Below, piece by piece: positions 1-33,850 of a stretch of 33,850 bases of DNA (position 1 is its first letter; the number at the start of each line of letters is the position of its first letter). Both the position numbers and the translations under genes were made by a program. Source of the stretch: Henriciella sp. (GTDB lineage Bacteria; Pseudomonadota; Alphaproteobacteria; Caulobacterales; Hyphomonadaceae); the NCBI GenBank assembly GCA_027019605.1, contig JALUWJ010000257.1, positions 1 through 33,850 of the forward strand, written 5' to 3'. The notes under the pieces are model-generated. The model was not told where the DNA came from and searched no databases. It saw only the letters and a program-made list of their open reading frames with translations.

Positions 1-207
1 GTCCTCTTCTCGCACGGTGTTCAAGATCCGCGGATCGACATTTATGAAACCGAAGTGATGGTGAAGACCTTGCGCGCAAATGGCATCGATGCGCCATACA
101 TCCGCATTGAGGATGAGGGACATGGGTGGCGGAAGCTTTCAAACCGTTTGTTCTACTATCGCGCGCAGGCTGAATTCCTCGAAGAGGTCTTCGAATCTGA
201 GGAATAG
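1..207 (+). CDS. S9 family peptidase (prolyl oligopeptidase type), C-terminal fragment
   Basis: Only the last 68 codons lie in the window; the gene enters from the left edge and ends in TAG. The fragment has the typical end of the prolyl oligopeptidase / dipeptidyl peptidase S9 catalytic domain: HGVQDPRI (probable catalytic Asp at fragment residue 9), a helix ending in a short Gly-Ile-Asp turn, then DEGHGW with the probable catalytic His at fragment residue 41, and a final amphipathic helix. The nucleophile Ser would lie outside the window. These enzymes cleave peptides, often after proline, and are commonly periplasmic in such bacteria; localisation cannot be judged here. The stop codon directly abuts the stop of the opposite-strand esterase at 208. 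Family assignment is good; substrate is unknown. Confidence 0.85.
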   Translation, partial: VLFSHGVQDPRIDIYETEVMVKTLRANGIDAPYIRIEDEGHGWRKLSNRLFYYRAQAEFLEEVFESEE

Positions 208-1149
208 CTACTCTTTGGCGGGAGGCGTGAGCAGATCTTGCGCCTCCATCCATCCGACAAATTGATCGAACCAGTCATCGGCTGGGACGCCGCGTTTGTA
301 GCTGCCAAAGCCATGTCCGCCGGACTGGTAATAATGAAGCTCAACCGGAACGCCGGCTGACTGCCAGGCTTCGACAATGCCAAAGCCTTGGCCTGCAAAG
401 AGGCCATCATCGGCTGCCAGTGCAGCAAACATAGGCGGGGCTTGCCCGGGCACCTCGACAGTGTTCATCGGGCCATAAATGTAACCGAGATAGTTCGGCT
501 TCGGCGCGCCGTCCTCGCCGGACATCGTGACGCCCAAGGCTGTGATCGCACCTGCAGAGAAACCGAGCATACCGATCTTGTCGGCATCATAGCCCCAGGT
601 GTCGGACTGGGTTCTTACTAGGCTTAGAGCTGTCTGCGCATCGGCGACAGCGAACGGAATGCCTTGCGTTACATCAACCTGCGGATCGCCTGGTTGCGGC
701 GCCCAAAGCGCACTCATAAAGGCACCGAAATCGCCCGCTTCGGTTGGGGTTTCCATCGTGCGATACTTCAAGACAAAGGCTGCGATACCGCGTTCGGCGA
801 GCCACTCGGCAATTGGGTAGCCTTCATTGTCCATAGAGACGAACTGAAACCCGCCGCCTGGAATAACGATCACCGCCGCGCGGGTCGCGTCAGGATCTTC
901 TGGCAAAACAGGCAGAAGCGTTGGCACAGAGACGTTCGTGGCCCAGCGTTCGGTGCCGGCATTGCGCCAGACTTCTTGGAGGGCTGAATCTTCAGAGCCA
1001 GGCGCAGCGCCGTCATATAACTGGATCGCCCCAGAATCTTCGGGCGCAGGAACCTCAGCAAACGGGACCGGATCGGGATTATCTTGCGCCATAACACCCG
1101 AGTACAGGAAACAAGCGGCGGCCCCTAAGGCAAAGATTTTGGTTCGCAT
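208..1149 (-). CDS. Secreted alpha/beta hydrolase (acetyl-esterase / BD-FAE-like)
   Basis: A 313-residue secreted carboxylesterase-type protein. An N-terminal signal peptide (about residues 1-22, MRTKIF... ending VMAQ) precedes an alpha/beta hydrolase fold. Visible motifs are the oxyanion-hole segment IPGGGF, the nucleophile elbow GFSAG (Ser198), AADDG (likely acid near residue 247) and GGHGFG (His279). This pattern is typical of periplasmic acetylxylan or carbohydrate esterases; the true ester substrate is unknown. An in-frame ATG exists 8 codons upstream at 1173, but AAAGGAG lies between the two and is well placed for the ATG at 1149, so I chose the shorter form. It follows the isochorismatase-like gene by 66 bases on the same strand and may be cotranscribed. 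It converges exactly on the preceding gene with no terminator visible. Confidence 0.88.
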   Translation of the reverse strand: MRTKIFALGAAACFLYSGVMAQDNPDPVPFAEVPAPEDSGAIQLYDGAAPGSEDSALQEVWRNAGTERWATNVSVPTLLPVLPEDPDATRAAVIVIPGGGFQFVSMDNEGYPIAEWLAERGIAAFVLKYRTMETPTEAGDFGAFMSALWAPQPGDPQVDVTQGIPFAVADAQTALSLVRTQSDTWGYDADKIGMLGFSAGAITALGVTMSGEDGAPKPNYLGYIYGPMNTVEVPGQAPPMFAALAADDGLFAGQGFGIVEAWQSAGVPVELHYYQSGGHGFGSYKRGVPADDWFDQFVGWMEAQDLLTPPAKE

Positions 1150-1215
1150 CGATCGGGAGCTCCTTTGCGTCATGAGAGGAGCCTACTGCAGTTATGCGCT
1201 GAGGAACAGCCGGGC

Positions 1216-1773
1216 TCAATCTCTGTCTGCGAAGGCTTTCAGAACCGCCTCCGTTGAGGTGACCTCTGCATACTCACCGCCCAGCAAAGCCAAAGACAAA
1301 TCGAAGACATCTTGGGCGGGCCAGGTTTTTCCCTTGTGATCGACCACTGGGACCGCGGTCGTTCCATCTTGAGGAAGAAGGATCTGGTATCCCAAGGCTT
1401 TCCCCGCGCGGATCGTAGCGTCCATACTATTATGGATTACCACGCCGGTGAGCACGAACTGATCCGCCCCCAATGTGCTAAGAACATCATGCAGATCTGT
1501 CCCGATAAAGGCGCAATTCTGGGTTTTGCTGACAACCGTCTCATGGTCACGGGGTGCCACTCGGTCTTGAATTCCGTTCCAAGGACCATGCGTGTGATAG
1601 CTCGAGTTTGGATTGGCCTCATCATGTTTGACGTGAACGACGTGTCCATCGCGATCGCGCCAAGCCATCAATAGACGTTCAATCGCATCGATGTAGCTGG
1701 GATTGTTCTTTCCATCCCAGACCGGCTGATTGATCGCGTCTTGGACATCTAAAATGATCAGGGGTGGCAGCAT
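1216..1773 (-). CDS. Isochorismatase-like cysteine hydrolase family protein with Ser at the Cys position
   Basis: A 185-residue cytoplasmic protein of the isochorismatase-like fold, which includes nicotinamidases, N-carbamoyl amidases and isochorismatases. The first strand gives LIILDVQDA (Asp9), and VVSKTQNCAF supplies the conserved Lys (Lys83). The third catalytic position normally reads C-V-x-x-T after a cis-peptide turn; here the segment is GVVIHNSMDAT, with Ser116 where the nucleophilic Cys is expected. Amidohydrolase chemistry through a thiol is therefore doubtful, although true isochorismatases also work without this Cys. A GTG at 1782 is in frame, but AGGTGAG sits just upstream of the ATG at 1773, which I prefer. 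Probably cotranscribed with the downstream esterase. Family is secure; substrate unknown. Confidence 0.85.
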   Translation of the reverse strand: MLPPLIILDVQDAINQPVWDGKNNPSYIDAIERLLMAWRDRDGHVVHVKHDEANPNSSYHTHGPWNGIQDRVAPRDHETVVSKTQNCAFIGTDLHDVLSTLGADQFVLTGVVIHNSMDATIRAGKALGYQILLPQDGTTAVPVVDHKGKTWPAQDVFDLSLALLGGEYAEVTSTEAVLKAFADRD

Positions 1774-1857
1774 AACGCTCACCTGTTTTGGTTCGACGAA
1801 GGGGCTTACTGTTTAAGGCGAACCTGGAGGTTTTTCAAAATCAAAGGCGAGCGAACC

Positions 1858-3213
1858 CTAAATCGCGTCGCCGTACAGATCGTAGGCATCCGCATCAATG
1901 ATCTTCGCGGGGACGATATCGCCTGGCTGGAGCGCGGTTTCGGACTTTAGATAGACTACACCATCAATCTCAGGCGCATCAGCTTTCGAGCGCGCCAGAA
2001 ATTCACCAGCTTCATCACTTGGTCCGTCGACAATGACATCTTGCGTGGTGCCGATCTGCGCGGCGGCGCGGGCGGCTGAGATTTCCGCCTGCGTTTCCAT
2101 GAAGCGATGCCAGCGCTCTTCTTTGATCTCTTCTGGAATGTGGCCCGGTAGGTCTCGGCTGTCGGCATGGGCAACGTTCTCATACTTGAAGCAGCCGGCG
2201 CGATCGATCTTTGCCTCGCGGATGAAGTCGAGCAGGATTTGAAAGTCTTCTTCGGTTTCGCCCGGGAAGCCGACAATGAAGGTTGAGCGAATGGCGAGAT
2301 CTGGCACGTCGCGGCGCCATTGCTGGATACGCTCCAATACGCGGTCCTGTTTTGCTGGGCGTTTCATCGCCTTTAGAACGTTCGCGCTCGCATGCTGGAA
2401 CGGAATGTCGAGATAAGGCGTAATCGCACCTTCCGCCATCAGCGGGATAAACTTGTCGACGTGCGGATAGGGATAAACATAGTGCATCCGCGTCCACACA
2501 CCGAGGGAGGAGAGGCCGCGGGCGAGGTCCAGAAAACGGGTCTCATACTCCTCACCCTGCCAGGTCTGCGGCGCATATTTAAGATCCAGGCCGTAGGCGC
2601 TGGTATCCTGGCTGATAACAAGAAGCTCTTTGACCCCAGCGCGAACCAATTGCTCCGCCTCAATCAAGACATGATGGATGGGGCGCGACGCGAGGTCCCC
2701 GCGCAATTTCGGGATGATGCAAAAGCTACAGCGATTGTTGCAGCCCTCAGAGATCTTCAAATAGGCATAGTGGCGCGGGGTTAGCCGCAAACCGCTTTCA
2801 GGGACAAGATCTGTGTGCGGATTGTGCGGCGGCGTCAGGTTTTCATGCACCGCATCCATGACCTGCTCATATTGATGCGGCCCGGTCACTGCGAGCACCT
2901 TGGGATGCGCTTTCTCGATCACTTCCGGTTCAGCGCCAAGGCAGCCCGTCACGATGACTTTGCCATTCGCCTCAATCGCCTCGCCAATCGCATCGAGGCT
3001 TTCCTCTCGGGCGCTGTCGAGAAAGCCGCACGTGTTGACCAGGACAAGGTCGGCGCCTGAATAATCCGGACTGATTTGGTAGCCTTCGGCGCGCAGACGG
3101 GTCACGATCCGCTCCGAATCGACGAGGGCTTTTGGGCAACCCAAAGAGACAATCCCAACTTTTGGGATGGCATTCGGTTTAATCGGTGCGGGGCGGTCGA
3201 GGGTGGTCGTCAT
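1858..3213 (-). CDS. rimO: Ribosomal protein S12 methylthiotransferase RimO
   Basis: A 451-residue radical-SAM enzyme that methylthiolates a conserved Asp of ribosomal protein uS12. Three parts are visible. The N-terminal methylthiotransferase domain has three cluster cysteines in [13 protein letters not shown] (Cys26), NTCGF (Cys62) and TGCLG (Cys91). The radical-SAM domain carries CNNRCSFC (Cys158, Cys162, Cys165) followed by IIPKLRG. A C-terminal TRAM-like segment (about residues 385-451) ends [20 protein letters not shown] and [11 protein letters not shown] are typical of RimO rather than MiaB. Length matches the family. No Shine-Dalgarno sequence precedes the ATG; a TATAAC element lies only 9 bases upstream, so the message may be almost leaderless. 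Confidence 0.96.
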
Positions 3214-3222
3214 GGCCGCGCT

Positions 3223-3228
3223 GTTATA
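3223..3228 (-). promoter_or_regulatory. Candidate -10 element for rimO
   Basis: On the minus strand TATAAC ends 9 bases before the rimO ATG. This would place the transcript start about 2-3 bases upstream of the start codon. The -35 region (CCTTTT at the best spacing) is poor, so this is a tentative call. Confidence 0.25.
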
Positions 3229-3261
3229 CGCTGCGAGCGCATTTGAAAAGGAGCGCGGTTC

Positions 3262-3666
3262 ATGGGTGAGGGTGCGCGAGATCCAAATACGGGACGGTTA
3301 TGGCTGATCGTCTTTGCCGCTGGGGTGATCGGCCTGGGCACCGGGTTCGCCTTTTGGGACGTGATCGAAGCGGACGGCGGCATGGGCTGGGTCGGTTGGT
3401 TGATCATCGTGATGCTTGGCATCATCGCTTACTCAATCAGCTTCTATTTCGGGCACCGGTTTTTTGAAGACTCGCTCGATCAGTACATTGTGTCCGACAC
3501 GTTCAGCAAAAAACATGACTGGATCGACCTGGAGACGGAAACGCGCGAGAGCGGGGACGCAAAGATCGATGCCTGGGTGGGGCATTACAAATTCATACGG
3601 ATCATGTTCGCGATGGGACTATTGCCCCTGATCGCTTGTATTTATTTGTTCTTCTTCGCGGTTTGA
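3262..3666 (+). CDS. Small integral membrane protein of unknown function
   Basis: A 134-residue protein I do not recognise. It has three likely membrane segments: about residues 13-33 ([20 protein letters not shown]), 42-63 ([22 protein letters not shown]) and 112-133. A charged, probably soluble stretch of roughly 45 residues ([10 protein letters not shown] to AWVGHYKF) lies between the second and third. Translation starts at an ATG after AAAAGGAGCG at good spacing. It stands divergent from rimO with only 48 bases between start codons, so the two genes share a very short promoter region. It is followed by a long inverted repeat that may end transcription. No catalytic motif is visible. Confidence 0.75.
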
Positions 3667-3693
3667 GCGGGCTGCAGAGCCGAGTGTTTGAGG

Positions 3694-3767
3694 CTCATCC
3701 TGAGCGAAGTCGAAGGATAGGCCTGTGATCGGTGCCACCCTTCTCCTTCGACTTCGCTCAGGATGAG
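3694..3767. repeat. Long inverted repeat (REP-like), possible bidirectional terminator
   Basis: Two perfectly complementary 24-base arms, 3694-3717 (starts CTCATCCTGAGCG) and 3744-3767 (ends GCTCAGGATGAG), are separated by 26 bases. This is much longer than a standard terminator stem and lacks a T-run. The arm sequence resembles a dispersed intergenic element common in many alphaproteobacterial genomes, as far as I recall. It lies between convergent genes and its right arm covers the stop codon and last codons of the DUF427 gene. I saw no second copy in this window. Confidence 0.8.
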
Positions 3768-4156
3768 GGCGGAGACTTGCCCCGACCGCCGATCTCTATC
3801 GCATCGACTTTGTTTGGATAGATTGCGAGGGCATCTTTGATGGCTGCGACAGCGGGAAATGGCGTCTCATAGGTCCAGATCGCATTTTCGATGATCTCGC
3901 CGCTGGCGGTCTGCAAATGGAAATAGGTCGCCTCACCCTTATAGGGGCACCAGCTTGTATGATCAGAGCGTATCAGACGCGACAGGTCGATATCCGTTCG
4001 CGGCAGATAGGCCACTGGGGGATAAGCGGCCTCGCGCAGCTCCAAATGCGTTTGAGACACCAAAACAATATCGCCCGCCAGCTTTACACTGACGGGCGTA
4101 TCTTTTGGTTCGATCGTGATCGGATGGTCCGGACCAGGTTCGAGATGTCGCCGCAT
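3758..4156 (-). CDS. DUF427 domain-containing protein
   Basis: A 132-residue protein of the DUF427 family, small beta-rich proteins of unknown biochemical role. Family hallmarks are the central TSWCPYKGEATYFHL (residues about 67-81) and the later AIWTYETPFPAVAAIKDALAIYPNKVD, ending a beta barrel-like fold. No signal peptide or membrane segment is visible, so it is probably cytosolic. Its ATG overlaps the grxD stop codon by one base (TGATG), which suggests translational coupling in an operon DUF1476 - grxD - DUF427. The final codons and the TGA stop lie inside the inverted repeat at 3744-3767, so the tail residues Pro-Pro-Ser-Ser are probably set by repeat insertion. Confidence 0.88.
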   Translation of the reverse strand: MRRHLEPGPDHPITIEPKDTPVSVKLAGDIVLVSQTHLELREAAYPPVAYLPRTDIDLSRLIRSDHTSWCPYKGEATYFHLQTASGEIIENAIWTYETPFPAVAAIKDALAIYPNKVDAIEIGGRGKSPPSS

Positions 4157-4491
4157 CAGGCCGCTTCCATCTCAATGCCTTTTTCGTCGAAATACTCTTT
4201 CAGCTCACCCGCCTCGAACATTTCTTTGACGATGTCGCAGCCGCCGACAAACTCACCCTTAACGTAGAGCTGAGGGATGGTTGGCCAATCGGAATAGGCC
4301 TTGACGCCTTCCCGAACATCTTGGTTCTCCAAGACATTTACGGCCTGGTACTCGACCCCGAGATAATCCAGCACTTGCACAACCACAGAGCTAAACCCGC
4401 ATTGCGGGAAGGTTGGGGTGCCTTTCATGAACAGCAATACGTCATTGCCCTTCACGGCATTGTCGATCGAGGTATGGACATCGTCTGACAT
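4156..4491 (-). CDS. grxD: Monothiol glutaredoxin, Grx4 family
   Basis: A 111-residue monothiol glutaredoxin that carries or transfers iron-sulfur clusters, usually with a BolA partner and glutathione. The active-site motif CGFS is at residues 31-34, preceded by LLFMKGTPTFPQ. The glutathione-binding parts DWPTIPQLYVKGEFVGG and CDIVKEMFEAGEL follow in the expected order. Length fits single-domain Grx4/Grx5 proteins. Its ribosome site GGAG overlaps the end of the DUF1476 gene, whose stop codon is 3 bases upstream of this ATG, and its stop overlaps the DUF427 start. In many alphaproteobacteria bolA is the immediate neighbour; none is found here. Confidence 0.95.
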   Translation of the reverse strand: MSDDVHTSIDNAVKGNDVLLFMKGTPTFPQCGFSSVVVQVLDYLGVEYQAVNVLENQDVREGVKAYSDWPTIPQLYVKGEFVGGCDIVKEMFEAGELKEYFDEKGIEMEAA

Positions 4492-4494
4492 GGA

Positions 4495-4821
4495 TTACTC
4501 CGCTTCTTTCATCACCTGTTCGCGCGCAACCGGCAGGAGCTCTGCCATATGGTCGCGAATACGCGTATCGGTGCGTTCAACACCTGCCTTATCTAGGTCG
4601 CCGCGGACTTTTCTGAAGACATCATCATCACCCGCCTCTTCGAGGTCAGAGAGGACGACAGTTTTGGCATAAGCTTCGGCATCTGCACCGTGTAGGTCCA
4701 TCAGCTCAGCTGCCCAAAGTCCGAGCAGTTTGTTGCGGCGCGCCATGACCTTAAATTCGGTCGCTTCGTCCATTGCGAATTTAGCTTCTTCGGCGCGTTC
4801 GCGATCGTCAAATGAAGACAT
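4495..4821 (-). CDS. DUF1476 / ATP synthase inhibitor zeta subunit
   Basis: A 108-residue, highly charged helical protein of the DUF1476 family, which in Paracoccus denitrificans is the zeta subunit that inhibits the F1-ATPase. The N-terminal stretch SSFDDRERAEEAKFAMDEA is the inhibitory region in the characterised member. The rest, with RNKLLGLWAAELMDLHG, GDDDVFRKVRGDL and a C-terminal REQVMKEAE helix, follows the family. It is therefore predicted to block ATP hydrolysis by the cytoplasmic F1 part. The family is essentially confined to alphaproteobacteria. It is first in a three-gene minus-strand operon with grxD and DUF427 and is divergent from purC, as in many relatives. AAGG lies about 10 bases before the ATG. 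Confidence 0.9.
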   Translation of the reverse strand: MSSFDDRERAEEAKFAMDEATEFKVMARRNKLLGLWAAELMDLHGADAEAYAKTVVLSDLEEAGDDDVFRKVRGDLDKAGVERTDTRIRDHMAELLPVAREQVMKEAE

Positions 4822-4861
4822 ATGTATTCAACCTTGTGCGAGATATTCTGTTTCCGTCGCT

Positions 4862-4891
4862 GATATAGGGATGATGGGGGCATTGGTGCAA
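4862..4891 (-). promoter_or_regulatory. Candidate sigma70-type promoter for the DUF1476-grxD operon
   Basis: On the minus strand TTGCAC (4891-4886) and TATATC (4867-4862) are separated by 18 bases. A start near 4855 would give a leader of about 34 bases. The match is by eye only. Confidence 0.45.
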
Positions 4892-4899
4892 GAAGCCTT

Positions 4900-4928
4900 T
4901 TGCCTAAACAGCGGGTTTCGCGTAAGGG
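4900..4928 (+). promoter_or_regulatory. Weak candidate promoter for purC
   Basis: TTGCCT at 4900-4905 and TAAGGG at 4923-4928 are separated by 17 bases, upstream of purC. The -10 match is poor. Confidence 0.25.
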
Positions 4929-4945
4929 AAGCGCCTGATGCTGCG

Positions 4946-4965
4946 GGTGGGTGAGTCGGCCCACC
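4946..4965 (+). other. Short leader hairpin upstream of purC
   Basis: GGTGGG and CCCACC pair around an 8-base loop, 24 bases before the purC ATG and just upstream of its ribosome site. It might influence translation. It does not resemble a purine riboswitch that I can recognise. Confidence 0.3.
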
Positions 4966-4989
4966 ATCACACGCTCGAGGGAAAGCGCG

Positions 4990-5760
4990 ATGTCACGCAA
5001 ACGAATGATCTATGAAGGCAAGGCCAAGATTCTGTATGAGGGGCCTGAGCCAAACACGCTGATCCAGTATTTCAAAGATGATGCGACCGCCTTCAACGCT
5101 GAAAAGAAAGCAGTTTTGGATGGCAAAGGCGTTCTGAACAACCGCATCTCAGAGTTCATGATGACCCGCCTTGGCGGTGTCGGAATTCCGAACCACTTCA
5201 TCAAACGCCTCAACATGCGTGAGCAATTGATCAAGAAGGTCGAGATCATCCCGCTGGAAGTGATCGTACGCAATGTCGCAGCTGGAACCATGTCAAAACG
5301 CCTCGGCATCGCGGAAGGCACACAATTGCCGCGCGCAATTGTCGAGTTTTGCTTGAAAGATGACGCTTTGGGCGATCCGCTTGTCTCAGAAGAGCATATC
5401 GCGGCCTTTAGCTGGGCGCAGCCGCATGAGATGGACGAACTGATCGCGCTCTCCTTGCGGGTGAATGATTTCATGTCCGGCCTGTTTGCTGGCGTCGGAA
5501 TCAAACTGGTCGATTTCAAACTCGAATTTGGCCGGTTTTTCGAGAATGATATGCAACGCGTGATCCTCGCCGATGAGATCAGTCCGGATAGCTGTCGTCT
5601 CTGGGACCTAGAGACCAATGAAAAGCTCGATAAGGACCGATTCCGCCGGGATCTTGGCGGCGTCACCGAAGCTTATTCAGAGGTGGCACGTCGCCTCGGC
5701 ATTATCAAAGAATCGCAGCAAGGCGCCAACGTCGTTGATATTTCAGGAGCGAGCAAATGA
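4990..5760 (+). CDS. purC: Phosphoribosylaminoimidazole-succinocarboxamide synthase (SAICAR synthase)
   Basis: A 256-residue enzyme that joins aspartate to CAIR using ATP in de novo purine synthesis. Recognisable parts are the N-terminal [13 protein letters not shown] nucleotide-binding loop, [22 protein letters not shown], and the core segment [17 protein letters not shown]. These are followed by [24 protein letters not shown] and [13 protein letters not shown]. Length equals that of bacterial PurC. A GTG at 4951 is also in frame, but the ATG at 4990 follows GAGGGAAAG and matches the family N terminus. The stop overlaps the purS start (ATGA), so the two are translationally coupled. The DUF1476-divergent-purC layout is common in alphaproteobacteria. 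Confidence 0.97.
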
Positions 5761-5999
5761 AAGCCATCGTCCATGTCGGTCTAAAACCAGGCGTTCTCGA
5801 CCCGCAGGGTAAAGCGGTTGTGGATTCTCTCGGGCGCATGGGATTCGGCGAAGTGGCCAATGCCCGGATCGGGAAAGTCATTGAGCTTGATCTTGAAGGC
5901 GTATCTGAAGCTGATGCCGAAGCGCGCGTGAAAGATATGTGCGAAAAGCTGCTCGCGAACACTGTGATCGAGAGCTACCGGATCGAGCTTTCCGCTTAA
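5757..5999 (+). CDS. purS: Phosphoribosylformylglycinamidine synthase subunit PurS
   Basis: An 80-residue subunit of the three-part FGAM synthase (PurS, PurQ, PurL), which bridges the glutaminase and synthase subunits and channels ammonia. The whole protein fits the family: [40 protein letters not shown], and a C-terminal helix plus strand ending SYRIELSA. It overlaps the end of purC by 4 bases. PurQ and PurL, which normally come directly after purS, are missing from this position; the next gene is on the opposite strand and its stop codon overlaps the purS stop. The two partner subunits must be elsewhere in the genome. Confidence 0.95.
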
Positions 6000-6799
6000 T
6001 CCAGGCGCATCAGTTCGATGTTCCGAAATGCGACCGGGTGACTTTCCGCCTGAAGGGCTATGTAGCCTTGATTGACAGGGCCTTGCAGACCCAAGCGCAC
6101 AACATCTGGATCTGTTGTATCAAATTGTGGTTCAGTGAACACGAACGCTTCCGTGTCATCGATCATCAAGCGCGTTCGGGTTGAGCCTCGAACTTCGACC
6201 TCGAAGGAAACCCAGGTCCCCGCGGCTGCCGCTGGGGTTTGAGAGGTCACACAGTGCTGTTTGGTCAGGGTGCCATCCAACACAATGTGCGTTCCAGGCG
6301 TGCAAATATTCGCCGTCGTGCGGCCAGGGGTTTGCTCAGATGTGCCCAGCAGTTGGGCCTCGAGGGAGACCGGGAAAGCCTGATCCTGTCGCAGTGTTGT
6401 CGGCGCCTGTGCATGCACCATAACACCGCTATTCATATACGCCCAAGGTGGTCCGCCGGGTTTCTGGGCGTCTAAAAATCGATATTCAAATCGCAAACGA
6501 TAGTTCGCCAACTCCTCATCGAGGAAGAGGTGTCCGAACGCATTGTCGAATTCGGCCATATCCTCATACGTGACGTGGAGTTCGCCATTTTCGACCCTGA
6601 ATATTCGTGCGGGATCTTCGCCGAGCGCGTGTCCGTTGATTTTCGGGGTCCATCCAGACAGGCTTTCACCATCAAAGATGCTGATCCATTGCGTGGATGC
6701 GGCGTCGCTGGCTTTGTTTTGACTGGTGCACGCAACGAGCAGTCCAGCAGACAAAACAATCGAAATTGCTTTTTGAATCACAGCAAAGCTTCCTCTCAT
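5996..6799 (-). CDS. DUF1080 lipoprotein (3-keto-disaccharide hydrolase-like)
   Basis: A 267-residue predicted lipoprotein. The signal sequence ends in the lipobox LVAC with Cys24, so it is likely attached to the inner or outer membrane. The mature part is a DUF1080 concanavalin-like beta-sandwich domain, seen in ISIFDGESLSGWTPKINGHAL, YRLRFEYRF, PPWAYMNSGVMVHAQAP, VSLEAQLLG and the final GYIALQAESHPVAFRNIELMRL. Members of this family hydrolyse 3-keto-glycosides or bind carbohydrates; which applies here is unknown. Longer in-frame starts exist at 6832 and 6871, but only the ATG at 6799 gives a normal signal peptide. It converges on purS with a 4-base overlap of the stop codons. Confidence 0.85.
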   Translation of the reverse strand: MRGSFAVIQKAISIVLSAGLLVACTSQNKASDAASTQWISIFDGESLSGWTPKINGHALGEDPARIFRVENGELHVTYEDMAEFDNAFGHLFLDEELANYRLRFEYRFLDAQKPGGPPWAYMNSGVMVHAQAPTTLRQDQAFPVSLEAQLLGTSEQTPGRTTANICTPGTHIVLDGTLTKQHCVTSQTPAAAAGTWVSFEVEVRGSTRTRLMIDDTEAFVFTEPQFDTTDPDVVRLGLQGPVNQGYIALQAESHPVAFRNIELMRLD

Positions 6800-6864
6800 G
6801 GATCTTATCTCTGCTTTGTTATACCCGATCATCCTTGATGCGTCGGAGTTTTCTTTGTTGAAAC

Positions 6865-6878
6865 TGAACACCTGTTCA
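6865..6878. promoter_or_regulatory. 14-base palindrome TGAACA-CC-TGTTCA, possible operator
   Basis: Two perfect 6-base arms separated by 2 bases lie in the 163-base region between two divergent envelope-protein genes. The core reads GAAC-N4-GTTC. It is the sort of site a dimeric repressor could use; no cognate regulator is nearby. Confidence 0.35.
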
Positions 6879-6962
6879 TAGTTGATTTTATTGAATATTT
6901 TTCGACGGACCTTTGCGCGTCATTCGTTTGACCCTCCATGCGAACACAAAATGGAGGACCGC

Positions 6963-7280
6963 ATGATTAAACTGACTTCTATCGCCATCATTTCTGCTTT
7001 GGCGGCGCCCGTTGCTCTCGCCGGGCCGGCCGAACGCTTCGAGCGCTTGGACAATCGCCTGGATCGACTCGAACGCCAGGGGGTAATCAAGCAGGGCTCT
7101 TATTGGGATCGCGTCGAAGATCGCATCGACCGGCGCGAAAACGTCATCGACCGCCGGGAAGACCGCCGCGACCGCGCTGTAAACAATGGACCACTGGACC
7201 GCGTTGAAGACCGGGTTGACCGTTTGGAAAATGTTCAAGACCGCCGTGAAGACAGACGCGATCGTCGCAATCTCTACTAG
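6963..7280 (+). CDS. Secreted Asp/Arg-rich repeat protein of unknown function
   Basis: A 105-residue protein with a clear signal peptide (residues 1-20, ending VALA) and a mature part made almost wholly of Asp, Arg, Glu and a few hydrophobics. After an entry segment RFERLDNRLDRLERQG, a 23-residue unit starting DRVEDRIDRREN (residues 49-71) recurs at residues 79-101 with a period of 30. The pattern suggests an alternating-charge helix or coiled coil that would sit in the periplasm or outside the cell. No catalytic motif is visible. The ATG is set by GGAGG 6 bases upstream; an ATG within that ribosome site would give a non-signal N terminus. A hairpin follows the stop. I do not know a function for such proteins. 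Confidence 0.8.
   Translation: MIKLTSIAIISALAAPVALAGPAERFERLDNRLDRLERQGVIKQGSYWDRVEDRIDRRENVIDRREDRRDRAVNNGPLDRVEDRVDRLENVQDRREDRRDRRNLY
7107..7265 (+). repeat. Two 69-base coding repeats, 90-base period
   Basis: Units at 7107-7175 and 7197-7265 both encode DRVEDR(I/V)DR(R/L)ENV(I/Q)DRREDRRDR. They are separated by a short linker encoding AVNNGPL. Three substitutions out of 23 residues distinguish the units. Confidence 0.85.
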
Positions 7281-7298
7281 GACGTCACAATCGAAGAT

Positions 7299-7322
7299 GG
7301 GCCAGACGGTTTTCGCTGGCCC
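7299..7322. terminator. Candidate terminator hairpin between convergent genes
   Basis: GGGCCAG (7299-7305) pairs with CTGGCCC (7316-7322) around a 10-base loop, followed by GTTTCACAGGTTT. The stem is strong but the T-run is broken. It lies between the stops of the Asp/Arg repeat gene and the GNAT gene. Confidence 0.5.
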
Positions 7323-7346
7323 GTTTCACAGGTTTGATCTTAGCGC

Positions 7347-7886
7347 TTAAAGCGATTTTGCCATGACGATGTCGTCATAGACTTCTTCGCCAACTTGAAA
7401 CTGCCGCGTACCCACTTGGGCGTAGCCTTCGCGTTTGTAGAAGGCGACGGCGCGGTGGTTTTCTTCATAGGTGCCGAGATATATTTTCGGGCAGTTCAAG
7501 CTCTGACCATGCAGATCAACCAGGCGGTTAAGCTCTTTGCCTGCGCCGGTGCCATGGAAGCGCGAGAACACATAAATGCGCTTTAGCTCAATATCGTTTT
7601 CGCCGGTCTCTTGCGGCAAGTCAGGAGGACACGCCACGGCGTAGCCAATCGGAGCGCTCGTCGGCGCATACTCGACCAACCAACACGCATAGCGTGGGTC
7701 ACTCGCCTCCAAAAATTTGCGGTAGACTTCTACACTATGCTGGACGCGGCAATGCTCGACCAGGGCCGGGCCTTTTATGTCAAACGGGAAGGCTTCTAAA
7801 AAGGTTGCCGCGCCGATGGCGGCGAGGGTTTCTTCCTCTCCGATCTCGGCGCGGCGAATTTTTATTTCAGATGCGTCGACCGACAT
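7347..7886 (-). CDS. GNAT family N-acetyltransferase
   Basis: A 179-residue acetyl-CoA-dependent N-acetyltransferase. The fold is visible as IKIRRAEIGEEETLAAIGAATF (strand 1 and helix 1), IGYAVACPP, ELKRIYVFSRFHGTGAGKELNRLV (motif A, the R-x-x-G-x-G/A pyrophosphate loop, about residues 109-116) and YEENHRAVAFYKREGYAQVGTRQF (motif B). Such enzymes acetylate small molecules, antibiotics or protein amino groups; the substrate is not evident. Its ATG overlaps the icd stop codon by one base (TAATG), so it is translated from the icd message. Confidence 0.88.
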   Translation of the reverse strand: MSVDASEIKIRRAEIGEEETLAAIGAATFLEAFPFDIKGPALVEHCRVQHSVEVYRKFLEASDPRYACWLVEYAPTSAPIGYAVACPPDLPQETGENDIELKRIYVFSRFHGTGAGKELNRLVDLHGQSLNCPKIYLGTYEENHRAVAFYKREGYAQVGTRQFQVGEEVYDDIVMAKSL

Positions 7887-9106
7887 TAGCCAGCAGACAT
7901 CGCTTTTTCGAAATTGTCGCCAACCGCATTGAGGAAGCCCTCAGTGGTCAGCCACTCTTGCTCTGGACCAACCAGAAGCGCGAGGTCTTTCGTCATCTGG
8001 CCGCCTTCAACGGTCTTGATGATCGTGTCTTCGAGCTTTTGGGCAAAGGCCGTCACCTCTGGCGTGTTGTCCATCCGGCCGCGATGCTGCAGGCCGCGCG
8101 TCCACGCGAAGATCGAAGCGATTGAGTTGGTTGAGGTCGCTTCGCCTTTCTGGTGGTTGCGGTAGTGACGGGTCACGGTGCCGTGCGCCGCTTCGGCTTC
8201 AACCGTCTTGCCATCGGGGGTCATCAGAACAGAGGTCATCAGGCCGAGAGAGCCGTAGCCTTGTGCGACGGTGTCAGACTGCACGTCGCCATCATAGTTC
8301 TTACACGCCCAGACATAGCCGCCAGACCATTTCATCGCAGCTGCCACCATGTCGTCGATGAGACGGTGCTCATAGGTGCCGCCAAATTCTGCGAAGGCGT
8401 CTTTAAACTCAGTGTCGAAGACTTCCTGGAAGATGTCTTTGAAACGGCCATCATACTTTTTCATGATGGTGTTCTTGGTTGAGAGATAGACCGGCCATTT
8501 GCGCTGCAGGCCGTAATTCATGCTGGCGCGCGCGAAATCGCGGATCGATTGATCCAGATTGTACATCCCCATCGCGATACCGGCTTCAGGGAAGTCGAAG
8601 ACTTCAAACTCTTGGCTGTCAGACCCGTCAGCGGCTTCCCATTTCATGGTCAGCTTACCGGCGCCAGGGACCAGGAAGTCAGTCGCTTTATACTGGTCAC
8701 CAAAGGCGTGACGGCCAACCACAACAGGCTGCGTCCAACCTGGAACAAGACGTGGCACATTGTTGATGACGATTGGCTCACGGAAGACAACGCCGCCGAG
8801 AATGTTGCGGATCGTGCCGTTCGGGCTGCGCCACATTTTCTTCAGACCAAACTCTTCAACGCGCGCTTCGTCTGGCGTGATGGTCGCGCACTTGACGGCA
8901 ACGCCATACTGTTTCGTCGCGTTCGCAGCGTCGATGGTGATTTGGTCGTCTGTTTCGTCCCGCGATTCAATCGAAAGGTCGTAATATTTCAGGTCTACAT
9001 CGAGATAGGGGTTGATGAGCTTGTCCTTGATCATCTGCCAGATGATGCGGGTCATTTCATCGCCGTCCATTTCAACGATTGGGTTTTCGACCTTGATCTT
9101 TGCCAT
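7886..9106 (-). CDS. icd: NADP-dependent isocitrate dehydrogenase (eukaryote-like type)
   Basis: A 406-residue enzyme of the TCA cycle that oxidises isocitrate to 2-oxoglutarate and CO2. The N terminus [24 protein letters not shown], the isocitrate-binding segment [15 protein letters not shown], and [27 protein letters not shown] are diagnostic of the dimeric subfamily shared with eukaryotic IDH1/2. [10 protein letters not shown] supplies metal-binding aspartates, and [12 protein letters not shown] is the cofactor-site segment. Length matches. AAAGGA stands 9 bases before the ATG. It is transcribed away from trmJ, with a good promoter candidate in the 126-base gap, and its stop codon overlaps the GNAT start. 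Confidence 0.97.
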
Positions 9107-9142
9107 GAGAGGAAGTCCTTTGCCTTTATAGGTTTGGGGCCG

Positions 9143-9170
9143 CCTATAGCAGGTCTACCAGCGGCGTCAA
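9143..9170 (-). promoter_or_regulatory. Candidate sigma70-type promoter for icd
   Basis: On the minus strand TTGACG (9170-9165) and TATAGG (9148-9143) are separated by 16 bases. The predicted start near 9136 gives a leader of about 30 bases before the icd ATG. Confidence 0.5.
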
Positions 9171-9190
9171 AAGGGGACCTGCGGCTTTCG

Positions 9191-9204
9191 ATTGGTTGAC
9201 CAAT
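9191..9204. promoter_or_regulatory. 14-base palindrome ATTGGT-TG-ACCAAT, possible operator
   Basis: Perfect 6-base arms around a 2-base centre lie between the divergent icd and trmJ genes, about 20 bases upstream of the icd -35 and 29 before trmJ. The arms equal those of PdhR/FadR-type GntR sites, but those have a 3-base centre, so the regulator is uncertain. Confidence 0.35.
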
Positions 9205-9232
9205 AACAATCGGATGAGGCAGGTGGGGCGCC

Positions 9233-9982
9233 ATGACATCTTCTGCGCCCATAATCATTCTTCACCGTCCACAACTTGGCGAAAATATCGGATCGGCCGC
9301 GCGCGCCATGTTGAACTTCGGTCTGACTGAGTTGCGGCTGGTCTCGCCCCGGGATGGTTGGCCCAATCCTGCCGCTGATACCCTGTCAGCCGGGGCGTTT
9401 CAGGCAGGTGTGAGCGTTGGCGTTTTCGAGACCGTAGAAGCGGCGCTCGCAGATCTTGGCACGGTCTTGGCGACGACCGCACGCCCGCGCGGCATGGAAA
9501 AAGACGTCGTGGACGCGGCTGGCGGCGTACAGTTGATCCAGGCGCGGGCGCAAAAGACAGGCATTCTTTTCGGCGCAGAGAATCACGGATTGCCGAGTGA
9601 AGTGGTCGGGCTGGCGGATGCGATTCTCACCTATCCGGTGAATCCCAGTTTCGCGTCCCTGAATTTAGCCCAAGCGGTAGGTGTGTTTTGTGCCAGCTGG
9701 GGCGCAAGTCAGGGCGCGGTTGGACGCTGGGAGGGCGAGAAAGCCGGCGTCGAACCCCCGGCATCGAAAGAAGATCTCATCCGCATGTTCGAGCATTTGG
9801 AAGAAGAGCTTGAGCGGGCAGGGTACTTTTATCCACCTGACAAAACCCCGCTGATGAAGACCAATATCCGCAACGCTTTCATTCGCGGGAATTGGACGAC
9901 GCAGGAAGTGCGGACGTTTCGAGGCGCGATCAAAGCGCTCGCACATGGCCGCGGTAAAGCGCGCGTGGTGCGTGACGACTAA
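9233..9982 (+). CDS. trmJ: tRNA (cytidine/uridine-2'-O-)-methyltransferase TrmJ
   Basis: A 249-residue SPOUT (SpoU/TrmH-class) methyltransferase that 2'-O-methylates position 32 in the tRNA anticodon loop with S-adenosylmethionine. Motif 1 is RPQLGENIGSAARAMLNFGL (residues 12-31). Motif 2 is ILFGAENHGLPSEVV, and motif 3 is YPVNPSFASLNLAQAVGVF; together they form the knot. The C-terminal tail (PPDKTPLMKTNIRNAFIRGNWTTQEVRTFRGAIKAL) is the TrmJ-type helical extension that contacts tRNA. AGGTGGGG lies before the ATG. Its stop overlaps the stop of the opposite-strand TIGR02301 gene. Confidence 0.93.
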   Translation: MTSSAPIIILHRPQLGENIGSAARAMLNFGLTELRLVSPRDGWPNPAADTLSAGAFQAGVSVGVFETVEAALADLGTVLATTARPRGMEKDVVDAAGGVQLIQARAQKTGILFGAENHGLPSEVVGLADAILTYPVNPSFASLNLAQAVGVFCASWGASQGAVGRWEGEKAGVEPPASKEDLIRMFEHLEEELERAGYFYPPDKTPLMKTNIRNAFIRGNWTTQEVRTFRGAIKALAHGRGKARVVRDD

Positions 9983-10416
9983 CGCGGTCTGGGCGCGACT
10001 GGATTGGCACCAGGGATGTTGGATTGCACCAAACGCGCCGACAGGTCTCGCCCTTCGGCGGCATAGGTTTTTTCCGCGCTCACGGCGTTGCTGTCGCAAG
10101 CAGGGTGTAAATCACTGCCCCACGAGAAACCGGCATTAAATCCGTTGACCAATGATCGACGCAGGCCGCCTTGATACGGGGCTTCGAGCTCGAGCAGGCG
10201 AAGCATATAGCTGCGCCAATATTGATCGTTGCGTCCATTGCAGGCCACGCGAATTGCGTGCGCCTTGCCAAGCACTTCGGCCAGGGCGGTGACGTCCCGA
10301 TAATAATCTTGTGACTGGACGCTGGTCTGGCCTTGCGCCGGAAGAGCTGGCAACAAAGCTGAAACCCCAAAAACAATCCCTGCGAGGAGAGCGCGATGCG
10401 GCACCTTTTGATTCAT
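9979..10416 (-). CDS. TIGR02301-like secreted protein
   Basis: A 145-residue protein with a signal peptide (about residues 1-30, ALLAGIVFGVSALLPALPAQG). The mature part resembles the alphaproteobacterial TIGR02301 family, of unknown function: DVTALAEVLGKAHAIRVACNG, YWRSYMLRLLELEAPYQGGLRRSLVNGFNAGFSWG, HPACDSNAVSAEKTYAAEGRDL. Two cysteines in the mature part (in VACNG and PACDS) may form a disulfide. An in-frame start at 10467 exists, but the ATG at 10416 follows AAAGGATTTTGC and begins a normal signal peptide. This start lies 21 bases inside the divergently transcribed dehydrogenase gene. Confidence 0.82.
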   Translation of the reverse strand: MNQKVPHRALLAGIVFGVSALLPALPAQGQTSVQSQDYYRDVTALAEVLGKAHAIRVACNGRNDQYWRSYMLRLLELEAPYQGGLRRSLVNGFNAGFSWGSDLHPACDSNAVSAEKTYAAEGRDLSARLVQSNIPGANPVAPRPR

Positions 10417-11373
10417 GCAAAATCCTTTGCCCGGGTCGAGGACGCGTTGAAGAGATTCTCCAGCCAAATTTCACCCTTAGTCCTAGATGATGAAGGACAC
10501 CTGAAGCATCCTTGGGGCGAGAGTGAGGCAGAGGGCGCAATCGCTTACGGAACGCAGGACGCGTATTTCAGTCCCGCCGTGACCACATTCTTTCAAACAC
10601 TCATGGGATTTGAGCGCCTTGAATGGTTCCAATCCTCCGCGGCAGGCGTGGAGCATCCGCTAATCCAGGCGGTCGGTAAAAAGGCGGACCTGTTCTCCGG
10701 AAGCCACGAACAGTCAGAAGCCATAGCAGAATGGGTGCTGTGGTCCGGGCTCGACTTTTTTCAGGGCGGCGCGCGTCGACGCCGCGCCCAGGCAGAGAAA
10801 AACTGGACGCGTTTGCCGTTCCGCGAATTGGCCGGCACCAAATGGCTGATCATCGGATTTGGCGCGATTGGGCAAGCCTGTGGTCGGCGATTGCGCGCGC
10901 TCGGGTGCGATGTGACCGGTGTCCGACGCAGCGGCGGGGAAGATCCTGCGGCCAACCGTATTGCGACCCCTGATGCGGTTCCGGGTTTGCTCGGCGAGGC
11001 GGATGTCGTCTTGCTCAGCCTGCCGCTCACGCCCGCGACCGAAAATATGGCCGGCGATGCGGTTTTCAGCGCGATGAAGGAAGACAGCCTGTTCATCAAT
11101 GTTGGACGCGGCGGTCTCGTCGATGAGACGGCATTGTTGAGCGCGCTCGATCAGGGCCGCCCCGCCGCCGCTTATCTCGATGTAGTGAGGGAAGAGCCTT
11201 TGCCCGCAGAGCACGTTATCTGGTCGCATCCAAAGATTACGCTGACCCCGCACATCTCTGCACTGACCGAAGGCTCTAAAGTCAGAACTGATCAAGTCTT
11301 TCTTGAAAACCTGGAAGCCTTCCTGGCGCAAAAACCGCTTCGAAACGCGGTCGGGTCGGATGAATTCGCGTAA
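10396..11373 (+). CDS. D-2-hydroxyacid dehydrogenase (GhrA-like)
   Basis: A 325-residue NAD(P)-dependent enzyme of the D-isomer 2-hydroxyacid dehydrogenase family, which reduces glyoxylate, hydroxypyruvate or related 2-oxoacids. The Rossmann core is seen in GTKWLIIGFGAIGQACGRRLRALGCDVTGVRR (GxGxxG), then EADVVLLSLPLTPATENM and LFINVGRGGLVDETAL, which carries the substrate-binding Arg. REEPLP carries the catalytic Glu and TPHISA the catalytic His. The N-terminal substrate domain (LLIHAKSFARVEDALKRF) fits a GhrA-like subgroup; the substrate is not proven. The ATG follows GAGGAGAG at good spacing. Its first 21 bases overlap the start of the TIGR02301 gene on the other strand. Confidence 0.9.
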   Translation: MRHLLIHAKSFARVEDALKRFSSQISPLVLDDEGHLKHPWGESEAEGAIAYGTQDAYFSPAVTTFFQTLMGFERLEWFQSSAAGVEHPLIQAVGKKADLFSGSHEQSEAIAEWVLWSGLDFFQGGARRRRAQAEKNWTRLPFRELAGTKWLIIGFGAIGQACGRRLRALGCDVTGVRRSGGEDPAANRIATPDAVPGLLGEADVVLLSLPLTPATENMAGDAVFSAMKEDSLFINVGRGGLVDETALLSALDQGRPAAAYLDVVREEPLPAEHVIWSHPKITLTPHISALTEGSKVRTDQVFLENLEAFLAQKPLRNAVGSDEFA

Positions 11374-11389
11374 GCATCCAGTTTTGTGC

Positions 11390-11395
11390 TATACT
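11390..11395 (+). promoter_or_regulatory. Candidate -10 element for the aspartyl protease gene
   Basis: TATACT ends 6 bases before the ATG at 11402, which would make a leaderless transcript. No convincing -35 is visible and there is no Shine-Dalgarno sequence. Confidence 0.25.
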
Positions 11396-11401
11396 GCCGA
11401 A

Positions 11402-12376
11402 ATGGTACAACTAGGTTCGCACATTAGACCGCGGACTAGAGATTTGATTTTGATCGTTTGCGCGATCCTGCTCTGGTCGACGACCCTGTTTGCCAACGCT
11501 TCTGAACACCGCACCCTGTCGTTCGCTGAAACCACGCGAATCGGGCCCGTCATAAATGTCGAAGTCAACGGCATCGCGACCACGGCGTTGCTCGATACCG
11601 GCGCGACCGTTGCGCTCATCGATGATGATTATCTGACCGAGCATGAACCGCCGGAATTCCTCGATGTGCAAGCGCGGATATTGGGGCTGGGCGGATTGCG
11701 CGAGTATCCGACGACGACGCTGCAGCACCTAACCGTCGGAGAGCGCTCATGGCAGGATGTGCGAGTCGCAGTGAATTCCAGTCATCGGTTCCCGGTTGAT
11801 CATAGCATCCTACCGATTTCGCTGTTCCAAACCTCGATTGTCGACTTCGAATTCAGCAAGTCGCAGGTGCATCTTTATGATGGTCGCCCGAGACGTGTTC
11901 GCAACGCGCCAAAGTCAGTGATCCGATACAAAGAGGACCAGCGTCTGATCTTCGTGCCGGTCAAGATCAACGGCGTGAGAGGCTTAGCCTTGATCGATAC
12001 AGGCGCGGAACGGAGCTTTGTAAATCCGGCTTACGCGCGCCGGGCAAAAGCCGTCCCGGAAGAGTATGAGCAAGAGCGCATGCAGGGCAGCGATTTGTCG
12101 ACCAAGACGGCCCACCTCTACACGTTTCGTAAGTTTGAGATCGGTGAATTTGGCATCGCAAGAACAAAAATCCCTGTCCTGCGAACAGATTTGTTTGAGG
12201 CGCTAGGATACACCGACACACCAATGATGGTGATGGGAATGGATTTTCTTCACCACTTTCGCCTTCAGGTCGATCGCAAGCGAAAGCGAATTACGATGGT
12301 TCAAGTGCAGGAGCGATACCCGCGTTCGCGGCTTCGTCCGCAAGCAGCTCGCATCAGCGATTATTTTGATCGCTAA
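11402..12376 (+). CDS. Retropepsin-like aspartyl protease family protein with two DTGA motifs
   Basis: A 324-residue protein with an N-terminal signal or anchor segment (about residues 14-33) and two retroviral-type aspartyl protease domains in tandem. The first has TALLDTGATVALID (Asp65) followed by RILGLGG; the second has LALIDTGAERSFVN (Asp199) and a later MMVMGMDFLHHF strand. Retroviral enzymes use two chains with one DTG each; here both catalytic Asp residues are in one chain, so a single-chain active site is plausible. It likely acts in the periplasm on unknown targets. Upstream in-frame ATGs (11303, 11360) lie inside the dehydrogenase gene and would spoil the signal peptide. The extreme C terminus is Arg-rich. 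Confidence 0.8.
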   Translation: MVQLGSHIRPRTRDLILIVCAILLWSTTLFANASEHRTLSFAETTRIGPVINVEVNGIATTALLDTGATVALIDDDYLTEHEPPEFLDVQARILGLGGLREYPTTTLQHLTVGERSWQDVRVAVNSSHRFPVDHSILPISLFQTSIVDFEFSKSQVHLYDGRPRRVRNAPKSVIRYKEDQRLIFVPVKINGVRGLALIDTGAERSFVNPAYARRAKAVPEEYEQERMQGSDLSTKTAHLYTFRKFEIGEFGIARTKIPVLRTDLFEALGYTDTPMMVMGMDFLHHFRLQVDRKRKRITMVQVQERYPRSRLRPQAARISDYFDR

Positions 12377-12444
12377 TTAGCGTTTGCTTTCCCTACCGTT
12401 ACGCGCCCGACTGAGGATGCACAATCAGTTTGGGAGTAAGACAA

Positions 12445-13230
12445 ATGGCATATGCGCCTTTTGATTTGACGGGCAAAGTCGCACTCGTCACCGGCGGTAA
12501 TCGCGGGATTGGTTATGGTATGGCGGAGGCGCTCGCCGCCTCAAATGCAAGCGTCGCGATATGGGGACGAAAAGAAGCTGCGAACTCGGCGGCGGTTGAG
12601 TCTCTGTCGAAACTCGGCGCGGGCGAAGTGAAAGCCTGGACGGTTGATGTTTCCGACGAGCAGGCAGTTATTGATGCCACAGCAGACGTCGTGTCCAGCC
12701 TCGGCCGGATTGATAGCTGCTTTGCCAATGCTGGGGTCGGCTTTGGGGCGCCGAGCTTCACCGAAATGACGACCGAGATCTGGCGTAAGAATATGGCAGT
12801 CAACTTGGACGGCGCCTTTTGGACTTTGCGTGAAAGCGTGAAGCACATGACAGAACGCGCAAAAGCGGGTGACCCGGGCGGGTCTGTTGTTGGGGTCGCA
12901 TCGCTTGCAGGGATCGAGGGCGCCGCGCGCAATCAAGCCTATGCGGCGACCAAAGGCGGTCTGCCGTCCATGATCCGCGGGATTGCAGCTGAGTGTGGTC
13001 GCTATGGCATTCGCGCAAATTCAATTCTGCCAGGTTGGATCGCCACCGACATGACAGAGCTCGCGCAAGGCAATGACGTGTTCACATCCAAAGTCATTAC
13101 CCGCGTCCCGATCCGGCGCTGGGGCGAACCGGAAGATTTTGGCGGCATGGCTGTGTATCTTGCGAGTGATGCCTCAAAATACCATTCGGGAACGACTTGT
13201 ATCATCGATGGTGGGTACGCGATTTTCTAG
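12445..13230 (+). CDS. SDR family oxidoreductase
   Basis: A 261-residue short-chain dehydrogenase/reductase with NAD(P)-dependent oxidoreductase activity on an unknown alcohol or ketone. The cofactor motif is TGGNRGIG (about residues 16-23), and the NAG motif appears in CFANAGVGF. The catalytic Ser is in VVGVASLAG, and the catalytic Tyr and Lys are in YAATKGG. The C terminus DGGYAIF and SILPGWIATDM are typical of classical SDRs such as gluconate 5-dehydrogenase or 3-oxoacyl-ACP reductase-like enzymes. A TTG at 12430 is in frame, but GGGAGTAAG precedes the ATG at 12445. A strong terminator follows 21 bases after the stop. Confidence 0.92.
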   Translation: MAYAPFDLTGKVALVTGGNRGIGYGMAEALAASNASVAIWGRKEAANSAAVESLSKLGAGEVKAWTVDVSDEQAVIDATADVVSSLGRIDSCFANAGVGFGAPSFTEMTTEIWRKNMAVNLDGAFWTLRESVKHMTERAKAGDPGGSVVGVASLAGIEGAARNQAYAATKGGLPSMIRGIAAECGRYGIRANSILPGWIATDMTELAQGNDVFTSKVITRVPIRRWGEPEDFGGMAVYLASDASKYHSGTTCIIDGGYAIF

Positions 13231-13251
13231 CGCCCCAAACCCTCCACATAA

Positions 13252-13282
13252 AAAAGGCCCTGCACATTTGGCAGGGCCTTTT
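13252..13282. terminator. Strong bidirectional Rho-independent terminator
   Basis: A 12-base perfect stem (AAAAGGCCCTGC with GCAGGGCCTTTT) encloses a 7-base loop. A-rich and T-rich flanks give a T-run in both directions. It separates the convergent SDR and acidic lipoprotein genes and should end both transcripts. Confidence 0.9.
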
Positions 13283-13305
13283 CTATTTCGGTGAAGCAAA
13301 CAGCC

Positions 13306-13686
13306 TTATTCGGTTGTTTCTTCTTCAACAGCTTCGACAGCGTCTTCCGCAGCTTCTTCAGCTGCATCCATGATGTCTCCGGCAGCTTCGGTAACCGCAT
13401 CGCCAGCTTCGGTAGCCATGTCAGCAGCAGCATCAACAGCGTCAGAAGCTGTCTCTTCAGCCGCGTCTACGACGTCGCTTACCGCATCAGAAGCAGTTTC
13501 TGCTGTATCAGCAGCGGCCTCTTCAGTTGAGTCAGCGGCAGCTTCAACAGCCTCGCCAGTTGCTTCCGCTGCATCACCTGCAGCTTCTTCGACGACGTCT
13601 GCAGTCGACTCCGCGGCTTCCTCAGCAGCTGTACAAGCGACCAAACCGGCCGCAGCGATCGCTGCAATCCAAAGTTTCTTGCTCAT
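13306..13686 (-). CDS. Highly acidic, low-complexity Ala/Glu/Asp lipoprotein
   Basis: A 126-residue predicted lipoprotein. The signal sequence MSKKLWIAAIAAAGLVAC ends in lipobox LVAC (Cys18). The remaining 108 residues use only nine amino acids (Ala, Glu, Asp, Thr, Ser, Val, Gly, Met, Ile). There is no Lys, Arg, Pro, Leu or aromatic residue, and the net charge is strongly negative. Hydrophobic residues recur as in DAVSDVVDAAEETASDAVDAAADMA, suggesting an amphipathic helix like LEA or apolipoprotein-type repeats. GGGGAAGAGAGA precedes the ATG at 13686; the longer in-frame start at 13800 has no signal sequence at its head. I do not recognise a function; spacer, surface-charge or desiccation roles are only guesses. 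Confidence 0.82.
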   Translation of the reverse strand: MSKKLWIAAIAAAGLVACTAAEEAAESTADVVEEAAGDAAEATGEAVEAAADSTEEAAADTAETASDAVSDVVDAAEETASDAVDAAADMATEAGDAVTEAAGDIMDAAEEAAEDAVEAVEEETTE

Positions 13687-13860
13687 TCTCTCTTCCCCTC
13701 TAGAAGATACGCCATGATTGGCGTGACCGAATTGTACGGGAATCGCGGATAAATTGCAGGGGGAAACTGCAGGCAGGCCTTTTCGTCCAAATTTCCGCAT
13801 GGGAATGCCTTGTCTTGCCGCAAGGTTGCTCTCCTATCAGGCAAGAAACAGGAGGCACTT

Positions 13861-14844
13861 ATGGCGATTCACACACCGCTTTGCGATTTTCTTGGGACCA
13901 AACACCCGATCATGCTGGCTGGGATGGGCGGCGTATCATATGCCGAACTGGCGGCTGCGATGTGTAATGCGGGCGGATACGGGGTTTTGGGAATGGCCGG
14001 AACCTCACCCGATTTCATCGCCAGCCAAATGGCGCACGTCAAAGAGCTGACTGACAAACCGTTCGGCGTTGACCTCTTGGCCGCGGATCCGACCAGCCTC
14101 GAGAAAAGCGTTGATGTGATCATCGAGGGCGGTGCCGACAGCTTTGTCGCTGGCCTCGGCGTGCCGATGCCCATCATGAAGAAGCTGAAAGACGCAGGCG
14201 TGAAAGTCATGGTGGTCGGCGGCGCGGTGAAGCATGCGGTCAAGGCCGAGCAAGCTGGCTGTGATGCAGTCATTCTGCAAGGCGGTGAAGGCGGCGGCCA
14301 TACTGGCCTTGTCGGAACGCTTCCACTGGTCGCGCAAGCGGTTGAAGCTGTGAACATTCCTGTCGTTGCGGCCGGCGGCATCTATGATGGCCGCGGACTT
14401 GCTGCGGCGCTCTCGCTTGGCGCCGTTGGGGTCTGGATGGGCACCCGGTTTATTGCGTCAGCAGAGGCGCATGCCGCGCAATCCTATAAGGAAACCGTTG
14501 TCGGCGCCGGCGATACGGATACGACGCGGACACGCTGCTATTCTGGCAAGCCGATGCGGTGTCGGACCAATGAGTACATTCGCGATTGGGAAGCCCGTCC
14601 GGACGAAATTCAACCCTTCCCCATGCAGGCTGCGCTCTCGGTTCAAACCGATGTCATTGGCGGCATTGGCGGAGTGACCGACGAAACTCGGCTGGATGCG
14701 GACAAGTCGTGCTTCGCGATGGGGCAGTCAGCTGGCGGGGTGAAGGATATCCTTCCCGTCAAAGACATTGTTGACCGGATCATCGACGAGGCCGAAGCCT
14801 CGATCTCACGCGTATCGGCGTTGCGCGTCTCAGAGACTGCCTAA
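13861..14844 (+). CDS. Nitronate monooxygenase / NPD-family FMN flavoenzyme
   Basis: A 327-residue TIM-barrel flavoprotein of the 2-nitropropane dioxygenase family, which oxidises alkyl nitronates or reduces enoyl substrates. Visible parts are the N-terminal HPIMLAGMGGVSYAELAAAMCNAGGYGVLG, the phosphate-binding LQGGEGGGHTGLVGT (candidate catalytic His147), VVAAGGIYDGRGLAAALSLGAVGVWMGTRF and a C-terminal segment ending in SRVSALRVSETA. The family also includes FabK-like enoyl reductases, so the exact reaction is open. AGGAGG is 6 bases upstream of the chosen ATG; a longer in-frame start at 13810 is less likely. It is divergent from the acidic lipoprotein (174-base gap) and convergent with phoB. 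Confidence 0.88.
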   Translation: MAIHTPLCDFLGTKHPIMLAGMGGVSYAELAAAMCNAGGYGVLGMAGTSPDFIASQMAHVKELTDKPFGVDLLAADPTSLEKSVDVIIEGGADSFVAGLGVPMPIMKKLKDAGVKVMVVGGAVKHAVKAEQAGCDAVILQGGEGGGHTGLVGTLPLVAQAVEAVNIPVVAAGGIYDGRGLAAALSLGAVGVWMGTRFIASAEAHAAQSYKETVVGAGDTDTTRTRCYSGKPMRCRTNEYIRDWEARPDEIQPFPMQAALSVQTDVIGGIGGVTDETRLDADKSCFAMGQSAGGVKDILPVKDIVDRIIDEAEASISRVSALRVSETA

Positions 14845-14846
14845 GC

Positions 14847-14859
14847 GCGCCTTCGGCGC
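14847..14859. other. Small GC hairpin between convergent genes
   Basis: GCGCC and GGCGC pair around a 3-base loop in the 21-base gap between the flavoenzyme and phoB stops. There is no T-run, so terminator function is doubtful. Confidence 0.25.
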
Positions 14860-14865
14860 AGACCG

Positions 14866-15552
14866 CTAGTCGACCCGCAAGGAATAGCCCGCCGAACGAA
14901 CGGTTCGGATCGGGTTGTTCCCGCCTTGGCTCATCAGGGCTTTACGGAGCCGCCCAATATGCACATCGACGGTGCGCGCTTCGACATAGACATCTGATCC
15001 CCAGACACCATCGAGCAATTGCTCGCGTGAGAAGACGCGGCCGGGATGCTGTGCGAAATATTCGAGCAATCTGAACTCTGTGGGCCCGAGATGGATGTCT
15101 TTGCCGCCGCGCATCACGCTATGGGTCGAGCGATCGATTTGAATATCACCAACCTCGATCCGGTCATCCATCAGGGCGGGGCGAATGCGCCGAAGCACCG
15201 CCTTCACTCTGGCCATCAACTCATTGGTTGAAAAAGGCTTGGTGACATAATCATCGGCGCCGGTTTCGAGACCGCGAATACGATCCGCCTCCTCGGTGCG
15301 GGCCGTCAGCATAATGATCGGAAGGTTCGCTGTTTCCTGGCGCGTGCGAACCCGGCGGCAAATCTCGATGCCTGAGATCTTAGGCAGCATCCAATCCAGC
15401 AGCATCAGGTCCGGGATACGCTCATCGATCAGGAGCATGGCCTCGTCGCCATCATTTGCGATCGCGGTTTCGTAGCCTTCTGCTTCCAGGTTGTAGCGCA
15501 GCAGTTCAGAAACGGCTTGTTCGTCCTCAGCAATGACAATGAACGGTTTCAT
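14866..15552 (-). CDS. phoB: Phosphate regulon response regulator PhoB
   Basis: A 228-residue OmpR/PhoB-class response regulator. The receiver domain has acidic-pocket residues in IAEDEQ, the phosphoacceptor Asp53 in LMLLDWMLP, Thr in IIMLTAR, and Lys105 in DYVTKPFS. The winged-helix DNA-binding domain follows (HLGPTEFRLLEYFAQHPGRVFSREQLLDGVWG, then VDVHIGRLRKAL and RTVRSAGYSLR). When phosphorylated by PhoR under phosphate limitation, it should bind Pho boxes such as that found upstream of pstC. Its ATG overlaps the phoU stop by 4 bases (ATGA). It is the last gene of the pst-pho operon, and the WMLP, RTVRSAGYSL and gene order all support PhoB over other OmpR-like regulators. Confidence 0.96.
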   Translation of the reverse strand: MKPFIVIAEDEQAVSELLRYNLEAEGYETAIANDGDEAMLLIDERIPDLMLLDWMLPKISGIEICRRVRTRQETANLPIIMLTARTEEADRIRGLETGADDYVTKPFSTNELMARVKAVLRRIRPALMDDRIEVGDIQIDRSTHSVMRGGKDIHLGPTEFRLLEYFAQHPGRVFSREQLLDGVWGSDVYVEARTVDVHIGRLRKALMSQGGNNPIRTVRSAGYSLRVD

Positions 15553-16259
15553 GATTCAGCTTCCTTGGTTCTAGTCGAGATGGCGCCAGCTTCAGCTTCT
15601 GTGATCTGCTGGCCCGTGGCGATGAAGTGAACAACCTTGGCGATGTTCGTACAATGATCGCCGATACGTTCGAGGTTCTTCACGATGAACAGAAAATTCG
15701 AGCGGGCATCAATTTGGTCCGGGGCTTCGGCCATGAAGACGAGCATGGAGCGCAGCAACGCATTGTAGCGGCTATCGATGTCGTCATCTTGGTGCAAGAC
15801 TTTGATCGCGGAGACCGGATCGCGGCGCGCATAGGCGTCCAGGGCAACCTGCAGCATGCGCGAGACCGCTTGGCCCATCCGCTCAATCCCTTTCAGGGCT
15901 GTGCGATCGTCTTCATCGACGACGGCGAGACTGCGGCGCGCAATATTCTTGGCGAGATCGCCAATGCGCTCAATTCCACCCGCGAGTTTGATCGCGCCGA
16001 TTACGTTTCGCAGGTCGGCCGCCATGGGCTGGCGAAGCGCCAACATCCGCACGGCTTGTCGCTCAATCTCTTTCTCGAGGCGATCCATCTCCAAATCGCG
16101 ATCAATCACCAGCTCGGCCAGTTTTGCATCGCGCGCGACAACCGCCCGCGACGCATCCTTGATCATAGCCTCGGCGAGCCCGCCCATCCGAAGGATATCG
16201 GATGAGAGGCGCTCAAGCTCCTCAGTATAGGCGCTGACAATGTGTTGTGGTCCTGCCAC
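15549..16259 (-). CDS. phoU: Phosphate transport system regulator PhoU
   Basis: A 236-residue all-helical protein made of two PhoU repeats. It relays the state of the Pst transporter to PhoR and limits phosphate uptake. Family motifs are visible as SAYTEELERLSSDILRMGGLAEAMI, DLEMDRLEKEIERQAVRMLALRQPMAADLRNVIGAIKLAGGIERIGDLAKNIARR and, in the second half, NFLFIVKNLERIGDHCTNIAKVVHF. The E/DxxxD metal-binding pattern is present. No ATG fits: the reading frame runs far upstream, but AAGGAG lies 6 bases before a GTG at 16259, which matches the family start. The pstB stop is 11 bases upstream. Confidence 0.95.
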   Translation of the reverse strand: MAGPQHIVSAYTEELERLSSDILRMGGLAEAMIKDASRAVVARDAKLAELVIDRDLEMDRLEKEIERQAVRMLALRQPMAADLRNVIGAIKLAGGIERIGDLAKNIARRSLAVVDEDDRTALKGIERMGQAVSRMLQVALDAYARRDPVSAIKVLHQDDDIDSRYNALLRSMLVFMAEAPDQIDARSNFLFIVKNLERIGDHCTNIAKVVHFIATGQQITEAEAGAISTRTKEAES

Positions 16260-16270
16260 GCATGTCTCCT

Positions 16271-17083
16271 TTAGCCAAACCGGCCTGTGATATAGTCCTG
16301 CGTACGCTGCTTCGCTGGATTGGTGAAAATCATTTCGGTATCGCCAACTTCGACCAGCTCTCCGAGATTGAAGAAAGCAGTCCGTTGCGAAACGCGTGCC
16401 GCTTGTTGCATCGAGTGAGTGACGATGATGATGCAATAGCGCAGGCGCAAATCATCGATCAGCTCTTCGATCCGCGCTGTGGCGATGGGGTCAAGCGCTG
16501 AGCACGGTTCATCCATCAGAATGACTTCCGGGCTAATCGCGATGGCGCGTGCGATGCAGAGTCGCTGTTGCTGCCCACCCGACAGGCTGGTGCCGGTCGC
16601 ATTCAGACGGTCTTTCACTTCGTCCCAGAGACCAGCCTTTTGGAGCGAGACTTCAACAATCTGGTCGAGTTCTGCTTTAGATCCAGCAAGCCCGTGAATG
16701 CGGGGACCATAGGCGATATTGTCATAGACGGATTTCGGGAATGGGTTCGGTTTTTGAAACACCATCCCGACTTTTGAGCGCAGCGTCACGGGATCAAGGC
16801 TTGCCGCGTTGATGTTCTCGCCATCCATGATGATCTCGCCATCCACCACAGCGCCTTCAATCGTGTCATTCATTCGGTTGAGGCAGCGTAGAAAGGTCGA
16901 CTTCCCACAACCGGATGGGCCGATCAGAGCGGTGACGGACTTGTCTCTGATCTTGAGCGAGATGTCCTGGATCGCGACTTTGTCGTGATAGCGGACATTG
17001 ATCCCGCGGCATTCAATCTTGGCGCCGCCAATGCCAGATCCCGTCGGTGCGAATCCACTCTGAGAAGGGGTTGTATCTGCCAT
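16271..17083 (-). CDS. pstB: Phosphate ABC transporter ATP-binding protein PstB
   Basis: A 270-residue ATPase that powers phosphate import through PstCA. Walker A is GPSGCGKST (residues 55-63), the signature motif is LSGGQQQR, and Walker B is [14 protein letters not shown]. The switch His is in [12 protein letters not shown]. PstB-specific features are [34 protein letters not shown] and the C-terminal YITGRFG. A second ATG at 17092 would overlap pstA but has GGAG immediately against it; the ATG at 17083 has GGAG at 9 bases and begins 2 bases after the pstA stop, so I chose it. It belongs to the pstC-pstA-pstB-phoU-phoB operon. Confidence 0.96.
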
Positions 17084-17085
17084 CA

Positions 17086-18630
17086 CTACCATCTCCGCTC
17101 AAACCGACGCCGCAGCAAAACCGCAATCAAATTCATCGCCACCAAAATCGTGAGCAGCATGATGATCACCGCCGCTGTCATTGGTTCCCAAGCGCGTTCG
17201 GCGCCGGAAAACCACTTATAAATCAAGACCGGTAAAACCGTGGCTTCATCATTGGGCGAGCGCGGCACCTCGCTGATGAAGGCAACCATTCCGATCAAAA
17301 GCAAAGGCGCCGTTTCACCTAGCGCGCGCGCCATGGCGATGATCGCACCCGTGAAAATACCTGGCGCTGCCAAGGGCAGGACATGATGAAACACGGCTTG
17401 AGAATGCGATGCTCCGAGACCGAGCGCAGCATCTCGAACCGATGGTGGCACCGATTGCAATGCCGCGCGCGAAGCGATGATAATGGTTGGCAGGACGAGC
17501 AGTCCAAGCACCAATCCGCCCACCAATGGGACCGATCGCGGGAGCCCGAACGTGTTCAGGAAAACCGCTGCGCCAAGCAGTCCGAAAATGATCGACGGCA
17601 CCGCCGCCAAATTGTTGATATTGACCTCGATAATGTTGGTCAGCAGCGATTTCCTGGCGAACTCTTCGAGATAAACCGCGGCCAGAATACCAATTGGGAT
17701 CGCGAACAAGGCGGTGATCAGCATTGTGAACATCGAGCCGACAAGGGCGGCAGCAGCGCCCGCGAGCTCAGGGTAGGTGCTATCGGAATTGGTGAACAGG
17801 CTGGTATTAAACCGTTTCAGGATTTTATTGCGATCCTTCAGCATCATCACAAACGCGATTTGGCGGTTGGTTACTTTCCGATCTTCACTTGCGCTCGGCA
17901 GAAGGGTTGCTTCAATTTGGCTTGCATTCTGTTCCCCGAATTCGGGCAGGGTACCCGCCAGGTGCCGCAACTCCAGCGCTGCGCCCGAAACCTCAATCAA
18001 CTCAAACCAGGCCCCAGAAAATGAGATCAAGATATCGGTCCTGGGTTCGGGGAGTTCATCGACGAGGTCCTGAAATGCGATGAACCCATCGGGCCCCGCA
18101 TCGGTGAGCCTGAACGCGCCTGATGCCAGGGCCGCGAATCTTCCGGCGCGTCCAACCTCAATCTCTCGTTGGTTCTTGAGGTCATTTTTCAAGTACAGGT
18201 CGAGATCATCAGACAAAGCGAGCCGCGTCTCAACCGGCGCGTCAAACATGTTAGGGGTCTGCGCCGCGTCTTGCGTTAATGGCAGCACGGCAAGACGTGT
18301 CGTCAGTCCAAACAGTTCAATCCGCGCCGTGCGGTCCGTTGATATCTCCGGAAACTCGCTCAGCAGCGTGTCTCTGGTCGCCAGGTTTAAGTCGGAAACG
18401 GTCAAGTCTGCGCGCTCGGAAAGCTCCGCTTGGTCAATCGTCAAAACCAGCATGTGATGCGAAAAGGCATTGAACGCTTTGCCTGCGATAGACACGAGCA
18501 ATATCGCCAGAAAGCCAATGGCGATGCCAATCGCAAGCTGGCCGTACAGCTTAAATCGGCGCTCGGCAGCATGCCGCTTTTTCAAGCGCCGCTCCGCCAA
18601 TCCTTGAGAAGAGACGGCTGGCTTAGTCAT
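17086..18630 (-). CDS. pstA: Phosphate ABC transporter permease PstA (DUF3333-type)
   Basis: A 514-residue inner-membrane permease, much longer than enterobacterial PstA (about 300). After a basic N terminus and one membrane segment (about residues 32-52), a region of some 230 residues (DUF3333-type) should face the periplasm. The C-terminal permease domain (about residues 290-510) carries [36 protein letters not shown] and the EAA-like loop [30 protein letters not shown]. The long form is typical of alphaproteobacteria. It overlaps pstC by 8 bases and is followed by pstB after 2 bases. Together with PstC it forms the phosphate channel. Confidence 0.93.
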
Positions 18631-20044
18631 AGGCTTCTCGGTAGCGTTGCACGACGCGAAGCGCGATGATGTTAAACAGCAGGGTCACCCCAAACAAAAC
18701 GAATCCAAGCGCAAAGGCCGATACGGTGCGGGCGCTATCAAAGGCAGTGTCTCCGGTCAGGAGCGCGACGATCTGATACGTCACCGTGGTTATGTCAGAG
18801 GTTGGGTCCAACGTGATCAAGGCCCGGCCACCAGCGGCCATTACAACAATCATCGTCTCGCCAATCGCGCGTGACACTGCCAGCAAGATCGCGGCGGTGA
18901 TTCCCGGCAAAGCGGCGGGCAGAATAACTTGCTTGATTGTCTCTGATTTTGTCGCGCCCATCGCCAGGGCGCCGTCCCGTAAAGACTGCGGCACCGCATT
19001 GATGACATCATCTGAGAGCGAGCTAACGAATGGAATGATCATTACGCCCATGACCAATCCTGCCGCCAGTGCGCTGGTGGGCTGCGCTGCCATCAGCGTA
19101 TCTGGCGTAAACGGGAGGGCGTTCACCCACTGACCAAAATCGCGGACCAGAGGCGCAATCAGGGTGGCCGCAAAGAATCCATAAACCACGGTGGGAATAC
19201 CGGCGAGCAGTTCCAAAATCGGTTTCACCCAAGCTCGAAACCGAGGGCTCGCATATTCAGAGAGATAGATCGCGGAGAACAAACCGGTTGGAACCGCAAC
19301 CAGCATGGCCAGTAGCGCAATCATCAGCGTTCCAAAAAACAATGGAACCGCGCCAAAATTTGTGCCGGTTTGTGCGTTCCAGTCGGTGCCGAACAAGAAT
19401 TCTAAAACGTTCGGGCCATCGGGGAGACTGAAAAAGCGAACGGTTTCGAATACCAGAGACAGGACAATCCCGGCCGTGGTCAGCACCGCGATGGCGGCAC
19501 AAATGAACAAACCGGATTTGATGCACAATTCCATGTAAGAGCGAGCAGGAAAGGTTCGGCTCAGCTGGCGCCGGCCAATCAGGAATCCTGCTGCCCCCGC
19601 CAGCGTTGCGAAGAAGACCGCAAAAAGCCGCGCCGATCCCTTGAGAACAGAAAAACGCTCGACGCTGGTATCGAACAGGGCGTTGCCGGTGGCGCTTGCC
19701 TTCCCAGCTTGAGAATACTCAACGACGCGGCTGACAAAGAAATCGACCTGCTCCGGCCCGCGCGCGATGAGATAATCCGGCAGCTCTGCAATCAGGCTGC
19801 TGCGCACAAATCCATCGGAAAAAATCAAATAGATCAAAAACACCAAGGCAGACGGCACCACGGTCGCGACGGCCAGGAAGTAGCCATGAAAATTTGGCTG
19901 TGAATTGAGGCGGGCTCTATTCGCAGGTCCACTGGCAAGCTGCGTGATGCGCTGGCGGCCAAAATAAAATGCAACAAAGGCTGCCGCCGCCAATGGGGCG
20001 AGCAGCAACCATCCGATGGGAAGGTATCCTAATGTTTGCAGCAT
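18623..20044 (-). CDS. pstC: Phosphate ABC transporter permease PstC
   Basis: A 473-residue inner-membrane permease with an extended N-terminal part: a membrane segment at about residues 6-27, then another near 53-72, then a region of about 70 residues. The permease core shows IALLAMLVAVPTGLFSAIYLSEYA, ELLAGIPTVVYGFFAATLIAPL and the EAA loop LRDGALAMGATKSETIKQVILPAALPGITAAILLAVSRAIGETMIVVMAAG, all PstC hallmarks. It opens the pst operon and lacks an obvious Shine-Dalgarno site. A probable Pho box lies 43 bases upstream of the ATG. The gene for the phosphate-binding protein PstS is not adjacent. Confidence 0.94.
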   Translation of the reverse strand: MLQTLGYLPIGWLLLAPLAAAAFVAFYFGRQRITQLASGPANRARLNSQPNFHGYFLAVATVVPSALVFLIYLIFSDGFVRSSLIAELPDYLIARGPEQVDFFVSRVVEYSQAGKASATGNALFDTSVERFSVLKGSARLFAVFFATLAGAAGFLIGRRQLSRTFPARSYMELCIKSGLFICAAIAVLTTAGIVLSLVFETVRFFSLPDGPNVLEFLFGTDWNAQTGTNFGAVPLFFGTLMIALLAMLVAVPTGLFSAIYLSEYASPRFRAWVKPILELLAGIPTVVYGFFAATLIAPLVRDFGQWVNALPFTPDTLMAAQPTSALAAGLVMGVMIIPFVSSLSDDVINAVPQSLRDGALAMGATKSETIKQVILPAALPGITAAILLAVSRAIGETMIVVMAAGGRALITLDPTSDITTVTYQIVALLTGDTAFDSARTVSAFALGFVLFGVTLLFNIIALRVVQRYREAYD

Positions 20045-20087
20045 GAAATGGTCGATCGCTCAGGTTTGGCGCTCTTACATCGCGTTC

Positions 20088-20105
20088 TTTACACGTTTGT
20101 GACAT
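20088..20105 (-). promoter_or_regulatory. Probable Pho box upstream of pstC
   Basis: Read on the minus strand, ATGTCACAAACGTGTAAA matches about 12 of 18 positions of the enteric PhoB site (two CTGTCAT-like halves 11 bases apart). Within it TGTCACAAACG and TGTAAAGAACG form an 11-base direct repeat with 8 identities. It lies 43 bases before the pstC ATG, a normal position for a PhoB-activated promoter. It implies that pstCAB-phoUB has its own promoter downstream of the pseudouridine synthase gene. Confidence 0.55.
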
Positions 20106-20115
20106 TCACTGTTGG

Positions 20116-20135
20116 CCGGGTCCCCGCCCGGTTTT
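20116..20135 (+). terminator. Small hairpin plus T-run between the pseudouridine synthase gene and pstC
   Basis: CCGGG and CCCGG pair around a 6-base loop, followed by TTTT on the plus strand. No gene is transcribed rightward here, so it may be incidental or may damp antisense transcription. It has no T-run in the minus direction. Confidence 0.25.
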
Positions 20136-20783
20136 CTAGAACGGTGTCGGCGATGAGAAGTGCATTCTTGTATCCGTGCCCGGATGATCGAGTTCCAAGG
20201 TTTTTGCATGCAGACAGAGCCGCTCATGCCGTGTTTTGTCGCCGTAAAAGGCGTCGCCTAAAATCGCATGGTCAATGCTTGCCAAATGCAATCGCAATTG
20301 GTGCGACCGCCCTGTCTCAGGTTTCAGGTGTAGGCGAGATTGCTGCGGGGTGCGATCGATCACACGCCAGTGGGTGATTGCGGTTTGGCCATCAGGATCC
20401 AGATGGCGGAGGGGGCGATCCAGCGAGTATTTCGCAATCGCTTTATCGATTGTGCCACTGTCTTGCGCGACATTGCCCTCGACCAGAGCCTCATATGTTT
20501 TGGCGACTGTTCGTTTTTCAAACTGCCGCGAGAGGGTGCGTTGGGCACCCTTGGTGCGCGCGAAGACCATCAATCCTGACGTGTCCATGTCGAGTCGATG
20601 GACGGTGAGGACCGGCCCATGGCGTTCGCTCAGAATGCTCTGCGCGCAAAATGCTTTTTCGGGGCCGCGCCCCGGAACACTGAGCAGTCCGCTTGGTTTG
20701 TCCGCCAGCACGATCTCATCATCGCAATGCAGTGAGACCAAGGATTCAGCGGGTGGCGGCGCATACGGGCTAGGTGTTGGCAT
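20136..20783 (-). CDS. RluA-family pseudouridine synthase
   Basis: A 215-residue enzyme that isomerises specific uridines in rRNA or tRNA. The catalytic motif HRLDMDTSGLMVFAR is at residues 62-76 with Asp65. DDEIVLADKPSGLLSVPG, KTYEALVEG, and KPETGRSHQLRLHLASIDHAILGD are typical of the compact RluA-like subgroup that lacks an S4 domain. The nearest known activities are 23S rRNA U746 / tRNA U32 modification, but the target is not certain. The ATG lies 14 bases inside the 3' end of phoR, so it is coupled to the kinase gene. Its position between phoR and pstC interrupts an otherwise standard phosphate regulon. Confidence 0.9.
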   Translation of the reverse strand: MPTPSPYAPPPAESLVSLHCDDEIVLADKPSGLLSVPGRGPEKAFCAQSILSERHGPVLTVHRLDMDTSGLMVFARTKGAQRTLSRQFEKRTVAKTYEALVEGNVAQDSGTIDKAIAKYSLDRPLRHLDPDGQTAITHWRVIDRTPQQSRLHLKPETGRSHQLRLHLASIDHAILGDAFYGDKTRHERLCLHAKTLELDHPGTDTRMHFSSPTPF

Positions 20784-22140
20784 CGGTTTTCAGGCGAGGC
20801 ATCCAGACGCCGAATGCGGTTCCGTGGCCTTCTAAACTCTCAACTGCCAAGCCGCCGCGATGGCGGGCCATGATATGTTTCACGATCGCCAGACCGAGGC
20901 CGGTGCCTTCAATTTTTCCACCGCGGCTTTCATCGACCCGGTAAAACCGTTCTCCCAAGCGCGGCAGATGTTCTTCTGAAATACCCGCGCCATCATCTGT
21001 GACGCGCACCCATAAAGCTGGGGCACCGGACGCCGCATAAGGCTGCAAGAGAACAGATCGCTTCGCTTCCTCAGACTGGCGGCTACACGCGATCGCTGCG
21101 TCGGCCATTGTGGTGGCGGACCCGACCAGGATCTGCACTTCGCCGCCGCGCCGCGCATATTTAATCGCGTTGCTGGCCAGGTTCTGGATGACCTGAGCGA
21201 TCTCGTCATCGTCCGCGATGGCATGGATGACGTGGTCCGGCGCATCAAAATGCAGCTTGATGCCTGCTTCCTCCGCGATCGGCTTGAGGCCAAAGCTGGT
21301 CGTGCGCGCGAGGTCGACAAATTCAATTTGCGTGCTTGGCGCGCGGTGTTCGCTGAACTCAATGCGCGACAGCGACAAAAGATCAGCGACAAGGCGTTTC
21401 ATGCGCTCTGTTTGCTGCGCCATGATTTCGAGAAACCCGTCCCATGCCTCTTTATCGTCTTTGGCGGGGCCGCGCATGGTTTCGATAAAGCCGCCAATTG
21501 CGGTCAGGGGCGTGCGTAATTCATGGCTCGCATTCGCGAGAAAGTCGGCGCGGGCTTTCTCGGCCCGGCGGACCGCCGTCAGGTCTTCGAACACCGCGAG
21601 GACTGATCTCGTTTCCGGGCCCGGCCGGACATGCGCCATCCAGACTTCTGCGTCTCCGTGCTGGCTGAATTCAACCCGTTCATTGGCGCCGTCGGCTGCG
21701 ACCCGGTCCAATGCTGCCAACAAGTCAGGCTGCCGGAGCAGCGCTGCGGGCGGGCTCGCAGTGGTCGCTTCCAAACGAAACAGGCTCCGGGCATGGCCAT
21801 TGACCGAGGAGAGCTGGCCTTCTGGGGATACGAGCAGCGCGGGTAGAGGGAGCGCAGCGATAAAGGACTCTATCGCGGTGTCTTCAGAAGCAGAGATTTT
21901 TCGCTCCGGCGGGTCGAGCACCTCGGCGGTGCGTATCTTTTGAGATGCGGGCGCAGATCCAACATAAAACGCCAAGGCGCCGGCCGTCATAACCACCGCG
22001 CCAGTGATCCATTCAACCAAGCCAATCGCGCCGGTCAGAAACAAAAGTGCAAGCACAGCGACGCCGCCAGACGTCAGGACGAGGAAGTCTCGCAGCCGCT
22101 TCGGTGGATCTCCATCGGTCTCTGGTTTACTCTGCGACAT
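20770..22140 (-). CDS. phoR: Phosphate regulon sensor histidine kinase PhoR
   Basis: A 456-residue inner-membrane histidine kinase. Two membrane segments (about residues 19-40 and 44-62) with almost no periplasmic loop are followed by a PAS-like region (about 90-190). The dimerisation/phosphoacceptor helix has NASHELRTPLTAIGGF (His206). The ATPase domain has QNLASNAIKYARRGG (N box), DDGAGISEEHLPRLGERFYRVDESR and GTGLGLAIVKHI (G boxes). The lack of a sensory periplasmic domain agrees with PhoR, which reads Pst/PhoU status. It should phosphorylate PhoB. Between the second glycine box and the N box there is a Ser/Ala-rich insertion (roughly residues 335-360). It is divergent from the efflux operon. 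Confidence 0.9.
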   Translation of the reverse strand: MSQSKPETDGDPPKRLRDFLVLTSGGVAVLALLFLTGAIGLVEWITGAVVMTAGALAFYVGSAPASQKIRTAEVLDPPERKISASEDTAIESFIAALPLPALLVSPEGQLSSVNGHARSLFRLEATTASPPAALLRQPDLLAALDRVAADGANERVEFSQHGDAEVWMAHVRPGPETRSVLAVFEDLTAVRRAEKARADFLANASHELRTPLTAIGGFIETMRGPAKDDKEAWDGFLEIMAQQTERMKRLVADLLSLSRIEFSEHRAPSTQIEFVDLARTTSFGLKPIAEEAGIKLHFDAPDHVIHAIADDDEIAQVIQNLASNAIKYARRGGEVQILVGSATTMADAAIACSRQSEEAKRSVLLQPYAASGAPALWVRVTDDGAGISEEHLPRLGERFYRVDESRGGKIEGTGLGLAIVKHIMARHRGGLAVESLEGHGTAFGVWMPRLKTDANT

Positions 22141-22187
22141 CGCCGCTCAACTTTCGGTAATCTTGTGGTCCGTTATGTGCCTTCCGG

Positions 22188-22215
22188 CGTATAAACGGGT
22201 AGTATCAATCGGCAA
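22188..22215 (-). promoter_or_regulatory. Candidate promoter for phoR
   Basis: On the minus strand TTGCCG (22215-22210) and TATACG (22193-22188) are 16 bases apart, about 48 bases upstream of the phoR ATG. The match is by eye. Confidence 0.4.
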
Positions 22216-22259
22216 GTGTATATGCATCTTGCTCATTATTGAAAAACGATAATTATTTG

Positions 22260-22288
22260 TTGACAGTCGAATAGTCCAGGCGTAAAGC
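22260..22288 (+). promoter_or_regulatory. Candidate promoter for the RND efflux operon
   Basis: TTGACA at 22260-22265 and TAAAGC at 22283-22288 have a 17-base spacer, 26 bases before the ATG at 22314. The -35 is perfect and the -10 weak, which would suit an activated or repressed promoter. Confidence 0.4.
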
Positions 22289-22313
22289 GACGATCCTAGG
22301 TTAAGAGGTTTCT

Positions 22314-23771
22314 ATGAAACAAGCGGGTATAGTTTTGGGGTTCCTGGCATTGGGCGCGTGTTCTAGCGTTCCGAGTGTTCCAAGCTTGGGCGGACAACCA
22401 GAGGCAATTTTCCCGGTCGCGCCAGACGCGCCGGAGGTTTGGGCTGCTTCAGGTGTCGCAGGTGAAACACCAAAAACGGATTGGCTGAGCCAGTTCGACG
22501 ACGAGAAGCTGGTCGCTTTGGTGAATGAGGCGCTGTCTGCCAATCCGTCTATTCGTTCTCAGTTTTATGCCGTTGAGGCGACCCGTGCGCAGGCTCGGAG
22601 CACTTACGGGCGAAGCCTGCCCAGCCTCTCCGGCTCAGCGTCTGCCGGGGGCACCAGCAACTATATCGAATCCATCGACAGCCGCGTGGACGACACGACC
22701 TTTGGCGTCGGATTGGATCTGAGTTGGGATATCGATCTTTGGGGGCGCCTGCGCGCTGGTATCAATGCCGCCGAGGCTGACTTGGTCGCCAGCGAAGCCG
22801 ATCTCGCTTCCGCGCGTCTCGCCCTCGCGGCGCAAACAGCATCGGCTTGGTTCGATTTGAACGCGGCGCTCGCCCAAGAGCGGGTCGCAGTTGAAACATT
22901 TGAGGCTCGCAGCCGGGCCCTGGAACTGACCGAGCGGCGTCTGTCGCGTGGTCTCGCTTCTGCGCTTGATGTCCGCACAGCTCGTACAACGCAAGCGTCT
23001 GCGGAAGCGTCGATTGCGGCGCAGCGCCAGGCTAGCCAGAACGCCTCACGCCGACTGGAAATTCTGCTCGGCCGCTATCCAAGCGCTGAGCTTGATGCCT
23101 TGGCTGAGCTACCTGAACTGTCGGCCATCCCACCATCCGGTAACCCAACGCTCTTGCTCACTCGCCGCCCAGACATTGCAGCGGCTGAAGCGCGTGTCAT
23201 GGCCGCCGGATTGCGCGCCGAACAGGCCCGTCTGGCCATGCTGCCAAGCCTGCGGCTCACCGGTTCGGTCTCGACCACCGAGACCGATATTTCCGATGCG
23301 CTCGACCCAACCCGCGTCGCAGCGCGGCTGATCGCCGGTTTGGCGGCACCTATCTTTAATGGCGGTTCGCTCGATGCAGACCGTGATGCTGCGGTCGCAA
23401 GCGCACGGGCTGCGGTTGAAAACTATGCCGCAACGACGCTGACAGCTTGGCGTGAAGTTGAAGACGCATTGGCGGCTGATACGCTGCTGGCCCTGCAAGA
23501 AGATGCGCAGTTCCGAGCCTTGGAAGAAGCGCGCCTCGCCGAAGAACTGGCGACCCGACAATATACCAACGGTTTGGTCTCGATCTTTAACCTGATCGAC
23601 TCACAAACACGTCGTTTGAGCGCTGAGAGCAGTTTGATCTCGGCCCGCTCAGCACGTGCGTCAAACCGTGTTAGTTTCCACCTCGCTCTTGGCGGCGGTT
23701 TGCCGGTTCCAAACCCGGCCGCACCGATCGCTGCGAGCAATAATAGCCCCGAAGAGGCAGTCCTCCCATGA
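22314..23771 (+). CDS. NodT-family RND efflux outer-membrane lipoprotein
   Basis: A 485-residue TolC-like outer-membrane factor. The signal peptide ends with lipobox LGAC (Cys16), which marks the NodT/OprM lipoprotein class. Two outer-membrane-efflux repeats follow, with DWLSQFDDEKLVALVNEALSANPSIRSQ at the first helix and LSWDIDLWGRLRAGINAAEADLVASEADLASARLALAAQTASAWFDLNAALAQ in the coiled-coil barrel. LTRRPDIAAAEARVMAAGLRAEQARLAMLPSLRLTGS marks the second half. It forms the exit duct of the pump. AGAGG lies 6 bases before the ATG. The stop overlaps the adaptor start (ATGA). Confidence 0.94.
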   Translation: MKQAGIVLGFLALGACSSVPSVPSLGGQPEAIFPVAPDAPEVWAASGVAGETPKTDWLSQFDDEKLVALVNEALSANPSIRSQFYAVEATRAQARSTYGRSLPSLSGSASAGGTSNYIESIDSRVDDTTFGVGLDLSWDIDLWGRLRAGINAAEADLVASEADLASARLALAAQTASAWFDLNAALAQERVAVETFEARSRALELTERRLSRGLASALDVRTARTTQASAEASIAAQRQASQNASRRLEILLGRYPSAELDALAELPELSAIPPSGNPTLLLTRRPDIAAAEARVMAAGLRAEQARLAMLPSLRLTGSVSTTETDISDALDPTRVAARLIAGLAAPIFNGGSLDADRDAAVASARAAVENYAATTLTAWREVEDALAADTLLALQEDAQFRALEEARLAEELATRQYTNGLVSIFNLIDSQTRRLSAESSLISARSARASNRVSFHLALGGGLPVPNPAAPIAASNNSPEEAVLP

Positions 23772-25057
23772 GCCGTATCATTTCAATCTTTATTATAGTC
23801 GCAGCACTGGCAGGCATGGCCGTCGCCGCATTCATGACGGTTCAGATCTTGAAGCCAGAGCCGGAGCAAGCCGAAGAAAAGTTTGCTGGCTTGTCGGTAT
23901 TCTCGGAGGAAGTTCGCCAAGAAGACTTGGACTTCCATGTCACAGCGCAGGGCGAGGTTCGCCCGCAGCGTGAAATCGTTGTCGCGCCACAAATCGCGGG
24001 ACGTATTTCTTATGTGTCGCCTGATTTTATCGATGGCGGATTCATCCGTCGCGGTCAGGTCCTGGTACGCCTTGAAGTTGCTGACTATGAGCTTGCGGTG
24101 GTGAGAGCTCAGTCAGGCGTTGCAAGTGCTGAGCAGCGCTTGGCACGCGAACAAGCGGAAGCTGAAATTGCGCGCCAAGACCTGATCAATCTCGGGATTA
24201 CAGATTCAAGCCCTCTGGCTCGCCGTGAGCCGCAATTGGCCGAAGCCCGCGCCTCTCTGGAGTCTGCGAAAGCGCAACTTGCGGACGCTCAGCTGGCGCT
24301 TGGACGGACCGCGGTCGTGGCGCCGTTTGATGGACGAGTTCGCGAAGAGAATGTTGATGTCGGCCAATTTGCCTCACCAGGACAATCTCTCGGCCGCGTC
24401 TTCGCGACCGACATTGTGGAAGTGGCTTTGCCGATCACAGATGATGAGCTCGGACGCCTGGGACTGCCTTTGGCATTCGCAGAGACCGCCGCCGCTCCTG
24501 GACCGGAAGTGACATTCTCGGCTGCTGTCGCGGGTCAGATTCGCCAATGGACGGGCCGGATCACGCGGACATCTGCTGCGGTTAACCCGCAGACCCGCTT
24601 GATCAACGTCATCGCAGAGCTCAATGACCCTTATGGAGCAGGCTCGGATGATGGCGCGCCAATGGCGCCTGGATTGTTCGTCAATGCAGACATTGCCGGA
24701 ACCAAAATTGAAGACCTCCTCGTCGCGCCGCGTTCAGCCATCCGTGGCGGAGAGAACATCTTTATCGGTGACCCTGCAGAAGGTGCGCTGCGGATTTACG
24801 AAGTTGATCTGGTATTCAGCTCGCCAGATGGCGCCTGGTTCCGCAGTCCGGATGTCGCGCCTGGCGATCTTGCGATCACCAGTCCAATCCGTGGCTCGAA
24901 TGACGGTATGAGCATCACGATCCTGCAACGCATGGAAGATGGCTCAATCAAAAATCACAATGAAGCGGCGAATGCCGAGGAAGACGATGACGCTGGCACG
25001 GGTATGGCGGATGTTTCGACTGACCTTGTCGCAGGCGCTGGTGACGGAGGCCTATAA
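23768..25057 (+). CDS. RND efflux periplasmic adaptor (HlyD/MFP family)
   Basis: A 429-residue membrane-fusion protein that bridges pump and outer-membrane duct. An N-terminal membrane anchor (about residues 5-26) is followed by the first lipoyl half (QGEVRPQREIVVAPQIAGRISYVSPDFIDGGFIRRGQVLVRLE). An alpha-helical hairpin comes next (about residues 110-180), then the second lipoyl half (LGRTAVVAPFDGRVREENVDVGQFASPGQSLGRVF) and beta-barrel/membrane-proximal domains. The C-terminal tail of about 50 residues is very acidic with EEDDDAG and ends Gly-rich, which is unusual for adaptors. The stop overlaps the pump start by one base (TAATG). Confidence 0.93.
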   Translation: MSRIISIFIIVAALAGMAVAAFMTVQILKPEPEQAEEKFAGLSVFSEEVRQEDLDFHVTAQGEVRPQREIVVAPQIAGRISYVSPDFIDGGFIRRGQVLVRLEVADYELAVVRAQSGVASAEQRLAREQAEAEIARQDLINLGITDSSPLARREPQLAEARASLESAKAQLADAQLALGRTAVVAPFDGRVREENVDVGQFASPGQSLGRVFATDIVEVALPITDDELGRLGLPLAFAETAAAPGPEVTFSAAVAGQIRQWTGRITRTSAAVNPQTRLINVIAELNDPYGAGSDDGAPMAPGLFVNADIAGTKIEDLLVAPRSAIRGGENIFIGDPAEGALRIYEVDLVFSSPDGAWFRSPDVAPGDLAITSPIRGSNDGMSITILQRMEDGSIKNHNEAANAEEDDDAGTGMADVSTDLVAGAGDGGL

Positions 25058-28000
25058 TGTTCGGAATGGTATCCTGGTTCGCGCGGAACGCCGTTGCTGC
25101 TAACCTTCTAATGGTCGTCGCCTTTGTCGGCGGTGTTCTCGGCTTCAACCAAATGGAACGCGAAATGTTCCCGGTTGTCCCAGTCGCTGGAGCGTCGGTG
25201 ACCATGTCCTGGCAGGGCGCTTCGCCTCAGGACGTTGAAGAACAGATCATTACCCGGATCGAAGAGGCAGTCGCCGATATTGACGGGCTTGATCGGATCA
25301 CCTCGATCGCCCGCGAAAGCTTTGCCGTTGTGAACATTCGCGGCCGCGATGATATCGACATGCAGGTCTTCATTGATGAGATCAAACTGCGCGTCGATCA
25401 GATCAATAACCTGCCGCAAGCCGCATTCCAGCCGCAAGTGACCCGTTGGGAGCAACGCGATTGGTATTTCGGCATGGCGATTTTTGGCGAGGTCGATGCG
25501 CGGACGTTGAAGCGCGTTGCTGATGATGTTCGCGATGATATTGCCGAGATTAGCGGCGGTGAATTGGCGGTTCTTCAAGGCGTACTTGATGAAGAGGTCT
25601 CGATCGAGATCTCGGAAGATGCGCTGCGGCGCTACAATCTAAGCTTCTCGGAAGTGGCCCAGGCCATTCGCCAGTCGTCGCTGAATTCATCTGGCGGTCA
25701 AATCCGTTCGAATGTGGGTGACGTGTCGATGACCGCCCGCGCTCTAGCGGATACCCAAGAGCAGTTCGAAAAGATCATTGTGCGTCAATCCAATGATCAA
25801 GGCACGATCCGTGTTGGCGATATCGCTGAAGTGATCGATGGCTTTATCGACGCTGACCTCAATGCGACTCACAATGGCAGCCCGACCGCCTTTGTCATGG
25901 TGGTCCAGCCGGACCGAATGGACATCGTCAACTATGCCAACAGTTTCCGCGACTATATCGATCGCGCGAACAATCCGGCGACAGGCATTCTGCCGGACGG
26001 AATGCAAATCGAGATCCTTTGGGACAATTCGCAGCCCTTCCAGGCACGGATGCAGCTAATTTCAGAGTCAGCCCTGCTCGGTGCTGTCTTGGTGATGTTG
26101 GTCTTGATCTTGTTCCTGCGCCCGATCGTGGCGTTCTGGGTGACGATCGGTATTATTACAGCGTTCGCAGGTGGCATCATGCTGATGCCTCTCTTCGGCG
26201 TGTCCTGGAATGTCCTATCGACCTTTGCGGTTCTCTTGGTCATCGGGGTGATCGTTGATGATGCGATTGTGGTTGGGGAGAATATCCACCGCGAAGTCGA
26301 AAGCGGTCGGCGCGAAGGAATCGACGCCGCTGTCGTCGGAACTCAGCTTGTATTCAAACCGGTTGTTTTCGGGGTTATCACCACGATTATCGCATTTGCA
26401 CCTTGGGCAATGCTGACCGGACCGACCCGAGCCTTCACCCAGCAGATTACGTTCGTTGTGATCGCCTCGCTCATATTCTCGATCATCGAGTGTATGTTCA
26501 TCCTGCCGGCGCACCTCTCGCACATGAAGAAAGAGGATAAGAGCAAGCAAAACGGACTGGCTCGGTTCCAGCAGCGCATCGCTGACAGTCTGCTTTGGTT
26601 CGCGCAGCACATTTATAAGCCGGTGCTCGAGTTCGCATTGCGTATGCGCTACGCGACAATCGTCTTCTTCTTTATCGTGTTCGCCTTTGCGATCATGCTG
26701 GTGGCGAACCGCGTCGTGCCGTTCAAGTTCATGCCGGAAATCGAGAGCGATCTGGTTCAGGTCACAATCGAAATGCCGGAAGGCACGCCATTCTCTCGAA
26801 CCTTGCAAGTGCGTGATCAGCTACAAGCTGGGATCAATGCTGCCGAGGTCGAGCTCAATTCAAAATGGAATAGCGAGATCATTCGATCTGAGGGCGGGTA
26901 TGAGGGCGGTGTTCTCAATGGTGCGTCAGTCGTTGCATCTAATAGCCGAATTCAGTCTTGGATTGGACTAGTGCCCCCGGAAAACCGTCCGGAATTACTG
27001 TCGACACGCGAGATCTCAGAAAAGATCCGTGAGCTCGTTGGCCCGGTCCAAGACGCTGAGGAAGTCAGTTTTGACTTCACAGACAATGAGAATGATACCG
27101 GCGTTCGGTTTGCATTGAACCATCCGGATCTAGATCGCTTGCGTGAAGCGTCCGCGGTCGTCCAAGAACAGCTCGCTACTTATGCAGCAGCATATGATAT
27201 CGGCGACAACCTCACTGCTGCGGCGGACGAGCTTCGCATTGAGCTGAAGCCTGGGGCGGAAGCCTTGGGGGTCTCTCTGGCTGATGTTTCGCGCCAAATT
27301 CGCCAAGCCTATTTCGGTGAAGAAGTGCAGCGTTTGCCGCGCGATGGTGAAGATGTCCGCGTGATGGTGCGCTTGCCGAAATCGGCTCGGACCGACCTCG
27401 ATAGTATCGACAATTTGCGCATTCGAACCGCGGATGGGCGTGAGTTGCCGCTGACCCAGGTTGCAGAGTTTACCTATGCGCCAGGCATCAACCGGATCTT
27501 GCGCCGCAACCGGACACGGTCGGTATCAGTCTTCGCTGACGTTCTCGGTGACGGCGGGCGCGGTCAAGTCATGGCCGATATGAACGTCAATTTCTGGCCG
27601 GACTTTGAAAAGCAGTTCCCGGATATCGAACGGGGTGCAGCTGGCGGATTTGAACAGGAGCAACGCTTCTTCAACGAGCTGCAAATGCTGGCGGCAGGGG
27701 CGATCATCTGTATGTATATCGTCCTGGCGATTGCCTTCCGTTCTTACGCGCAGCCATTGCTGTTGATGACGGCGATCCCGTTCGCGGTCACAGGAGCGAT
27801 CCTTGGGCATGCGATTACAGGGACGTCGATGGCGATGTTCTCGATCTTCGGGATCGCGGCCGCAGCCGGTGTTGTGATCAATGACAACTTGGTCTTGGTC
27901 GATTTCGTCAACCGAAAACGGGCCGAGGGCACTGGGGCGGTGCAAGCCCTGGTCGATGCCGGTGTATCGCGCTTCCGTCCGATCTTGCTGACCTCAGTGA

Positions 28001-28293
28001 CAACATTTGTGGGTATTCTGCCTCTGATCGCAGAACGCTCCATGCAGGCACAATTCCTCAAGCCGATGGTGATTTCACTGGGCTACGCGGTGGCGTTCGC
28101 AATCTTTGTGTCACTCTTCTTGGTGCCAACGCTTTACGCGGTTGGGGTCGAGATTGGCCGTGTCTTCCGCTGGAGTTGGGGTGGTCGCCCTTATCGTAAG
28201 ATTGGCGAATCCTATTCAGGCGAAGTTACGATCGATAGCGAAGAGTTGATCGGAACCAGTGCGGAAACGCCGCGACCGATGCCAGCGGAATAA
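25057..28293 (+). CDS. RND-family efflux transporter permease (AcrB-like)
   Basis: A 1078-residue proton-driven inner-membrane pump of the RND superfamily. The N-terminal membrane segment is followed by porter-domain motifs (VVPVAGASVTMSWQGASPQDVEEQIITRIEEAV). The first membrane bundle has VLVMLVLILFLRPIVAFWVTIGIITAFAG and GVIVDDAIVVGENIHRE, where Asp401-Asp402 correspond to the proton-relay pair of AcrB. A second porter half and second bundle follow (FSIFGIAAAAGVVINDNLVLVDFVNRKRAEG, RFRPILLTSVTTFVGILPLIAERS). It belongs to the multidrug/heavy-molecule (HAE-type) branch rather than metal pumps. Substrate is unknown, and no regulator gene is next to the operon. Confidence 0.95.
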   Translation: MFGMVSWFARNAVAANLLMVVAFVGGVLGFNQMEREMFPVVPVAGASVTMSWQGASPQDVEEQIITRIEEAVADIDGLDRITSIARESFAVVNIRGRDDIDMQVFIDEIKLRVDQINNLPQAAFQPQVTRWEQRDWYFGMAIFGEVDARTLKRVADDVRDDIAEISGGELAVLQGVLDEEVSIEISEDALRRYNLSFSEVAQAIRQSSLNSSGGQIRSNVGDVSMTARALADTQEQFEKIIVRQSNDQGTIRVGDIAEVIDGFIDADLNATHNGSPTAFVMVVQPDRMDIVNYANSFRDYIDRANNPATGILPDGMQIEILWDNSQPFQARMQLISESALLGAVLVMLVLILFLRPIVAFWVTIGIITAFAGGIMLMPLFGVSWNVLSTFAVLLVIGVIVDDAIVVGENIHREVESGRREGIDAAVVGTQLVFKPVVFGVITTIIAFAPWAMLTGPTRAFTQQITFVVIASLIFSIIECMFILPAHLSHMKKEDKSKQNGLARFQQRIADSLLWFAQHIYKPVLEFALRMRYATIVFFFIVFAFAIMLVANRVVPFKFMPEIESDLVQVTIEMPEGTPFSRTLQVRDQLQAGINAAEVELNSKWNSEIIRSEGGYEGGVLNGASVVASNSRIQSWIGLVPPENRPELLSTREISEKIRELVGPVQDAEEVSFDFTDNENDTGVRFALNHPDLDRLREASAVVQEQLATYAAAYDIGDNLTAAADELRIELKPGAEALGVSLADVSRQIRQAYFGEEVQRLPRDGEDVRVMVRLPKSARTDLDSIDNLRIRTADGRELPLTQVAEFTYAPGINRILRRNRTRSVSVFADVLGDGGRGQVMADMNVNFWPDFEKQFPDIERGAAGGFEQEQRFFNELQMLAAGAIICMYIVLAIAFRSYAQPLLLMTAIPFAVTGAILGHAITGTSMAMFSIFGIAAAAGVVINDNLVLVDFVNRKRAEGTGAVQALVDAGVSRFRPILLTSVTTFVGILPLIAERSMQAQFLKPMVISLGYAVAFAIFVSLFLVPTLYAVGVEIGRVFRWSWGGRPYRKIGESYSGEVTIDSEELIGTSAETPRPMPAE

Positions 28294-28338
28294 GGCATAC
28301 ACCTTCAACCTAACATTCAAACGTTCCGGGAGAGACGA

Positions 28339-30522
28339 ATGAAAAACCTATGGCTTGCGAGCGCTGCGGCGCTGGCTTTGGGCGCATGCGGTGCGCAGAA
28401 CACTTCAGAGACGGCAACCCCCTCTGGCGACTATGAGGCCGCAACGGCCGAGCGCGTTGTAGAAACCAGTTCGCGTGACGATTGGGGCGCCTTTGGTCTT
28501 GACCTCTATTCGGTGAACGCGGAGGTTCATCCGGGCGATGATTTCTTCAATCATGTGAATGGAACATGGTATGATGAGTTCGAGATCCCAAGCGATCAAA
28601 CCCGTTATGGATCGTTTACGCTGCTGCGGGAAAAATCTGAGCAGCGGGTGAAATTCATCATTGATGACCTGGCCGCTGCGAAGCCAGACCCGGCGACCCT
28701 CGAAGGAAAAGTCGCGGCTTTTTATAACGCATTTGTTGATACGGATGCGATCGAAGCTGCTGGCATGGCGCCGGTCCAGCCCTATCTCGACCAAATCGAT
28801 CAGATTGAAACCCAGGAAGATCTCGCGCGGGCATTCGCAACAGTCGGGTTCGCAAGTCCTATCGGCGGCGGTGTCAGCATTGATGCGAAGAAGACCGATG
28901 AGAATATCTTCTATATCTTTCAGTCCGGGCTCGGCCTCGGGGATCGGTCTTACTATCTCGGCGATGATGAAAAGAACCAAGAGATTCGCGACGGCTATCT
29001 CACATTTTTGACCACTGTGCTCGAAGCAGCTGGATCTGAAGATGCCGCCGACGGCGCCGCGCGCATCCTTGCTTTGGAAACCCGGATCGCTGAGGCGCAT
29101 TGGGATCGCACAATGAACCGGAATCGCGATCTGACCTATAATAAACTCAGCAAGGATGAGTTGCTTGAACTTGGCGGAGCCTTCCCGTTTGAGGCGATGT
29201 TGGATGCAACCGGCGTCGCAGATCAGGCTTTCTTCGTGGTCAGCCAGGTTATGCCAAGCGAAGAAGAGATTGAGACGCTCGGCTTGACCGACGATCAGCT
29301 GGAAAAAATCTCCGGCGGCGGGATCGCGGCAATCGCAGAAGTGATGGCATCAGCGGATCTGGAAGACTGGAAAACCTATCTCAAAGCGCGGTTCATCGCA
29401 TCGAATGCGAGCGTTCTACCGAGCAAAATTGATGAAGCCAGCTTTGCCTTCTTCAATCAACAGCTGCGCGGTCAGGAAGAGCAACGCCCACGCTGGAAGC
29501 GCGGCGTATCTGCGGTTGAAGGTGCGCTCGGAGAAGCTGTCGGCAAAGTCTATGCGGACCGATATTTCCCGGCCGAAAACAAGGCCGCGATGGATGAGCT
29601 CGTCGCTAATCTTCGCCTCGCAATGTCTGACAATCTGAATGAAATCGATTGGATGGGTGAGGACACAAAGGTCCAAGCGCGCGACAAGCTTTCAAAGTTC
29701 ACGCCCAAAATTGGGTTTACTGAGAAGTTCGAGACCTATGATGGGTTGAGCGTTTCCAGCAATGCGTTTGAAAATGCCCAAGTCGCAGACCGCTGGGCGT
29801 TTGAGGACAATCTCGCAAAGCTCGGCCAGCCGATCGACAAGACCGAGTGGTTCATGTTGCCGCAAACGGTCAACGCATATTACTCGCCAACGCGAAACGA
29901 GATTGTGTTTCCAGCGGCGATCTTGCAGCCCCCCTTCTTCAACATCGATGCCGATCCAGCGATCAATTATGGCGCGATTGGCGGCGTGATCGGACACGAG
30001 ATTGGTCACGGCTTCGATGATCAAGGCTCCAAGTCTGATGGCGATGGCGTTCTACGCGATTGGTGGACGGCAGAAGACAAGGAAGCTTTTGTTGCGCGCA
30101 CCGATGCTTTGGTTGGTCAGTACAATGGCTTCTGCCCGCTTGATGATGGCGAAACCTGCGTCAATGGACGCCTCGGACTCGGCGAGAATACAGGCGACCT
30201 TGGCGGTCTCTCAATGGCCTACAAAGCCTATAAAATGAGCCTTGATACCAATGGCGATGGCGAGATTAGCGCCGATGAAGAAGCTCCCGTGCTGGATGGC
30301 CTGACCGGTGATCAACGCTTCTTCATGGCGTGGGCGCAAGTCTGGCGGAACAAGTATCGCGAAGAGGCTCTGCGTCAGCAGCTGGTTCGCGGCCCGCACA
30401 GCCCGCCTTACTACCGCGTCAACGGTATCGTGCGCAATTTCGACGAATGGTACGAAGCGTTCGATGTCGGTCCTGAGCACGAGCTTTATCTGCCGCCAGA
30501 GGATCGGATCCGTATCTGGTAG
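28339..30522 (+). CDS. M13 family zinc metallopeptidase lipoprotein (neprilysin/PepO-like) with EF-hand-like loop
   Basis: A 727-residue zinc endopeptidase of the neprilysin family, predicted as a lipoprotein (lipobox LGAC, Cys17). The N-terminal domain starts with HPGDDFFNHVNGTWYDEFEIP. The catalytic domain has NAYYSPTRNEIVFPAAILQPPFF, the zinc motif HEIGH (residues 553-557) in GGVIGHEIGHGFDDQG, and ENTGDLGG with Glu616 as third ligand and Asp620. It ends in PPEDRIRIW, the normal family terminus. DTNGDGEISADE at residues 636-647 is inserted between the ENTGDLGG helix and the FFMAWAQVWR segment and reads as a canonical EF-hand loop. GGGAGAGA precedes the ATG. It starts 45 bases after the pump gene and may be cotranscribed. 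Confidence 0.93.
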   Translation: MKNLWLASAAALALGACGAQNTSETATPSGDYEAATAERVVETSSRDDWGAFGLDLYSVNAEVHPGDDFFNHVNGTWYDEFEIPSDQTRYGSFTLLREKSEQRVKFIIDDLAAAKPDPATLEGKVAAFYNAFVDTDAIEAAGMAPVQPYLDQIDQIETQEDLARAFATVGFASPIGGGVSIDAKKTDENIFYIFQSGLGLGDRSYYLGDDEKNQEIRDGYLTFLTTVLEAAGSEDAADGAARILALETRIAEAHWDRTMNRNRDLTYNKLSKDELLELGGAFPFEAMLDATGVADQAFFVVSQVMPSEEEIETLGLTDDQLEKISGGGIAAIAEVMASADLEDWKTYLKARFIASNASVLPSKIDEASFAFFNQQLRGQEEQRPRWKRGVSAVEGALGEAVGKVYADRYFPAENKAAMDELVANLRLAMSDNLNEIDWMGEDTKVQARDKLSKFTPKIGFTEKFETYDGLSVSSNAFENAQVADRWAFEDNLAKLGQPIDKTEWFMLPQTVNAYYSPTRNEIVFPAAILQPPFFNIDADPAINYGAIGGVIGHEIGHGFDDQGSKSDGDGVLRDWWTAEDKEAFVARTDALVGQYNGFCPLDDGETCVNGRLGLGENTGDLGGLSMAYKAYKMSLDTNGDGEISADEEAPVLDGLTGDQRFFMAWAQVWRNKYREEALRQQLVRGPHSPPYYRVNGIVRNFDEWYEAFDVGPEHELYLPPEDRIRIW
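30244..30279 (+). other. EF-hand-like calcium-binding loop within the M13 peptidase
   Basis: Codons 636-647 encode DTNGDGEISADE, which has Asp at loop position 1, Asn at 3, Asp at 5, Gly at 6, Ile at 8 and Glu at 12, as in a canonical EF-hand or dockerin loop. Calcium binding is inferred from the pattern only. Confidence 0.65.
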
Positions 30523-30542
30523 CGCGAAAAAACTGAAGTCTG

Positions 30543-30572
30543 GAAAGGGCGAGCTACGGTTCGCCCTTTTTC
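30543..30572 (+). terminator. Rho-independent terminator after the M13 peptidase gene
   Basis: AAAGGGCGA (30544-30552) pairs with TCGCCCTTT (30561-30569) around an 8-base loop, followed by TTCGTTTTCG. It lies 21 bases after the stop codon and should end the efflux/peptidase transcript. Confidence 0.8.
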
Positions 30573-30662
30573 GTTTTCGCAGAATATTGCCATTTCCCTA
30601 TGGTTTGTGCGGCGCACCTTGAGCTATAGACGGTAGCCGGGGCGAACGATGGGGAGCGGGAA

Positions 30663-31031
30663 GTGCCGAAACCAAAAACCGTAAGTGCCTATTTTGATGG
30701 GTTGGAATCTCATCAATCCGCCATCGCGCTCGGCTTGGAAAATGTCATAAAAACGCAATGGCCACACCTCACAGTGAAGCTTGCTTGGGGATTTCCATGC
30801 TGGAGTGGAAATGAACGAGTGTTCTCGATCATCGCGCACGCCGATCGGTGTAATTTGCAGCTCTGGCAGGGCGCACGATTGGCGAACGACTATTTCGAGC
30901 GGATCGAAGGCACCGGGAAATCGCTGCGGCATGTCAAAGTGTATTCGGCGGATGAAATCAATGACGAGCTAATTGATATTATGGACCGCGCAGTCACCTT
31001 GGATACGACAGCGCCGCAGCGGGTCAGATAA
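30663..31031 (+). CDS. DUF1801 domain-containing protein
   Basis: A 122-residue small protein of the DUF1801 (YdhG-like) family, whose biochemical role is unknown. Visible features are KTVSAYFDGLESHQSAIALGLENVI at the N terminus, TVKLAWGFPCWSGNERVFSIIAHADRCNLQLWQGARLANDY and the hallmark GTGKSLRHVKVYSADEINDELIDIMDRAV. No signal peptide or membrane segment is present. The start is GTG, preceded by GGGGAGCGGGAA; no in-frame ATG gives a full domain. It lies alone between the terminator at 30543 and the thiolase gene, which has its own leader of 112 bases in which I see no clear promoter. Confidence 0.82.
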   Translation: MPKPKTVSAYFDGLESHQSAIALGLENVIKTQWPHLTVKLAWGFPCWSGNERVFSIIAHADRCNLQLWQGARLANDYFERIEGTGKSLRHVKVYSADEINDELIDIMDRAVTLDTTAPQRVR

Positions 31032-31143
31032 GCGAGCGCAGGATTTTTCTGATCCGACATGACTTGACGATTGGGGGTCTTAACCTCCATTTGTTCGCAG
31101 GTGCACAATAAGCATGAATTAAAAGCTTTTAGGAGGGCTTACC

Positions 31144-32325
31144 ATGACCGCTACGGATCCTGTTGTAATTGTTGGAATGGCACGTACCCCAATGGGCGGA
31201 TTGCTGGGCGACTTGTCAGGCATGTCCGCGAATGAGCTTGGCGCGATTGCAGTGAAAGCAGCCGTCGCAGAAGCTGGTCTTGGGGCGGACGAGGCCGACG
31301 AGATTATCATGGGCAATTGTTTGCCAGCCGGCCAAGGTCAGGCGCCAGCGCGTCAGGCCGGGTTTAAAGCCGGCATGGACAAAGGCCTCGAGGCGACCAC
31401 GATCAATAAAATGTGCGGCTCTGGCCTTCAAGCAGCGGTTATGGGGCGTCAGTCGATCGCCGCAGGTGACGCAGATATCGTCATCGTTGGCGGTATGGAG
31501 AGCATGACCAATGCGCCGCATCTTTTGGATGTCCGCCAAGGTCACAAATATGGTGATATGGGCGCGAAAGATCACATGGCATTGGATGGCCTAACGGATG
31601 CCTATGCTGGCGGCCCAATGGGCGCATTCGCCGATATGATCGCTGAAAAGTATCAGTTCACCCGCGAACAACAGGATGCGTACGCCCTCGAAACGCTGAA
31701 GCGCGCGCAAGACGCGACGGAGAGCGGCAAGTTCAAGCGCGAGATTGCGCCGGTGACGATCAAGAGCCGCAAAGGCGAAACTACGGTTGAAACCGATGAG
31801 CTTCCGCGCACGGCCCGTCCGGATAAAATTCCGTCTTTGCGCCCAGCCTTCAACAAAGACGGCACCGTGACCGCCGCGAACGCGTCAGCGATTTCCGATG
31901 GCGCCGCGGCATTGGTTCTGATGAAGGAATCTGTCGCGACCGCGCGCGGGCTTAAGCCGATCGCGAAAATCATCTCCTCATCCAGTCACGCGCATGAGCC
32001 AGAGAATTTCACCACAGCGCCGGTACCGGCCATGGAAAAGGCGCTTGCTAAAGCGGGCTGGTCTAAAAACGATGTCGATCTCTGGGAGATCAATGAGGCG
32101 TTTGCCGTTGTCCCGATGATCGCCATGAAAGAGCTGGGTATCAGCCACGATATCGTCAACGTGAATGGCGGGGCGTGCGCGATGGGCCACCCTATTGGCG
32201 CCTCCGGGGCGCGGATCCTGATCACGCTCCTGGCGGCAATGGAAGATCGTGATGCCAAAAAAGGCGTTGCATCGCTCTGCATTGGGGGCGGCGAGGGCAT
32301 CGCCATGTGTGTTGAGCGAGCGTAA
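31144..32325 (+). CDS. Acetyl-CoA acetyltransferase (thiolase)
   Basis: A 393-residue thiolase II-type enzyme that condenses two acetyl-CoA to acetoacetyl-CoA or works in reverse. The nucleophilic Cys91 is in NKMCGSGLQAAVMG. The C-terminal catalytic His349 is in NGGACAMGHPIGASGARIL, and the second catalytic Cys379 is in SLCIGGGEGIAMCVE. The flexible loop domain and FNKDGTVTAANASAISDGAAALVLM are also present. Length is standard. It may serve polyhydroxybutyrate synthesis, ketone or short-chain fatty-acid metabolism; no reductase or synthase gene sits next to it to decide. AGGAGGG precedes the ATG at good spacing. Confidence 0.95.
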   Translation: MTATDPVVIVGMARTPMGGLLGDLSGMSANELGAIAVKAAVAEAGLGADEADEIIMGNCLPAGQGQAPARQAGFKAGMDKGLEATTINKMCGSGLQAAVMGRQSIAAGDADIVIVGGMESMTNAPHLLDVRQGHKYGDMGAKDHMALDGLTDAYAGGPMGAFADMIAEKYQFTREQQDAYALETLKRAQDATESGKFKREIAPVTIKSRKGETTVETDELPRTARPDKIPSLRPAFNKDGTVTAANASAISDGAAALVLMKESVATARGLKPIAKIISSSSHAHEPENFTTAPVPAMEKALAKAGWSKNDVDLWEINEAFAVVPMIAMKELGISHDIVNVNGGACAMGHPIGASGARILITLLAAMEDRDAKKGVASLCIGGGEGIAMCVERA

Positions 32326-32331
32326 CGCGCT

Positions 32332-33408
32332 TTGCTCGGTGAAACAAAAATAGTCGACCACTTCGTCGAACAGGCGGAGTGGTGCGACGCGCTAGGCTCT
32401 CCGTTTACCGCCGCGCTTCAACGAAAGTTTGCCGACGATTATCGCTCGGGCGGTCCGATCGCGGTGATATGCGGCGATTGGGCTACTAATCCGCGCAAAG
32501 ACGCATTGGGGTTGAGGCTCGCTGGAGCGCTGCATCACGCGGTCTTGTCTGGCACCTCACCTGAGCTTGCTGAATTGTATCCCAAAGGGGAAGCCGACTG
32601 GGATATGGAAGCTATTTGGCCGCGCGCAGAGGCCTGGCTAACGGCGAATGTGGAGGCGGTTCAAGCCTTCATCCAAAGCCCGCCGCAAACCAATGAAACC
32701 CGACGATCGATCATCTTTCTGCCGGGCTTTCTGAAGCTGGCTCACCGCTTTCAGATGCCGCTACATTTGTTGGAGACGGGCGCGAGCGCTGGGCTCAATC
32801 AAAACTGGGATCGTTTCAACTACGAGACCGAAACCTGGTCGCGCTCTGGAGACAGTGATGTGACTGTGCTGTCTGATTGGCGGGCGCCTGTGCCAGAGCA
32901 TCTCGACGCAGATATTCAGATCGAGAGCCGCGCCGCGTGTGATCTGAAACCGATAGATCTTTCAGACCCGGCGCAGGTTCTGCGATTGAAGTGTTATACT
33001 TGGGCCGATCAGCCGGAGCGTTTGTCGCGCTTAGATGCGGCCATTCGGCTGGCGCAGGCCGAGCAGACAAAGGTTCAGCAAGCTGATGCACTGACTTGGC
33101 TAAAGCAGCGCCTCGAGACCCGCCCCGAGACAGGGGTCACAGTGATCTACCATTCGGCATTTCTGGTTTATCCGCCGCGAGAGGTCATCGCAGAGATTAT
33201 GCGAACCCTCCAGGCGGCAGGTGAGGCCGCGACACCAGCTGCGCCTTTGGCCTGGCTTAGTTATGAAGCGGAGGCACTGTTCGGCGGTGACCCGAATAGC
33301 GGAAACATGCATGCGCGATTGCAAACCTGGCCTAATGGCGAGGTCGAGATTTACGGCCAATCTGATGGCCATGTGACTTATGTTGATCCCTACCCAGCTG
33401 GGACGTAG
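32332..33408 (+). CDS. DUF2332 domain-containing protein
   Basis: A 358-residue protein of the DUF2332 family, of unknown function. Family features are VICGDWATNPRKDALGLRLAGALHHAVLSG, the QTNETRRSIIFLPGFLKLA segment, the hallmark LLETGASAGLNQNWDRFNYE (residues about 148-167), and a C-terminal VIYHSAFLVYPPREV and AWLSYEAEALFGG. The GASAG segment and fold recall a class I methyltransferase-like nucleotide site, but I cannot show it. An in-frame stop (of the thiolase gene) lies 6 bases upstream, and the only usable start is TTG with weak GAGCGAG ahead, so it is likely coupled to the thiolase gene. It overlaps the Lrp-type gene on the other strand by 19 bases. Confidence 0.85.
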   Translation: MLGETKIVDHFVEQAEWCDALGSPFTAALQRKFADDYRSGGPIAVICGDWATNPRKDALGLRLAGALHHAVLSGTSPELAELYPKGEADWDMEAIWPRAEAWLTANVEAVQAFIQSPPQTNETRRSIIFLPGFLKLAHRFQMPLHLLETGASAGLNQNWDRFNYETETWSRSGDSDVTVLSDWRAPVPEHLDADIQIESRAACDLKPIDLSDPAQVLRLKCYTWADQPERLSRLDAAIRLAQAEQTKVQQADALTWLKQRLETRPETGVTVIYHSAFLVYPPREVIAEIMRTLQAAGEAATPAAPLAWLSYEAEALFGGDPNSGNMHARLQTWPNGEVEIYGQSDGHVTYVDPYPAGT

Positions 33409-33850
33409 TCGCTGACCAAGCCGAGAGGGACAGCCGTTGTGCGCTTGGCGACATTGATAATAATGCGGGATTGAACATCGGACACCAAAGCGGAGCCGAG
33501 CAGTTTATCGCGCAAGAACTTATCATAGGCGTACATGTCGGTTGTGGTCACGCGGATGATATAATCGACCGCGCCGGTGACGGTCATGCATTCCATGACT
33601 TCCGGCCACTTGCGGACAAGGTCCTCAAACGCCTCCAAATTCTCCTTGCTGGGTAAGGCCAGTTTGACGTTGGCGACCACTTCAAAGCCGAGCCCAAGGC
33701 TTTGCCGGTCAAGCAGTGTGACGCGTCCTTGAATGATTCCTGCTTCTTCCATGCGCTTGATTCGACGCCAGCATGGCGAGGAAGATAGGCCAACACGTTC
33801 TGCGATATCCGCGACTGAAAGAGACGCGTCTTTTTGAATCAAATCGAGAA
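33390..33850 (-). CDS. Lrp/AsnC family transcriptional regulator (5' end outside the window)
   Basis: The coding sequence runs off the right edge. The 153 codons visible hold most of the helix-turn-helix domain (LDLIQKDASLSVADIAERVGLSSSPCWRRIKRMEEAGII) and the complete RAM/AsnC ligand-binding domain (VVANVKLALPSKENLEAFEDLVRKWPEVMECMTVTGAVDYIIRVTTTDMYAYDKFLRDKLLG, ending with a strand near ALVSDVQSRIIINVAKRTTAVPL). About a dozen residues of the N terminus are missing, judged from the usual family start. These regulators respond to amino acids and often control neighbouring amino-acid genes; the target here is unknown. Its last 19 bases overlap the end of the DUF2332 gene. Confidence 0.92.
   Translation of the reverse strand, partial: LDLIQKDASLSVADIAERVGLSSSPCWRRIKRMEEAGIIQGRVTLLDRQSLGLGFEVVANVKLALPSKENLEAFEDLVRKWPEVMECMTVTGAVDYIIRVTTTDMYAYDKFLRDKLLGSALVSDVQSRIIINVAKRTTAVPLGLVSDYVPAG

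Follow-up and report, generated by a model that had tools for sequence, protein, structure and literature searches.

Analysis of an M13 metallopeptidase encoded in a 33,850-nucleotide stretch of Henriciella DNA (the window) revealed an insert of nine codons that forms a loop with the complete 12-residue EF-hand pattern at the end of the helix bearing a predicted zinc ligand, and that is present in relatives of this enzyme either whole or not at all. We consider it likely that the insert is a single EF-hand-type loop which binds one Ca2+ and stabilizes the catalytic domain, and that it acts as a structural clip and not as a switch. The features on which the analysis rests are the following.

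25057..28293, + strand: RND efflux transporter gene directly upstream, a syntenic marker for orthology (PF00873, 524.6 bits)
28339..30522, + strand: M13 metallopeptidase gene, 727 amino acids, probable lipoprotein (Pfam domains, PDB relatives, model)
28339..28389, + strand: signal peptide with lipobox LGAC, putative lipidation at Cys17, Gly as the +2 residue (sequence)
29995..30009, + strand: HEIGH zinc-binding motif, residues 553-557 (sequence; H553, E554 and H557 invariant in a 47-sequence alignment)
30178..30243, + strand: helix 614-635, with the zinc ligand E616 and with D620 (GENTGDLGG), ending at the loop (AlphaFold2 model)
30244..30279, + strand: predicted EF-hand-type calcium loop DTNGDGEISADE, residues 636-647 (conserved in 54 of 54 inserts; found in 55 of 321 readable M13 sequences)
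30247..30273, + strand: insert of nine codons (27 nt) that short-loop relatives lack, aligned as residues 637-645 (from a MAFFT alignment of 114 rows and the DNA of both forms)
30307..30342, + strand: next helix, residues 657-668, at the start of the TGDQRFFMAWAQ region (spacing equal with and without the insert in two models)

The assignment of the protein to the M13 family is straightforward. Both characteristic domains score above the curated Pfam cut-offs (PF05649, 351.8 bits; PF01431, 231.7 bits), the PDB relatives are Zmp1, PepO and neprilysin, and the model of the window protein has the M13 fold, matching Porphyromonas gingivalis PepO (9kn2) with a Z score of 47.3 and an rmsd of 1.5 over 645 residues. 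The HExxH and the downstream ExxxD motifs of the family are both present, and E616, N617 and D620 are invariant in the 47-sequence alignment; by its role in neprilysin, we take E616 to be a zinc ligand. The closest named relative is the protein of Henriciella sp. DT_47 (92% identical), and a single M13 match was found in the source genome, a fragmented assembly of 327 contigs that is 84.46% complete. The sequence-only reading had described the enzyme as extracellular, which is imprecise given that the window protein is probably a lipoprotein (LGAC|G, Cys17). A lipobox is present in 22 of the 25 loop-bearing rows that could be judged (of 54 in total), the other three being stretches that lack their start, and in 18 of 36 judged short rows (of 60, outgroup included), at least one of the remaining 18 being likewise a stretch missing its start. 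Glycine at the +2 position of a lipoprotein is compatible with sorting to the outer membrane.

In the window, genes for an outer-membrane efflux protein, a membrane-fusion protein and the RND pump lie directly upstream of the M13 gene (22314-30522, peptidase gene included), with a gap of 45 bases between the pump gene and the peptidase gene. Pump and peptidase genes are likewise neighbors at many loci of Hyphomonadaceae and at Robiginitomaculum loci whose proteins are 45-47% identical. A small DUF1801 protein is encoded after the M13 gene (30663-31031) and is also found nearby in many Henriciella and Hyphomonas loci.

The canonical EF-hand loop consists of 12 residues, with calcium ligands at positions 1, 3, 5, 7 (through the backbone), 9 and 12, a glycine at position 6 and a hydrophobic residue at position 8. 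As the sequence-only reading had proposed, such a loop, DTNGDGEISADE, occupies residues 636-647 of the 28339-30522 frame, and it does lie between the ENTGDLGG zinc-ligand helix (616-623) and the FFMAWAQVWR segment (661-670). The loop contains the conserved linear motif Dx[DN]xDG in the form DTNGDG. The bare motif string is near chance for a sequence such as the window and by itself is weak evidence: at the DNA level, the D-x-[ND]-G-D pattern has two matches in the window against 0.53 expected, two or more occurred in 10 of 100 shuffles, and the second match (27822-27836) lies within the pump gene in a frame that differs from the frame of that gene. The loop is more than a chance string because the ligand positions are kept in all 54 aligned inserts, with purifying selection exactly at these positions; this position-specific conservation rules out chance as the explanation.

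The distribution of the loop was surveyed in 332 unique M13 open frames, in 321 of which the region is readable (10 frames stop short of it and one consists of unknown bases there). The loop is present in 55 of the 321, always with the full pattern and always with 23 residues between the fixed flanks, and the other 266 have a short form of 8 to 18 residues, most often 14; one form of 8 residues belongs to a gene interrupted by a frameshift. None of the 266 contains a long but degenerate loop, so that the state of affairs which the sequence-only reading had named as speaking against its proposal, a family with mostly degenerate acidic loops, is not what these sequences show. By a hand count, 49 of the 55 loops come from the family of the window genome (region read in 101 genomes; in one further genome, G290, only the N-terminal part of the M13 gene is present) and six from the family of a SAR92 genome (region read in 45 of 49 matching genomes). 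The relatives were drawn from the window genome's own family (M13 match in 102 of 105 genomes), from ranks between genus and order (60 of 61 genomes), from contigs of named genomes (60 loci) and from the SAR92 family (49 of 112 genomes). In three phylum-wide draws PF01431 was found in 21 of 200 genomes of Pseudomonadota (34 matches), in 42 of 118 genomes from the phylum of the Bacteroidetes sequence L077 (55 matches) and in 5 of 119 genomes from the phylum of the Pirellula sequence L080 (five matches), and among all these matches, every one of which was fetched, the loop is present only in the window's own. A marine habitat, which the sequence-only reading had seen as fitting for such a peptidase, does not account for the presence of the loop: Hirschia and Ponticaulis, both marine, have the gene in the form without the loop.

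For the analysis of substitutions, 100 close rows (at least 880 bits and at least 600 amino acids) were aligned together with 14 outgroup rows. In this alignment 54 of the 100 close rows contain the loop as an insert, always nine residues long, and a short turn such as SLNGEEAPVIDG takes its place in the other 46 and in all 14 outgroup rows. All 54 inserts keep D1, D/N3, D/N5, G6, I/V/L8 and E12; at position 3 there is either D or N, at position 5 D in 52 rows and N in two, at position 8 V, I or L, and at position 9 S in 52 of the 54. Parsimony counting of codon changes on the tree, for the 54 loop rows, gives 16, 10 and 11 synonymous changes at positions 1, 6 and 12, respectively (37 in total), against no amino acid changes. 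Positions 2, 7, 10 and 11, the side chains of which are not calcium ligands in EF-hands, have undergone about 31, 33, 20 and 26 amino acid changes, and the difference between the two groups of positions is highly significant when changes are treated as independent (Fisher p = 4e-13). Judged from the sequences, this is the signature to be expected of a working EF-hand-type loop.

Structure modeling, a check that had been suggested along with the original proposal, gave an AlphaFold2 model of the window protein (47 sequences; mean pLDDT 90.7) in which the two blocks containing the loop have pLDDT values of 92 and 91. In this model, helix 614-635 (block pLDDT 92-96), with E616 and D620 at its start, runs without interruption into the loop, which is followed by one helical turn (645-647), bridges at 652 and 655 and a helix at 657-668. 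The corresponding model of the Hirschia protein L048, which has the short form and served as a control (31 sequences; pLDDT 87.0), contains a helix at 628-648, bridges at 657 and 660 and a helix at 662-673. The spacing of the flanking elements is the same in both (652/655/657 with the loop and 657/660/662 without it), so that the scaffold is unchanged apart from the loop and the single helical turn contributed by the insert.

The description of the loop as a textbook EF-hand can be retained only in part. The 12-residue loop with its ligand positions, Gly6 and hydrophobic residue at position 8 is present in 54 of 54 inserts. The Pfam scores, however, are below the cut-offs (EF-hand_5, 15.8 bits against 25.9; EF-hand_1, 11.2 against 25.4); of the helix-loop-helix unit, the model contains the E helix (614-635) and, in place of the F helix, a single turn (645-647); and the loop is the only one in the window protein, so that paired hands are absent. 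Among 251 M13 open reading frames, further matches to the loop motif outside the loop region amount to one string, in L132. Thus, as modeled, the loop is not a full EF-hand, having a short second helix, no partner and a sub-threshold Pfam score; it is nevertheless expected to work like one, and the reduction of the F helix to one turn implies that its calcium affinity could be low.

The solved M13 enzymes that are the best PDB relatives of the window protein by both sequence and structure, namely Zmp1 (3zuk, 7k1v), PepO of P. gingivalis (9kn2, 9fma) and of T. forsythia (9eyg), neprilysin (1dmt) and ECE-1 (3dwb), share with it the fold and the catalytic motifs. The stretch that corresponds to residues 614-669, in contrast, comprises 56 residues in the window protein, 47 in Zmp1 and the two PepO proteins (nine fewer) and 50 in neprilysin and ECE-1 (six fewer), so that the loop is absent from Zmp1 and the two PepO proteins, in support of this part of the sequence-only reading; PepO of L. 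rhamnosus (4iuw) was unmatched in this stretch and stands outside the comparison. Calcium loops with the same linear motif are known from many other proteins. According to the survey by Rigden et al. (2011; PMC3123361), Dx[DN]xDG loops bind calcium in a nearly identical manner in at least 12 families, grafting of such a loop into rat CD2 created a new calcium site, and an archaeal subtilisin carries the motif inside a 25-residue insert; these authors regard the loops as convergent and suggest that they may be fixed more easily outside the cell. The M13 loop has the linear motif in common with the loops outside EF-hands described there but differs from them in having the full EF-hand Glu12 and in replacing a turn at the end of a helix. 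The main text of that survey contains none of the words "M13", "neprilysin" and "peptidase", "calcium" and "EF-hand" are absent from a study of M13 family evolution (PMC2259306), and no M13 peptidase with a loop of the calcium or EF-hand type was found among the titles and abstract openings of the papers listed by searches of the open PMC library, a minority of all matches in a collection that mostly excludes subscription journals. The M13 peptidase with a single predicted EF-hand-type calcium loop is a real variant of two known things, undescribed as far as these searches reach.

If the loop functions as we propose, one Ca2+ would be held by the side chains of D636, N638, D640 and E647, the last contributing two oxygens, together with the backbone oxygen at 642 and probably a water molecule at or near S644. 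Helix 614-635, which bears E616 at its N-terminal end, would lead at its other end into the loop where short-form relatives have a short N/D-G turn, and the bound ion would cap this helix and clip it to the following segment; in the calcium-rich cell envelope, the catalytic domain would thereby be stabilized or shielded from proteolytic attack. Because calcium outside the cell is millimolar, the site would normally be full, which argues for a clip rather than for a switch. The calcium-switched peptidase that had been put forward as an option, in which Ca2+ at the end of the zinc-ligand helix would turn the enzyme on or off, for example between the envelope and open water, is possible but in our estimate unlikely, and no positive evidence for it emerged. 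The continuity of the loop with the helix bearing E616 and D620 in the model would favor a switch, but some 30 Angstrom of helix (20 residues at 1.5 each) should separate E616 from D636, many relatives lack the loop, and calcium in sea water is high and steady.

Published work on two other peptidases bears on the same question from both sides. The prolyl aminodipeptidase PepX resembles the M13 loop protein in having a Dx[DN]xDG loop within the catalytic domain, conserved in a bacterial clade, but is an alpha/beta hydrolase, and its motif is given as ending in Asp (xDxDxDGxxD); in PepX, loop mutants melt about 2-3 degrees lower (about 2 degrees for a single mutation) and activity is unaltered by EDTA or added Ca2+, which speaks against a switch, although a double mutant of the loop is inactive despite being natively folded, which speaks for one (PMC10536834). 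PepS of Shewanella is a characterized marine M13 peptidase that may or may not carry the insert; it is nearly indifferent to calcium (105% activity at 2 mM and 95% at 4 mM), and the greater loss of activity with 2 mM EGTA (14.1% left) than with 2 mM EDTA (21.9% left), a point in favor of a switch, could in both cases be explained by loss of zinc (PMC4701951).

That the insert binds no metal, and that it persists as an acidic surface loop because it aids solubility in salt or contacts other proteins, appears more doubtful still. The insert is indeed acidic, but Gly6, Glu12 and the hydrophobic residue at position 8 are kept while the non-ligand positions 10 and 11 vary, the pLDDT above 90 argues against a floppy loop, and degenerate acidic variants number zero among the 321 sequences. 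Least probable of all is that the site holds another divalent ion in vivo, Mg2+ or Mn2+: EF-hand-type loops can take other ions, but the Glu at position 12, present in 54 of 54 inserts, favors Ca2+ over Mg2+ when invariant.

Both forms of the enzyme occur among close relatives. Within the genus of the window organism (genus code g1), five proteins (L016, L017, L027, L029 and L030) lack the loop, and both forms are likewise found within the Hyphomonas-type group g5; the existence of close relatives of the same genus without the loop indicates that it is dispensable. The RND transporter gene adjoins the peptidase gene in the loop carriers and also in the short-form loci L016, L029, L030, L048, L166, L167, L168 and L171 and those of Ponticaulis, so that, for several of the short forms, both gene and position correspond to those of the loop forms. 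No pump gene was found in the available flanks of two short rows from this genus, L017 and L027, or of the short rows from Sphingomonadaceae and Blastomonas, which makes orthology less certain for these. Local recombination was considered as a route by which the loop may have been lost: in the highly conserved segment near the loop, the short forms L017, L029 and L030 look slightly more similar to other short rows than to their loop-bearing relatives, and L016 is mixed, in a comparison of small, hand-picked sets.

The tree comprises the 114 aligned rows, such that rows below 880 bits or 600 amino acids other than the 14 outgroup rows, among them two partial sequences, L060 with the loop and L096 with the short form, fall outside it, and it has 22 open forks, backbone included. 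The least number of changes of loop state is eight, at least six of which are forced by the starred branches. A single clade of all 54 loop rows was rejected (p-AU 5.45e-07) in a test set up after inspection of the tree and run on a quick LG+G4 tree. The count of state changes is compatible with gain, loss and gene transfer alike, and there may have been one gain followed by many losses or several gains. That the same nine-codon loop arose, or was brought in, on more than one occasion at one point of one gene, the site being gained or lost whole and without intermediates among close relatives, is a tentative reading that we hold to be somewhat improbable.

Transfer is suggested by the six loop-bearing proteins from Porticoccaceae/SAR92 (L036, L038, L040, L046, L059 and, from the same family, L217). 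These proteins are 67-71% identical to the window protein and, together with the Henriciella-type L011, nest inside the Henriciella loop clade; the other full-length M13 matches of the SAR92 family are mostly 43-48% identical, and all those in which the region could be read have the short form. The transporter neighbor is present at none of the four Porticoccaceae/SAR92 loci with enough upstream sequence (L038, L040, L046 and L059; L036 and L217 start at contig ends). Most simply, these sequences would go back to a Henriciella-like donor from which the gene was transferred together with its loop; mis-binned contigs are a possible alternative source. At L046 (G327:C236, Porticoccaceae UBA9550), M13 is matched in two frames that meet near residue 670 (37-677 and 670-727); the break adjoins a run of unknown bases and is probably an assembly gap.

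An origin of the loop from an EF-hand gene of the same genome was also considered. The genome yields 17 EF-hand_5 matches at E values up to 10, none above the cut-off and one of them the M13 loop itself; among the seven other loci of the eight returned, the loop most similar to that of the M13 gene agrees with it at 27 of 36 bases, a level that the shared motif alone could give. An open frame of 159 amino acids at G000:C282:291-605 (L281, L282 and L284) has four EF-hand-type matches, all below the Pfam cut-off, and further sub-threshold matches on contigs C177, C201 and C299 point to other likely calcium proteins in this genome.

The loop is of moderate interest, chiefly for its whole-or-none presence in one gene. 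A single gene with matched relatives that do and do not carry a predicted calcium loop of 27 nucleotides makes it possible to measure, in one enzyme, the cost, the benefit and the order of events when a metal site emerges or disappears. For some M13 peptidases, calcium in buffers may matter, and so may EGTA controls.
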